Below, one piece after another: positions 1-52,544 of a stretch of 52,544 nucleotides of DNA (positions are counted from its first letter, which is position 1; each line of letters begins with the position of its first letter). The stretch lies in IMG/VR virus record IMGVR_UViG_3300028394_000100, positions 1-52,544 of that record, one strand, 5' to 3'. The notes under the pieces were generated by a model, which worked only from the letters and a program-made list of their open reading frames with translations, ran no database searches and had not been told where the DNA came from. Source of the DNA: a virus. The translations under genes and the position numbers were made by a program.

Positions 1-7
1 TCCACCA

Positions 8-67
8 ATTATCTATTTTTATCCTAAACGGATAATTATCTGGATTAAATAAAATTGGATAATTGAT
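8..67 (+). other. tmRNA intervening (removed) segment
   Basis: This is the spacer between the acceptor-half CCA end (1-7) and the 5' end of the coding half (68). Its borders are complementary (AATTATC at 7-13 with GATAATT at 58-64), which would extend the acceptor stem in the precursor. It also contains a perfect 6-bp hairpin (19-24 with 30-35, loop TAAAC). In known two-piece tmRNAs such a segment is cut out during maturation. Removal here is inferred. Confidence 0.6.
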
Positions 68-151
68 GGGCCTGCATAGTTTCGACAGGGCAAAGAGTAA
101 CAGAGTGGACAGCACGACAGCGATAGTCGTAAAAACTAAACAAAAGTAAAC

Positions 152-184
152 GCAAACGACTCACAGTTCGCATTAGCAGCCTAA
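152..184 (+). other. tmRNA tag reading frame ANDSQFALAA
   Basis: Codons GCA AAC GAC TCA CAG TTC GCA TTA GCA GCC and stop TAA give ANDSQFALAA. It begins with the usual alanine resume codon and the conserved AND. It ends in ALAA, the C-terminal signal read by ClpXP and ClpAP. The A-rich lead (AAAAGTAAAC) before the resume codon is also typical. The tag resembles beta/gammaproteobacterial tags more than alphaproteobacterial or cyanobacterial ones. Confidence 0.88.
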
Positions 185-244
185 ACGCCGCTTAGGGTTT
201 TTGGTAGTTTATCCTCGTAACAGAATTAAACTGCCTAAATAAAA

Positions 245-274
245 TTACTATCAACACACATAAGATGATAGTAA
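245..274 (+). other. Hairpin in leader of the first small gene
   Basis: A perfect 8-bp stem (TTACTATC 245-252 with GATAGTAA 267-274) has a 14-base loop. It lies between the tmRNA coding half and the ribosome site AAAGGAG at about 293. There is no U-tract, so it is not an intrinsic terminator. It could mark the processed 3' end of the tmRNA or the 5' leader of the next mRNA. Confidence 0.4.
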
Positions 275-304
275 AACACATAAACACACACAAAGGAGAT
301 TAAA

Positions 305-577
305 ATGAGTATGACACCCTATGAAATTCGCCTCGAACTTTTAAAAATGGCGAAAGAAATGCTGTCTGACGATTACTACGGTAAACGTGAAGTCATCAGC
401 AACGAATGGTCAACCAAGGTCGAAGAAGCCAAAATTAACGGCACACCTTCACCATCACATCCAGGTTTTCCATCATTCCCCTCAGAAGAAGAAATCATCA
501 GAAAAGCAGAAATGCTCAATGGTTTCGTTTCTCAACTCACCCAACCAGAAGTGAAAACGAAAAAATCTAGTTCATAA
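305..577 (+). CDS. Small conserved phage protein of unknown function
   Basis: A 90-residue soluble protein with AAAGGAG at good spacing before the ATG. The N-terminal half is helical and charged (PYEIRLELLKMAKEML, DDYYGKRE). The middle carries a proline/serine segment (SPSHPGFPSFPSEEE), and the tail is lysine/serine rich. From memory, the combination of a DDYY helix and the HPGFPSFPSEE motif recurs in small proteins of marine T4-like phages. No function is recognised. It sits directly downstream of the tmRNA and upstream of the lysis-type hydrolase. Confidence 0.75.
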   Translation: MSMTPYEIRLELLKMAKEMLSDDYYGKREVISNEWSTKVEEAKINGTPSPSHPGFPSFPSEEEIIRKAEMLNGFVSQLTQPEVKTKKSSS

Positions 578-587
578 TTGGGAAAAA

Positions 588-611
588 CCGGCTTCGCATA
601 TGCGGAGTCGG
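588..611. terminator. Strong intergenic hairpin, terminator-like only on the minus strand
   Basis: An 11-bp inverted repeat (588-598 with 601-611, two G-U pairs when read as plus-strand RNA) has only a TA between the arms. On the plus strand it is preceded by AAAAA and followed by CCATTTAC, so there is no U-tract after it. Read on the minus strand, the stem is followed by TTTTTCCC, the shape of an intrinsic terminator for leftward transcription. It lies just before the ribosome site of the cell-wall hydrolase. Confidence 0.5.
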
Positions 612-630
612 CCATTTACAAGGAGAAAAG

Positions 631-1152
631 ATGTCAAAAAAAAGAAACGGCCTATTAATGGCGTTCTTAACACTAACTTTAATTGGTGTTAATTTTATCA
701 ACCCAACTTCAATGAGTTTTGCACAAGAAATTATTCGCCAAGAAGTCGTTGAAAATTTCAGTAAAGAATCAAATTGCTTGGCAGAAAATATTTACTATGA
801 AGCTGCCAGCGAATCATTTGAAGGTAAATTAGCAGTAGCACAAGTAACAATCAATCGTGTTAAATCAGGTAAATTTGCAGATGATATATGTGGTGTGGTA
901 AAACAAAAAAGCAATATTAATGGTTCTATTGTCTGTCAGTTTTCTTGGGTATGTGATTCAGTTAAACACATTGTTAGAAACAAATACAAGTGGGAAGAAT
1001 CTTTAATCGTAGCTAAAAAGGCACTAACAGAAGCAGTTGTTCACGATTTAATTGCAGAACAAAATGCAATGTATTACCATGCAAATTATGTTAATCCTGG
1101 ATGGAAATTGAAAAGAGTTACTCAGATTGGTGCTCACATATTTTATAAGTAA
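631..1152 (+). CDS. Secreted cell-wall hydrolase, SleB/Hydrolase_2 family (probable endolysin)
   Basis: A 173-residue protein with AAGGAG before the ATG. Residues 1-31 form a classical signal peptide: basic MSKKR, a hydrophobic core, and a likely cut after SFA at about 31. The rest matches the SleB-type hydrolase domain: NCLAENIYYEAASES with the expected catalytic Glu57, then LAVAQVTINRV, CGVV, CQFSW and a C-terminal YYHANYVNPGW. Enzymes of this family cleave peptidoglycan glycan strands. Export through Sec would deliver it to the periplasm, so it may be a signal-arrest or secreted endolysin that needs no holin, or a spike-independent muralytic enzyme. No holin gene is recognised next to it. 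Confidence 0.85.
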   Translation: MSKKRNGLLMAFLTLTLIGVNFINPTSMSFAQEIIRQEVVENFSKESNCLAENIYYEAASESFEGKLAVAQVTINRVKSGKFADDICGVVKQKSNINGSIVCQFSWVCDSVKHIVRNKYKWEESLIVAKKALTEAVVHDLIAEQNAMYYHANYVNPGWKLKRVTQIGAHIFYK

Positions 1153-1155
1153 GAC

Positions 1156-1184
1156 TTGCTTTTGCAACTCACATGATGTATAAT
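1156..1184 (+). promoter_or_regulatory. Sigma70-type promoter before gp33-gp59 block
   Basis: TTGCTT (1156-1161), a 17-base spacer, then a perfect TATAAT (1179-1184). It lies 27 bases upstream of the gp33 start at 1212. It fits host sigma70 recognition, as expected for early or middle replication genes. Confidence 0.6.
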
Positions 1185-1211
1185 GATAATTTTGAATGAA
1201 ATGGAATTGTA

Positions 1212-1433
1212 ATGCCAACTAAAGATGAGATTAAAGAATTCAGTTCTATGATTGAAGAATTGGCGACCAAACTAAGATGTACACGTATGGACGCCATTCT
1301 ATACCATTGTAAAGATACTGAATTGGAAGTTGAAGTTGCTTCAACATTGATATCTTCCGCACTAAAGAGTGTTATTAAAGAGGAAGCTCAAGAAGCAAAT
1401 ATGCTGAGAAAGAGTTCACGTTTGCCTATATGA
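1212..1433 (+). CDS. 33: Late-promoter transcription accessory protein, gp33-like
   Basis: A 73-residue acidic/helical protein. In T4, gp33 bridges RNA polymerase and the gp45 sliding clamp to activate late transcription. The layout matches the short marine versions: helical MIEELATKL, then MDAILYHCKDTELEVEVASTLISSALKSVI, and a C-terminal hydrophobic tail (KSSRLPI) like the clamp- and polymerase-binding end. T4 gp33 is about 112 residues, so this is a compact form. Its stop overlaps the gp59 start by four bases (ATGA), indicating coupling. The neighbours gp59 and gp32 are also its neighbours in T4. No strong Shine-Dalgarno is seen. Confidence 0.7.
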   Translation: MPTKDEIKEFSSMIEELATKLRCTRMDAILYHCKDTELEVEVASTLISSALKSVIKEEAQEANMLRKSSRLPI

Positions 1434-2035
1434 CAGAAAACACAGGCTTCGCAGCCTATGCTTTGTGGAATGCATTGAAGCTGCACTTTACATCGGACTC
1501 ATACGACTATTTCAAATACAATGGAAAAACAAATGTTTCTAAGCAAACATTTTCCATAAGAAAAGATAAGTACCAGTTCTATAAACTTAGTCGTAAGTAT
1601 AGTCTAGAAGAATTGCGGAACTTTTATGTTGCCAATTTTGTATATGGTAAGTCTGATTGGGTCGGCGAACTTTTACAAGATGGTAACGAAAACTATTTAA
1701 AGTGGCAAAAGATCATCCAGAGCTTGACTTATACCTTTGAAAATGATATAGTACATCTGTTAGACGAAGTGGAAAAACCAAATGATTTACTTTTAGTGAA
1801 ATCGAATGAGTTTCCAAAATTGTTACAATCTGTGATGAACTACAGTATCTCAATCGAAACTGTTATAATTTTAAATGATATTATGAATTTTTTTCCTATG
1901 TGGAAAAAACAAATTGATGATGATATTGTTTGGCCTGATTGGCAAAGAAGAATCGAAAAATATTCACCGTTTATACACTACGATAAATTCAAGCTGAAAA
2001 ATATTTTGAAAGAAAAGATCAAAGAATATGCCTAG
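1430..2035 (+). CDS. 59: DNA helicase loader, gp59-like
   Basis: A 201-residue protein (T4 gp59 is 217). gp59 loads the gp41 replicative helicase onto gp32-coated forked DNA. The N-terminus ALWNALKLHFTSDSYDYFKY is the family signature, followed by GKTNVSKQTFSIRKDKYQFYKLSRKY and VANFVYGKSDWVGEL. The rest is mainly helical, as in the two-domain all-alpha loader. It is coupled to gp33 by a four-base overlap and overlaps the next gene by eight bases. Confidence 0.9.
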   Translation: MTENTGFAAYALWNALKLHFTSDSYDYFKYNGKTNVSKQTFSIRKDKYQFYKLSRKYSLEELRNFYVANFVYGKSDWVGELLQDGNENYLKWQKIIQSLTYTFENDIVHLLDEVEKPNDLLLVKSNEFPKLLQSVMNYSISIETVIILNDIMNFFPMWKKQIDDDIVWPDWQRRIEKYSPFIHYDKFKLKNILKEKIKEYA

Positions 2036-2519
2036 ATGTAAAATTTTTAACATTTATTTGGACATGGATGGCGTCATTGCTGACTTCAATAAAAGATATA
2101 AAGAATTGTATGGACTTTATCCACATGAAGCAGATACATACAAAATTTTTGATGGATTCTTTTTAAAACTAATTGCTGAAGGACATTTTGCAACACTTGA
2201 TTTGATGCCTGATGCAATGTTGTTGATTGATTATTTGAAATCTTTACCAGTAAAAACAAAGATTTTATCATCAACATCTTCTGAATCCAAACACGAAGCC
2301 ATTCAGGCACAAAAGTTGATTTGGTTACAAAAACATAATATTGATTTTGAACCAATCTTAGTGCCAGGAAAAAGACTAAAATGTAAATACGCTGATCCAA
2401 ATTGCATACTGATTGATGATACCAAATCAAATATTGATCAATGGCAAGCTTATGGTGGAATTGCGATACACCATAGTGATATACATACTACACTAGATAT
2501 GTTGAAAAGGTATGTTTGA
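2028..2519 (+). CDS. HAD-family phosphatase, probable 5'(3')-deoxyribonucleotidase
   Basis: A 163-residue protein with intact HAD motifs: motif I LDMDGVIADF (nucleophile Asp12, acid/base Asp14), a motif II-like ILSSTSS, a lysine near KRLKCKYAD, and motif III LIDDTKSN. The size and the DMDGVxADF form fit the small 5'(3')-deoxyribonucleotidases that remove phosphate from dNMPs. This makes a role in nucleotide pool control beside gp59 and gp32 plausible. It is cotranscribed with gp33 and gp59. The substrate cannot be read from sequence. Confidence 0.75.
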   Translation: MPRCKIFNIYLDMDGVIADFNKRYKELYGLYPHEADTYKIFDGFFLKLIAEGHFATLDLMPDAMLLIDYLKSLPVKTKILSSTSSESKHEAIQAQKLIWLQKHNIDFEPILVPGKRLKCKYADPNCILIDDTKSNIDQWQAYGGIAIHHSDIHTTLDMLKRYV

Positions 2520-2528
2520 AAAAGTCTC

Positions 2529-2558
2529 TTGACAATCGCCTAAATAATATTATATAAT
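2529..2558 (+). promoter_or_regulatory. Consensus sigma70 promoter for gp32
   Basis: Perfect TTGACA (2529-2534), an 18-base spacer, then perfect TATAAT (2553-2558), 60 bases before the gp32 ATG. The spacer also contains CCTAAATAA (2539-2547), close to the T4 late element, so the gene may be transcribed in more than one phase. The strength fits the high gp32 demand during replication. Confidence 0.85.
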
Positions 2559-2618
2559 GTACAAAGTGAAAACAATCCGTTCACACACCGTTAATACTCC
2601 GTTTATAAAGGAAATACT

Positions 2619-3506
2619 ATGAGTTCATTTGCAAACCTCAAACGCCAATCTGGCAATCTCGACAAACTCTCCAAAGCAATCGAAGCACTTAACACCTCTG
2701 ATGGTGGTGCAGAAAAGCAGGATAATTTCTGGCGACCAGAAGTAGACAAAGCTGGCAACGGCATGGCTACTATCCGTTTTCTTCCCGCACCAGCAGTTGA
2801 TGGTGATGATGCATTGCCTTGGGTTAAAGTCTTTTCTCACGGGTTCCAAGGTCCTGGTGGTTGGTTAATCGATAACTGTTTGACCACTAAGAATCAACAA
2901 TGTCCCGTATGCGAACACAACACTTCCTTGTGGAATTCCGGCATCGAAGCTAACAAAGATGTTGTTCGTAAACAAAAACGCAAACTTAATTATATTGCAA
3001 ACGTTTATATCGTTTCTGATCCTAAGCATCCAGAAAACGAAGGTAAAGTTAAATTGTTCAAGTTCGGTAAAAAAATCTTTGATAAGATTACTGAAGCTAT
3101 GAACCCACAATTTGAAGATGAAACCGCAATCAATCCATTTGATTTGTGGAAAGGTGCTAACTTCAAATTGAAGATTCGTAAAGTTGAAGGCTATCAAAAC
3201 TATGATAAGTCCGAATTCGAATCTCCTTCCGTTCTATTGGGTGATGATGATGAGATGGAAAAAATCTGGAAATCAGAATTCTCTTTATCAGAGATGGTTT
3301 CAGAGAAAGAATTCAAAGCTTATGATGTACTCAAACAACGCCTAGACAAAGTTCTTGGTCTAAACGGTGAAGCACCTAAAACAACAGTCGAACAAGTAAA
3401 AGCTAAAAGCTTTGATGCACCAAAGAAAGCGGTTCAAGAACCGGCATTTACTGAAGGTGACGATGATGACTTGTCGTACTTCTCAAAACTTGCTGAAGAA
3501 GAATAA
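2619..3506 (+). CDS. 32: Single-stranded DNA-binding protein, gp32
   Basis: A 295-residue protein (T4 gp32 is 301). It coats ssDNA in replication, recombination and repair. The basic N-terminal cooperativity segment has FANLKRQSGNL. The core shows the zinc ligands His74, Cys87, Cys95 and Cys98 (H-x12-C-x7-C-x2-C), comparable to T4 His64/Cys77/Cys87/Cys90. The acidic C-terminal tail (EGDDDDLSYFSKLAEEE) is the part that recruits partners such as gp59. It has its own promoter and a terminator downstream. AAAGGA precedes the ATG. Confidence 0.95.
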   Translation: MSSFANLKRQSGNLDKLSKAIEALNTSDGGAEKQDNFWRPEVDKAGNGMATIRFLPAPAVDGDDALPWVKVFSHGFQGPGGWLIDNCLTTKNQQCPVCEHNTSLWNSGIEANKDVVRKQKRKLNYIANVYIVSDPKHPENEGKVKLFKFGKKIFDKITEAMNPQFEDETAINPFDLWKGANFKLKIRKVEGYQNYDKSEFESPSVLLGDDDEMEKIWKSEFSLSEMVSEKEFKAYDVLKQRLDKVLGLNGEAPKTTVEQVKAKSFDAPKKAVQEPAFTEGDDDDLSYFSKLAEEE

Positions 3507-3542
3507 ATCGAATTGCGATAGGGTTCTCTGAATCCTATGGTC

Positions 3543-3571
3543 ACCACTCCAGTAAAATGGAGTGGTTTTTT
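3543..3571 (+). terminator. Intrinsic terminator after gp32
   Basis: An 8-bp stem CCACTCCA (3544-3551) with TGGAGTGG (3558-3565), loop GTAAAA, extended by A-T, then six T residues (3566-3571). A second, weaker hairpin (about 3518-3539, ATAGGGTT with AATCCTAT) lies just upstream. Confidence 0.9.
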
Positions 3572-3594
3572 ATGTTTGAAAATGGAGTTAAAAT

Positions 3595-4635
3595 ATGGAA
3601 ATATTGAAACTTGCAGATGGCCTTGGCTATCTATGGATGGTTTTCTTCATAATGATTTCTGCTGGACTAGCAAAAGAATATAACCTTTTCGCCCCAGCGT
3701 ACTCTTATGTTAAGAATACTTTTCGTTCAAACAAATTTGTTGTAGTTCTTTTATCTGCTATTGGTGGTGTACTGCCAATTGAAGGTAGAGTAACAGTATC
3801 GGCTGGTTTGTTAGACACCGTTGCACCTAAGTCTGGTCACGGCCGTGAAAAGATGGGTATTGTTGATTATCTTTCAACGCACCACTATTATATGTGGTCG
3901 CCGTTAGAAAAGACAGTAGTTATTCCTATTGCCGCCTTTGGTCTAACCTATGCAACTTTTATGGGCATGATTGCACCATTATTGTTAGTTAGTTTTATTT
4001 TTATTTCGTGGTACATTTGGCACGAAGTTAAAGATGAAGATATCGTTATCACACCAGATAACTTCAAACTAAGTACAGTAATTCGTAATTTGTTTCCAAT
4101 GTTTATTGCAATTGGTGCTTATATTTACGGTGGTGGAAAAGACAATGTTTTTGTAATCTTTGGGTTGTTGGCATTTTACTATGTCTTTATTACTCAACAA
4201 TGGGGTTACAAGAAATTAATGTCTTATGTGAATTGGGAAGTCTTAGTTACTGTTGGTGTAGTTATTATACTAGGTAACTTGGCTAAATCATACAATAACG
4301 AATACATAGCATACATCAAAGGTGCAGGTTTCGACCCGCACACATTTGTTGGCATGTTGTTGATTAGTATTGTGGGTTTTGTGGTTAGTTTCTTGATGGG
4401 TAGTAGTGGTAAGTTTATTGCATTTGCTGTTTTGATGGCTCAAATTTTTGGCCAAGAATATTTTATGTGGTTCTTTGCAGTAGATTACGCTGGTTACTTG
4501 TTAAGTCCTACCCACAAATGTGTTATGGTTGGTAATCGATATTTTGGTACACCGCTCGTAACGTATTATAAAGCGCTTGGTGGTTGGTCAGCATTATTGA
4601 TTTTGACTGCTGGTGTGTTTACTTTTTTAATTTAA
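3595..4635 (+). CDS. Polytopic inner-membrane protein, DUF401-like
   Basis: A 346-residue protein with about eight to ten hydrophobic segments, for example near residues 12-28, 48-62, 100-135, 165-205, 215-230, 250-285 and 325-345. The segment GGVLPIEGRVTVSAGLLDTVAP resembles the conserved core of the DUF401 family of uncharacterised integral membrane proteins. These look like members of the ion-transporter-type fold. GGAG precedes the ATG at 3595. It has terminators on both sides and no obvious promoter of its own, so it may depend on readthrough from gp32. A transport role during infection is possible, but the substrate is unknown. Confidence 0.65.
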   Translation: MEILKLADGLGYLWMVFFIMISAGLAKEYNLFAPAYSYVKNTFRSNKFVVVLLSAIGGVLPIEGRVTVSAGLLDTVAPKSGHGREKMGIVDYLSTHHYYMWSPLEKTVVIPIAAFGLTYATFMGMIAPLLLVSFIFISWYIWHEVKDEDIVITPDNFKLSTVIRNLFPMFIAIGAYIYGGGKDNVFVIFGLLAFYYVFITQQWGYKKLMSYVNWEVLVTVGVVIILGNLAKSYNNEYIAYIKGAGFDPHTFVGMLLISIVGFVVSFLMGSSGKFIAFAVLMAQIFGQEYFMWFFAVDYAGYLLSPTHKCVMVGNRYFGTPLVTYYKALGGWSALLILTAGVFTFLI

Positions 4636-4646
4636 GGAAAAAAATA

Positions 4647-4688
4647 ATGAAAAAAACTATTGCACTTAGTTACACACGTTCTTTCTAA
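4647..4688 (+). CDS. Possible 13-residue leader-like peptide
   Basis: AAGGA then ATG opens a very short frame, MKKTIALSYTRSF, between the membrane protein and the terminator. It may be a remnant of a deleted gene or a chance frame. MKKTIAL looks like the start of a signal peptide cut short. Nothing else supports expression. Confidence 0.2.
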   Translation: MKKTIALSYTRSF

Positions 4689-4711
4689 TATAAATTGAAA
4701 GATAAAAAGAA

Positions 4712-4735
4712 CCCCGCTTCGGCGGGGTTTTTTAT
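4712..4735. terminator. Bidirectional intrinsic terminator between convergent units
   Basis: Stem AACCCCGC with GCGGGGTT around a TTCG tetraloop (4712-4719, 4724-4731), followed by TTTTTT on the plus strand and TTCTTTTTATC on the minus strand. It ends the plus-strand membrane gene and the leftward baseplate operon, whose last stop is at 4739. Confidence 0.92.
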
Positions 4736-4738
4736 TGG

Positions 4739-6175
4739 TTAAACGATTCTTGTACTTCCAAGTAACATCTTTTGAAAAGATGGTTCCATATTTCTTACAG
4801 CAGGTAAATATTTTTTCGGTGGTACTGGACCACCATCACTATTGACTGTTGTATTTTTAACACTAGTAACGGGATCGGATGTAGATTGGGGTAAATTCAA
4901 ATCTACATTCTGTGCATTGACCGCATTTAGTTTTGATCCTGCGTTAGGAGTTTCCATTGGTTCTGCTTTTGCCGCAGGACTGCCATTCAGTTGATTTGAA
5001 GATTCTGTGCCACCTGAAGCCATCGGTGCAGCAGCTGCTGGTGCAGGTGTTGTTGGTGATTCGGTCGTTCCTTGTGGCATAGGTGTAGCTGTCTTTTTGG
5101 TACCATCATCATTGTAGTATGGCGCAAAATCTTTGTTCCATTTTTCTTCTTTTGATTTTGCAGCTGAACCTGTTCCAATAAATTGTTGTTTCGTGAAAGG
5201 CAGTTTGTCTGCCATGCCTTCACCGGCCGGTCTTGGTGGTGGAATTTCATATACTTTTTCATCAGCAGCAATCTTTTGAACCTTTTCTCTACCACCCATG
5301 TCCAATAAAAGTTTTTCCTTGGCATCACCTTCTTCCATTTCTAAAGCTTCTTTAGCTCGTTGACGACCATTCTTAATAATATCTTCTAATTTTTCACGGC
5401 CGCCCAATTTTTCAATATCTCCGGCACTTCCATTTTGTAAAATTGCCTGTGCTTCATCAGGACTTAAAGCTTTCATATTAGCCGTGTTTTCAGCTAACTT
5501 TTTTAGTCCAAAAGATATCAAAGCAATAAGAGCAAGCATAGAAGTTGCACCTAATAACGCAAGACCTACGGGACTTGCAAACCAACGTAACACACTCAAC
5601 AAAGTTTTTGCTACATTAACACCACCAAGTAAATCCGCCAAAGAAAAACCATCTTCACTTTTTAATTTTACTGCTGTTGCTTTACCTGAATATGGTTTAC
5701 CCGTAATCGCTTCAATTAATTCTTTGTGTCTTTTTAATTTCTCAATATCATTTTCTTCTTTATAATTATTTTGTTTTTCTCTACGCTTCCTTTCATCATC
5801 AAGTGATTTTTTCATTAACACATAGATTTTTTCTAGTGTCTTAGAGAAACCGCCAGTTGATTGTAATTGAGGAATTCTAGTTGATCTTTCTCCCATTGCC
5901 GAAGCTCGACCACCTCTTTTAACACCTGAAAAGAAATCAATTGATTCACGGCTTCTTCCTGTAGCTTTACCCAGCATAGCAGGAGCCCAATTACTACCAA
6001 ATGTAAGAAACTTGGCAATATTCATTGGATCAAATGTTTGCTTGATGCGTGTTGCTCTGGCTTTTGATTTTAAAGAAATAGTCTTTCTAAGTGACGAAAA
6101 GGCACCACCCTCTTGTTCAGCAAGAAGTGTGCCAAAAGATTTGTTTCTTATGTTTTGTGCTTGTCTGTAGTCCAT
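4739..6175 (-). CDS. Baseplate/hub-associated structural protein, paralogue of the GH73 hub protein
   Basis: A 478-residue protein. Residues 1-74 align with the upstream neighbour without gaps: KSFG, LLAEQEGG, FDPMNIAK, TFGSNWAPAM and GKxTGR fall at the same positions. This suggests a shared docking domain. A charged coiled-coil stretch (about 110-150) follows, then a hydrophobic segment (about 200-224) that could be a transmembrane or tape-like helix. The C-terminal half is proline/alanine-rich and disordered. It lacks the lysin domain of its paralogue. Its ATG overlaps the upstream stop by one base (TAATG), so the two are coupled. Position at the end of the gp26-gp51 operon suggests a hub or tape-measure-type role, which is inference. 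Confidence 0.7.
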   Translation of the reverse strand: MDYRQAQNIRNKSFGTLLAEQEGGAFSSLRKTISLKSKARATRIKQTFDPMNIAKFLTFGSNWAPAMLGKATGRSRESIDFFSGVKRGGRASAMGERSTRIPQLQSTGGFSKTLEKIYVLMKKSLDDERKRREKQNNYKEENDIEKLKRHKELIEAITGKPYSGKATAVKLKSEDGFSLADLLGGVNVAKTLLSVLRWFASPVGLALLGATSMLALIALISFGLKKLAENTANMKALSPDEAQAILQNGSAGDIEKLGGREKLEDIIKNGRQRAKEALEMEEGDAKEKLLLDMGGREKVQKIAADEKVYEIPPPRPAGEGMADKLPFTKQQFIGTGSAAKSKEEKWNKDFAPYYNDDGTKKTATPMPQGTTESPTTPAPAAAAPMASGGTESSNQLNGSPAAKAEPMETPNAGSKLNAVNAQNVDLNLPQSTSDPVTSVKNTTVNSDGGPVPPKKYLPAVRNMEPSFQKMLLGSTRIV

Positions 6176-8124
6176 TATTTCTTATCAGCCTTTTTAACTG
6201 GAGCAGGTCTATCATCTGGCCTTGTTGATCCTGATGGTGGCATTTGATTAGACTGATTAACCGTTGTGTTGTTTACATTTGTTGGTGTTGGAGTATCTTT
6301 ATTTAACTCATTTCGCATTTGAGTATTTTGTTGTGATGCTTGGCCAATTTGACTGCCCTGTTGATTCAATAACTGAGTATATTCCGAAGCAGTTTTAGTA
6401 ACTGACGCAGCATATTTGTCTACGCCCGCTGTGTGATAACCAGCTGCACCAACAGTTTTAGCATATTCACCTATATCGCCCTTTTCTAAAGCTTCTTTGT
6501 ATCTTGGATTTGATAATAGTTTTGCAAATGCGTTTCCAAAATCTTCTGGACTTTCATATTTTGCAAAAAAACTTTTTACTTGAGCCCATTGTTTTCCGGC
6601 TGCTTGTGCATTAGCATATTGTCCTTTACCATACCAACCATCAACTGTATAAAATTGACCTTTCCTTTGAATGAGTTTATCATCAGGACCAATTACTTGA
6701 ACAAATTCTTCTAGTGTTTTTCCTGCCTTTATTGCTTCAAGTTGTTTTGGTGTATAAGCTTCTTCAACAGTTACGAAACCTCCGACTTGGCCAGCGTCTT
6801 TTTGTGCTTTGGTTGCTTTGATGTTACCATAATTGAATGGTGCAACTAACGATTTGCCATCTCCTGTTTCTAAACCCCATTGAGCTAACAAGGCTGCAGG
6901 TTGAATTTTTCCACCTAATTTTTGTGAAACCATCTGTGCAACAGGATTCATAGCACCAACAAATGATCCTTTACTTGTTGCTTTACCGGTTGCATCAAGA
7001 CCTTTGGTTATAATTTTATCAGCTGAAGGTTTTGGTGCAGCGGGTGCAGGTTGTGCTGGGGCTTGTTGAGCAGGTGGTTGTGTTTGTTGTTTAGGTGCAG
7101 GTTGCGCTGTAGGTTGTTGCTGTTGAGCAGGTTTTTCAGCTTCTTTTTTCTGTCTAGTTGCTGTTTCTTTATCAGCTTTATCTTTGGTTTCTTTAGCTTC
7201 TCTATCAGCTTTATCTTTTGCGTCTTTAGCTTCCTTGTCAGCTTTGTCTTTGGCTTGTTTACTCTCTCTGTCAGCTTTATCTTTTGCATCTTTAGCTTCT
7301 TTGTCAGCTTTATCTTTGGCTTCTTTTTGTGATTTATCTTTAGCTTCTCTATCGGCCTTATCTTTGGCTTCTCTATCAGCCTTATCTTTAGCAGCTTTAT
7401 CTTTAGCTTCTCTATCAGCCTTATCTTTAGCTTCTCTATCAGCCTTATCTTTAGCAGCTTTATCTGTTTGTTGTTTTTGTGCTGGTTTTTCAGCAGGTTT
7501 TTGTGCTGCTGGTTTTTCAGCAGGTTTTTGTGCTGCTGGTTTTTCAGCAGGTTTTTGTGCTGCTGGTTTTTCAGCAGGTTTTGCCGGCTCACCAGGTTTT
7601 TTAGGTTCTTCTATTTTCTTAGGACGACCAACTTTTTTTGGCACACGTTTAAGAGTGAGTGCCTTTAATATTTGTTCGTGTCTTTTTTGTTCAACTTTAT
7701 TTTCACGTTTATCTTCTTTATCGTCCTCTTTGTTCCATTTGGCTATCTGTTTTTCACGTTCTTTAATGATTCTCTCAATGCCTTTAACAGACTCAATTAT
7801 TGGATTAACAGGTTTATTTTCAGAATCACCGTCTTGAACAGCAGCAGAACGGCCAACACCGGAAGGCCTTGCACCAGTAAAATGTGCAATATCAGATTGT
7901 TTTCTTCCGGTCATTTTACCCATCATAGCAGGAGCCCAATTACTACCAAAAGTCATTTTTTTGGCAATATTCATTGGATCGAACGTTTCTTTTATGCCCG
8001 TTATATTTGCTCGGGTTTTGGATGAAATTGCAGAACCTATAGACGAAAGTAAGCCGCCCTCTTGTTCAGCCAAAAGAGAGCCAAATGATTTTTTTCTTAT
8101 CTTAGCTGCTGAACGATAATCCAT
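6175..8124 (-). CDS. Hub-associated protein with C-terminal GH73-like glucosaminidase domain
   Basis: A 649-residue protein. Residues 1-74 are the docking module shared with the downstream paralogue. A basic stretch follows, then proline/alanine repeats (KPAEKPAAQ, about 180-215) and a long charged helical repeat (KDKADREA type, about 220-320). After a Q/P-rich linker, residues about 375-590 form a FlgJ/GH73-type domain: LLAQWGLETGDGKS with putative catalytic Glu419, then FNYGNIK, WYGKGQYAN, NPRYKEAL and YHTAGVDKYAASV. Such domains cleave the glycan backbone of peptidoglycan. Here it would open the wall at tail penetration, the job of the gp5 lysozyme domain in T4. The gp5 homologue in this window lacks a recognisable lysozyme. 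Confidence 0.8.
   Translation of the reverse strand: MDYRSAAKIRKKSFGSLLAEQEGGLLSSIGSAISSKTRANITGIKETFDPMNIAKKMTFGSNWAPAMMGKMTGRKQSDIAHFTGARPSGVGRSAAVQDGDSENKPVNPIIESVKGIERIIKEREKQIAKWNKEDDKEDKRENKVEQKRHEQILKALTLKRVPKKVGRPKKIEEPKKPGEPAKPAEKPAAQKPAEKPAAQKPAEKPAAQKPAEKPAQKQQTDKAAKDKADREAKDKADREAKDKAAKDKADREAKDKADREAKDKSQKEAKDKADKEAKDAKDKADRESKQAKDKADKEAKDAKDKADREAKETKDKADKETATRQKKEAEKPAQQQQPTAQPAPKQQTQPPAQQAPAQPAPAAPKPSADKIITKGLDATGKATSKGSFVGAMNPVAQMVSQKLGGKIQPAALLAQWGLETGDGKSLVAPFNYGNIKATKAQKDAGQVGGFVTVEEAYTPKQLEAIKAGKTLEEFVQVIGPDDKLIQRKGQFYTVDGWYGKGQYANAQAAGKQWAQVKSFFAKYESPEDFGNAFAKLLSNPRYKEALEKGDIGEYAKTVGAAGYHTAGVDKYAASVTKTASEYTQLLNQQGSQIGQASQQNTQMRNELNKDTPTPTNVNNTTVNQSNQMPPSGSTRPDDRPAPVKKADKK
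7168..7581 (-). repeat. In-frame coding repeats in the GH73 hub gene
   Basis: Two tandem repeat arrays lie inside the same gene. At about 7475-7581, a 27-base unit codes KPAEKPAAQ in about three and a half near-identical copies. At about 7168-7466, units of 21-33 bases code AKDKADRE variants (Lys/Ala/Asp/Glu), a predicted charged single helix or coiled coil. The arrays also create long open frames on the opposite strand, which are artefacts. Confidence 0.85.
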
Positions 8125-8127
8125 TTA

Positions 8128-8316
8128 CTATTTTCTTTGTCTCTCTTTTAGTTTCTGGTTTTCTTCTTCAATATATTGTATCAGCATGGTGACGTAAATA
8201 TCCCGTTCCCAAGGCAGCATCGCTTCGAGTTCGGTAAGACTATACTTATGGTGTTGCATCAATGAAAAGTTAGTCTTGTAATAATTCTTCAGATTGTCAT
8301 GACGAAAGGTTAGCCG
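8128..8316 (-). CDS. 51: gp51-like frame, probably translated by -1 frameshift from gp26
   Basis: The frame is open from 8352 to the stop at 8130-8128. Read from the slippery site it gives 62 codons (RLTFRHDNLKNYY..., KYSLTELEAMLPWERD, IYVTMLIQYIEEENQKL). The ELExMLPWERDIYV segment resembles the baseplate-hub assembly (gp51-type) proteins that follow gp26 in T4-like phages. The only in-frame ATG (8259, giving 43 residues) has no ribosome site and would remove the conserved-looking upstream part (NYYKTNFSLMQHHKYS). The zero-frame gp26 stop lies two codons past a T TTT TTC heptamer. Expression as a gp26-gp51 fusion of about 304 residues is therefore likely, by analogy with lambda G/GT tail-assembly chaperones. 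Separate initiation at 8259 remains possible. Confidence 0.7.
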   Translation of the reverse strand, partial: RLTFRHDNLKNYYKTNFSLMQHHKYSLTELEAMLPWERDIYVTMLIQYIEEENQKLKERQRK

Positions 8317-9041
8317 AAAAAATCTTCGAGGCCTTCTACAGAAAGATGGTGCTCAAAACCGCATTTGCTGCAGGTAACATCAATATTGTGTTTCATTCTA
8401 GGCAGATTGTTAAAGAAATTTTCAACCTTTTCAAATTGTTCCTGGTTCATACTCTCAACAAATTCCATCATTTCACCAGGTTCAGCTTCTCTTGCATAAT
8501 AAAATTCTTCAGTCGGCACCTCATAAATGTACTCGATACTGTTTGCAATCATGTTGAATGTAACTTCATTAATATCATCCAACTCCATGGAATCTTTAAT
8601 GAGACCAAATTCCGGATATTTCATTTTTACGATGATTTTATCCGATATCTTAATTTCTGGATTATTATTTTCTGGTTGTTGAACCTTCACTTGCATCAAA
8701 TCAACATCTTTTTCCATAATGTTGCCGCACTCTTTATCTTCAACAGCATTGTTGCAACGATATCTGGTTTGGATAATTTCTCCAACAGATTTTGCACGTA
8801 GTTGAATAAAGTAATATTCAACATCAACAATAGGTAATTTATCGATTTCGATATTTTCTGTTACTGTACAGTTGTGAAGAATATCGTGTACGTTTTGTTG
8901 AATAGTTGCACTTTCTCCTGATTCTACTGCCATCAGAAGATTCTTTTGTTCTTTCACCAAGAACGGTCTGAATTTAATTTTTTTCTTTGAAACCGGCAAT
9001 TCCATTTCATATGTCGGCACATCAAGTTTAGGCAAAGCCAT
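8310..9041 (-). CDS. 26: Baseplate hub subunit / tail assembly protein, gp26-like
   Basis: A 243-residue protein (T4 gp26 is 208), with AAGGAG before the ATG at 9041. The start MALPKLDVPTYEMELPVSKKKIKFRPFLVKEQK is characteristic of the T4 baseplate protein family that includes gp26. Two Cys pairs (RCNNAVEDKECG and CSKCGFEH near the C-terminus) could bind zinc. The C-terminus LEDFFG is coded over a slippery heptamer. gp26 acts in assembly of the baseplate central hub. In the operon it follows the tail-tube-fold gene and precedes the gp51-like frame. Confidence 0.88.
   Translation of the reverse strand: MALPKLDVPTYEMELPVSKKKIKFRPFLVKEQKNLLMAVESGESATIQQNVHDILHNCTVTENIEIDKLPIVDVEYYFIQLRAKSVGEIIQTRYRCNNAVEDKECGNIMEKDVDLMQVKVQQPENNNPEIKISDKIIVKMKYPEFGLIKDSMELDDINEVTFNMIANSIEYIYEVPTEEFYYAREAEPGEMMEFVESMNQEQFEKVENFFNNLPRMKHNIDVTCSKCGFEHHLSVEGLEDFFG
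8316..8337 (-). other. Candidate programmed -1 ribosomal frameshift site
   Basis: On the minus strand, the gp26 codons GAT TTT TTC GGC TAA contain the canonical X XXY YYZ heptamer T TTT TTC (8322-8316). Slipping back one base enters the open gp51-like frame. An internal Shine-Dalgarno-like AGAAGG (8337-8332) sits nine bases upstream of the heptamer, the same kind of stimulator and spacing as in E. coli dnaX. No strong downstream stem was seen, only a small GTCATGAC palindrome. Confidence 0.7.
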
Positions 9042-9070
9042 AATATCTCCTTAATATATTAATAAAATAA

Positions 9071-9760
9071 TTATCTACCACCAAAAGTAGATTTGATAGA
9101 TTCTAAAGAACCGCTGGCTACCGATTCTGGTATAGAATTGATACCGGTACCAATACCGCCAAACGCATTTAGTCCTCCAAGAGCATCGGCAACCAGACCA
9201 ATGCCCGCATCGACAACTTCCATGCCAAGAGCTTGTAGAGAGTTGTTTTTCCAATAAGTGTAAGCAAAAGTAACACTTAATTTATGATACCCGTCATTCG
9301 ACCAATCTAAATCTAATTGATTCATTGAAACAGGAAAAGCATCAAACATATTAACAGAATACGATGGTTGATTAGTTACATCATATTGCGTTACTGTAAG
9401 AATGGTTGCATAATCACTTTTATATCTGTGATTGTAATTATACGTTGGATTCATGTAGTTCATCCACGCATCGAAAAACACCTTTTGGTTCATGTCGTCA
9501 TCAACAATAAAAGTTAGGTCAATATCGTTGTAAGTAGTTTCATAAGGAAATTTTTCAACCGGATTTGAACCGATTCTTTGTTCTAGTGTTGCAAAAGTTC
9601 TACCTGGAAGTTGTGCCGCTTCACAACGAAACGAAAGATTTCTAGAACTTTGAATATATGGCAATAACGTTAAAGGAATAGGTATATCTACCTGAAACTT
9701 ATTAGGTCTGGCAATGTCTTTCTTAAAACTAGATTGGAATTCTGATATTGAACCCGGCAT
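9071..9760 (-). CDS. 54: Tail-tube-fold protein, gp54/gp19-like (baseplate-tube initiator)
   Basis: A 229-residue protein with AAGGAA before the ATG. The order of motifs matches the T4 gp19/gp54 tube family: ARPNKFQVDIPIP, FRCEAAQLPGRTF, YETTYNDIDLTFIVDDDM, FFDAWMNYM, and late WSNDGYHKLSVTFAYTYW. A glycine-rich C-terminus follows. The family forms hexameric rings of the tail tube, and gp54 starts the tube on the baseplate. The baseplate setting beside gp26 and opposite gp48 favours gp54 over the main tube protein gp19, which normally lies with the sheath gene outside this window. It is shorter than T4 gp54 (320). Confidence 0.7.
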   Translation of the reverse strand: MPGSISEFQSSFKKDIARPNKFQVDIPIPLTLLPYIQSSRNLSFRCEAAQLPGRTFATLEQRIGSNPVEKFPYETTYNDIDLTFIVDDDMNQKVFFDAWMNYMNPTYNYNHRYKSDYATILTVTQYDVTNQPSYSVNMFDAFPVSMNQLDLDWSNDGYHKLSVTFAYTYWKNNSLQALGMEVVDAGIGLVADALGGLNAFGGIGTGINSIPESVASGSLESIKSTFGGR

Positions 9761-10363
9761 TTAGTGTTTCCTTATTTCGTTTATCGATTCTTGCCAAACT
9801 TTTTGTGGTTTGGCTTTCTTAAATTGTTGCATAGGTAAGAATACTGCCACTTCCCATTCATTTGGTTGGATGGCAAGTATTTTGGACTTAACATGACCAT
9901 ACAAATAACGTTTAAAGCATGGCCTGAACTCTTTAAACCGCTTGGAAGACGATAGGATTTCATACGTAACTCTCAGTCGCTTAATCTCGTCCTCATCGTT
10001 ATACATTGCATAGGACATTAATTTGTTTAAAAATGCCACTCTGTATCTGATAGGTAGGTAATGTAGATTTAGTCCTGTAAATCCTTCTTTATCTCTATCT
10101 AGTATTAATACCAAAGGAAATCTGTCATAATATGGTAAATCTTCTTTGGTTTTTGGATCATAATAAAAACAATACAATCTGCCTAAAATAAATCTACTTA
10201 CTTTTCTGAAACCTTCTCTATTAACTTCAGCTGCAATTCGAGATGGGTTTCGAATGTCTGCAATTTTTTGAAGAAGCCATTTATATGACTCTTTCGATAA
10301 AAAATCGAGTTGAGCCGCACTTCTTTCAGCGGAGATAAGCGTTAGTTTTGATTGGTTGGCCAT
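9761..10363 (-). CDS. Conserved T4-like phage protein of unknown function
   Basis: A 200-residue basic soluble protein between gp4 and the tube initiator. Visible features are an N-terminal helix (LDFLSKESYKWLLQKI), REGFRKVSRFILGRLYCFYYDPKTKEDLPYYDRFPLV, then GLNLHYLPIRYR, and a C-terminal IQPNEWEVAVFLPMQQF. The YDPKTKxxLPYYDRFPLV and LHYLPIxxR patterns look strongly conserved and typical of marine T4-like genomes (from memory). It may serve head completion or DNA packaging, since T4 gene 2 sits beside gene 4, but no homology to gp2 can be shown here. The ATG lacks a clear ribosome site. Confidence 0.6.
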   Translation of the reverse strand: MANQSKLTLISAERSAAQLDFLSKESYKWLLQKIADIRNPSRIAAEVNREGFRKVSRFILGRLYCFYYDPKTKEDLPYYDRFPLVLILDRDKEGFTGLNLHYLPIRYRVAFLNKLMSYAMYNDEDEIKRLRVTYEILSSSKRFKEFRPCFKRYLYGHVKSKILAIQPNEWEVAVFLPMQQFKKAKPQKVWQESINEIRKH

Positions 10364-10376
10364 AATTAATATTTAG

Positions 10377-10817
10377 TTACAATCCTAGGTGTTCTTCTGT
10401 TAAAATTTTGAATTCCCAACCACGGTCCAAACAATACTCGCTGGCTGCTTTCCATTTTGCTTTATTTACTGCAAACGTGTAAACTTCATTTATGTACTGT
10501 TTTGTAACTCTTGATTTTTTGGCAGGTTCTTCTGTTTGATACTTTGGTTTAACTTCTATCAAATAACTTTTCACTATTCCTTGTTTGTTCTTTATTTGTG
10601 CAAAAAAATCAACAAAATATCTTCTGTAATTGCCTTTGAGTGGGTCTTTGTAAGGAATTATGATTTCCTCACTGGACCAAGATACAACATCTGGTGATGT
10701 GTCTAACCAGACGCAAACTTTTGTTTCCCAAGATGATCTTACCCAAATGTTGGTGTGATCACCTCGATACTTTTGCGGATTTCTAGGTTTCCATTTATGT
10801 GGTTCAGGTCTTGCCAT
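10377..10817 (-). CDS. 4: Head completion protein, gp4-like
   Basis: A 146-residue protein (T4 gp4 is 150). Motifs: KWKPRNPQKYRGD, IWVRSSWETKVCVWLDTSPDVVSWSSEEIIIPY, RRYFVDFFAQIK, SYLIEVKPKYQ. The Glu in WETK, the Asp in YFVDF and the ExK in YLIEVKPK fit the PD-(D/E)xK-like nuclease core described for this family. gp4 completes filled heads before tail joining. It is the first gene of the leftward operon. The divergent gp48 gene starts 61 bases away. Confidence 0.88.
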   Translation of the reverse strand: MARPEPHKWKPRNPQKYRGDHTNIWVRSSWETKVCVWLDTSPDVVSWSSEEIIIPYKDPLKGNYRRYFVDFFAQIKNKQGIVKSYLIEVKPKYQTEEPAKKSRVTKQYINEVYTFAVNKAKWKAASEYCLDRGWEFKILTEEHLGL

Positions 10818-10840
10818 ATTGTATTTCTTTGGGAATGCTC

Positions 10841-10848
10841 TATAAATA
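10841..10848 (+). promoter_or_regulatory. T4-type late promoter TATAAATA before gp48
   Basis: An exact TATAAATA, the T4 late consensus, lies 30 bases before the gp48 ATG in the divergent region with gp4. It would drive the long rightward baseplate operon. No equally good element was seen for the leftward operon. Confidence 0.75.
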
Positions 10849-10878
10849 CTATGTATATCTTTATTTTAAGAGGACTCA

Positions 10879-11832
10879 ATGGCAATCATATCAATTCCAT
10901 CATCAATCGGTGGTGTAACAATACCAGGAAGTGTCACAAACGGACCTTTGGGTATGTTGTTTGGTAAAAGTGGTGGCAAAGACAGTTTGCAATATCCTAG
11001 AGACTTGGGTTCTGCTACTAGAGGACACTCAGTAAGATTTGAGATTAGAGAAATACAACCTGTTGGATATCAAGAAGGAAAAGAAACTTCTTTTAAATCT
11101 ATTGGTTCAGGTATTGTTGAATCAACCGGAAAGGTTGTAAATACCGCAATAGAGTTGGCCAAAAATGGTAACACTAACGGAATGAAACCTGAAGATAAAG
11201 CTAATATTTCTTTGGAACCAAACAAATCAAAAGTTGTTGCTACAATCGATCTATATATGCCTGAAACGATGGCTTTTCAATATCAATCATCTTACAATGA
11301 TATCAGCTTAAAGGAAGCTATACAAGGCGCAGCTCAGGCAGTCGCTCAGGGCCCTATATCAAGTTCTATTGTTCAAGGTGTTAATGGTGTGATTGACTCG
11401 GATATTGCAAAACTTACACTAAAATCTCAAGGTCTTGCAATTAATCCTATGCAGCAAATGGTTTTCCAAGGTATTGATTTCAGAGAATATCAATTGGCAT
11501 TTACATTTACACCATATTCAAAACAAGAAGCTCAAACGGTTGAAAAAATTATTAAAATGTTTAAAACACATGCAGCACCAAGAATTACAACAGGTGCGGC
11601 CGGAATGTTTTTTATTCCACCTTCTGTGTTTAATATTAAATTTCTTTTTAAAGGTAAAGAAAATAAAAGCGTTAATAAAGTTGCGGAATCAGTTATCACA
11701 AGTATTGATGTTAATTATGCACCGAATGGTTGGTCAACACATTCTGATGGTGCACCTGTGCAAACAACGCTCACGATGAACCTGAAAGAAACAGTTCTTA
11801 TCGATAGAGCCAAGATTGAAGCAGGATATTAA
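10879..11832 (+). CDS. 48: Baseplate tail-tube cap, gp48-like
   Basis: A 317-residue protein (T4 gp48 is 364), with AGAGGA before the ATG. gp48 caps the hub and starts the tail tube together with gp54. The N-terminus is glycine/serine rich (MAIISIPSSIGGVTIPG). The middle has IDLYMPETMAFQYQSSYNDISL. The later part, MVFQGIDFREYQLAFTFTPYSKQEAQTVEKIIKMFKTHAAP with FFIPPSVFNIKFLF, is typical of the tube-fold cap family. First gene of the rightward baseplate operon, directly before gp53. Confidence 0.8.
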   Translation: MAIISIPSSIGGVTIPGSVTNGPLGMLFGKSGGKDSLQYPRDLGSATRGHSVRFEIREIQPVGYQEGKETSFKSIGSGIVESTGKVVNTAIELAKNGNTNGMKPEDKANISLEPNKSKVVATIDLYMPETMAFQYQSSYNDISLKEAIQGAAQAVAQGPISSSIVQGVNGVIDSDIAKLTLKSQGLAINPMQQMVFQGIDFREYQLAFTFTPYSKQEAQTVEKIIKMFKTHAAPRITTGAAGMFFIPPSVFNIKFLFKGKENKSVNKVAESVITSIDVNYAPNGWSTHSDGAPVQTTLTMNLKETVLIDRAKIEAGY

Positions 11833-11834
11833 AA

Positions 11835-12437
11835 ATGCAATATTTCAACACTCTACCAAAAATATTATACACCGATAAAACGGGTGCGTCTAAAATATTC
11901 ACGAACCTTATGGCTCGTGTTAGTATGATTCCTGACACTTTGCAAAATCCTTTGGTATTTTATGATTATGACGTTCAAGAAGGTGATACTCCAGAAATAA
12001 TTGCATACAAATACTATGGAGATTCATATAGATATTGGATGGTTCTATTTGCAAATCAAATATTGGATCCACAATGGCAATGGCCTATGAATTCGCAAAC
12101 GTTTGAATCTTATGTTCAAAATAAGTATCCCGACATTAATCCAAACGAAGAAATACATCATTATTTAAAAACAATTACGACAACAGACAATTCAACAGGT
12201 ACAGTTACAACAGATAATATCATAATTGATGAAACGGCATATAATGCTCTCGCACGAACAACTACAACTTACACATTACCTAGCGGATATACTACAACAG
12301 TTGTAACAGACAAATCATTTATTACTGTGATTGAATATGAGCAGGATGAAAACGAAAAGAATAGAAACATCAAATTAGTAAATGCAAGATATGCTGATCA
12401 ATTAGAAAAAGAATTTAAATCATTAATGGCGACTTAA
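11835..12437 (+). CDS. 53: Baseplate wedge subunit gp53
   Basis: A 200-residue protein (T4 gp53 is 196). The start YFNTLPKILYTDKTGASKIFTNLMARV is characteristic. Residues about 48-85 (YDVQEGDTPEIIAYKYYGDSYRYWMVLFANQI) resemble the LysM-like part of gp53, and PQWQWPM follows. gp53 closes wedges around the hub. A threonine-rich loop (about 115-150) is inserted. It sits two bases after gp48. Confidence 0.93.
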   Translation: MQYFNTLPKILYTDKTGASKIFTNLMARVSMIPDTLQNPLVFYDYDVQEGDTPEIIAYKYYGDSYRYWMVLFANQILDPQWQWPMNSQTFESYVQNKYPDINPNEEIHHYLKTITTTDNSTGTVTTDNIIIDETAYNALARTTTTYTLPSGYTTTVVTDKSFITVIEYEQDENEKNRNIKLVNARYADQLEKEFKSLMAT

Positions 12438-12439
12438 TT

Positions 12440-13816
12440 ATGGCAACCGTTTTACCGAATACAGCATCTCCAGTAGAGACTAAAGGTATTTTAGGACCTC
12501 AAGATTATGCTATAAAAACACTAAATCTTTTGTTTGCCAATGGCCAAAGGATGGAATTGAAGAAACTGGTTTTTTCTTTAGATTACTACGAAGATATCTA
12601 TAGTTTTGTTACATCAGGATCAATTACTTTAAATGATGCACAAGGTTTTCCTGAGTTGTTACAATTAACGGGAAACGAATTCATCGAAATTAATTTTGGT
12701 AAATATAAAGATTCTGTCAATTCAACAGACCAAATCTTTCGTGTATATAAGATGGGTGAAAGAAACCCAGGTAAAAATTTAAATTCTCAAAGATTCACAC
12801 TTTATTTTTGTTCAGAAGAATTATTACTATCCGAACAAACAAAAATAAGCAAATCATATTCTGGCCAAAAAATCTCAGAAATTGTTTGGGATGTTTTGTT
12901 GGAACAAATGCAAGTCGATGCTAAAAAAATATATAATATCGAAGAAACAACTGGTGTTTATGATTTCTTGGTGCCAAGATTAAAACCTTTTGAAGCTATC
13001 AGTTGGGTGTCAACATATGCACGACCAGAAGGCACAGATTTGGTTGGTGCGGATATGTTGTTTTTTGAAACAAAAGATGGATACAATTTTAGATCCATAC
13101 AGTCGATGATATCTGGTGTGCCTTATGCAACGTACAAATATCAGTTACAGAACGTAGATAATCTTGGTGGATTACAAAACAAGTTATCTAGTATTTTGGA
13201 ATATGAATTTACAAAAGTTTATGATGCACTTTCAGAAATTTCAAATGGAACTTTTGCTAATAAGTTATTAACGATAGACCCTCTGACCAGATCGTTTAAA
13301 AGTACAAATTTTGATTATAATGACTTTCAGAAACAAGTAAAAACCTTAAACGAAGGAACGATAACAAATAATGTGACTAATAGATTGGGTAAAACAATTA
13401 GTGAAGCTTCTGAAAGTGTTTTAAAATTTATGACATCTAATGCTGATCAGTTGTCGGTACCATTTATTAAAAACAAACAAGCTGGTGTGGCCAAAGATAT
13501 ATATGCAGAGACTTATGTTCCACAAAGAACAGCACAACTTGCACTAGCAAATTACAACGTGATTAAATTAACTATTCCTGGTGATCCTGGTATTACAGCT
13601 GGCAGAACTATTCAACTTGATCTACCATCAATCAAACCATCAACCAGTACTAGACAATCTGATAAATTCTATTCAGGTAAATATTTGGTGACAGCAGTAA
13701 GGCAAATGATTGGTGTGAATACATTTCAGACCGTTTTGGAAATTGCAAAAGATAGTTTCCCAAATAGTCCGGCTTCTGCTGATAATACGGCATTTAAATC
13801 GAGTGTGAAAGCATAA
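12440..13816 (+). CDS. 27: Baseplate central hub, gp27-like
   Basis: A 458-residue protein (T4 gp27 is 391). gp27 trimers form the hub ring that adapts the tube to the gp5 spike. Supporting features: LVFSLDYYEDIYSFVTSGSITLNDAQGFPELLQLTGNEFIEI (first tube-like domain), FTLYFCSEELLLSEQTKISKSYSG, then ISWVSTYARPEGTDLVGADMLFFETKDGYNFRSIQSM. These match the gp27/VgrG-N arrangement. The stop overlaps the next ATG (TAATG), coupling it to the gp5-like gene, as expected for a gp27-gp5 complex. Confidence 0.85.
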   Translation: MATVLPNTASPVETKGILGPQDYAIKTLNLLFANGQRMELKKLVFSLDYYEDIYSFVTSGSITLNDAQGFPELLQLTGNEFIEINFGKYKDSVNSTDQIFRVYKMGERNPGKNLNSQRFTLYFCSEELLLSEQTKISKSYSGQKISEIVWDVLLEQMQVDAKKIYNIEETTGVYDFLVPRLKPFEAISWVSTYARPEGTDLVGADMLFFETKDGYNFRSIQSMISGVPYATYKYQLQNVDNLGGLQNKLSSILEYEFTKVYDALSEISNGTFANKLLTIDPLTRSFKSTNFDYNDFQKQVKTLNEGTITNNVTNRLGKTISEASESVLKFMTSNADQLSVPFIKNKQAGVAKDIYAETYVPQRTAQLALANYNVIKLTIPGDPGITAGRTIQLDLPSIKPSTSTRQSDKFYSGKYLVTAVRQMIGVNTFQTVLEIAKDSFPNSPASADNTAFKSSVKA

Positions 13817-15633
13817 TGGAAAATTTTTTAGGAAAAGACGGATTTATTTGGTGGACTGGTGTTATCGAAGATAGACAGGATCCATTAAATCTTGGTCGTT
13901 GTAGAGTTCGTATTTTTGGTTGGCACAGCGAAGATAAAATGTTGGTGCCTACCGAATCTTTACCTTGGGCTTTGCCAAAATTACCTGTAAACAACTCTAG
14001 AACATTTACAACACCAACTGAAGGTGAATGGGTTACAGGTTATTTTTTTGATGGTTCATCGGCGCAATTTCCTGTTTATGATGGTGTTCTTCCGGGAATT
14101 GCAAGATCAGGTTCAAGTCCACAAGTTGGATTTTCTGATCCTAGAACACCAGAACAACTAATGAATAGTCCTGCACCACCAGCAAAAAATATAATTGCAC
14201 AAGATGGTTCAGGCACAACAACTGAAAGCAAACCTGCGGTTAGAAATCCTGCTGATATTGGATTTCCAAGTACAAATAAACTTTCTATCAATGACTTGAT
14301 GAATGCTGCGCCGCAGATGTTGGAAAGAGCTTTCAATGTTGTAAAAGATATCAAGGGACCAGAAGCAAAAACTTTAGGCACAGAGATTGCAGGTGCTGCT
14401 CAGGGTGCAGCTGCAGCACTTCAAGGTATTCAACCTAATCTAGAAGCACTGGTACCAAAAGCAAGTGAATTGGCTGCAAGTATTCAACCAAATTTGGGAA
14501 GTTTAGCTGCAAAGTTTGGACCAGAATTTAAAACTGCACTAGATGAAGCCGCACCAAAAATTCAAGCGGGAGTAACAGCTTTACCTGGACAAGTATCCGG
14601 ACTAGCTTCTTCTGTTACGACAGGAATAACTAAGGCACAAACAGAAATTGGTGCAGGTTTATCGGCAGGTTTATCGGATGTACAGTCAAAAATTAACGAT
14701 GGAAGTTTAAAAGCACAATTTCAAAAAGACTTGGCAGAAGCACAGAAGAACATGGCTGCTTCGGAACAATCTGTAGCAGAACAAATAGCAAAAGCACAAA
14801 ACGCTGCAAGTGAGACTTTAGCCAAAGTTAACCAAGCATCTTCAAAAGATTTAACGACATTGCAAGCGGAATCAAAAAATATTGCTGGCGCTATTTCAGA
14901 AAAACTAAAAGAATTATCAGCAGCAAACATCAGTACAAAAACTCCGGTCATTTTAAGTCCAGCTATGATTGGATCAACAAACGCATCAACAACTTCTACG
15001 ATGCCTTCTGCAACTCCTGCCATTTTTGGTGCAGGAACTATTGCTGGATTAACATCATTTACAACATCAATTGAATCTAATTTATATAAAGATACTCCTG
15101 ATGAAAAATTAACATACACGGGTTTAGACGAAACGGTTTGGGATAGAGTTAACGCAGAAAGATTGAGAAGAAAACTACCAAGTTTAACAGATATAGGTTC
15201 ACCTAGACCACCAACGGATCAACCGCCACCAGAACCAAAAGCAAATTTAGGTGCTGTGGCGCCAGCACCTTTGGTTGCAACTATGGCACCTAACCCAATT
15301 CCAAATGAAGTTCCTTTAGAGAAAGTTTCTAGTACACAAAAAAAATCATTTGAAAATTCTTTAGATTTATTTGATAGGATGGTTGCAGAAGATGTTTCTA
15401 GTTTGTTAGGACAGTTACCTTCTGTAACAAATCGAGATGGATTTATTGTATTTTTTGAAAAACAAAATGCGCTTACTGCAAAATGGGACGGCAAAGCCCG
15501 TGAAATACAAAGTGCTCTCACAGGTGATGATAAACAAACAGCTTTCAGTTCAACATACTCTACCACCAATAGAGCATCGAGGAATATTAAGAAAGCAGTA
15601 GATGCACGAATTCAAGTATTAAACGCACAATAG
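13816..15633 (+). CDS. 5: Central spike OB-fold protein, gp5 N-terminal-like, without lysozyme
   Basis: A 605-residue protein. Residues 1-95 form the gp5 OB domain: WWTGVIEDRQDPLNLGRCRVRIFGWH, then SLPWALPKLP, GEWVTGYFFDGSSAQFPVYDGVLPGI. T4 gp5 continues with a lysozyme and beta-helix. Here it continues with an alanine-rich helical region (about 150-360), a proline-rich linker and a helical C-terminus (about 490-605). No T4-lysozyme-type motif was found. The beta-helical needle is a separate downstream gene in the same frame. It probably sits between the gp27 hub and the spike. Confidence 0.8.
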   Translation: MENFLGKDGFIWWTGVIEDRQDPLNLGRCRVRIFGWHSEDKMLVPTESLPWALPKLPVNNSRTFTTPTEGEWVTGYFFDGSSAQFPVYDGVLPGIARSGSSPQVGFSDPRTPEQLMNSPAPPAKNIIAQDGSGTTTESKPAVRNPADIGFPSTNKLSINDLMNAAPQMLERAFNVVKDIKGPEAKTLGTEIAGAAQGAAAALQGIQPNLEALVPKASELAASIQPNLGSLAAKFGPEFKTALDEAAPKIQAGVTALPGQVSGLASSVTTGITKAQTEIGAGLSAGLSDVQSKINDGSLKAQFQKDLAEAQKNMAASEQSVAEQIAKAQNAASETLAKVNQASSKDLTTLQAESKNIAGAISEKLKELSAANISTKTPVILSPAMIGSTNASTTSTMPSATPAIFGAGTIAGLTSFTTSIESNLYKDTPDEKLTYTGLDETVWDRVNAERLRRKLPSLTDIGSPRPPTDQPPPEPKANLGAVAPAPLVATMAPNPIPNEVPLEKVSSTQKKSFENSLDLFDRMVAEDVSSLLGQLPSVTNRDGFIVFFEKQNALTAKWDGKAREIQSALTGDDKQTAFSSTYSTTNRASRNIKKAVDARIQVLNAQ

Positions 15634-15642
15634 GGATAAAAA

Positions 15643-16431
15643 ATGGCAGGAGAATTAGAACTAGCACTTGAACAATCCAATAGTCAGTTGGCAGCTTTAA
15701 CAGAGATTCAAGATAATAAAAAGAACTATGATCAAAAGAGTGATCAGCTTGAAGGAGTTCTTTACCCAAATAACGAATCAAATGAACCTGTAACATCATA
15801 CGATTCGAAATATCCTTATAATAATGCTACAATAACCGAATCCGGTCACACTTTCGAACTAGATGATACTCCTGGTGCTGAAAGAGTATCCTTATCACAT
15901 AGAACAGGAACATTTTTCGAAATTCATCCTAGTGGTTCTAAAGTAGAAAAAATTGTAAATGATAATATGCAAATTATTGTAAAAAACAATGAAGTGTATA
16001 TTATGGGTAGTGAGAAAAAGTCAACTCAAGGCAACTTAAAAGTTTACATCAAAGGAAGTGCCAAGTTACAAGTTGGTGGTGACGTTGAACTTGAAGTTAA
16101 TGGTAATATGACCATGAAAGTTGATGGAATGTTTACTGCAATGGCAGAATCCTTTAATTTCGTTGGTGATATCAATCATGTAGGTGATTTAAAATCAACA
16201 GGAAACATATTGAACCAAGGAAACATATCATCAGCTAAGAACATTCAGGCAGAACTTGATATTGTTGGCCATCAAGATTTGATTATTACCAGAAACTCAA
16301 GTATTGGTGGAGATGAAAATATTGTTGGTGATTTAACGATACAAGGTTCAACTATTGGTAACGGTGTCAACTTAAACTCCCATACCCATCCTGATGCACA
16401 GGGTGGAAATACAGGACCACCAAATGCTTAA
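15643..16431 (+). CDS. Beta-helical tail spike needle, gp5 C-terminal/gpV-like
   Basis: A 262-residue protein with AGGGAT before the ATG. Residues about 60-190 show the regular short repeats of a triple-stranded beta-helix (VEKIVNDNMQIIVKNNEVYIMG, LKVYIKGSAKLQVGGDVELEVNGNMTMKVDG, VGDINHVGDL). The C-terminus NSHTHPDAQGGNTGPPNA carries the HxH motif that binds iron at the tip of P2 gpV-type spikes. It pierces the outer membrane. It is in the same reading frame as the preceding gp5 OB gene, separated by TAG GGA TAA, consistent with fission of an ancestral gp5. Confidence 0.82.
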   Translation: MAGELELALEQSNSQLAALTEIQDNKKNYDQKSDQLEGVLYPNNESNEPVTSYDSKYPYNNATITESGHTFELDDTPGAERVSLSHRTGTFFEIHPSGSKVEKIVNDNMQIIVKNNEVYIMGSEKKSTQGNLKVYIKGSAKLQVGGDVELEVNGNMTMKVDGMFTAMAESFNFVGDINHVGDLKSTGNILNQGNISSAKNIQAELDIVGHQDLIITRNSSIGGDENIVGDLTIQGSTIGNGVNLNSHTHPDAQGGNTGPPNA

Positions 16432-16435
16432 TTTG

Positions 16436-16530
16436 AAAAATTCGAATTTTTGCGTTCCGGCCCAAGAATTTTTTCCGACAGCTCCAAGACTCCAAAAAGC
16501 AGTTTTACTTTTAAGCTTAATAAATAAACA
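16436..16530 (+). promoter_or_regulatory. Intergenic region before gp25: palindrome and late promoter element
   Basis: The region holds a 16-base perfect palindrome (AAAAATTCGAATTTTT, 16436-16451) just after the spike stop, possibly a weak terminator or processing hairpin. A T4-late-like AATAAATA (16519-16526) ends four bases before the gp25 ATG. No Shine-Dalgarno precedes gp25. Confidence 0.5.
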
Positions 16531-16923
16531 ATGGCAACTAAACTAAATTTGTATTCGGACATAGATTTCACCTTCACCAAGAAACCGGTGACGGGTGATG
16601 TTGCTTTGAGTTATAATGAGTCAGCTGTAATTAGATCCATTAGAAATCTTTTACTGACGGACCAGTTTGAAAGACCTTTTAATCCAACTTTGGGTTCCAA
16701 CATCAACGCTTTATTGTTTGAACCGGACACACCATTTACAGCAAGTTCATTAGAGTCGGAAATTGAAACTACTATAAAAAATTATGAACCAAGAGCTCTT
16801 TTAAAAGAGGTAAATGTAAATCCTATGCCCGATAATAATTCTTATAGTGTGCAATTAACATTTTACATAGAAAATGCCACATTACCAACAGTTGTAACAC
16901 TTCTTTTAGAGAGAAACAGATAA
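16531..16923 (+). CDS. 25: Baseplate wedge subunit gp25
   Basis: A 130-residue protein (T4 gp25 is 132) of the GPW/gp25 family, part of the conserved inner wedge that also occurs in type VI secretion. The motifs YSDIDFTFTKKPVTGDV, ESAVIRSIRNLLLTDQFERPFNPTLGSNINALLFEP and NYEPRALLKEVNV are all present. It lies directly before gp6, with which it forms the wedge core. Confidence 0.95.
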   Translation: MATKLNLYSDIDFTFTKKPVTGDVALSYNESAVIRSIRNLLLTDQFERPFNPTLGSNINALLFEPDTPFTASSLESEIETTIKNYEPRALLKEVNVNPMPDNNSYSVQLTFYIENATLPTVVTLLLERNR

Positions 16924-16924
16924 A

Positions 16925-19006
16925 ATGGCAGGCGCTAATTCAAATATTCAAGTAACAGAATTGGATTTTAATAATATTAAGTCCAGTCTGAGAACATTTT
17001 TACAATCACAAGATGTACTGAAAGATTACAACTATGAAGGTTCTGCACTTTCAAGTCTTTTGGATATACTTGCATATAATACACAATATAATGCGTATTA
17101 CCTAAACATGGTTGCTAATGAGATGTTCTTGGATTCTTCTTTACAAAGAAGTTCTGTTGTATCTCATGCAAAACTGTTAAACTATGTTCCAAAATCAGCT
17201 TTGGCGCCCACAGCACAAATTCGTTTATCGGTGAATCAAGTAACAGATTCATCACTAACACTCCCAAAATTCACAAGATTCATTTCTGAAGCAATCGATG
17301 GAGTTAATTACACTTTTGTTACAACCGACACAAATACAGTTAATGTTGTTAACAATACGGCAACATTCGATGATCTACATATTAAACAAGGTTTACCTGC
17401 AACATTAACGTTTACTGTTGATTCAATTAATAATCCAAAATATTTGTTTGAAATACCAGATCAAGGTGTGGATACAACAACACTATCCGTTACAGTACAA
17501 CAATCGGGATCAAATAGTTCTTCTGAGGCATACAGTACTGCAACCAACTTTCTAACTTTGACACCAGATTCAAAGGTATATTTCTTACAGGAAAACCTAA
17601 AAGGCAATTACGAAATTTATTTTGGTGATGACATTTTAGGTAAAAAATTATCCGATGGCAACGTTGTTATCATCACTTATGTAATCACAAAAGGAACTGC
17701 ATCAGCTGGTTCAAATAATTTTGTGTTGATGGATTCAGTTGGTGGTTATGCAAACAACGTAATCACTCCCTTAGTTTCTGCAACTCAAGGTGGAAACAAA
17801 GAATCTATCGAATCAATCAAATTTCAGGCACCAAAATCATATTCAGCACAAGGACGTGCGGTTTCTAAGAACGATTACATTACATTGATTCAACAAAATG
17901 AATTAGGTTATTCTTTTGATGCTGTTAACGTTTGGGGTGGAGAAGAAAATATTCCTCCTGTATATGGACAAGTATTCGTATGTCTAAAACCAACAGGTTC
18001 TTATTTGTTGACAGACACACAAAAAAGAGACATCGTTACAGAAGTCATCAAACCTATATCAGTTTTGACCGTTTCACCAACGATTGTTGATCCGGATTAC
18101 ACATATATTAAAGTAAATGCCACAGTTGTTTACAACCCAACCAAGACCAGTTATAGTTCTAGTCAGTTGAATCAAATCATTTCATCTTCTATTAGAACAT
18201 TTGGAAATGATACATTAAATACATTCAATTCTACCTTTTTAGGCAGCCAATTGACTTCTACAATTCAAGTTGCTGATCCTTCAATCATAACCAGCGAACT
18301 CAAGATTCAATTACAGAAAAAATTTAATCCAGATTTGACTGTATCAAAAACCTATTCGTTGAATTTCAATACACCACTACAAAAAGGTATTTTATTAAGT
18401 GGTATCAATAGTTCTCCTGCTATTCAACAGAGAAACCCAACAACTCTAACAGAAATCATTCAGGGAATTTATATCGAAGAAGTTCCTTCAGCATCTGGTG
18501 GAATTGCTTCTGTATCTATTGTTAATCCAGGTTTTAATTACACTTATGTACCAACTATTACCATTTATGGTGATGGAACTGGCGCAACAGCAGAAGCAGT
18601 TATCAACACAAGCGGAAGAATCACCAAAATCAATGTAACCAATCCAGGAATAGGTTATACAAGTGCGGTAGTAACTGTTACTCCAAATGCATACGATACT
18701 ACAGGATTGAATGGCGCAGCTGCAGCCATTTTAGAAGGACAATTTGGAACATTAAGAAGTTATTACTATAACTCGAATAATGTCAAAACAATTTTTAATG
18801 GAAATGTAGGTACTGTTGATTATGTGAACGGAATCATTACTCTAGTCAACTTTAATCCCTACCAGATTGATAATCCATTAGGTCAATTAACAATATCTGT
18901 CGTACCTACCTCAACAATAGTTAATTCTTCATATAATAAGATTATAACTATAGATGAATATGATTCAAATGCAGTTAATGTTAGTTTAATAGCTAAAGCT
19001 CAATGA
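16925..19006 (+). CDS. 6: Baseplate wedge subunit gp6 (gpJ-like core)
   Basis: A 693-residue protein (T4 gp6 is 660). The N-terminus ELDFNNIKSSLRTFLQSQDVLKDYNYEGSALSSLLDILAYNTQYNAYYLNMVANEMFLDSS and QAPKSYSAQGRAVSKNDYITLI are gp6 signatures. gp6 forms the continuous ring of the inner baseplate with gp25 and gp53. A beta module (about 515-575: VNPGFNYTYVPTITIYGDGTGATAEA) is inserted near the C-terminus and recurs in neighbouring wedge genes. The stop overlaps the gp7 start (ATGA). Confidence 0.93.
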   Translation: MAGANSNIQVTELDFNNIKSSLRTFLQSQDVLKDYNYEGSALSSLLDILAYNTQYNAYYLNMVANEMFLDSSLQRSSVVSHAKLLNYVPKSALAPTAQIRLSVNQVTDSSLTLPKFTRFISEAIDGVNYTFVTTDTNTVNVVNNTATFDDLHIKQGLPATLTFTVDSINNPKYLFEIPDQGVDTTTLSVTVQQSGSNSSSEAYSTATNFLTLTPDSKVYFLQENLKGNYEIYFGDDILGKKLSDGNVVIITYVITKGTASAGSNNFVLMDSVGGYANNVITPLVSATQGGNKESIESIKFQAPKSYSAQGRAVSKNDYITLIQQNELGYSFDAVNVWGGEENIPPVYGQVFVCLKPTGSYLLTDTQKRDIVTEVIKPISVLTVSPTIVDPDYTYIKVNATVVYNPTKTSYSSSQLNQIISSSIRTFGNDTLNTFNSTFLGSQLTSTIQVADPSIITSELKIQLQKKFNPDLTVSKTYSLNFNTPLQKGILLSGINSSPAIQQRNPTTLTEIIQGIYIEEVPSASGGIASVSIVNPGFNYTYVPTITIYGDGTGATAEAVINTSGRITKINVTNPGIGYTSAVVTVTPNAYDTTGLNGAAAAILEGQFGTLRSYYYNSNNVKTIFNGNVGTVDYVNGIITLVNFNPYQIDNPLGQLTISVVPTSTIVNSSYNKIITIDEYDSNAVNVSLIAKAQ

Positions 19007-22000
19007 TTCCAAACGATCAAAAAACCTCACTTCTAATTCCGTCACAACTTCCTGGATTCGTTCGGGATGAACCTGACTATGCTAATTTTGTGACATTCGT
19101 TCAAGCATACTATGAATGGATGGAAGAAAATGGTAATGTGACTGATAGAAGTAAAAATATCTTAAACTATACGGATATTGATAGTACGACCGAAGAATTC
19201 ATAGATTATTTTTTAAATGATTTCCTTGCTTATTTTCCACCAGATGCTTTAGTTAGTAAGCAACAAGCCGTAAAAGTTGCCAGACAATTATATCAATCAA
19301 AAGGAACGATATCTTCATATCAATTACTTTTCAGAATGTTATTCAATTCTGATTTTGATATTTTCTACACAAAAGATGCCGTACTGAAAGCTTCATCTGG
19401 TATTTGGTATGTACCAAAAAGTTTAAAACTTTCAACAAATGATTCCAGATTTTTGAATATTAAAAATTTAAGGATCTTTGGTGAAACTTCCAAATCAATC
19501 GCTACAATTGAAAACTCCATAATTTCAAGAAATAAAATAGAAGTTTTTATTTCAAATATTGAAAGACTATTTAACTCAGGTGAATTTGTACGTATTGTTG
19601 ATGGCAACAATCAAGATGTGATTGTTAATGGTTCTATAATGAGAGCCAAGATTGTAGGTCAAGTTAGTCAAATCAACGTAGCAAAAGATATTTTAGGTAA
19701 CGCATTAAGAGGATCAAATTATGAAACAAATGATCCTGTGGTTGTTTATGGTGGTTTAAATCAAGAAATTCTTAATCCAGTTGGTGCTCAAGCAAAAGTT
19801 GGACAAACAACTACTGGTTCGATTCAACGTATCAATGTTACAAATGGTGGTTTTGGTTACAGAGTAACTCCAGACACGTTGTTGTCATTTTATGGATTAA
19901 ATGCTTCATCTTCAACACCTATTGCAACCGTATCGTCTGTTGATCCGACAGCGTATAACAGAGCAAATGCAACTTTTATTCCTCAAGAAACAATTAGTAT
20001 AAGACAAAATATACAAATTGGAAATTCAAACTATTTCTTTGCAAACGGTTATACATTGGTGGTGAACACTAGTATGTATTCGGTCAACGCAAATACATTT
20101 CAATTGGGTGAAGGTGTTTATCAAGGACCTAGTGCAAATCCAACTTTCTCGGGTATAGTTTCTAGATGGGATTCTGCCAACGGTATTATTAAATTGACCG
20201 GCGGTTCAGGTACACCATCAAGAAATGCAAACGTCATAAGCGTTGCAACAGGAAATGTGGGTAATGTCAGAGTATTTTCAACGGCAAATGCAAACACAAC
20301 AATGGCTGAAGCGTTTTCATTTCTCTCGTTGGAAACATATCCAATATCTTCCGTTGTTGTACAAAATGCTGGTGGCGGCATTAGAGTTTCTCCTACTATT
20401 ATTGCAGACACATACTATTCAGCAGACTCTTTTGATCCAACTAAAAAGGCCAATCTAAGATCGTTAGGTATTCTTGCACCAATCCGTATCGATTCTCCAG
20501 GTGAAGGTTATCGAATAAACGACACCATCAATATTATAAACGGATCAGGATATGGAGCATATGCAAAAGTAAGTAATGTAAGTGCAACAGGAGCAATCAC
20601 AGAAACAACTTATGTACAACAACAAGGTGCTGTTTATCCACTTGGTGGTTTAGGTTACGGTTTTGCTTTACCTGTTCTGTCTGTTACTTCTGCAAACAAT
20701 CAGGCATCAAATGCAGTATTGTCTGTCACGGCCGTTTTAGGTTCAGGTGCAACTTTTGATCCTGTTTTGGATAGGGTTGGTACAGTAACATCGATTGTTG
20801 TTACAGATGCTGGTGAAGATTATGTTTCTAATCCATCAGTATCATTAAAAGTTATTGATACACTTGTTGATGGTGCGGATATTTTAAATCTTCCACAAAA
20901 AGGTTCAACAGTCTATCAAGGCGCAGACCTAAACACAGCATCTTTCTATGCATATGTTGATTCGATTTCACAAATTACTTCAACGGTTGATGTGAATCCT
21001 GCATTGACAAAATATAGTTTAAGAGTGTATGAATACAATTCAATACCTGTTGCTGGTTCAACTTTAAAATTCGTTGACTCGGATATTGAATTAAATCTTT
21101 TAGATGAAACTGTACCTTCCAATTTCTTCTATACAGGAAGTCCTGCTTTCACAAATGGTGTGAAACTATATGGTGATGGAAACGCAAGAGCTGTTGCTTC
21201 GTTCTTGAATGGTTTGGTAATTGGCCAAGGTCAGTATTTAAATTCACAAGGTCAACCAAGTTCATTCAACGTACTACAAAGTTCCATCTACAACAACTAC
21301 ACATACCAAATTACGGTTGAAAAAGAAATTGCAAAGTACAGAGAAGCTTTATTAAATCTTTTACATCCAACAGGTATGAGAATCATTGGTCGATACAAAT
21401 TATCGGCCAACTCAGATTACAATAATGCATTACACTCAGTTGGTTTGAATCATGGTGATACATTATATCACTACACACAGACAAACAGTTCTAATGCTGT
21501 AATGTCTACAGATTTTTCAAATACAAGTACAAACTTAGTAAAGTTTTATAATATTGGTGCTGGTACAAATATTGCAAACTTTATATTGGCAAACAGTTCT
21601 ATTTTCTTGGCACCAACAAATGGTCCAGACATAATTTCTAAAGCTCAATCTGTAGACTATGCCAATAATCAAGTGTATCTGAAAGAAAGTATATTTTTAA
21701 CATATGCAAATGTTGCTCACGCAGTAGGATCCAATGGATCAAGCACTATAAATATAACATCAGTTTATACAAATTCTTACAATATTGTTAACAATGGAGT
21801 TTATAGTAATACTGCATACCCATTAAAAGATATTATATTTGCTGGTGATAAGATACTTGTAGCAAACAATACTGCCAAGACAGTACAGAGTATCGATTAC
21901 ATAACTGGAATTATTACACTAACTTCCAGTTTAACGTCAAATGTAAACTCAAATGTTGCAGTAAGCAGAACGTTCTCAGCTGGAGGAAGTGCCGCAACCA

Positions 22001-22113
22001 GACAACAAGTTAGAATTTATGGTACTATTGGAACACAATATTATCCACAACTTGTAACTGAAAATGGTGATTCGTTAATAACAGAAGATGAAAATTTAAT
22101 TCTTTTAGACTAG
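19003..22113 (+). CDS. 7: Baseplate wedge subunit gp7
   Basis: A 1036-residue protein (T4 gp7 is 1032). The N-terminus SQLPGFVRDEPDYANFVTFVQAYYEWMEENGNVTDRSKNIL and QAVKVARQLYQSKGTISSYQLLFRMLF match marine gp7 proteins. gp7 runs along the wedge and links core and periphery. The large middle part contains several beta modules: GGFGYRVTP, GEGYRINDTINIINGSGYGAYA, GEDYVSNPSVSL, and the GEGVYQGPSANPTFSGIVSRWD and STVYQGADLNTASF type. The end LITEDENLILLD is acidic. It is coupled to gp6 by a four-base overlap. Confidence 0.85.
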   Translation: MIPNDQKTSLLIPSQLPGFVRDEPDYANFVTFVQAYYEWMEENGNVTDRSKNILNYTDIDSTTEEFIDYFLNDFLAYFPPDALVSKQQAVKVARQLYQSKGTISSYQLLFRMLFNSDFDIFYTKDAVLKASSGIWYVPKSLKLSTNDSRFLNIKNLRIFGETSKSIATIENSIISRNKIEVFISNIERLFNSGEFVRIVDGNNQDVIVNGSIMRAKIVGQVSQINVAKDILGNALRGSNYETNDPVVVYGGLNQEILNPVGAQAKVGQTTTGSIQRINVTNGGFGYRVTPDTLLSFYGLNASSSTPIATVSSVDPTAYNRANATFIPQETISIRQNIQIGNSNYFFANGYTLVVNTSMYSVNANTFQLGEGVYQGPSANPTFSGIVSRWDSANGIIKLTGGSGTPSRNANVISVATGNVGNVRVFSTANANTTMAEAFSFLSLETYPISSVVVQNAGGGIRVSPTIIADTYYSADSFDPTKKANLRSLGILAPIRIDSPGEGYRINDTINIINGSGYGAYAKVSNVSATGAITETTYVQQQGAVYPLGGLGYGFALPVLSVTSANNQASNAVLSVTAVLGSGATFDPVLDRVGTVTSIVVTDAGEDYVSNPSVSLKVIDTLVDGADILNLPQKGSTVYQGADLNTASFYAYVDSISQITSTVDVNPALTKYSLRVYEYNSIPVAGSTLKFVDSDIELNLLDETVPSNFFYTGSPAFTNGVKLYGDGNARAVASFLNGLVIGQGQYLNSQGQPSSFNVLQSSIYNNYTYQITVEKEIAKYREALLNLLHPTGMRIIGRYKLSANSDYNNALHSVGLNHGDTLYHYTQTNSSNAVMSTDFSNTSTNLVKFYNIGAGTNIANFILANSSIFLAPTNGPDIISKAQSVDYANNQVYLKESIFLTYANVAHAVGSNGSSTINITSVYTNSYNIVNNGVYSNTAYPLKDIIFAGDKILVANNTAKTVQSIDYITGIITLTSSLTSNVNSNVAVSRTFSAGGSAATRQQVRIYGTIGTQYYPQLVTENGDSLITEDENLILLD

Positions 22114-22121
22114 GGTAATAA

Positions 22122-23288
22122 ATGTCAACAGTAAAAATATCACAACTACCACTCATTACGGCATTAAATGCTAACACAGCCAATAGTTTGTTTATGGGTG
22201 TCGATATTCCAACAGGTGTTACCGGTAAATTTACCGCACATACGTTGGCGGCAAACCTTTACTCTAACGAAATATTAAATGTTGGTGTCAATCAACAGAA
22301 CTTACCTAATACGATTGCACAATTTTCTTTAGGTGGTGAATCATATATTCAAACCAACCTCGTCAATACGAATGATGGTGGTACTGCTGACATAGTTGTA
22401 ACCGCCAACGTAGGTTCTGGTGGTACGGATGCGGCCAACTTTATCGATATGGGTTATGCAAACAAGAACTATCAACCAGGTTCGGAATTTAATAATATTG
22501 GTAATGCTGTTAATCCAAAAGATGGTTATCTTTATGTTCAAGGTACCGCAGGATCAAACGGTGGTAACTTAATTGTTGGTACAACTACATCGAATACAAC
22601 ATTAAAGTTTATTGTTGGTGGTGGTACAGGTGCCAACATTGTTGCATCGATGACTTCTAATAGTCTGGTGTTGAATACACAATCGTTTATTACTTTTGCT
22701 GATGGTACAAAACAAATTACGGCTGCAGCTTCTAATGCGTATTCACAGGCAGCTTTTGCACAGGCAAATTCAGCAACATCAAATACAATTATATCTCAAG
22801 GTATAAGTTCTACTCAAAATACAAACATTCAATCTGCATGGAACCAAGCGAATACCGCAAATAGTATTGCAAACACCGCATTACAAAACACCGCAAGTAT
22901 TATTACGGCTGGTAACTTAACGGTTACTGGTAATTTACTAATAAATAACACAATTAATCCAGGAAAAGGTTTCATCTACACACCAAATATTTTTCCAAAT
23001 TCACAGACAGCAATTACAATTGACTTTGCAAATAACTCGGTTGTTCGTGCTCAGACAGCTGCAGGTTTAGTTGTAACATTATCAAACTTTGTAACAGGTA
23101 AAGTTGTTGATGCATGGATTACAAATACTGCTGGCACAAACCAAACATTTACTCATGGTGTTTCTGCTCTTAATTCAACAATTAATGCGACAACCTATAA
23201 TATTCCAGGCACATCAACCATCTATGTAAAATACTGGAGTATGGATGGTACATTAACAAATACTTTCTGTTCGATTGTTCACGCTTAA
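22122..23288 (+). CDS. Tail fibre/virion structural protein between gp7 and gp8
   Basis: A 388-residue protein with AGGGT before the ATG. The N-terminus (STVKISQLPLITALNANTANSLFMGVDIPTG) resembles baseplate-attached fibre adaptors. A Gly/Asn/Thr-rich beta region follows, then FADGTKQITAAASNAYSQAAFAQANSA. A QG-x6-TQNTNI unit of the same family as the large fibres follows at about residues 225-250. The C-terminal half looks like a compact beta domain. It occupies an unusual place for a fibre, between wedge genes. Confidence 0.65.
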   Translation: MSTVKISQLPLITALNANTANSLFMGVDIPTGVTGKFTAHTLAANLYSNEILNVGVNQQNLPNTIAQFSLGGESYIQTNLVNTNDGGTADIVVTANVGSGGTDAANFIDMGYANKNYQPGSEFNNIGNAVNPKDGYLYVQGTAGSNGGNLIVGTTTSNTTLKFIVGGGTGANIVASMTSNSLVLNTQSFITFADGTKQITAAASNAYSQAAFAQANSATSNTIISQGISSTQNTNIQSAWNQANTANSIANTALQNTASIITAGNLTVTGNLLINNTINPGKGFIYTPNIFPNSQTAITIDFANNSVVRAQTAAGLVVTLSNFVTGKVVDAWITNTAGTNQTFTHGVSALNSTINATTYNIPGTSTIYVKYWSMDGTLTNTFCSIVHA

Positions 23289-23294
23289 TAAATA
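23287..23294 (+). promoter_or_regulatory. Late-promoter-like AATAAATA directly before gp8
   Basis: AATAAATA overlaps the upstream stop and ends four bases before the gp8 ATG. The context GCTTAATAAATAAA is the same as before gp25. There is no Shine-Dalgarno in between. Confidence 0.4.
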
Positions 23295-23298
23295 AATC

Positions 23299-24657
23299 AT
23301 GGCAAATAAACAATTATTAACATATGGTGCAAAAGCAAAACAGGTGGAACAAGCCTATTTTGCACCAACGGCCGGCGTCATTTCAACATACATGTTTTTG
23401 GCTAACGTTGATCCTTGGGATGACGATGCTAATCCGCCAGCACCAACACAAGACCAAGCATCAATTAAAAAAATATTTAAAAAAATATTTGCAGCAAAAC
23501 AAGTTACAGTTAATGACATTACACCTGTTATTCAAAGAATTGACTGGACATCTGGCGTCACCTATGATTATTATGACGATACTGTTGATATGTTTGAAAT
23601 TGATCAAAACGGATATTTCGTCAGATCATTTTACGTAAAGAATAAGTACGACCAAATTTTTAAATGTCTATGGAATAATAACGATTCACCATCAACCAGT
23701 GAACCTTTTTTTCAACCCGGCAACTATAGTCCTAACAATATCTATCAGGGTGATGATGGTTATAAATGGAAATATATTTACACCGTTGAAATTGGTACAA
23801 AAGTAAAATTTATGGACTCTGACTGGTTACCAATACCAGTTGGAGATAGAACACCAAATCCACTAACTAGTGCTGCCGGCGTTGGTTGTATTGATGTTAT
23901 CAACGTAATAGATGGTGGTTCAGATTATGTTCCAGGAACTTCTCCTATTACTGTAACGATTACTGGTGATGGTTCTGGTGCAACAGCGCAGGTAGCTAAC
24001 GTGACAAACGGTTCAATTACTGATATTACCGTTCTAACACCAGGAACAAATTATAGCTTTGCAAATGTTGCTATAACTTCCGCCAATGGTTCTGGAGTTA
24101 TTGTAACTGCGCCTATTTCTCCTGTCTCTGGCCACGGCTACGATCCAATTTCTGAACTAGGTTGTGCTCACGTTATGTATTGTGTAGAATTTAATGGTCC
24201 AGAATATATTAACGGTGTTGTTAATGTTCCAACAGACATTACATATTATCAAGTGGGTTTGGTGATTGATCCAGTTTCAACTGAGACAAGTCCAAATCCT
24301 GCCAACGGAACAATTTACCGAACATCAACAGATTTAACTGTAGCTTCTGGTTTTGGAACATATCTTTCTGATGAGATTTTATATCAAGGAACTTCTTTAT
24401 CAGCATCAACATTTAAAGGTACTGTACTGAGTCACGATACAGGAAACAACGTGGTAAAGCTGATAAATACAGTAGGCACACTAACTTATAATGCACCGGT
24501 TTTTGGAAACACCACACAGACTGTGAGAACATTATTGACAAGTTCATCACCATCATATGTTGTTTCTTCTGGTTATATGGCATACATAGAAAATAGGTCC
24601 GGCATACAAAGAAGTGATGATGGTATAGAACAATTTAAAATTATATTAGGTTTCTAA
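23299..24657 (+). CDS. 8: Baseplate wedge subunit gp8
   Basis: A 452-residue protein (T4 gp8 is 334). Signatures: VEQAYFAPTAGVISTYMFLANVDPWDDDANPPAPTQDQ, DITPVIQRIDWTSGVTYDYYDDTVDMF, KNKYDQIFKCLWNN, YQGDDGYKWKYIYTVE. The extra length comes from beta modules: about 205-275 (GGSDYVPGTSPITVTITGDGSGATAQ) and about 350-405 (SDEILYQGTSLSASTFKGTVLSHD). gp8 dimers sit on the outer wedge surface. No ribosome site is visible before the ATG. Confidence 0.93.
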   Translation: MANKQLLTYGAKAKQVEQAYFAPTAGVISTYMFLANVDPWDDDANPPAPTQDQASIKKIFKKIFAAKQVTVNDITPVIQRIDWTSGVTYDYYDDTVDMFEIDQNGYFVRSFYVKNKYDQIFKCLWNNNDSPSTSEPFFQPGNYSPNNIYQGDDGYKWKYIYTVEIGTKVKFMDSDWLPIPVGDRTPNPLTSAAGVGCIDVINVIDGGSDYVPGTSPITVTITGDGSGATAQVANVTNGSITDITVLTPGTNYSFANVAITSANGSGVIVTAPISPVSGHGYDPISELGCAHVMYCVEFNGPEYINGVVNVPTDITYYQVGLVIDPVSTETSPNPANGTIYRTSTDLTVASGFGTYLSDEILYQGTSLSASTFKGTVLSHDTGNNVVKLINTVGTLTYNAPVFGNTTQTVRTLLTSSSPSYVVSSGYMAYIENRSGIQRSDDGIEQFKIILGF

Positions 24658-24666
24658 AGGAAAAAA

Positions 24667-27600
24667 ATGGCTCTGAATTTTAACGTAGACCCGTATTATG
24701 ACGATTTTGATCCGTCTAAAAATTTCCATCGCATACTTTTTAAACCAGGTGCTGCTGTACAAGCTCGGGAATTAACTCAATCCCAGACAATTTTACAGAA
24801 TCAAATATCAAATTTTGCCGACAGCATTTTTTCTCAGAACACACCTGTTACTGGCGGTAAAGTAACAACGAATTTAAATTGTCATTACTTAAAATTAAAT
24901 CTACAATACAATAACGTCAACATTAGTGCAGCTTCTTTCTTGAATAAAATCATTCAAGATTCTACCGGTACAATTATTGCAAAAGTTATTGCTACATCCG
25001 AATCTACCGGTACTGTTACTGCTGCAGGTGATCCACCTACCTTAATTCTTTCTTACTTATCCGGCATACATTTCTCCGACAATATGTTAATTGTACCAAC
25101 TGACGGTACAAATATTGGCGCAACAACCATTGGTGCTACAGGTGGTACAACTTGTTCTGGTCTTTCTTCTGTTGCTTCTATTTCTGATGGTGTTTTCTAT
25201 GTTGTAAATGGTTATTCTCAATCATCGACTGCAAACCAAGACGGAAGCTTTACAAAATATTCAATTGGTAATTTTGTTGCTGTACAACCACAAACAATCA
25301 TTCTTTCCAAATACGGAAATACACCTTCCTATCGTGTAGGACTGTCCATAACAGAGACAATTGTAGACTACGTTAACGACTCATCACTATTAGATCCGGC
25401 TGTTGGAGCGTCTAATTACCAGGCTCCTGGTGCTGATAGATATGCAATCATTCTTTCACTAATTGCTTTGCCTTTATCTTTAGGTAGTGATGATGCGTTT
25501 ATTGAATTGTTGAGAATGGAAAATGGTGATATATTAAAACAAGTCGATAATACTGTTTATTCGGTAATCGATGATTATTTTGCTAAGCGTGATTATGAAA
25601 GCAACGGCGATTATATTGTTAATGATTTCAAATTAACTCCATCAGCCAATACTTCCGATGGTGCAAAATATAATTTAAGTGTTGGTAAAGGTGTTGCATA
25701 TGTACATGGTTATCGTATAGAGAACCAATCACCATTAACTATTGTTAGTGACAGAGCTCGTGCAACAAAAACAATTGATACAAACAACGTTTATTTGGAC
25801 TACGGAAACTATTTCTATATTGATACATCCAATGGTTCTTTTGATATCACCACGATGCCTGTTGTTGATTTGCATTGCGTAGAATCAATCAACATTTCCG
25901 CAAACAACAATGGTGGTTCAGCTAACGCAAACACATATTCATCAACTTTAGTTGGTACTGCTCGCATTAGAGACTTGCAATATGTGACGGATGGTGGCAG
26001 TTCAAATACAAAATCATATGTTTATCAAGCATATGTTTCAGACATTTCAACCAGAACAATTTCAGGCGTAGCCAAAGTTTCTGGTTCTTCTGTAACAACT
26101 TTGGCTATTGATGACGGTAGTCGTGCAAACTTCTCCACATCAGCCAACGCATACTATGGAATGACAGTCACTATAACTGGTGGTACATCCTCAGGTGACA
26201 TTCGCACCATTTCTTCATATAATGGAACAACAAAAGTAATTACTGTTACATCTCCGTTCACTTTTGTTCCTGATGCAACCACTCAATTCAAATTAACTTT
26301 AACACCAAAGAGTGTCGAGTCTATTGTTGTTAAAGATGCTGCATATTCTTTCTCTGCAAACTCCAATATTAATACCATTTACGGTAAACAAAGTGCTGTA
26401 GTAACTGGTGACACCGTGTTAACAAATCCTGGATATCCAGAGATGGTTTTCACAATTGGTAATCCATATGTTGCGAATGTATCTAGTTCCAGTTACACAT
26501 CGACAAAGATTTATCGTAACCAAGCGATCTCAAACACAGTACCATTAACCATATCCGCAACAGGAACATTTACTTTCATCGGTAATGGTGCATTAAGTTC
26601 TGATGCAAAGAAACAAAACTTTATTGTTGTCAGCAAAACGACAGGCCAAATATTGGATTTCTCGACAACTGGTAATACAATTACTGTAACAAGTGGAACA
26701 CAAGCAACGTTTTCGACCACGAAATGGAATGATACAGTTGATATTATTGCAAACATTAATATTCCATATGCAGATCATGCTACGGATGGTGGTCTGGTAT
26801 TAAAATCTAAAAACTTAGTTACTGGTAATACGACAGCTGTTGGAACATTAACTGCTGTAACAGGCACATCAAATACAACAATTGATTTGACAAAAGGTCA
26901 AACGTATATTACTAACGCAACAACTAGAAACCCACAAATTTCGTTGTATGTTTCAGATGTTAAGAAAATTAAAAAGATTATTGACACAGGTGCTCCAGGT
27001 ACTGCACCGACAGCAGCAATGTTAACTGCTGCTCAGTATGATGTAACAAATCAATATACACTAAACAATGGCCAAAAAGATAGTTTTTATGACCATGCTT
27101 ATTTGAAACCTTTAGTTGGTGCAGCAAAAGGCAATTTGTTGGTGGTCTATGATTTCTACACACATGGCGGTGGCGATGGTTACTTTAGTGTGTTATCATA
27201 TCAAGCTACTGGCGGCGGTTTCTCAACATCACCAGAGAAATATTCGGAAATTGGAAATTACACAGCTTCATCAGGTAAAACATATCGTTTAGCTGATTGT
27301 TTAGATTTTAGACCAGTTAGAACGAACGCAACAACAGCAACTACTTTTAACTATCAAAATTCTTCTGCTTCAAAAGGTATATTGATACCACAGAACTTGA
27401 CACAATTCCAAAGTTCTTATTCTTACTATCTTGGAAGAAAAGACATATTGGTGTTGAGTAAAGACAAGAGTTTTGAAATCATTCAAGGTGTTCCATCTTT
27501 AACTCCTATATTCCCAACACAACCAGAAGGTTCATTGTTATTAGCTAATCTAACACATGATCCATATACTGCTTATGTTCCTGGTGAAAATCCAGGAAGT

Positions 27601-29490
27601 ATAGTTTCGAACCTATCGATGAACAAGGTTTCACATAATCGTTGGGCTAAGAGTGACATTTCTAATTTGCAAACCCGTGTTAATAACCTAGAATACTACA
27701 CCTCTTTAAGTGTATTGGAACAAAGCGCACAATCACTACAAATACCTGATGCAAATGGTTTGAACAGGTTTAAGAACGGTATTTTAGTTGACGATTTCAG
27801 TTCATATGGTACTGTTGATTCTGCCAATCCTGATTTCTTAGCAAACATCAATATCAGAACAAGACAATTAACACCAATGACTCCTGTAACAAACTTCCAG
27901 TTACAGAATCCACAAATTCTTGCAAGTTTGGGAACATTGTCTAATACAAACACATACGCTGTGTCAAGTATCAATGGTACAGGAACAAACATCTTTACTC
28001 TACCATACACCAGAGCGAATGTTGTAACTCAACCGTTGGCATCATCAACAGTAAGTTTAAATCCTTTTAGTGTAAACATATTCCAAGGTGTTGCAGCATT
28101 AACTCCACCAATGGACAATTGGGTTGACACATACAATGCACCTGCAATTTTAATTAGTGACCCAAACTTACAGGTTTACCAAACAAACGGTGGTGCCACG
28201 GCTCTAAATGCTGGCGATTTCGCTACTGTAGTGGGTACTCCTGCACCATCGAAAACGACAAACAGTTCTACTGGCATTGGTAACGGGATTGATACTTCAA
28301 CGTATGCAAATCAAATTACCACCTACAATCCTATTTCTGTTGCAATGCAAACCAATAATGGTTATCTAACCAATGCAACACTATTACCATACATCAGAGC
28401 TCAAGAAGTTGGTGTACGTGTTAAAGGATTGTTAATTAATACTCCTATATCTGCATGGTTTGATGGTGTAAATGTAGATGAATATATGACATCACCAGAT
28501 ACAGTAGAATTAAAACAAGTTGGTGGAAAATTTCAAGAAGATGACGTTGTTGGTTTCTTTACAAACAACAACTTCTATCCAACTGCTCGTATTATGGGTG
28601 TCTATAACTATCCAGGAACATCTAATACACGATTGTATTTGTCAACAGTTCCTGGTGCACCAGCATATACCAGTTCAACTGTATTGCAAAGAGGTGATTT
28701 CGATGTAAACGGAAATTACATCACAACAAGTAATACTGCTTGGGGTTACCTTGCGTCAGATTCTTTCCGTCAATCAATCAGTTTGACTGGTCAAATTACC
28801 GGTGTTGGTGGTCTATATTTACCTAATTCATTAACACCAATTCAAATTTATAAAACAAATTATCCAAACATTTGGAATGATTTCATGAATCAGTACGCCG
28901 TTTGGGGAGATTTGAATCGTTCAAGTACATTCACATACCAACCAAAATGGACACCTACAGTTTCGGGAACGTACACGGTTATTGCATCCTCAACTGGAAC
29001 AAGCCATACTGTAACAGCAAATAATGTTTCACTTGGACTTGGTACACTAAATTACACAACAACAACTTCTGTAAATTACACAGTTGCTACTGCAAACGTT
29101 GGTAATCCAGTATCAATTAATGTAGCTGTTACTGGCGGTGTGACCAATTCTTTCATACCCGGATTTGCAATGATCATTAAAGATCCAAGTGGATCAGTTG
29201 TTTTTAGAACAGATGCGCCACCAAATGCAACATATTCTGATGTGACGGGAGAAGAAAATCTTCCTCAGGGTGGTACATATTTTACTGGCGTTACAACTAT
29301 TCAATTAGATTCTAAAGCATCTTCTGCAAACGGATACTACGTTGGATCGCAGATAAGTATCCAATCGAAATATGTATACACCGTAACGCAACAAACTGCT
29401 ACATACCATCCAGCGCAATCATATAGATCGCCGGACGGTGACAGTAGTTGGTATGCACCTGCATATGCGACATTTGAAACTAAAGCTTAA
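24667..29490 (+). CDS. Giant baseplate structural protein, DUF4815 family (gp10 position)
   Basis: A 1607-residue protein with AAAGG before the ATG. The N-terminus FNVDPYYDDFDPSKNFHRILFKPGAAVQARELTQSQTILQNQISNFADSIF is the start of the DUF4815 family found in marine T4-like phages. These occupy the slot of T4 gp10 and gp11, the peripheral baseplate proteins that hold the fibres. Later parts are beta-rich, including FRPVRTN, NRWAKSDISNLQTRVNNLEYYTSLSVLEQSA (a helical segment) and a C-terminal YHPAQSYRSPDGDSSWYAP. The next gene is in the same frame and looks like the missing tail of this family, so the two probably form one complex. Confidence 0.8.
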   Translation: MALNFNVDPYYDDFDPSKNFHRILFKPGAAVQARELTQSQTILQNQISNFADSIFSQNTPVTGGKVTTNLNCHYLKLNLQYNNVNISAASFLNKIIQDSTGTIIAKVIATSESTGTVTAAGDPPTLILSYLSGIHFSDNMLIVPTDGTNIGATTIGATGGTTCSGLSSVASISDGVFYVVNGYSQSSTANQDGSFTKYSIGNFVAVQPQTIILSKYGNTPSYRVGLSITETIVDYVNDSSLLDPAVGASNYQAPGADRYAIILSLIALPLSLGSDDAFIELLRMENGDILKQVDNTVYSVIDDYFAKRDYESNGDYIVNDFKLTPSANTSDGAKYNLSVGKGVAYVHGYRIENQSPLTIVSDRARATKTIDTNNVYLDYGNYFYIDTSNGSFDITTMPVVDLHCVESINISANNNGGSANANTYSSTLVGTARIRDLQYVTDGGSSNTKSYVYQAYVSDISTRTISGVAKVSGSSVTTLAIDDGSRANFSTSANAYYGMTVTITGGTSSGDIRTISSYNGTTKVITVTSPFTFVPDATTQFKLTLTPKSVESIVVKDAAYSFSANSNINTIYGKQSAVVTGDTVLTNPGYPEMVFTIGNPYVANVSSSSYTSTKIYRNQAISNTVPLTISATGTFTFIGNGALSSDAKKQNFIVVSKTTGQILDFSTTGNTITVTSGTQATFSTTKWNDTVDIIANINIPYADHATDGGLVLKSKNLVTGNTTAVGTLTAVTGTSNTTIDLTKGQTYITNATTRNPQISLYVSDVKKIKKIIDTGAPGTAPTAAMLTAAQYDVTNQYTLNNGQKDSFYDHAYLKPLVGAAKGNLLVVYDFYTHGGGDGYFSVLSYQATGGGFSTSPEKYSEIGNYTASSGKTYRLADCLDFRPVRTNATTATTFNYQNSSASKGILIPQNLTQFQSSYSYYLGRKDILVLSKDKSFEIIQGVPSLTPIFPTQPEGSLLLANLTHDPYTAYVPGENPGSIVSNLSMNKVSHNRWAKSDISNLQTRVNNLEYYTSLSVLEQSAQSLQIPDANGLNRFKNGILVDDFSSYGTVDSANPDFLANINIRTRQLTPMTPVTNFQLQNPQILASLGTLSNTNTYAVSSINGTGTNIFTLPYTRANVVTQPLASSTVSLNPFSVNIFQGVAALTPPMDNWVDTYNAPAILISDPNLQVYQTNGGATALNAGDFATVVGTPAPSKTTNSSTGIGNGIDTSTYANQITTYNPISVAMQTNNGYLTNATLLPYIRAQEVGVRVKGLLINTPISAWFDGVNVDEYMTSPDTVELKQVGGKFQEDDVVGFFTNNNFYPTARIMGVYNYPGTSNTRLYLSTVPGAPAYTSSTVLQRGDFDVNGNYITTSNTAWGYLASDSFRQSISLTGQITGVGGLYLPNSLTPIQIYKTNYPNIWNDFMNQYAVWGDLNRSSTFTYQPKWTPTVSGTYTVIASSTGTSHTVTANNVSLGLGTLNYTTTTSVNYTVATANVGNPVSINVAVTGGVTNSFIPGFAMIIKDPSGSVVFRTDAPPNATYSDVTGEENLPQGGTYFTGVTTIQLDSKASSANGYYVGSQISIQSKYVYTVTQQTATYHPAQSYRSPDGDSSWYAPAYATFETKA

Positions 29491-29511
29491 TAGATTAATT
29501 GGAAAAATAAA

Positions 29512-31674
29512 ATGTCTCTATCCTCAGCAATTTATAATTATAACGCAACAATAACTTCTTATAATGGGGTGACCAAGGTCGCCACATTGAGTTCGCCTGT
29601 AGAAATTTCTTTGGGTTACAACAACACACTAGGGCAATTAACTTCTCAGTACACTTTGTCTGGTGACAACACAAGCGTTCTTGCAGCTATCAAAGATGGC
29701 ACAAAACCACAACAGTTGTCTACTGACGAAAACGGAAGCTTTTATGGTATTTTAAATGTGCCGCCAGGAATATTTAAAGTTGGTTCTAGAGTGTTTCGTG
29801 TTGATAATAGGACAGTTGATGCCGATCTTTCAACTGCAACAACTTATGCTGAAGCAACATTTACGGCAGCTGGACTTTCCACAACATCTCAAGCTTTACA
29901 ATTTAGTCCTTCTGTAGATTCTGCATCAAATAAATTTACACCTACACAGTACCAGTCACAACAACAAATTAGTACTATTGCAAGTTATACAAATTTTGAT
30001 CCAGTTGCACAGTCATTCATCATTTCTAAAGACAACTATCCAAATGGCGTTTATATTTTATCTGTAAAACTTTTCTTTAGAACAAAACCAACAACAACAA
30101 ATACACCAGTGGTTGTATCGATTGTTCCAACTCTCAATGGTTACCCTAATGGTAACGCATTAGACTATTCTACAGTATCTTTATATGCGGATCAAATTCA
30201 AACAAGTACTGCGCCGCACTTTTTAGATGCTTCAACATACACAGAATTTATGTTCAAAGCTCCTGTTTATATCAAACCAGGAGAAACTTATGCGGTGTTG
30301 ATTCAGACCAGTTCACCAGATTATACTGTTTATTATGCACAACAAAATTCTTCAGCAGTAGCTTCAACTGCAAGAGCTTTACCAACAGATGCTGTACCAT
30401 CCAACCCAACAAAAATTGGTGCAGTACCAAATAGTGGTGCTTTCTTTGAATCACAAAACGGAACAACTTGGACGGCTGATCTGACAAAAGACTTGATGTT
30501 CGTTATAGATAGGTGCGTTTTCAACACTTCAAATAATCCAAGATTAGACTTTGTTGTTCCACAGAATTTACCTAAGAGAAAATTACTGGCAAGTGATATT
30601 CAATACAAATTAGATCCAAGTTTGATTAATGGTATATACCGTAGTGCTGGTGGTGATCAAAGAATGGATGCTTTGAATGTTACAACTACAGATTTTACGC
30701 CGACTAGTACAACAATTAATTATGCATACACATCTACAATAAGAGATGGAAATGTCTCTGATGGTCCAAACACAATCATTCCTGGAAAATTTGGTTCTCC
30801 AACACCAGACAATGTATATTTGGATGACGGACTAGGTTCACGTATTTTATTATCAAACTCAAATAATTCGTTTACACTATCAGCAACACTCTCATCTTCT
30901 GATTCTGCTGTAAGTCCTATCATTTCTGACGATGGATTAACATTATTTAATATCAGATATGCAATTAATAATATGGGACTTTCGAATCCTACAATTTCAG
31001 TTGCCAATACTGGAACAGGATACAACGCAAATACCGTTTCCGTATCTGTAAGTTCACCAGATGTTGGTTCTGATATTGCGGTGTGTACAGCAAATGTACA
31101 AGGCGGAAACGTTGTCGCCGTGACTGTAACTTATGGTGGTTCGGGTTACTTAAAGACTCCAACAATTACAGTATCCGATGCAGCAACCCGTGGCGGTAAT
31201 GCAAACTGTGTAGTAGTTGTTTCAGGTGAAACAAGTCCAGAAGGCGGTAACGCACTTGCAAAATACTTCACAAAGAAAGTTGTGTTGGCTGCAGGACAAG
31301 ATTCTGGTGATTTGCGTGTATATTACTCAGCATACAAACCAGTAGGTACAGAAGTTTACATTTATTACAAACTTTTAAGTAGTAATGATACACAAAAATT
31401 TGAAGAAGGCAATTGGCAATTGATGACCCAAGTTGGTCCACAAAATGTTTATTCTTCTAATAGAGATGATGTTATTGAATTTGAATGTGCTCCAGGAATT
31501 TATGGAAGTGGTGCAGCAAATAATATTATTTCTTATACCGGTATTAACGGTCAAACATACAACGACTTTATTCAGTTTGCGATTAAACTTGTTATGGCAA
31601 CAAATGATACCACCAAAGTTCCCGTGATTGAAGATATTCGTGCGTTGGCTTTACCACCAGGAACAGGAATTTAA
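29512..31674 (+). CDS. Baseplate structural protein, second half of the DUF4815-type protein
   Basis: A 720-residue protein. NGSFYGILNVPPGIFKVGSRVFRVDN, FDPVAQSFIISKDNYPNGVYILSVKLFFRTKP and FKAPVYIKPGETYAVLIQTSSPDYTVYYAQ are the beta-sandwich blocks usually found in the C-terminal part of large DUF4815 baseplate proteins. A beta module (about 500-575: NTGTGYNANTVSV, GGSGYLKTPTITVSD) is shared with gp6, gp7 and gp8. It is separated from the preceding gene only by TAA TAG and 18 bases, in the same frame, so it looks like a split gene. Confidence 0.75.
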   Translation: MSLSSAIYNYNATITSYNGVTKVATLSSPVEISLGYNNTLGQLTSQYTLSGDNTSVLAAIKDGTKPQQLSTDENGSFYGILNVPPGIFKVGSRVFRVDNRTVDADLSTATTYAEATFTAAGLSTTSQALQFSPSVDSASNKFTPTQYQSQQQISTIASYTNFDPVAQSFIISKDNYPNGVYILSVKLFFRTKPTTTNTPVVVSIVPTLNGYPNGNALDYSTVSLYADQIQTSTAPHFLDASTYTEFMFKAPVYIKPGETYAVLIQTSSPDYTVYYAQQNSSAVASTARALPTDAVPSNPTKIGAVPNSGAFFESQNGTTWTADLTKDLMFVIDRCVFNTSNNPRLDFVVPQNLPKRKLLASDIQYKLDPSLINGIYRSAGGDQRMDALNVTTTDFTPTSTTINYAYTSTIRDGNVSDGPNTIIPGKFGSPTPDNVYLDDGLGSRILLSNSNNSFTLSATLSSSDSAVSPIISDDGLTLFNIRYAINNMGLSNPTISVANTGTGYNANTVSVSVSSPDVGSDIAVCTANVQGGNVVAVTVTYGGSGYLKTPTITVSDAATRGGNANCVVVVSGETSPEGGNALAKYFTKKVVLAAGQDSGDLRVYYSAYKPVGTEVYIYYKLLSSNDTQKFEEGNWQLMTQVGPQNVYSSNRDDVIEFECAPGIYGSGAANNIISYTGINGQTYNDFIQFAIKLVMATNDTTKVPVIEDIRALALPPGTGI

Positions 31675-31675
31675 A

Positions 31676-31906
31676 ATGCCTTTGGTGAAGGTTACTAATA
31701 GTCCTTTTGTTAGGGACACAGAGTCTAGGGTCTTATTGAACACGGATGAAAATGCAAAAAATGAATATTTAACAAAGGTTAAATTATTAAAGACTCAAAA
31801 AGAAGAAATAAATAATGTTAAATCAGAAATAATAGCAGTAAAAGAAGATATGGCGGAAATAAAATATCTGCTATCAAAATTAATAGAAAAAGGTTCCAAT
31901 GGCTAA
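31676..31906 (+). CDS. Small coiled-coil virion protein
   Basis: A 76-residue protein. The start at 31676 (MPLVKVTNSPFVRDTESRVLLNTDENAKNEYL) is preferred over an upstream ATG inside the previous gene, because the VRDTxSxxLLNTD block is the conserved-looking N-terminus of similar small proteins in marine T4-like phages (from memory). The C-terminal half is a heptad-rich helix (KVKLLKTQKEEINNVKSEIIAVKEDMAEIKYLLSKLIEK). It overlaps the next ATG by eight bases, so it may be a fibre-attachment or trimerisation factor. Confidence 0.7.
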   Translation: MPLVKVTNSPFVRDTESRVLLNTDENAKNEYLTKVKLLKTQKEEINNVKSEIIAVKEDMAEIKYLLSKLIEKGSNG

Positions 31907-33983
31907 TACAGTTTCAGTTCTAAGTTATGCCAACACATTTGGTGATTGGGTAGTTGCGACCAACGCTCTATCGAGAGAGCACAACGACCTGGTAGCAAAC
32001 AATTGGACCAAATCTACAGGAACATTGTATCTAACAGATCCCTCATTAGGCATACAAGTTAGTGGTGCAGCTATTGTTGCTGGCGCTTTACAAGTTCAGG
32101 GTACAGGTTCATCCGCATATGTACAAAATAACATTCGTATTGATGGAACTTTGGCCGCAACAAACTCTACAAATAGTATTTACTCCACAGGTGTTGTTAC
32201 ATCTTTAGGTAGAGTAAATGCTAATGCATCCGGATTAGGTTTATTTGTTGCAAACAATTTTACTGTTGGTGGCACAGCAAACGCTTCAAATTTATTTGTA
32301 ACATCAACCACCACAACAGGTAATTTACAAACACAATATACAACAACAACACAAACATTGTCCGTCAATGCTTCTGCATCTATTGGTACAGGTTTGGTTG
32401 TTTCTACAACTATAAGTGCTGGTGGAAGAACTTTCACAGATACTTTAACAGCTAACAATGGTATCACTACAACGACTGTTAGTGCTAACGGTTCAAGTTC
32501 TTTAAATATTATACAAGCAAACAATATAACGGTTACAGCTAATATTATTAGTAGTAATGTTAGAGCAGATAATTTAATGTATGCTAATGCATTAACTGTA
32601 GGAAATGCAGCAACAGTTGATAGATTAACATCGAATACTTCTATAAATTCTAACACGTTTACTTCAAATACGGCTACAATTAATGGATTATTAACCTCTA
32701 ATAGTTTATCTGTTGGTACTGGGGGTATTTCTGTACAAGGCGATTTTGTTATCAATGGTACAGCAATCTACAATACACCGAATTTTACAATAAGTGCTAA
32801 TTCTTCTGGCCAAGACGGTTTCTTTAGTGTTTATAGAAATACTTCTAATGCTTCGATCAAATGGTCTGAAGCCAATACTTCTTGGTATCTTAAAGATGTA
32901 TCATCATATAGTGGAAATAATTATTTTTATAAAATACTTACAACACAGTATTTAACCGATTCATTGGTTGATTCTTCTTCTAGTAATGTTGCATCTTCTA
33001 AAGCAGCAAACACTTTACAAAGTAATTTGGTTACTGCAAATACTTCTATGAAGTCCTATGTGGACACAGCCAATACTTCGATGAAGTCTTATGTTGATAC
33101 AGCTAATACTTCTATGAAGTCCTATGTGGACACAGCCAATACTTCGATGAAGTCTTATGTAGATAACATCAATACTATTGGTGCAGGTATCAATACATCA
33201 CAAAATACCAATATTACAACCGCAAACAATGCGGCTTGGGCAGGATATGCTCGTGCTAATACATCATCAAATACTTTTGTTGGCACATCTGGTAGTGCAT
33301 CACCTAGTACCGGTGTTATTTCGTTCAACAGTACAAACGGTATTACAATTAGCGGAACAAGCAACGTTCTAACAATCAGTACCTCACAGAATTTACAAAC
33401 AAACGGTACTCCTACTTTTGCAACTGTAACGTTAAGTTCGCCGTCAACTGCACCAACAGCAGCAACAAATACAAGTAACACTCAAATTGCTACGACTGCG
33501 TTTGTTCAGAATCAGTTAAACAACGGTAATACATATACACATACTTCCGCAGTAACAAATTCTGTTACTGTAGTAAATGATTCATCAACAAATGCCACAA
33601 TGTATCCTGTTTGGGTAGTTGCAAATTCAGGTAACAATGCACTTAAAACATCAAGTTCCAATTTCTATTTCAATCCAAGTACAGGCTCAGTAAGTGCAAC
33701 TATATTCAACGCACTCTCTGATGAAAATAGAAAAGAAAATATTTACCAAATCACCAATGCAACTGGTGTAATTAAACAAATTAATGGTTATGGATTTAAT
33801 TGGAAAGATAATGGTAAAAAATCTTACGGTCACATCGCTCAACGTTTAGAAGAAATTTTACCCGATTTAGTAGACACCAATGCAGAGGGTGTGAAATCGG
33901 TTAATTATAACGGTTTAATTGCCTTCTTGGTCGAAACTGTAAAAGAGATGGACAAACGTATCACCGAATTGGAAAGTAAATAA
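31899..33983 (+). CDS. Tail fibre with C-terminal S74 self-cleaving chaperone domain
   Basis: A 694-residue protein. The N-terminal half is Asn/Thr/Ala-rich beta repeat. The middle has four TANTSMKSYVD units (about 381-424), a predicted trimeric coil, then a TSQNTNITTANNAAWAGYARAN unit. The C-terminus is a Peptidase_S74 intramolecular chaperone: LSDENRKENI has the Ser607-Lys612 pair with the same five-residue spacing as the endosialidase dyad, followed by GYGFNWKDNGKKSYGHIAQRLEEILPDLV and YNGLIAFLVETVKEMDKRI. The domain folds the trimer and is released by autocleavage before Ser607. Confidence 0.9.
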   Translation: MANTVSVLSYANTFGDWVVATNALSREHNDLVANNWTKSTGTLYLTDPSLGIQVSGAAIVAGALQVQGTGSSAYVQNNIRIDGTLAATNSTNSIYSTGVVTSLGRVNANASGLGLFVANNFTVGGTANASNLFVTSTTTTGNLQTQYTTTTQTLSVNASASIGTGLVVSTTISAGGRTFTDTLTANNGITTTTVSANGSSSLNIIQANNITVTANIISSNVRADNLMYANALTVGNAATVDRLTSNTSINSNTFTSNTATINGLLTSNSLSVGTGGISVQGDFVINGTAIYNTPNFTISANSSGQDGFFSVYRNTSNASIKWSEANTSWYLKDVSSYSGNNYFYKILTTQYLTDSLVDSSSSNVASSKAANTLQSNLVTANTSMKSYVDTANTSMKSYVDTANTSMKSYVDTANTSMKSYVDNINTIGAGINTSQNTNITTANNAAWAGYARANTSSNTFVGTSGSASPSTGVISFNSTNGITISGTSNVLTISTSQNLQTNGTPTFATVTLSSPSTAPTAATNTSNTQIATTAFVQNQLNNGNTYTHTSAVTNSVTVVNDSSTNATMYPVWVVANSGNNALKTSSSNFYFNPSTGSVSATIFNALSDENRKENIYQITNATGVIKQINGYGFNWKDNGKKSYGHIAQRLEEILPDLVDTNAEGVKSVNYNGLIAFLVETVKEMDKRITELESK
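33039..33170 (+). repeat. Four 33-base tandem repeats in the S74 fibre gene
   Basis: Units of 33 bases code NTSMKSYVDTA. Units 1 and 3 are identical, and unit 2 closely resembles unit 4, so the array looks like a 66-base block duplicated once. Each unit adds 11 residues, a hendecad that fits a coiled coil. Confidence 0.92.
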
Positions 33984-33984
33984 A

Positions 33985-34320
33985 ATGGCAGCAGGATACC
34001 AAGACATTTATTTAGAACAAGGTGTTACATACACCAACCAAATCACGCTTGATGATTCTACTGGTGAGCCGTATAATTTAACTGGATTTACCGTCAAAAG
34101 TCAAGCCAAAAAATCTTATTACTCAACAAATCCAACCATCACGTTTGATGCAATAATTTACGATGCAAACAATGGCGTAATACAGTTGAGTGCAAATTCT
34201 GCTGTAACTGCAAATGTGGCTCCCGGTAAATTGGTATATGATATTATTATCATGGGATCCAATAATGTAACCCGTGTACTTGAAGGACAAATATTTGTAT
34301 CTCCAGCCGTAACTAAGTAG
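33985..34320 (+). CDS. Small beta-sandwich virion protein
   Basis: A 111-residue protein. YQDIYLEQGVTYTNQITLDDSTGEPYNLTGFTVKSQAKKSYYS and YDIIIMGSNNVTRVLEGQIFVSP resemble the small immunoglobulin-like proteins common in T4-like and cyanophage baseplate/fibre regions (EQGxxF...D..G.P.NLTGYT). It has a weak ribosome site (GGAAAG). Probably a fibre- or baseplate-decorating protein. Confidence 0.65.
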   Translation: MAAGYQDIYLEQGVTYTNQITLDDSTGEPYNLTGFTVKSQAKKSYYSTNPTITFDAIIYDANNGVIQLSANSAVTANVAPGKLVYDIIIMGSNNVTRVLEGQIFVSPAVTK

Positions 34321-34328
34321 GGCAAAAG

Positions 34329-34688
34329 ATGCCAAATGTTAGAGTCAATCCCATACAAAGCATAAATGTAAGGATAAATCAACGAAATCAACCCGTTGTT
34401 TCTACTACCTCCACATTTAATGGCCAAGTTGAAGTACAAGAAAAAGTTGACTTGGCTTTATCGCAAGCCAATAGTGCTTTAATTCTTGCCAACACAGCTT
34501 ACTATCTCGCCAACACAGCCACACAAGACATCTCTTACATAAAAGGTGTCGATGCATGGCAGAATACACAGATTTCTTATGTGAACGTTTTTGCTCAGTC
34601 GGCTTATAACCAAGCAAATGCATCATATAATTTTGCAAATACAATATATACTGATCTTTCCGTAATTGACGGAGGTTATTTTTACTAA
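34329..34688 (+). CDS. Small fibre-associated protein with C-terminal DGG motif
   Basis: A 119-residue protein with AGGG before the ATG. An N-terminal basic strand (VRVNPIQSINVRINQRNQP) precedes a heptad-like QAN/LAN/TA helix and a YIKGVDAWQNTQISYVNVFAQSAYNQANASY unit like those of the large fibres. It ends DLSVIDGGYFY. The downstream 73-residue protein has the same architecture in shorter form and ends DLSITLDGGIY, so the two are paralogues. Confidence 0.65.
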   Translation: MPNVRVNPIQSINVRINQRNQPVVSTTSTFNGQVEVQEKVDLALSQANSALILANTAYYLANTATQDISYIKGVDAWQNTQISYVNVFAQSAYNQANASYNFANTIYTDLSVIDGGYFY

Positions 34689-34693
34689 ATAAG

Positions 34694-34716
34694 GGTGTTA
34701 CCTAAAAAGTAACACC
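34694..34716 (+). other. Intergenic hairpin without U-tract
   Basis: A perfect 8-bp stem GGTGTTAC with GTAACACC around CTAAAAA, ten bases after the preceding gene's stop. AACAACATTG follows, so this is not a classic intrinsic terminator. The remaining 115 bases up to 34831 hold no convincing gene. One 14-codon frame (34731-34775) lacks a ribosome site, and I see no known riboswitch fold. Confidence 0.5.
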
Positions 34717-34831
34717 AACAACATTGATTTATGAAGTTATTATTACATAAAAGTGGGGTTCGCCGACATTCATAATCACGGGGTTAATTTTCACCTTTGT
34801 AAGTTCAACAAAATAATAACCAAACAAAAAA

Positions 34832-35053
34832 ATGAAAAAAAACAGGATAAATCAACAAAGATCACCGTTTCTCAGTACGGGCTCTCAACTTGGTGTTCCA
34901 GTAACCACAAGTACTTTTTATGGTGCATCTGGTTCTGCAAACAACCAAATACGTTCTGCATATGACCAAGCCAACACGGCTACAAGTATTGCAAATACAG
35001 CAAATACTACTGCAAACGATCTATCTATAACACTAGATGGTGGCATTTATTAA
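34832..35053 (+). CDS. Small fibre-associated protein with C-terminal DGG motif (paralogue)
   Basis: A 73-residue protein. A basic N-terminus (MKKNRINQQRSPF) is followed by TSTFYGASGSANNQIRSAYDQANTATSIANTANTTAND and the end DLSITLDGGIY. Shared features with the upstream 119-residue protein are the STF.G strand, the AN/TA heptads and the DLSxxxDGGxY tail. The ATG is preceded by A-rich sequence without a Shine-Dalgarno. Confidence 0.55.
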   Translation: MKKNRINQQRSPFLSTGSQLGVPVTTSTFYGASGSANNQIRSAYDQANTATSIANTANTTANDLSITLDGGIY

Positions 35054-35068
35054 TAGTATCAGTTTCTT

Positions 35069-35076
35069 TATAAATA
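35069..35076 (+). promoter_or_regulatory. T4-type late promoter TATAAATA
   Basis: Exact TATAAATA followed by ATG-rich sequence, 112 bases before the next fibre gene. The 135-base intergenic region also has an AT-only inverted repeat (about 35091-35113) and no gene. Confidence 0.7.
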
Positions 35077-35188
35077 ATGTGGATGTGAAATAATTAATTT
35101 TCGTAATTAATTTTAATTTAAGATTAAGCCTGATTGACATTTGTAATGGAATTTTTAACAAAAAAACAAATCAAAACAAGGAAATAAA

Positions 35189-37060
35189 ATGGCCATTTCA
35201 AATACTAACATTCTGATTAAACGTTCAGGTGTCGGTGGAACAGGACGTCCAAGTTCGCTACTATCTGGTGAATTAGCGTATTCATACGCATCAAATACAA
35301 TCTTTATCGGTTCTCCAACTGGTAATGGTGTTGTTAATGTTGGCGGTCAGTTCTATACTTCACAGATCGATTCTGCAACCACATCAAATACCGCAAGCAC
35401 ACTTGTAAAACGTGATGCTGACGGTAAATTTGCTGGTCGTTTGACTGGTATTGCAGACAAAGCCGATCAATTAACAAATTCACGTAACTTCTCCGTTTCT
35501 GGTAGTGACATCACCGCAGCTAACGTTTCTTTTGATGGTACTGGTTCAGTTACATTAAATGCTTCTTTAAATGCTGTTCCTGGTCTATCTGCTGGTGCAT
35601 ACGGTTCTACAACAGCCATTCCTGTTGTTACTGTTGGTGCAAACGGTCGTGTTCTTGCAATTTCAACATCAACTATTGCAACACAATTTGATATTAATGA
35701 TGGCACAAACAGCAATACGATTAACGGTGGTTCAACATTCTACCATCTTGGTACAAAAGGTATCACAACAACGGTATCAGCCAATACTGTAACGATATCT
35801 ACAGATAACACAATCGTTCGTTCTAATACAACATCGGTTGGTCCACAGACTATTGGTACAGACTTAAACATTTCTGGTAACTTGACTGTTACAGGTACAA
35901 CAACATACGTTAATACAGCCGTTGTACAAACGAATGATTCATTAATTCAACTTGCTGCAAACAATACTGTAGGCGATGTAATTGATATCGGTTTCGTTGG
36001 TACATACAACAACGGTGCAAACGTAGCAACCGGTCTTGTTCGTGATGCTGGTAACAAAGCATACTACTTGTTCAAAGATGTTGAAGCTGGTTCTATCACT
36101 TCTGCAAATACGATTGCAAACAACCTGTTCACACAGGCAAATACTGCAACTCTGTATGCTAACTTAAATGCTTTCTCAGGCACAATTGGTACTTTAACAT
36201 TAACCAACGCATTAACTGTACCTAACGGTGGTACAGGTCAAACTTCGTTTAATACTGGCCAGATGATTGTTGGTTCAGGCACGAACGGTCTTGCACAAAT
36301 TGCTAACGTATCGACCGCAATCGGTCAGAGTTTTGGTTCTGCATCAGTTGTTCCAGTATTCACAACAGACGCTTATGGTCGTGTTGCTTCTGTATCTAAC
36401 ACATCAATCGCAATTGCTGCTTCACAAGTTACTTCTGGCCAGTTAGCGATTGCTCAAGGCGGTACAAACTCTGGTTCTTATGCACAGAACGGTTTACTAT
36501 ACTATAACGGTACTTCTTTTGCAACATCTGCTAACCAAACTGCTTACACTACACAAGGTGGTGCAAGTTATGTTCCAGTAATTTCTACCAACACTCTTGG
36601 TCAAGTTACTGCAATTTCTAACACACAGATTGCAATTGACGTAAGCAACATCACTTCTGGTACATTGGGTTACAGCAGAGGCGGTACAGGTTCTACATCA
36701 TACACAACAGGTGCATTGCTTGTTGCTGGCGTTGCTGGTCTAGAGTCTGTTGCTAATACAACATACGTATTGACTGGCGCACTAGCATCTAACAATACAA
36801 TCACTTCATTGACTGTTGATGCATATGGCCGTGTAACTGCTGCAACTGGTGCTGCAATTTCTGGTCTAACCGTTGCTCAAGGCGGTACAGGTGTTGCGAC
36901 ATTCACAACAAACGGTATCACATATGGTAACGGTACTGCTGCGATGGGTGTAACTGCTGCTGCAGGATCTTCCGATCAGGCATGGTCTAATCAGATTCTT
37001 ACAGTAACAGCTGCTGGTGTTCCAGTATGGTCATCAGCAATGGACGGTGGAACATTCTAA
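35189..37060 (+). CDS. Tail fibre with GGTG-type repeats
   Basis: A 623-residue protein with AAGGAA before the ATG. The N-terminus (NTNILIKRSGVGGTGRPSSLLSGELAYSYASNTIFIG) resembles the attachment domain of the downstream fibres. The middle contains SLIQLAANNTVGDVIDIGFVGTYNNGANVATGLVRDAGNKAYYLF, also present in the 968-residue fibre. The C-terminal half alternates QGGTGxTSY...GxLLxGNG blocks with VPVxTxxxxGRVxxVSxTxI blocks, a known long-fibre repeat. It ends SSAMDGGTF, again a DGG tail. It forms a trimeric fibre shaft. Confidence 0.82.
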   Translation: MAISNTNILIKRSGVGGTGRPSSLLSGELAYSYASNTIFIGSPTGNGVVNVGGQFYTSQIDSATTSNTASTLVKRDADGKFAGRLTGIADKADQLTNSRNFSVSGSDITAANVSFDGTGSVTLNASLNAVPGLSAGAYGSTTAIPVVTVGANGRVLAISTSTIATQFDINDGTNSNTINGGSTFYHLGTKGITTTVSANTVTISTDNTIVRSNTTSVGPQTIGTDLNISGNLTVTGTTTYVNTAVVQTNDSLIQLAANNTVGDVIDIGFVGTYNNGANVATGLVRDAGNKAYYLFKDVEAGSITSANTIANNLFTQANTATLYANLNAFSGTIGTLTLTNALTVPNGGTGQTSFNTGQMIVGSGTNGLAQIANVSTAIGQSFGSASVVPVFTTDAYGRVASVSNTSIAIAASQVTSGQLAIAQGGTNSGSYAQNGLLYYNGTSFATSANQTAYTTQGGASYVPVISTNTLGQVTAISNTQIAIDVSNITSGTLGYSRGGTGSTSYTTGALLVAGVAGLESVANTTYVLTGALASNNTITSLTVDAYGRVTAATGAAISGLTVAQGGTGVATFTTNGITYGNGTAAMGVTAAAGSSDQAWSNQILTVTAAGVPVWSSAMDGGTF

Positions 37061-37095
37061 ATACTTCGTAATTACTTTATAATAGGGAGACCAAG

Positions 37096-37869
37096 ATGAG
37101 CAATGATAGCTATATTAATCATTATGTTGAAATTTTAACCAGTACGATGACGGATGCTGTAATTAGAAATGTTTCTTTACAGGCAAACGCAAGAATTAGT
37201 GATGAAGTTATTGCTGGATTGAATAAAAAAGTTGAAGAATCATTTGCTCAGATTGGAAAGTATGAGGAAAAGTCAAGCGGTGAAATTAATAATCTAAAAT
37301 CATCGCTTGACAACCACCTCAATACGATTACAAGATTAAATAATGAAATTCAAGAACAGAAACGTAATCATGTTAATGAAATTAAAGATTATAAACTTAA
37401 ATCTACTAATGAAATTGATAAGTTAAATATATTAATTGAGGAACAAGCGAATACCATTTCTTCATTAGAGGAAACAATTTCTAATTTCGATATATCTAAA
37501 GAAGAAATTGAAAATTTAAATTCTTATAAAGAAGAATTAAATAAATTAAAAGAAGAAAAGAGTAAATTCAATGAATCATATGAATCCAAAATTACTGAAG
37601 CAAGTAGTGGATATGATTCTAAAGTTGCAGAAATGCAAAGTGAATATGAATCTAAAGTTGCAGAAGTTAATAATCAATATGAATCCAAAATTAAAGAATT
37701 GACAGAAGCAAATAGTGGATATGAATCTAAAGTTGCAGAACTTAACCGTGAATATACCAATTTGAAAACGCAAGTACAAACTGTATTGAATAGAACTCGA
37801 ACGGATTATGAATCTAGGATTTCACAATTGAATGAAAAAATCAAATCGTTAGAATCTTCCTCTCTTTGA
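37096..37869 (+). CDS. Coiled-coil protein in fibre region
   Basis: A 257-residue protein with AGGGAG before the ATG. After about 40 N-terminal residues (YINHYVEILTSTMTDAVIRNVSLQANARISDEVI) it is a continuous charged coiled coil to the end. It includes imperfect repeats of YESKVAEMQSE type (about residues 160-215), coded by near-identical DNA. There is no membrane segment. It may be a whisker, fibre hinge or scaffold. Marine T4-like phages often carry such a protein among fibre genes, but no specific function is recognised. Confidence 0.65.
   Translation: MSNDSYINHYVEILTSTMTDAVIRNVSLQANARISDEVIAGLNKKVEESFAQIGKYEEKSSGEINNLKSSLDNHLNTITRLNNEIQEQKRNHVNEIKDYKLKSTNEIDKLNILIEEQANTISSLEETISNFDISKEEIENLNSYKEELNKLKEEKSKFNESYESKITEASSGYDSKVAEMQSEYESKVAEVNNQYESKIKELTEANSGYESKVAELNREYTNLKTQVQTVLNRTRTDYESRISQLNEKIKSLESSSL
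37608..37743 (+). repeat. Imperfect 36-60-base coding repeats in coiled-coil gene
   Basis: Blocks such as GAATCTAAAGTTGCAGAA recur four times with small changes, coding YES/D-KVAE units. They extend the coiled coil in steps and look like recent internal duplication. Confidence 0.75.
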
Positions 37870-37937
37870 TAAAATTGACGAATAGTGTTCCGAATAAAGA
37901 TGGTGTAAAAACTTAACTTAAATCTTTAGAAAAAAAA

Positions 37938-38819
37938 ATGTCAACACCTATATCAAACACCAGAATACAACTTAAAAAATCCGGCGTATCGGGTAATACA
38001 CCAACATCATTAAATTTTGGAGAGTTGGCGTTAAACTACGCCGATGGAAAGTTATATTATAAAGATGATACTGGTACCATCCGTTACATTAAAAATTCAA
38101 ATTCTTTTGCTACAGTAAACGCAAATGCCTCTTTGGTATTAGCTCAGTCAAATAGTGATACTTTGACTTTAACTGCAGCGAACGGTATTGGTATCACAGC
38201 CAACACCATAACAAAAACGATTACGATTGATGATCGTGTCACACAAGACTTAGTTAATGATGTAAATGCATATGCGGCTTCTGCTTACAATAAAGCAAAT
38301 ACTGCGGCTTTACAAATTACTCCTGTTGGAGAAACAGACGGTAATGCTAACAATGTTTTTTATGTTGTTCTTAATGACACCAATAGTGGTCCTGCAAACA
38401 CATTATTTGCAACAGCTAATAATGCTTCAAACAACACTTTAACATTTGTACCTTCTGCTGGAAAAATGGGCGTGAAGTCTATTGGTTTGGCTTCAAATAC
38501 AATCATTTCTTCCAATAGTGTATTTGTTTCAAATTCTAATTCTAGAATAATTGATTCTTTTTCTACAACAGAATACAAAGGTGCTTTCTATCAAGTGCAA
38601 ATGTCTAGTCCAGATTATTTTCACTCATTGAATCTTACCGTGATACATGATGGACTTTTCCCAACCATAACAACTTTTGGTGAAGTTTATACAGGTAGTT
38701 TAGGATCATTTTCCGCAGATATATTTGGATCAAATCTAGATGTAATTTTTACTCCTAGAGGAGATTTACCTACAGCGAATCTTGCTACAATTGTATTCAT
38801 CAAAAATGCGATTAGGTAA
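37938..38819 (+). CDS. Tail-fibre-like protein A (tandem paralogue pair)
   Basis: A 293-residue protein. The N-terminus IQLKKSGVSGNTPTSLNFGELALNYADGKLYYKDDTG is a beta-rich head-attachment domain like Mtd-N-type fibres. Then comes NDVNAYAASAYNKANTA, a fibre linker. The C-terminal domain (about 150-293) has FSTTEYKGAFYQVQMSSPDYFHSLNLTVIHDGLFP and FGEVYTGSLGSFSADIFGSNLDVIFTP. It shares all these blocks with the next gene. There is no clear ribosome site. Confidence 0.7.
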   Translation: MSTPISNTRIQLKKSGVSGNTPTSLNFGELALNYADGKLYYKDDTGTIRYIKNSNSFATVNANASLVLAQSNSDTLTLTAANGIGITANTITKTITIDDRVTQDLVNDVNAYAASAYNKANTAALQITPVGETDGNANNVFYVVLNDTNSGPANTLFATANNASNNTLTFVPSAGKMGVKSIGLASNTIISSNSVFVSNSNSRIIDSFSTTEYKGAFYQVQMSSPDYFHSLNLTVIHDGLFPTITTFGEVYTGSLGSFSADIFGSNLDVIFTPRGDLPTANLATIVFIKNAIR

Positions 38820-38824
38820 GAAAA

Positions 38825-39802
38825 ATGTCTACCGCAAACACCACAATACAACTTAAAAAATCCGGCGCTTCAGGAAACACTCCATCGAATTTGAATTTTG
38901 GTGAAGTGGCGTTAAATTACGCCGATGGAAAGTTATATTATAAAGATGATTCTGGAAATACCAGTTTCATTAAAAATTCGAATTCTTTTTCAACTATTGT
39001 TGCCAACTCTTATTCTTTAGTTGCAGGCACAAATACTGATGTACTGAATTTAAAATCTGCAAATGGTTCTTATGGTATCGACATAACTGCCAATACACAA
39101 TCAAAAACTGTTACGATTGCTGATTCTGATACACAAACGTTAATTGGTGATGTAAATACGTTGGTTAGTTCTGCTTACAATAAAGCAAACAACTTAGCTG
39201 TACATATCGACTCAATTGGAGAAGTTTCTAATACTTATTATATTAGTTTTGCGGCTGATAATAACAATTCGTCAAATATTTTATATACTACCGCAAACAG
39301 CACTCTGACTTTTAAACCTTCTGAAGGAAGATTAGGTTTAAACTCTGTTGATTTGACATCAAATACAAATATAGTTGCTAAAACTGTAGTTGTACCAGAC
39401 ATTAATCCAATTGTAGTAGATTCATTCTCAATTAATGAATTTAGAAGTGCTTTTTATCAAATACAAATATCAAGACCAAGCTCTTTTCATTATCATTCAT
39501 TAAATTTTAACGTTGTACATGATGGATATTTTCCAATCACATCAACTTTTGGTGAAGTGTATACGGGTAGTTTAGGTTCATTCTATGCAAGTATATTTGG
39601 ATCAACATTAGAAGTAACTTTTTATCCTAGTATGGGTGCTTCAACTGTTGTTTTCACTAGATATGCAGTTGATACAAGTCCTATACAAGGAACTCCAGAA
39701 GATTCTATGGGCTCAGTTGGTGATCCTCCTACATCAAGATATAATTCTGGATCAGTTACAGAGCTAACAACATTGATTTTGGATTACGGCACAGTAAATT
39801 AA
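38825..39802 (+). CDS. Tail-fibre-like protein B (tandem paralogue pair)
   Basis: A 325-residue paralogue of the preceding protein. It shares the N-terminal attachment domain (33 identical bases over ADGKLYYKDD, 38918-38950 against 38037-38069), the SAYNKAN linker and the C-terminal FYQIQ...HSLNFNVVHDGYFP, FGEVYTGSLGSFYASIFGS blocks. An extra 35-residue C-terminal extension is Ser/Pro/Thr-rich. The shared C-terminal domain may bind the receptor or cap the fibre; this is inference. Confidence 0.7.
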   Translation: MSTANTTIQLKKSGASGNTPSNLNFGEVALNYADGKLYYKDDSGNTSFIKNSNSFSTIVANSYSLVAGTNTDVLNLKSANGSYGIDITANTQSKTVTIADSDTQTLIGDVNTLVSSAYNKANNLAVHIDSIGEVSNTYYISFAADNNNSSNILYTTANSTLTFKPSEGRLGLNSVDLTSNTNIVAKTVVVPDINPIVVDSFSINEFRSAFYQIQISRPSSFHYHSLNFNVVHDGYFPITSTFGEVYTGSLGSFYASIFGSTLEVTFYPSMGASTVVFTRYAVDTSPIQGTPEDSMGSVGDPPTSRYNSGSVTELTTLILDYGTVN

Positions 39803-39806
39803 CAAG

Positions 39807-39814
39807 AATAAATA
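39807..39814 (+). promoter_or_regulatory. Late-promoter-like AATAAATA before the 968-residue fibre
   Basis: AATAAATA lies 22 bases before the ATG of the long repeat fibre. AGGGAT forms the ribosome site. Confidence 0.5.
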
Positions 39815-39836
39815 AATCAAACTTTAGGGATAAACC

Positions 39837-42743
39837 ATGGCTACACAACTACAATTAAGACGAGGTAATACGGTAGAAACTTTAGCGTTTACCGGCGCTA
39901 TTGCTGAAGTTACCGTAGATACGGCACAAAACACGTTAACTGTACATAATGGTGTAACACCTGGCGGCAACTATTTGGTCAACAAAGGTCAATTTGAAGC
40001 AAACGTTGCAAATTTGCAAATTTTTGCACAAGCAGCTTACAACGCAGCGAATACTGCTGGTGGTGATACTGCTTCCGCAAATACTATTATAATTCAAGGT
40101 GTTGATCTTACTCAAAACACCAATATTACCGCAGTCAACACTTATGCGGGTTCTGCTTACGCTGCGGCTAATTTGGCATTAGGCATTGATGCGACACAGA
40201 ATACCAATATTACTGCTGTAAACACTTATGCTGGTTCAGCTTATGCTGCGGCTAATTTGGCATTAGGTATTGATGCAACACAAAACACCAACATTACCGC
40301 AGTCAATACGTATGCTGGAAGTGCTTATGGTGTTGCTAATACTGCCACATCTAACATTACAGTAATTCAAGGTGTAGATAATACACAGAATACTAATATT
40401 ACTGCTGTTAATACATATGCTGGAAGTGCTTACGCTGCTGGCAATACCAATGCAACCAATATAACAGCAGTCAATACGTATGCTGGTTCTGCTTATGGTG
40501 TTGCTAACACCAATGCTACCAATATTACTGTGATTCAAGGTGTAGATAATACTCAAAACACTAATATTACAACTGCTAATAATGCGGCGTGGGCTGCTTA
40601 TGCTGCTGGTAACACCAATGCAACAAACATTACTGCTGTTAATACATATGCTGGAAGTGCTTATGCTGCTGCTAACTTGTCACTTGGTATTGATACAACA
40701 CAGAATACCAACATCACCACAGCAAACAATGCGGCATGGGCAGCCTATGCTGCTGGTAATACCAATGCGACCAATATAACAGCAGTTAATACATATGCTG
40801 GTTCAGCTTATGCTGCTGGTAACACTAATGCTACTAATATTACTGCTGTAAACACTTATGCTGGTTCAGCTTACGGTGTAGCTAATACTGCTACATCCAA
40901 TATTACGGTAATTCAAGGTGTAGATAATACACAGAATACTAATATTACCGCTGTAAACACTTATGCTGGTTCAGCTTATGCTGCAGCTAACTTGTCACTT
41001 GGTATTGATGCAACTCAAAACACCAACATCACAGCAGTTAATACATATGCGGGTTCTGCGTATAACAAAGCAAACAATGCACTTCCTTTAACTGGTGGTT
41101 CAATATCAGGCAGTATAGCAGTATCACAGGACTTAACTGTTACTGGTAACTTAGTTATTCTTGGAAATACAACCACAATCAACACATCATCATTTATTGT
41201 TACAGACTCCTTGATTCTTTTAGGTGAAGGTAATTACACATCTGATGTATTGGATATTGGTTTTTCTGGTCACTACAACGATGGCACTAATGCTCACGCT
41301 GGTTTGATCCGTGATGCTGGAACAAAAGAATGGTATTTGTTTAAAGGTTATACACCAGAAGTTGATGCAAATAATAATGTTGATCTCAACCACGCATCAT
41401 TCAGAAAAGCAAACTTGCAATCAGACTATGTTAAATCAAATCTAATTGCAACAACAGCTGTAGTAAATGGATTAGATATTTTCAATTATGTTACTTCTGC
41501 TTATGCTGCTGGTAATACTAATGCAACAAACATCACAGCGGTCAATACGTATGCTGGTTCTGGTTACACTTTAGCTAATACGCATACTGGACAAATTACA
41601 GTAATTCAAGGTGTAGATAATACTCAAAACACCAATATAACAACAGCGAATAATGCCGCATGGGCTGCTTACGCTGCTGGTAATACTAATGCAACTAATA
41701 TTACTGCTGTTAATACGTATGCTGGAAGTGCTTATGCTGCTGGTAATACTAATGCTACCAATATTACTGCTGTTAATACATATGCTGGAAGTGCTTACGC
41801 TGCTGGCAATACCAATGCAACCAATATAACAGCAGTCAATACGTATGCTGGTTCAGCTTATGCTGCAGCGAATACTGCTACAAACACTTTAGGTTATACA
41901 TATGTAGCTGCTGGTTCTTACGGTACTGCTACTGCTGTACCTGCACTTACTTTAGCTGCAAACGGTAGGGTTGTTGGTGTAACAAGTACAAACATTCAGT
42001 CTGGTTCAACAACTCAGAGCGGTTTATTACAGTTAACCGATTCTGTTACTTCTACCAGTACAACTACAGCTGGTACACCAAATGCAGATAAGATTGCATA
42101 CGACAGAGCTCAAGCGGCTTTTGATAAGGCGAACACAGACGTTACAACACTTACAGCAGCAGGTGCAACATATGGTAGTGCTTCTGCGGTGCCTGTATTT
42201 GTTCTTGCTGCTAACGGTAGGGTTACTTCTGTAACAAGCACTTCAATTGCAATTGCTTCAGGTGCTGTATCTGGATTGGCCACATCTGCAACAACAGACA
42301 CAACCAATGCAGGTAATATCAGCTCAGGAACATTAGCAGTTGCTCGAGGCGGTACAAATGCAACATCATATACCAACTTTGGTTTATTGAATTTTAATGG
42401 TTCTTCTGTAGCATCTGTAGCTAACGTATCAACTACTGTTACAGGTTCTTTAGGTGCAGACAAAAATATCACATCAATTACAACTGATGGATATGGACGT
42501 TTAACTGCATATACTGCTGCAACCATACAGTCTGGAACAACAGGACAATCTGGTATAGTTTCTCTTACCGATTCTGTTACCTCTACTAGCACAACAACTG
42601 CTGGCACACCAAACTCAATTAAGATTGCATACGACAGAGCTCAAGCGGCGTTTGCTGCGGCTAACTCAGCTTCTGGCGGAGCCGCTAGTGCGTTTGGTTT
42701 CAACCAAGCACTTTTTGTTGCTGGTTTTGTGTCCAATTCTTAA
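39837..42743 (+). CDS. Long repeat tail fibre with Mtd-N-like attachment domain
   Basis: A 968-residue protein. Residues 1-50 (LQLRRGNTVETLAFTGAIAEVTVDTAQNTLTVHNGVTPGGNYL) closely resemble the N-terminal domain of the Bordetella phage tropism protein Mtd. Residues about 75-415 and 550-680 are tandem modules of NTNITAVNTYAGSAYAAAN type, alternating with IQGVDNTQNTNIT. Between them is a beta domain (SFIVTDSLILLGEGNYTSDVLDIGFSGHYNDG...GLIRDAGTKEWYLFKGY), also found in the 623-residue fibre. The C-terminal part has GRV and GGTN repeats. AGGGAT precedes the ATG. It is a trimeric shaft whose length is set by repeat number. Confidence 0.85.
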   Translation: MATQLQLRRGNTVETLAFTGAIAEVTVDTAQNTLTVHNGVTPGGNYLVNKGQFEANVANLQIFAQAAYNAANTAGGDTASANTIIIQGVDLTQNTNITAVNTYAGSAYAAANLALGIDATQNTNITAVNTYAGSAYAAANLALGIDATQNTNITAVNTYAGSAYGVANTATSNITVIQGVDNTQNTNITAVNTYAGSAYAAGNTNATNITAVNTYAGSAYGVANTNATNITVIQGVDNTQNTNITTANNAAWAAYAAGNTNATNITAVNTYAGSAYAAANLSLGIDTTQNTNITTANNAAWAAYAAGNTNATNITAVNTYAGSAYAAGNTNATNITAVNTYAGSAYGVANTATSNITVIQGVDNTQNTNITAVNTYAGSAYAAANLSLGIDATQNTNITAVNTYAGSAYNKANNALPLTGGSISGSIAVSQDLTVTGNLVILGNTTTINTSSFIVTDSLILLGEGNYTSDVLDIGFSGHYNDGTNAHAGLIRDAGTKEWYLFKGYTPEVDANNNVDLNHASFRKANLQSDYVKSNLIATTAVVNGLDIFNYVTSAYAAGNTNATNITAVNTYAGSGYTLANTHTGQITVIQGVDNTQNTNITTANNAAWAAYAAGNTNATNITAVNTYAGSAYAAGNTNATNITAVNTYAGSAYAAGNTNATNITAVNTYAGSAYAAANTATNTLGYTYVAAGSYGTATAVPALTLAANGRVVGVTSTNIQSGSTTQSGLLQLTDSVTSTSTTTAGTPNADKIAYDRAQAAFDKANTDVTTLTAAGATYGSASAVPVFVLAANGRVTSVTSTSIAIASGAVSGLATSATTDTTNAGNISSGTLAVARGGTNATSYTNFGLLNFNGSSVASVANVSTTVTGSLGADKNITSITTDGYGRLTAYTAATIQSGTTGQSGIVSLTDSVTSTSTTTAGTPNSIKIAYDRAQAAFAAANSASGGAASAFGFNQALFVAGFVSNS
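40105..41880 (+). repeat. Tandem coding repeats of the long fibre (two arrays)
   Basis: Arrays at about 40105-41075 and 41495-41880 use repeated blocks such as AATACATATGCTGGAAGTGC and AATACTCAAAACACCAATAT, in unit lengths of roughly 48, 81 and 129 bases. The array is interrupted by a unique domain. Near-identical copies with scattered silent changes indicate repeated recombination. Confidence 0.9.
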
Positions 42744-42754
42744 TATAAAAAATA

Positions 42755-42762
42755 TATAAATA
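42755..42762 (+). promoter_or_regulatory. T4-type late promoter TATAAATA before the adhesin operon
   Basis: Exact TATAAATA, 36 bases before the ATG at 42799 of the operon that contains the cysteine-rich protein. AAGGAG forms the ribosome site. Confidence 0.72.
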
Positions 42763-42798
42763 ATACTAGACGAGTTCAAATTAACAAGGAGAGCGAAG

Positions 42799-43002
42799 AT
42801 GTCTATCAAAATTCAAGGAACGGATGTTATTGACGATAGTAAAAATGTCGTCAATATTATCAACGTAACTGCTTCTACAAACGTGGAAGCAGGTTCTTAT
42901 GTCACAGCAGCATATTTCAAAGGTGACGGAAGTCAACTTACAAATGCTGGTGCTTCGATAGACAAAGCCTTCTTCTTAAGCAATCTTTTATCTGGCGGTT
43001 AA
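42799..43002 (+). CDS. Small fibre-associated protein
   Basis: A 67-residue protein with AAGGAG before the ATG. MSIKIQGTDVIDDSKNVVNIINVTASTNVEAGSYVTAAYFKGDGSQLTNA has the pattern of short fibre-shaft modules (GDGSxLTN). It ends SLLSGG-like (FLSNLLSGG), recalling the DGG tails upstream. First gene of a short operon with the next three genes. Confidence 0.6.
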   Translation: MSIKIQGTDVIDDSKNVVNIINVTASTNVEAGSYVTAAYFKGDGSQLTNAGASIDKAFFLSNLLSGG

Positions 43003-43034
43003 CTTTCTCAAAAAATCCCTATTAGGAGCAATAA

Positions 43035-43373
43035 ATGGCAACAGGAATTATTCAACAAAACAACATAACCAGTACAACTTTAACAGCAATTTATAGTGGC
43101 GTTCCTGTTACTAAAACTGCTACAGTTAACATATTGATTTGTAATGCAGGTTCTTCTGCTGCAACAATTACTTTAGGTTTAACTACTGGTACAGTTGCAT
43201 CTTTAACTGCAAATAGCTATATTGAGTACAAAGCAATTTTAGCTCCATTTGAAGTTATGGAAAGAGGCGGTATTGTATTGGCTGCGGGTCAATATGTCTA
43301 TCTACAAGCAGATAGCAACCCAACAGGCGGTTCAATTAACTTAGGTACAACAATTACCGGTTACGAGGTATAA
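43035..43373 (+). CDS. Small beta-rich virion protein before the cysteine-rich protein
   Basis: A 112-residue protein with AGGAG before the ATG. It has a regular beta pattern (TLTAIYSGVPVTKTATVNILICNAGSSAATITLGL, YIEYKAILAPFEVMERGGIVLAAGQYVYLQADS), like the small domains that cap or decorate fibres in marine T4-like phages. Its stop is three bases from the next ATG, so it is tightly coupled to the cysteine-rich gene and may be its partner. Confidence 0.65.
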   Translation: MATGIIQQNNITSTTLTAIYSGVPVTKTATVNILICNAGSSAATITLGLTTGTVASLTANSYIEYKAILAPFEVMERGGIVLAAGQYVYLQADSNPTGGSINLGTTITGYEV

Positions 43374-43376
43374 ACT

Positions 43377-44567
43377 ATGTCAAGATATTTAAAAGATTCT
43401 TCAGCGCAAAGCTTTAGATTTAAAAAGTTTTTTACGGAAGCTGGAACTTACAGCATTCAAATTCCGGCCGGTGCAAGAGCGGTAAAAACCATAGCTTTTG
43501 GTGGTGGTGGAAATTCTTGTACAACTACAATCACCAACTGTAAAGCTCAAACACAACAATGTTGTTGCTGTTGCTGGGTCAGAGGTCACTTCTCTGGTGC
43601 AGGTGGCGGTTACACAGAAAAATTATGGCTTGGTGTAGGCGGCCAAAAAGCTTGTGTGGTTGTTGGTGCTGCAGAAGGAACATCTTCTGTTTGTTTCTGT
43701 GGTTATGGATCAATTTCAGCATCAGGCGGTACAGGTTCAGGAACATCTACAAGAACCATGACAGGTGGATGTGGTACCGGTGGTGATATCAACTCTTGCG
43801 GTAATCCAGGTTTTTGTCGTTGTACATGGGGTAACTGTAGATTTGATTGTCTATATTACTGTTGCCAATACAATGGCATGCCTTCTTCAGCATGTTGGTG
43901 TATAGCAATGTGTTCACGTTGTTATTGCGAATTAATGGGCGTTCATTTACCTGGTGGAACTCCAGGTAACGCATTATGCAACAGAGTTAACCTGTCAGAC
44001 GATACCACCAACACTCCTCGTTGTTGCTGTGGCGGCTTTGGTGGTTATAAATTCCAAGCGGGCGGTGATAATCCATACTGTCAATTTTATTATACAGGTA
44101 GAGATGGTTGTGATTATGACACAACATTTTCATCAACATACACTACTGTTCCTGGATACTGCTGGGGATTTCCTTCTTGGTATTGCACCGGTGTCTGGCA
44201 AGGCGGCACATTCAGTTGTATAGATCCAGGTTACGATTTCGTTTGGGATCCAATTGGAAATTGTTGCTGTACATGTAGTAGAGCTACTGTTACTGCGGCA
44301 TATTATTGTACCTTATCTAATGGTACAGGCTGCGGTTATTGCAACGGTAACTCTGATGGCCAGTATTATTGTAACGTCCAGTGTTATTGTTTTGTAAACA
44401 GAAACAATGAATCTATACTTTCTACTGCTCTTGGTGCTCCTGGTTATGGTTGCGCTGCTGGCGCTATGGGTGGCGGCGGTGCAGGTATTTGGAACGGCGA
44501 TGCGACCAGATGCTTGTCGGATTACTCCAGATCCGGTGGTATCGGTATTGTTGTAATTCACTACTAA
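43377..44567 (+). CDS. Cysteine- and glycine-rich putative tail adhesin
   Basis: A 396-residue protein with GAGG before the ATG. The ends match the glycine-rich virion domain: N-terminal AGTYSIQIPAGARAVKTIAFGGGGN and C-terminal GGGGAGIWNG...SGGIGIVVIHY. The middle is extraordinary: I count 44 cysteines (11 percent), including five in a row (Cys62-66) and many CC, CxC and CCC groups, mixed with Tyr, Trp, Asn and Gly. There is no signal peptide or membrane segment. Its place at the end of the fibre region, before a small acidic protein, recalls glycine-rich gp38-type adhesins at fibre tips. Receptor binding with metal or disulfide stabilisation is inferred. Confidence 0.75.
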   Translation: MSRYLKDSSAQSFRFKKFFTEAGTYSIQIPAGARAVKTIAFGGGGNSCTTTITNCKAQTQQCCCCCWVRGHFSGAGGGYTEKLWLGVGGQKACVVVGAAEGTSSVCFCGYGSISASGGTGSGTSTRTMTGGCGTGGDINSCGNPGFCRCTWGNCRFDCLYYCCQYNGMPSSACWCIAMCSRCYCELMGVHLPGGTPGNALCNRVNLSDDTTNTPRCCCGGFGGYKFQAGGDNPYCQFYYTGRDGCDYDTTFSSTYTTVPGYCWGFPSWYCTGVWQGGTFSCIDPGYDFVWDPIGNCCCTCSRATVTAAYYCTLSNGTGCGYCNGNSDGQYYCNVQCYCFVNRNNESILSTALGAPGYGCAAGAMGGGGAGIWNGDATRCLSDYSRSGGIGIVVIHY

Positions 44568-44587
44568 TAGTTAATAGGACTTAAAAG

Positions 44588-45067
44588 ATGAAAAAATTTA
44601 GACTTATTCCTTATCACCACGAAGAAAATCATTTCGAAATAGTTGAAGAACTAATTTTTGAACATGAGTATGCTTTTGAAAGTGTTGATCCAACATCAGT
44701 ATTAACAACATCTCAAGATTTTGGTCTTAATGATGTTGTTGACAGTTCTGGAAATTTGGTTCAAAAGGCTGTAAAGCCTGAACCAACTCCAGAAGATTTT
44801 GTTGTAACAGAAACTCCTCCATCAGAGCCTATTGACTCAATGTATACTCATGATTATATTCAAGCAGAATTAGCAAAATGCGCTTGGACTTTAGAAAAAT
44901 TTCCACCAAAAGTAGAGCAATTGAAAAACAATCAAGAACCTACTTTTATGCCTGATGAAATTAAATCATTGAGCAAAGAGGAAAAAATTGCTTGGTATGA
45001 AGAAAAAATAAAAGATGCTCAAGTTCTAGTAACTTTTTTAAATGAAAAACTTGAAAAATTAAATTGA
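44588..45067 (+). CDS. Small acidic protein after the adhesin, possible fibre assembly factor
   Basis: A 159-residue protein with AGGA before the ATG. Acidic, no Cys cluster. The N-terminus KKFRLIPYHHEENHFEIVEELIFEHEYAFESV is followed by a Pro/Glu-rich linker (PEPTPEDFVVTETPPSEP) and a helical C-terminus (LSKEEKIAWYEEKIKDAQVLVTFLNEKLEKL). It is in the position where fibre-assembly chaperones are often found, but I do not recognise the family. Confidence 0.5.
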   Translation: MKKFRLIPYHHEENHFEIVEELIFEHEYAFESVDPTSVLTTSQDFGLNDVVDSSGNLVQKAVKPEPTPEDFVVTETPPSEPIDSMYTHDYIQAELAKCAWTLEKFPPKVEQLKNNQEPTFMPDEIKSLSKEEKIAWYEEKIKDAQVLVTFLNEKLEKLN

Positions 45068-45091
45068 TTTAAAATTTAAATTGAGGAAATT

Positions 45092-45844
45092 ATGAAAAAA
45101 ACTGAAATTATATTGACTGAAGATATTAAATACCATTTGTTTATAACGTCAACTGAGATTATAGGAGCGAATCGCCTTAATTCTTGTTTTCAGAAATGTA
45201 AAAATATTTCTGTTTTAGAACAAGACGAAGAACTCCTATTTTCTCCTCATATGCATACGCCTCCTGTTTTTGAGAATCCAAATTTCTTTATTAAAGAAAG
45301 AGAATTACTCGAATCTGGAGATAACACATCATGGGGAAACAATTCACTTCAATTAGAATTGAATTGGCAAAAAGTAAATAGTGAAGCAAAATTGCGGGTT
45401 GGAAAATCAATCTATAACTTTTTAAGACCGCATATTTTGCTTGATTATTTTACAAATGCAGGCTTCCTAATCGTTGTAAAAAATCCCTACGCTTTAATTC
45501 AAGATTTATTAGATGTTAGTCCAGAACTTTCAAAAGATTTGGACGAACTTGCTGAGCACGTTATGCATGGATTAATTATTCAAAGAAAAAATAATTACTT
45601 AATGGGTAATAACTTAGCAATTACGTATGAGGACATGGTTACCCGACCTAAGTGGGTAGAAGAAAAAATCAAAGATAAATATGAGATAGAAGATTTTGAA
45701 TTTGATTTTGAAGAAACAACATCTAACGAAGATCAGATTGCAAAATTTACAGATTTTCAAATTGATATGATCAATGATGTTTTTATTAAAGCTTTAGACA
45801 CTTTAGAATATTGGGGTTATAAACTCGTAAAGAGAGAAGATTAG
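45092..45844 (+). CDS. Sulfotransferase-like protein
   Basis: A 250-residue protein with GAGGAA before the ATG. N-terminal LFITSTEIIGANRLNSCF is in the place of the PAPS 5'-phosphosulfate loop, but degenerate (no RSGT). FLIVVKNPYALIQDLL fits the RNPY segment of the 3'-phosphate site, with Lys for Arg, and LAITYEDMVTRPKWVEEKIKDKYEI fits the YEDLxxxP block near the end. A sulfotransferase fold is therefore likely. Sulfonation activity is less certain because of the altered loop. It leads the surface-modification cluster and probably acts on a glycan. Confidence 0.5.
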   Translation: MKKTEIILTEDIKYHLFITSTEIIGANRLNSCFQKCKNISVLEQDEELLFSPHMHTPPVFENPNFFIKERELLESGDNTSWGNNSLQLELNWQKVNSEAKLRVGKSIYNFLRPHILLDYFTNAGFLIVVKNPYALIQDLLDVSPELSKDLDELAEHVMHGLIIQRKNNYLMGNNLAITYEDMVTRPKWVEEKIKDKYEIEDFEFDFEETTSNEDQIAKFTDFQIDMINDVFIKALDTLEYWGYKLVKRED

Positions 45845-45864
45845 GCAATTTTGTTATAAGTTGA

Positions 45865-45893
45865 TTGACAAAATTATGTTTTTATTGTAAAAT
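45865..45893 (+). promoter_or_regulatory. Sigma70-type promoter for the GT9-carbamoyltransferase pair
   Basis: TTGACA (45865-45870), exactly 17 bases, then TAAAAT (45888-45893), 27 bases before the ATG. This differs from the late elements before nearby structural genes and suggests host polymerase expresses the cluster early. Confidence 0.8.
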
Positions 45894-45919
45894 TGAATAT
45901 TTAATTCTGAGGAAATATT

Positions 45920-46852
45920 ATGTCTTATACTGTTTTTAGTATTGATGGTGGTGCAGGTCGAGCAATTGCTGCTATTCCTGCACTTATAAAATACCACTAC
46001 AAAAACCCCAATGATGATTTTAAGATTCTTGTGCATGGATGGGATACACTATACTGGGGTATTCCTGAATTGCAAGACAGGACTTTTAATCCCGATAACA
46101 AAGGCACGTTCGAGAATATCGTTCTCAACTGTAACCGTGTCGTAACTCCAGAACCCTACAAACTCCCATCCTACTTTAAACAAAAGAAGTCTCTAGGTGA
46201 GGCTTTCGATGAGATCATTAATGAAACAGATGATCATTCCGATTTGGATAAACCAACTATGGTTACAACCAAAATGGAAGAAAAGATGGCATCTAACATC
46301 ATCTCCGAGGTTAAAAACAAACAGAAAAAAGAACTCACAGTTGTTATTCAACCATATGGACGTGGTGCCAAGGTTGATAATGGCCATGTGATTGACGAAG
46401 CTTCACGTTCTTTAGATCCAGATGCGTATCTGTTGTTAGCTAAAAAATTAGCTACAAAGTATAACCTAATCTATTTTGGAGAAAGACAGTTCGCCATAGA
46501 ACAAGATACATATACACATAAGATGGAAATGGACTTGAGAGGTTGGGCATCAATCATTCAGTCATCAGATTATTTTGTTGGTTGTGATTCGGTTGGACAA
46601 TACATGGCAAGATGTTTTAATAAACCGGGAACCGTAATTTTTGGTTCTACATTCCCAATCAACACATCTTTTCCTAATCATTTTCAAATTATTGAAAAAC
46701 CAGGAATCAAAAAATATTCACCTATCCGTTTAGTTGGTCTTGATTGCCATCTTGCAGATAGAATGAATGATACTCTAATGGATTTTACAGATGATGAAAT
46801 TCACGATATCTTTTTGAAAATTGTTAAAGACATTGAAAACAAGGTGAAATAA
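45920..46852 (+). CDS. Glycosyltransferase family 9-like protein (heptosyltransferase type)
   Basis: A 310-residue protein with GAGGAA before the ATG. MSYTVFSIDGGAGRAIAAIPALIKYHYKNP recalls the N-terminal Rossmann start of GT9 enzymes (G-x-G-D/R...PAL). TVVIQPYGRGA and especially DYFVGCDSVGQYMARCFNKPGTVIFGSTFP match the conserved donor-binding region (GxDSGxxHLAxxxxxPxxxxFGxT). GT9 enzymes add heptose or related sugars to LPS. The stop overlaps the next ATG (TAATG), so it is coupled to the carbamoyltransferase. It may modify host LPS or a phage glycan. Confidence 0.7.
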   Translation: MSYTVFSIDGGAGRAIAAIPALIKYHYKNPNDDFKILVHGWDTLYWGIPELQDRTFNPDNKGTFENIVLNCNRVVTPEPYKLPSYFKQKKSLGEAFDEIINETDDHSDLDKPTMVTTKMEEKMASNIISEVKNKQKKELTVVIQPYGRGAKVDNGHVIDEASRSLDPDAYLLLAKKLATKYNLIYFGERQFAIEQDTYTHKMEMDLRGWASIIQSSDYFVGCDSVGQYMARCFNKPGTVIFGSTFPINTSFPNHFQIIEKPGIKKYSPIRLVGLDCHLADRMNDTLMDFTDDEIHDIFLKIVKDIENKVK

Positions 46853-48561
46853 TGAATGTATTAGGAATAAATCCAGGACACAATGGTTCTGCTGCATTAG
46901 TCTCTGACAATAAACTTATGTTTTATGTTGAAGAAGAGCGTTTAAGTCGTAACAAATATGATGGTAATCCTTTCCTCGGTATCATGCAAATTATGGAAGA
47001 TTATACACTAGATAGAATCATTATTGGTGGAACAGGTCAAAAAGAATCTTTAGGCACTTTGCCTTGGACAGGTGAGGATCCTTTCACATCATTAATTAGA
47101 AAAAAATTAAATACAAATGGTATTGATGTGATGTATGCAGGTGAAAGTCACCACGTTGGTCATGCAGCATTATCTTTTTATAATTCGGGTTTCGACAAAG
47201 CAATTTCTATTGTAGTTGATGGTTGCGGTTCTTTTACCAGAAACAACGAAAATGGTCTTTGTGGATTTGAAACAGATACAGTTTTCGTTTGTGAGTATCC
47301 TAATAAGTTTGAATTAATCAGTAAAAAACTGTGTTATACTCCTCAACAAAACTCTATGGAATACTTTGACGGCATCTCAGAATATAGTGTAGGTGCTCCC
47401 ACAGTTAAGGTTTATGAAGGTGTTACAGATTATTTGGGTTTTGGTTTCATTGAAGCTGGTAAAACAATGGGTCTAGCACCGTACGGTAAACCAGATGAAA
47501 ACATTCCACAGTTATACATCAATGGTCGTGGCAATCAAAACGTATTCATGCCTTTGTATCCTGCTGGAACAAAAATCAACCAGTTACTCAATCCATACCT
47601 AAGACAAACTTTTGATCCAAAGGAATGGCATAGAGATCCAGAAAAAATCCCACAGGTATCCAAAAACTTGGCATACGCAGTTCAAAAAGAATCTCAAGAA
47701 TTGGTTTTAGAAGCAATCAAAAAAGCAATCGAACTAACAGGTATCAAAAAAGTTTGTATCTCTGGTGGTTACGGTCTAAATTGTACTGCCAATTACTTCT
47801 TTAGAAAGAGCCTTCCATCTGATGTTGAACTTTGGTGTGAACCAATTTCTCATGATGGTGGTACTTCTATTGGTTTGGCTATGATTGCTTGTAGAAACGA
47901 AACACAATCATCTGACGTTTACAAATCAGAATCAATTTATCTAGGTAAACAATACGATACATCAACTTATTTAACTGATGTAAACGAAGATGAATTTGAA
48001 ATTGAATCTGTAGAACCTAAAGATGTTGCCAAATTAATTTCAGACAGAAATATTGTTGCACTTTTCCAAGGTCGTGCTGAAGCCGGTCCTAGAGCTCTAG
48101 GTAACAGGTCGATTCTTTATGATCCAAGAGATCCAAACGGCAAACAATTTGTAAATATTGTCAAAGGTCGTGAATGGTTTAGGCCTTTTGCAGGTTCTAT
48201 GCTTAAAGAAGATGCTAAACATTGGTTCGATATGGCCGGAATGGAAGAATCTCCATTCATGATGTATGCTATTGATGTACAGTCCGACAAAGCACATCTG
48301 ATTCCTTCTATCATCCATGTCGATGACACATGCCGTATTCAAACTGTTACAAAAGATCAGAATGAACACTATTATAATTTGATTAGTGAGTTTAAGAATA
48401 TCACGGGTGTTCCAATCGTGTTCAATACAAGTTTTAACTTGGCAGGCGAACCATTGGTAGAAACTATCAAAGATGCGTTACACACACTCAGAAGTTCTAA
48501 GATGAACTATCTGTATCTACCAGAGGTTGGAAAACTTCTGACTAAGAAGGTAAAGAGTTAA
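46852..48561 (+). CDS. Carbamoyltransferase, NodU/TobZ/CmcH family
   Basis: A 569-residue protein, the full family length. The Kae1-like N-domain has LGINPGHNGSAALV and the metal-binding HHVGHAALSFYNSGF. The centre has CISGGYGLNCTANY. The C-terminal YrdC-like region has GRAEAGPRALGNRSILYDPRD, KGREWFRPFAGSML and NTSFNLAGEPLVETIKDAL. All are canonical, so it is probably active. It moves a carbamoyl group from carbamoyl phosphate onto a hydroxyl of a sugar or nucleoside-like acceptor. Neighbouring GT9 and sulfotransferase-like genes suggest a glycan. DNA-base modification is an alternative. The last 20 bases overlap the convergent minus-strand gene. Confidence 0.92.
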   Translation: MNVLGINPGHNGSAALVSDNKLMFYVEEERLSRNKYDGNPFLGIMQIMEDYTLDRIIIGGTGQKESLGTLPWTGEDPFTSLIRKKLNTNGIDVMYAGESHHVGHAALSFYNSGFDKAISIVVDGCGSFTRNNENGLCGFETDTVFVCEYPNKFELISKKLCYTPQQNSMEYFDGISEYSVGAPTVKVYEGVTDYLGFGFIEAGKTMGLAPYGKPDENIPQLYINGRGNQNVFMPLYPAGTKINQLLNPYLRQTFDPKEWHRDPEKIPQVSKNLAYAVQKESQELVLEAIKKAIELTGIKKVCISGGYGLNCTANYFFRKSLPSDVELWCEPISHDGGTSIGLAMIACRNETQSSDVYKSESIYLGKQYDTSTYLTDVNEDEFEIESVEPKDVAKLISDRNIVALFQGRAEAGPRALGNRSILYDPRDPNGKQFVNIVKGREWFRPFAGSMLKEDAKHWFDMAGMEESPFMMYAIDVQSDKAHLIPSIIHVDDTCRIQTVTKDQNEHYYNLISEFKNITGVPIVFNTSFNLAGEPLVETIKDALHTLRSSKMNYLYLPEVGKLLTKKVKS

Positions 48562-49165
48562 CAAACTCTAATAAATTTTGAAAGGTTTTGGTTCTCATTC
48601 TCAATTCTCGATTGGCGAATGAGTCCAACTTCTCTAAAGTTTCTTGATAGATACCAGTCTTGACTAAAACAGGTACGCAACCTAAGGAGTTTCCAGCTTT
48701 AAGGTTGCGTATTTTATTTCCAACAAAATAACCACCTTTAAATTTTATTCTTTGTTCTTTTTCGGCTTTCTTCATCATGCCGGTATTTGGCATAGAGTAG
48801 ATATCTTGTTTCATATTGGTAGTTGAGTACAACACACCATCAATACTTTGTATTCCGTACTCACCGAATATTTCCATCATACGCACATTTGTCCGGTCAA
48901 CGTCATCTACAGTCAATATTCCCTCACTAATTAGTGGTTCATTGAAGAAAATAGAAACCTTATAACCTTTAAGACGTAAAAGTTTAATGGCTTCTAGAGA
49001 ACCTTCAACTGGAACAACATCATCTGGAGTCTTTATTTGACACTCACGTAATATTACACCAGTTCTTTCAATAGCAACAACACCGGTATTAAAAACTTCT
49101 GGCCAAGGTTCTAAATTCTTGAATCCTGAAACAGTTGCAATTTTGTTATCGTATCTTCCCATCAT
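48542..49165 (-). CDS. Degenerate HAD-type GmhB-like protein (probable pseudoenzyme)
   Basis: A 207-residue protein with AAGGAA before the ATG. The fold order matches D,D-heptose 1,7-bisphosphate phosphatase: a motif I position, GSLEAIKLLRLKGYKVSIFFNEP, IDGVLYS, MPNTGMM, GYFVGNKIRNLKAGNSLGCVPVLVKTG. Catalytic positions are changed. Motif I reads AIERTGVI in place of the usual LDRDGTI, so the nucleophile Asp becomes Glu33 and the second Asp becomes Thr35. Motif III reads GNKIRN in place of GDxxxD. The Cys/His zinc loop is also absent. Lys151 remains. It is probably inactive as a phosphatase and may bind or regulate. It is the only minus-strand gene in the right half of the window. Confidence 0.75.
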   Translation of the reverse strand: MMGRYDNKIATVSGFKNLEPWPEVFNTGVVAIERTGVILRECQIKTPDDVVPVEGSLEAIKLLRLKGYKVSIFFNEPLISEGILTVDDVDRTNVRMMEIFGEYGIQSIDGVLYSTTNMKQDIYSMPNTGMMKKAEKEQRIKFKGGYFVGNKIRNLKAGNSLGCVPVLVKTGIYQETLEKLDSFANRELRMRTKTFQNLLEFVNSLPS

Positions 49166-49203
49166 TATTCCTTAAACATAAATAGTCCATTACCTCTCAT
49201 TGT

Positions 49204-49209
49204 ATTATA
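49204..49209 (-). promoter_or_regulatory. Possible -10 element for the leftward GmhB-like gene
   Basis: TATAAT on the minus strand, about 39 bases before the ATG. The -35 region is poor (a TTGACT lies too close), so this is a weak candidate in the 89-base divergent region with gp13. Confidence 0.3.
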
Positions 49210-49227
49210 TATTGATCTAAAAAGTCA

Positions 49228-49235
49228 AATAAATA
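49228..49235 (+). promoter_or_regulatory. Late-promoter-like AATAAATA before gp13
   Basis: AATAAATA in the context CAAATAAATACT, 19 bases before the gp13 ATG, at the head of the neck operon gp13-gp14-gp15. Confidence 0.55.
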
Positions 49236-49254
49236 CTAACAAAATGGAATCAAC

Positions 49255-50028
49255 ATGGCCACAATTACCACTAGAGTTGCTTTTAAAGAATATTGTTTAC
49301 GCAGATTAGGTTTTCCAGTCATCGATATTAACGTGGATGATGACCAAGTGGAAGACCGAATTGATGATGCCTTACAGTACTGGCAAGATTACCATTTTGA
49401 TGGTCTACAAAAGGTCTATTACATCAAAAGAGTGGAACAAACCGATGTTAACCAAAAGTATATAGATTTAAGCAATGTTACCGACAGTTCAAATAACGCA
49501 CTAGAGATTGTTGGTATATCACGTATATTTCCAATTCAAGATTCTCAGGCAACTATTAATATGTTTGACCTTAGATATCAACTAAGATTAAACGAATTGT
49601 ATGACTTCACATCAGCGTCCTACATCAACTACACACTAACACAACAGCATCTACGTTCATTAGAGTTAATGTTTACTGGAGAAGTTCCTATTCGATTCCA
49701 AAGACATATGCGTAGGTTGTACATAGATTGGGCGTGGGGTTCATCACAATCACCAGTTGGTACTGTGGTAGTTGCCGAAGCTTATGCAAATATCGACCCT
49801 ACGGTATACACCAGAGTTTGGAATGACCGTTGGTTGAAAGAATATGCAACCGCTTTAATCAAAAGAAGTTGGGGAAACAACATTAAAAAATTTAATGGAC
49901 TACAATTGCCAGGCGGTGTTACATTAAATGGTGATAAAATTTATGATGAGGCCGTTGCAGAAATTGAAAAACTAGAACAAGAAATGCAAGTTGAATATGG
50001 TGCACCACTTGAATGGTTCATGAATTAA
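49255..50028 (+). CDS. 13: Neck protein gp13
   Basis: A 257-residue protein (T4 gp13 is 309). The N-terminus TRVAFKEYCLRRLGFPVIDINVDDDQVEDRIDDALQYWQDYHFDG is the strongest signature, with RVWNDRWLKEYATALIKRSWGNNIKKFNGLQLPGGVTLNG near the end. gp13 and gp14 seal the filled head and form the site for tail joining. It is followed at once by gp14 and gp15, as in T4. Confidence 0.92.
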   Translation: MATITTRVAFKEYCLRRLGFPVIDINVDDDQVEDRIDDALQYWQDYHFDGLQKVYYIKRVEQTDVNQKYIDLSNVTDSSNNALEIVGISRIFPIQDSQATINMFDLRYQLRLNELYDFTSASYINYTLTQQHLRSLELMFTGEVPIRFQRHMRRLYIDWAWGSSQSPVGTVVVAEAYANIDPTVYTRVWNDRWLKEYATALIKRSWGNNIKKFNGLQLPGGVTLNGDKIYDEAVAEIEKLEQEMQVEYGAPLEWFMN

Positions 50029-50029
50029 G

Positions 50030-50926
50030 ATGGCAACCAGTCCTTATTTTAATAATTATAACTCTAAAGCTGAGCAAAGAGTTTACGAAGATTTAATTGT
50101 TGAGTCCATTAAGATAATGGGATTCGATGGTTACTATTTACCTAACGATAATGATCAGGCTCGTGATCTTTTATATGGTGAAGATCCTGTTAAAAAATTT
50201 CAAACAGCATTTCCAATCGAATTTTATTTGTCAAATGTATTGGAGTACGGTGGCGAGAAAGAATTCTTTTCAAAATTTGGTTTACAAATTAAAAATAATG
50301 CTTCAGTCATTGTTTCTAAAAGGTCTTTTGCTCAAAGAGTTCCACCACATTTAGTAAGACCCCGTGAGGGAGATTTAATTTATGTACCATTCTTAAATGG
50401 TACTGGTGAATTGTACGAAATTAAATTTGCTGACCAAGACAAAGAATTTCATACATTAGGAAGAAGAATACCATACTTCTATGAACTAGATTTGGAAAAA
50501 TTCAAGTACTCTCAAGAACTTATCGATACAGGTATTGGAGATATTGATCAGGTTACAACAGACAATTCATATTCTATTGATTTTACCATAGGTGCAGGAT
50601 CAGGAACTTATGAACTGAACGAAGTTGTGTTTCAATCTAGCAGTGACACAGGAAATATATTGCTTGCTTATGCTAATGCAACAACACTTGCAACCGTTAA
50701 ATCTTGGACTCCAGGTTCAAACACATTATCTGTTATTGATATCAATGGTGAATTTATTGATGGTCGTAAAATTATAGGTTACACAAGCAATGCAAGATAC
50801 ACATTGAGTACATATGATCCATTAAATGTGAATGTTGCACACGAAACATATGACAACCTATACATTAAAAACCAAGCCAATTCAATCATAGATTTTTCCG
50901 AATCAAACCCTTTTGGTAGCATATAA
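50030..50926 (+). CDS. 14: Neck protein gp14
   Basis: A 298-residue protein (T4 gp14 is 256). SPYFNNYNSKAEQRVYEDLIVESIKIMGFDGYYLPN, DPVKKFQTAFPIEFYLSNVLEYGGEKEFFSKFGLQIKNNASVIVSKRSF and RPREGDLIYVPF are characteristic. Residues about 190-265 hold an inserted beta module (GSGTYELNEVVFQSSSDTGNILLAYA...INGEFIDGRKI), also seen in gp15, gp7 and gp8, which accounts for the extra length. The stop overlaps the gp15 ATG (TAATG). Confidence 0.92.
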   Translation: MATSPYFNNYNSKAEQRVYEDLIVESIKIMGFDGYYLPNDNDQARDLLYGEDPVKKFQTAFPIEFYLSNVLEYGGEKEFFSKFGLQIKNNASVIVSKRSFAQRVPPHLVRPREGDLIYVPFLNGTGELYEIKFADQDKEFHTLGRRIPYFYELDLEKFKYSQELIDTGIGDIDQVTTDNSYSIDFTIGAGSGTYELNEVVFQSSSDTGNILLAYANATTLATVKSWTPGSNTLSVIDINGEFIDGRKIIGYTSNARYTLSTYDPLNVNVAHETYDNLYIKNQANSIIDFSESNPFGSI

Positions 50927-52017
50927 TGTCAACAAATATACAATACCATCGTGTCATTAGAAAACTTGTCGTAGGATTTGGTGATTTATTTAATAACATC
51001 ACACTGGTAAGATACAATCCCGACAATACTGAAGCCGAGAGGATGATTGTTCCTATTGCATATGCTTCAAAAGAATTGTATGTGATGAGATTGCAAGACG
51101 ATCCAGATTTATCTAAAAAGGTAATGATGACATTACCTAGAATGTCATTTGAAATGACTGGATTGAGTTACGATTCATCAAGAAAACAAAACACAAACAT
51201 CAAACAATTTGCCAAAACAAGTGGTGGCGTTGTGTCTCAATACAATCCAGTACCATATGATTTTGATTTTTCTTTATATTTGTATGTCAGAAATATTGAA
51301 GATGGTACTCAGATCATCGAACACATTCTTCCGTATTTCACACCAGATTATACAATTAAACTGAATCTTATTCCCGAGATGGGAATAGTTAAAGAAATAC
51401 CTATTATCTTAAAAAATACTGATTATGAAGTTAGATATGAAGGCAACAGGGATTCAGAAACAAGAACAATCATTTGGACTTTAAATTTTACGGTCAAAGG
51501 TTTTATATTTGGTAAAACATCAGAAGTTGGTTTAATTACACATTCAATTACATCTGTTTTAAACAAAATTGGACCAGAAGATGTTGTACTCTTTAATATA
51601 AATGCAAATTCTGGTGTTGGTGGTTATCAGGTGGGAGAAATTGTATATCAAGGTTACTCAGCCGGTACAGCAACTGCCACCGGAAAAGTTATTCTTTGGA
51701 ATAATAATACGTTACACTTAACAAACATTAATGGAAATTTTGTTTCTAGTGTACCTATTCGATCAACCAGATCAAGCACAAACTACACATTTACATCATT
51801 CAATCCTGTGTCACAGAAATTGGTTCAGATAGACACCACACCAATGCCAACTGATGCAAATGTAAATACACCATATATTGTAACAACAGAAATATCAGAA
51901 GCACCATTTATTGAAGAAGGATTATTGTTGCCAGAAAACTTTGTTGGTGATGCATTAGACCAAGTTGGTCGAGATGACCTACATATAGAACAAGAAAACC
52001 CAACAGATTTACAGTAA
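50926..52017 (+). CDS. 15: Tail completion / sheath stabiliser gp15
   Basis: A 363-residue protein (T4 gp15 is 272). YHRVIRKLVVGFGDLFNNITLVRYN, RMIVPIAYASKELYVMRLQDDPDLSKKVMMTLPRMSFEMTGLSYDSSRKQN and PVPYDFDFSLYLYVRNIEDGTQIIEHILPYFTPDYT are diagnostic. gp15 forms the terminal ring on the tail that binds the neck. The C-terminal 120 residues contain the dispersed beta module (GGYQVGEIVYQGYSAGTATATGKVILWNNNTLHLTNINGNF), absent from T4 gp15. Confidence 0.93.
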   Translation: MSTNIQYHRVIRKLVVGFGDLFNNITLVRYNPDNTEAERMIVPIAYASKELYVMRLQDDPDLSKKVMMTLPRMSFEMTGLSYDSSRKQNTNIKQFAKTSGGVVSQYNPVPYDFDFSLYLYVRNIEDGTQIIEHILPYFTPDYTIKLNLIPEMGIVKEIPIILKNTDYEVRYEGNRDSETRTIIWTLNFTVKGFIFGKTSEVGLITHSITSVLNKIGPEDVVLFNINANSGVGGYQVGEIVYQGYSAGTATATGKVILWNNNTLHLTNINGNFVSSVPIRSTRSSTNYTFTSFNPVSQKLVQIDTTPMPTDANVNTPYIVTTEISEAPFIEEGLLLPENFVGDALDQVGRDDLHIEQENPTDLQ

Positions 52018-52028
52018 AGGTAATCAAA

Positions 52029-52544
52029 ATGCCACGCACACTACAATTTAAACGATACGGTTCAGCAACATTAGCCAATACAACTGGTGCTAATGGTGAA
52101 TTAATTATCAACTCAACAAACCAAACAATAACAGTGCATGATGGTGTAACACCTGGTGGGTATGCAACATTAAATTCTGTAACAGATAATAACATTGACC
52201 AGTATGCTCGTAATACTGCCAATACAAATTCAAATAATATTTCTATTATACAAGGTGTTAACACTACACAAAATTCAAGTATTAGTATTCTTCAAGATGT
52301 TAATACAACACAGAACACCAGACTTACCAGTATTGAAACAATCAACACCAATCAAAACACCAATATCAGTATTATACAAGGTGTAGATGCAACTCAAAAC
52401 ACCAGACTTACCAGTATTGAAACAATCAACACCAATCAAAATACCAATATCAGTATTATACAAGGTGTAAATGATACTCAAAATACCAATATCAGTATTA
52501 TACAAGGTGTAAATGATACTCAAAATACCAATATCAGTATTATA
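52029..52544 (+). CDS. Repeat-rich tail fibre, truncated by right window edge
   Basis: Open from ATG 52029 to the last base (172 codons, no stop). AAAGG precedes the ATG. Residues 1-45 (LQFKRYGSATLANTTGANGELIINSTNQTITVHDGVTPGGYATL) are the same Mtd-N-like attachment domain as in the 968-residue fibre. From about residue 60 it is pure tandem repeat: IIQGVNTTQN, then TQNTRLTSIETINTNQNTNIS blocks and IIQGVNDTQNTNIS units. It follows gp15, where T4 has gp3 and the sheath gene, so a fibre or whisker attached near the neck is possible. Confidence 0.85.
   Translation, partial: MPRTLQFKRYGSATLANTTGANGELIINSTNQTITVHDGVTPGGYATLNSVTDNNIDQYARNTANTNSNNISIIQGVNTTQNSSISILQDVNTTQNTRLTSIETINTNQNTNISIIQGVDATQNTRLTSIETINTNQNTNISIIQGVNDTQNTNISIIQGVNDTQNTNISII
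52267..52544 (+). repeat. 42- and 84-base tandem coding repeats in the truncated fibre
   Basis: An 84-base block (coding TRLTSIETINTNQNTNISII-type repeats) occurs twice with one or two changes. A 42-base block (coding SIIQGVNDTQNTNI) is then repeated identically and continues past the window edge. Confidence 0.9.

Follow-up and report, generated by a model that had tools for sequence, protein, structure and literature searches.

The window analysed here, a 52,544-nucleotide stretch of DNA from a T4-like virus (IMG/VR record IMGVR_UViG_3300028394_000100), carries a gene resembling gene 26 of phage T4, followed in the -1 frame by a reading frame that resembles T4 gp51. The question raised by this locus is how the second frame is expressed. 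A preliminary description proposed that a programmed frameshift joins the two. The analysis below supports this proposal: -1 programmed frameshifting at the end of gene 26 very probably makes a short and a long tail assembly chaperone, similar to gpG and gpGT of lambda.

Gene 26 and its slip site

The gp26-like gene (8310..9041, minus strand) encodes the short form of 243 aa. It matches PF12322 (T4_baseplate, E=2.2e-59; 201 bits, cut-off 24.5) and phrog_150 (E=5.5e-63), and it starts behind a good Shine–Dalgarno (SD) sequence (AAGGAGATATT ATG, -9.2 kcal/mol). Its last codons are GAA GAT TTT TTC GGC TAA, with the TAA at 8312-8310. The slippery heptamer T TTT TTC (8316..8322, minus strand) sits one sense codon ahead of this stop, in the X XXY YYZ phase of the gp26 frame, which suits simultaneous -1 slippage. 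An internal SD-like AGAAGG (8332..8337, minus strand), a probable stimulator, lies 9 nt upstream of the heptamer, and the minus strand around the slip reads ...TGT AGAAGG CCTCGAAGA TTTTTTC GGC TAA. Both the perfect heptamer near the gp26 end and the AGAAGG nine bases before it had been pointed out in the preliminary description, and both are present in the sequence, at 8322-8316 and 8337-8332. In-frame T TTT TTY occurs at 6 sites in the 16,953 codons of the window ORFs of at least 100 aa, and only the heptamer at 8322-8316 adjoins a stop.

The -1 frame and the predicted long form

The -1 frame (8128..8322, minus strand; stop TAG at 8130-8128) encodes the C-terminal domain of gp51. The matching profile, phrog_634 (E=4.1e-29), is annotated as "baseplate hub assembly catalyst", and the domain is confined to the long form. 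From the slip, the frame reads FFRLTFRHDNLKNYY...ERQRK, that is, FF (2 codons) and then 62 codons up to the TAG. The long form is the join of 9041..8316 with 8316..8128, base 8316 being read twice, and has a predicted length of 304 aa. As originally claimed, the -1 frame is open across the gp26 stop and continues for 62 codons, it is gp51-like, and translation of the joined frames gives a product of 304 residues. The frame was also said to have no credible start of its own, which agrees with its first ATG, GTG or TTG lying 20-21 codons past the slip and with the absence of SD sequences at those starts.

Relatives were collected by searches of viral contigs and annotated phages, which gave 343 loci, the -1 ORF being located by HMM; related loci at <85% nucleotide identity formed a set of 177 representatives. 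For the 26 representatives of the window's clade, pN/pS was 0.099 in the -1 frame, compared with 1.16 and 2.54 in the other two frames, which contain means of 4 and 6 stops. Because pN/pS is low in this frame, while the others have stops and high pN/pS, the -1 frame evolves as protein-coding sequence. None of the 177 divergent representatives has a stop within its first 50 codons.

Conservation of the heptamer

Conservation was counted over 342 non-T4 loci, with the heptamer position fixed by protein alignment. T TTT TTN is in register at 341 of these (336 T TTT TTY and 5 T TTT TTA), and the heptamer was found in all 80 of the 80 nearest relatives. Alignment of related phages, which had been suggested as a check, finds the heptamer, the overlap and the SD-like element conserved. 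The sole exception among the 342, locus L195, reads AGT GTT TTC (T GTT TTC) around position 1501; this deviation reflects a sequencing error or else a slip site of lesser strength.

Among the 177 representatives, the six T's of the heptamer are invariant. The codon ahead of TTT may be AGT, GAT, AAT, TCT, GCT, or GGT, such that the amino acid varies and the third base is always T; codon usage gives a log10 P of about -36 for this constancy, a value that treats related sequences as independent and is indicative only. All 177 have TTT as their first Phe codon, compared with 73% expected (P near 10^-24, likewise indicative only, as the sequences are treated as independent). In Mosig (L083) and about 20 related loci, the 0-frame runs 8-9 codons beyond the heptamer, e.g., FFVLPSLTTA. 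The 0-frame stop comes later in these loci, and the overlap of both frames is therefore longer there.

Probable stimulatory elements

Pairing with the anti-SD sequence peaks 6-9 nt ahead of the heptamer in the 177 representatives. Its strength is -6.36 kcal/mol versus -4.70 kcal/mol in synonymous shuffles, a comparison whose p-value is optimistic since the sequences are related. The internal AGAAGG probably stimulates slippage.

Predicted RNA structure downstream of the slip also exceeds that of synonymous shuffles, with a z of -2.1 at +12 to +72. The excess fades across the next intervals and is about 0 elsewhere, and the signal comes largely from clades other than the window's. In the P-SSM2 clade, an 11-bp hairpin begins 5 nt after the heptamer, and at least 9 pairs are kept in 39 of 44 sequences. 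This hairpin was first spotted by eye; a subsequent count of pairs found 90.5% of cells paired versus at most 44% in slid controls. Only one pair covaries (UA/GC/AU, with 14 cells changed on both sides), and the other pairs lie in conserved sequence, which is protein-coding as well. In P-SSM2 itself (L082), the hairpin lies at 2980-3022 and has the annotated gp51 ATG in its stem. RNAalifold consensus folding over whole clades returned no structure. For the window's clade, no adjacent hairpin was supported (z about 0 to -0.5), and a weaker signal was seen at +30 to +90 (z -1.6). A downstream hairpin probably also stimulates slippage in some other clades, not demonstrably in that of the window.

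Alternative explanations

Frameshifting would not be needed if gp51 were translated on its own as a small protein, through independent or coupled initiation directly after the gp26 stop, with the heptamer being incidental. P-SSM2 and others have a free gp51 in their GenBank annotation, and in 54 of the 177 representatives, mainly P-SSM2-like cyanophages, the fifth codon of the -1 frame is an ATG, which is the annotated start of P-SSM2 gp51. However, this ATG has no SD (mean -0.75 kcal/mol versus -5.1 kcal/mol at gp26 starts and -6.4 kcal/mol upstream of the heptamer), and in the P-SSM2 clade it falls inside the putative stimulatory hairpin. Moreover, 82 of the 177, the window included, lack any ATG, GTG, or TTG between the preceding stop in the -1 frame and the twelfth codon after the slip, and the slip Phe-Phe, where protein similarity begins, precedes such starts. 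The pattern named beforehand as speaking against a frameshift was one of relatives with an ATG and a ribosome site and with an unconserved heptamer; the ATGs that do occur lack an SD, and the heptamer is invariant whether or not an ATG is present. We consider separate initiation very unlikely.

Slippage could instead be transcriptional and, at the six T's, yield frame-joining mRNAs. The slip site is indeed a stretch of T's, and a few relatives have 8 T's (Melnitz), but six T's are short for transcriptional slippage, the run is no longer than the heptamer in most loci, and the heptamer ends in C at 256 of 342. In addition, the SD-like element and the P-SSM2-like hairpin at 5-nt spacing are stimulators of the ribosomal kind. 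A transcriptional origin is very unlikely. A homopolymer at the junction is also a usual place for indel errors, and one ORF might have been split by faulty sequencing or assembly or by decay into a pseudogene. This reading is contradicted by conservation: the same frame relation recurs in >340 loci, in metagenomic as well as isolate genomes, and the -1 frame is under purifying selection. Its probability is negligible.

Programmed ribosomal frameshifting is therefore preferred. In the proposed mechanism, the ribosome would slip by -1 at the T TTT TTC in the 3'-terminal part of gene 26, with the AGAAGG 9 nt upstream probably raising slippage. One gene would thereby give the short gp26 (243 aa) and the long form (304 aa), in which the gp51 domain replaces the final Gly. 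We infer from the sequence that slippage occurs at some rate in the window's phage.

Relation to T4 genes 26 and 51

T4 gp51 (249 aa) matches PF12322 over residues 1-201 (E=4e-52) and phrog_634 over residues 147-246. T4 gp26 has PF12322 without phrog_634 and ends GLKEFFELL, encoded at its last residues by GAG TTC TTT GAG TTA CTA TAA. Judged by these profiles, T4 gp51 is the long form encoded in one frame and T4 gp26 is the short form. The two T4 proteins, which are hub assembly chaperones, have the same domains in the same order as the pair in the window, but they come from two separate paralogous genes with no slip heptamer, whereas the window has one gene with a -1 shift. The preliminary description had spoken of a fusion of gp26 to a gp51-like frame. 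The join holds; it does not, however, connect two unrelated T4 genes, as the counterpart of the long form is T4 gp51 over its full length. A single-sequence hhalign comparison of T4 gp51 with the gp26 alignment aligned only the Zn-ribbon, out of register, and the homology of T4 gp51 was settled by PF12322 and the phrog profiles. Aligning the proteins places the slip Phe-Phe opposite VFKLL in T4 gp51, at its in-frame junction, and opposite the FFELL-stop with which T4 gp26 ends, and a PxER-like motif follows the junction in long forms only.

Two PF12322 copies, one short (26) and one long and in-frame (51), are found in T4, RB49, 44RR, RB43, and Acinetobacter 133. A single copy is found in P-SSM2, Mosig, S-WAM1, Cr30, phiM7, phi-pp2, KVP40, Aeh1, pf16, DLP6, Melnitz, MbCM1, S-N03, S-PM2, and the window, the last being a 52.5-kb fragment. 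The phages with a single PF12322 carry the phrog_634 piece in a shifted frame, and among the annotated phages compared, the slip site is missing only from those with the two-gene form. In a tree of the common domain, which is unrooted and has long branches, short copies and long copies separate cleanly (100/100 each), and frameshift-type proteins group together (99/94), including those of KVP40 and Aeh1, which are themselves Straboviridae.

The direction of change is taken from the distribution, which makes it likely that the frameshift came first and the duplication later. On balance, a single frameshifting gene was probably ancestral in the T4 superfamily, and it was duplicated, with loss of the slip site, in the lineage of T4, RB49, 44RR, RB43, and Acinetobacter 133. 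If this is true, genes 26 and 51 would represent a programmed frameshift that was resolved into two fixed genes.

Neighbouring genes and predicted fold

Upstream of gene 26 is a tail tube-like gene (9071..9760, minus strand; phrog_45, E=2.8e-43; PF06841, E=2.5e-07). A chaperone role for the pair in the window's phage is inferred because of the homology to T4 gp26 and gp51 and the position just after this tail tube-like gene. The short, gpG-like protein and the long, gpGT-like protein would most likely ready the tape measure or hub for tail assembly. The next gene (6175..8124, minus strand) encodes 649 aa with a glucosaminidase domain (PF01832, E=7.4e-10) and K/A/D/E-rich repeats; from its position, its product is a possible tape measure or hub client. 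The 649-aa protein showed no similarity to T4 gp29 or equivalents, and comparison with downstream genes of relatives likewise gave no match pointing to a tape measure.

Tandem genes of 478 and 649 aa (4739-8124, minus strand) have a common N-terminal domain of ~165 aa (MDYRxAxxIRxKSFGxLLAEQEGG) with 46-63% identity. Their C-termini are unrelated, one ending in the glucosaminidase domain. Within the 649-aa gene, two kinds of in-frame repeat occur at 7165-7600 (minus strand): an array with periods of 24-33 nt, whose product is a charged helix that is KDKADREAKDKADKEAKD-like, and 3.8 perfect copies of a 27-nt unit encoding KPAEKPAAQ.

An AlphaFold model of gp26 had a pLDDT of 88 and matched many viral "baseplate hub" proteins with significance. 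Its top PDB neighbour was the HK97 tail assembly chaperone (2OB9), a match that is not significant (E 1.2, probability 0.30-0.35).

Comparison with known systems

The same arrangement as in the window, a single PF12322 gene with T TTT TTY and a -1 gp51 frame, is found in Kyanoviridae, KVP40, Aeh1, Cr30, phiM7, pf16, and DLP6, and the S-PM2 and Mosig isolates have the same design. P-SSM2-like phages differ from the window's clade in having the 11-bp hairpin and the codon-5 ATG, both of which are absent from the latter. Lambda G/GT and other frameshifted tail assembly chaperones likewise consist of a short ORF with a slip near its stop and a -1 extension, located after the tail tube gene. The slip sequence of lambda is G GGA AAG, unlike the T TTT TTC of the window, and no sequence similarity of the window's pair to lambda-type tail assembly chaperones was found. 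The early comparison with lambda G/GT is apt as regards design, and the 2OB9 match (E 1.2) does no more than hint at structural homology to lambda-type chaperones.

Frameshifts in lambda G/GT and other tail assembly chaperones were reportedly described by Xu, Hendrix and Duda in 2004. Vladimirov et al. are said to have identified T4-like tail assembly chaperones in 2022, under a title that argues for a mechanism other than frameshifting. In its remarks on Vladimirov et al. 2022, the PRFect paper (PMC10885494) mentions that in some T4-like phages a short gene is accompanied by a long, fused one. The passage of the Adele paper (PMC12846349) that cites Vladimirov et al. does so for poly-T slippery sequences in short-form genes of T4-like phages. 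The chaperone frameshift of phage Adele and Vandenendeviridae/Andersonviridae (PMC12846349) concerns other families and a motif other than that of the window. The kind of system is thus already known, and the window locus is a well-supported and widely mis-annotated member of it.

Implications for T4-like phages

A 2010 comparison of T4-like genomes (PMC3037559) reported that cyanophage gp51 reaches only about 20% of the length usual for this protein, that the copies in cyanophages and marine vibriophages lack their first 200 residues, and that Aeh1 has no gp51. In Aeh1 (L355, NC_005260), gp51 is present at 118822-119070 (minus strand), in the -1 frame behind a T TTT TTC in the final part of gene 26. 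All three gaps would be explained in one step, the absent N-terminal part being gp26, to which the frameshift joins the gp51 domain. If a single frameshifting gene is indeed ancestral, annotation artefacts would account for the "missing" gp51 in Aeh1 and for the "truncated" copies in cyanophages and vibriophages. In many T4-like records, the C-terminal piece is entered as a separate "baseplate hub assembly catalyst" or as a hypothetical protein, or is left unannotated. Moreover, because the same pair is encoded by two genes in T4 and by one frameshifting gene in its relatives, T4-like phages would make it possible to test directly why tailed phages require a given ratio of short to long chaperone.
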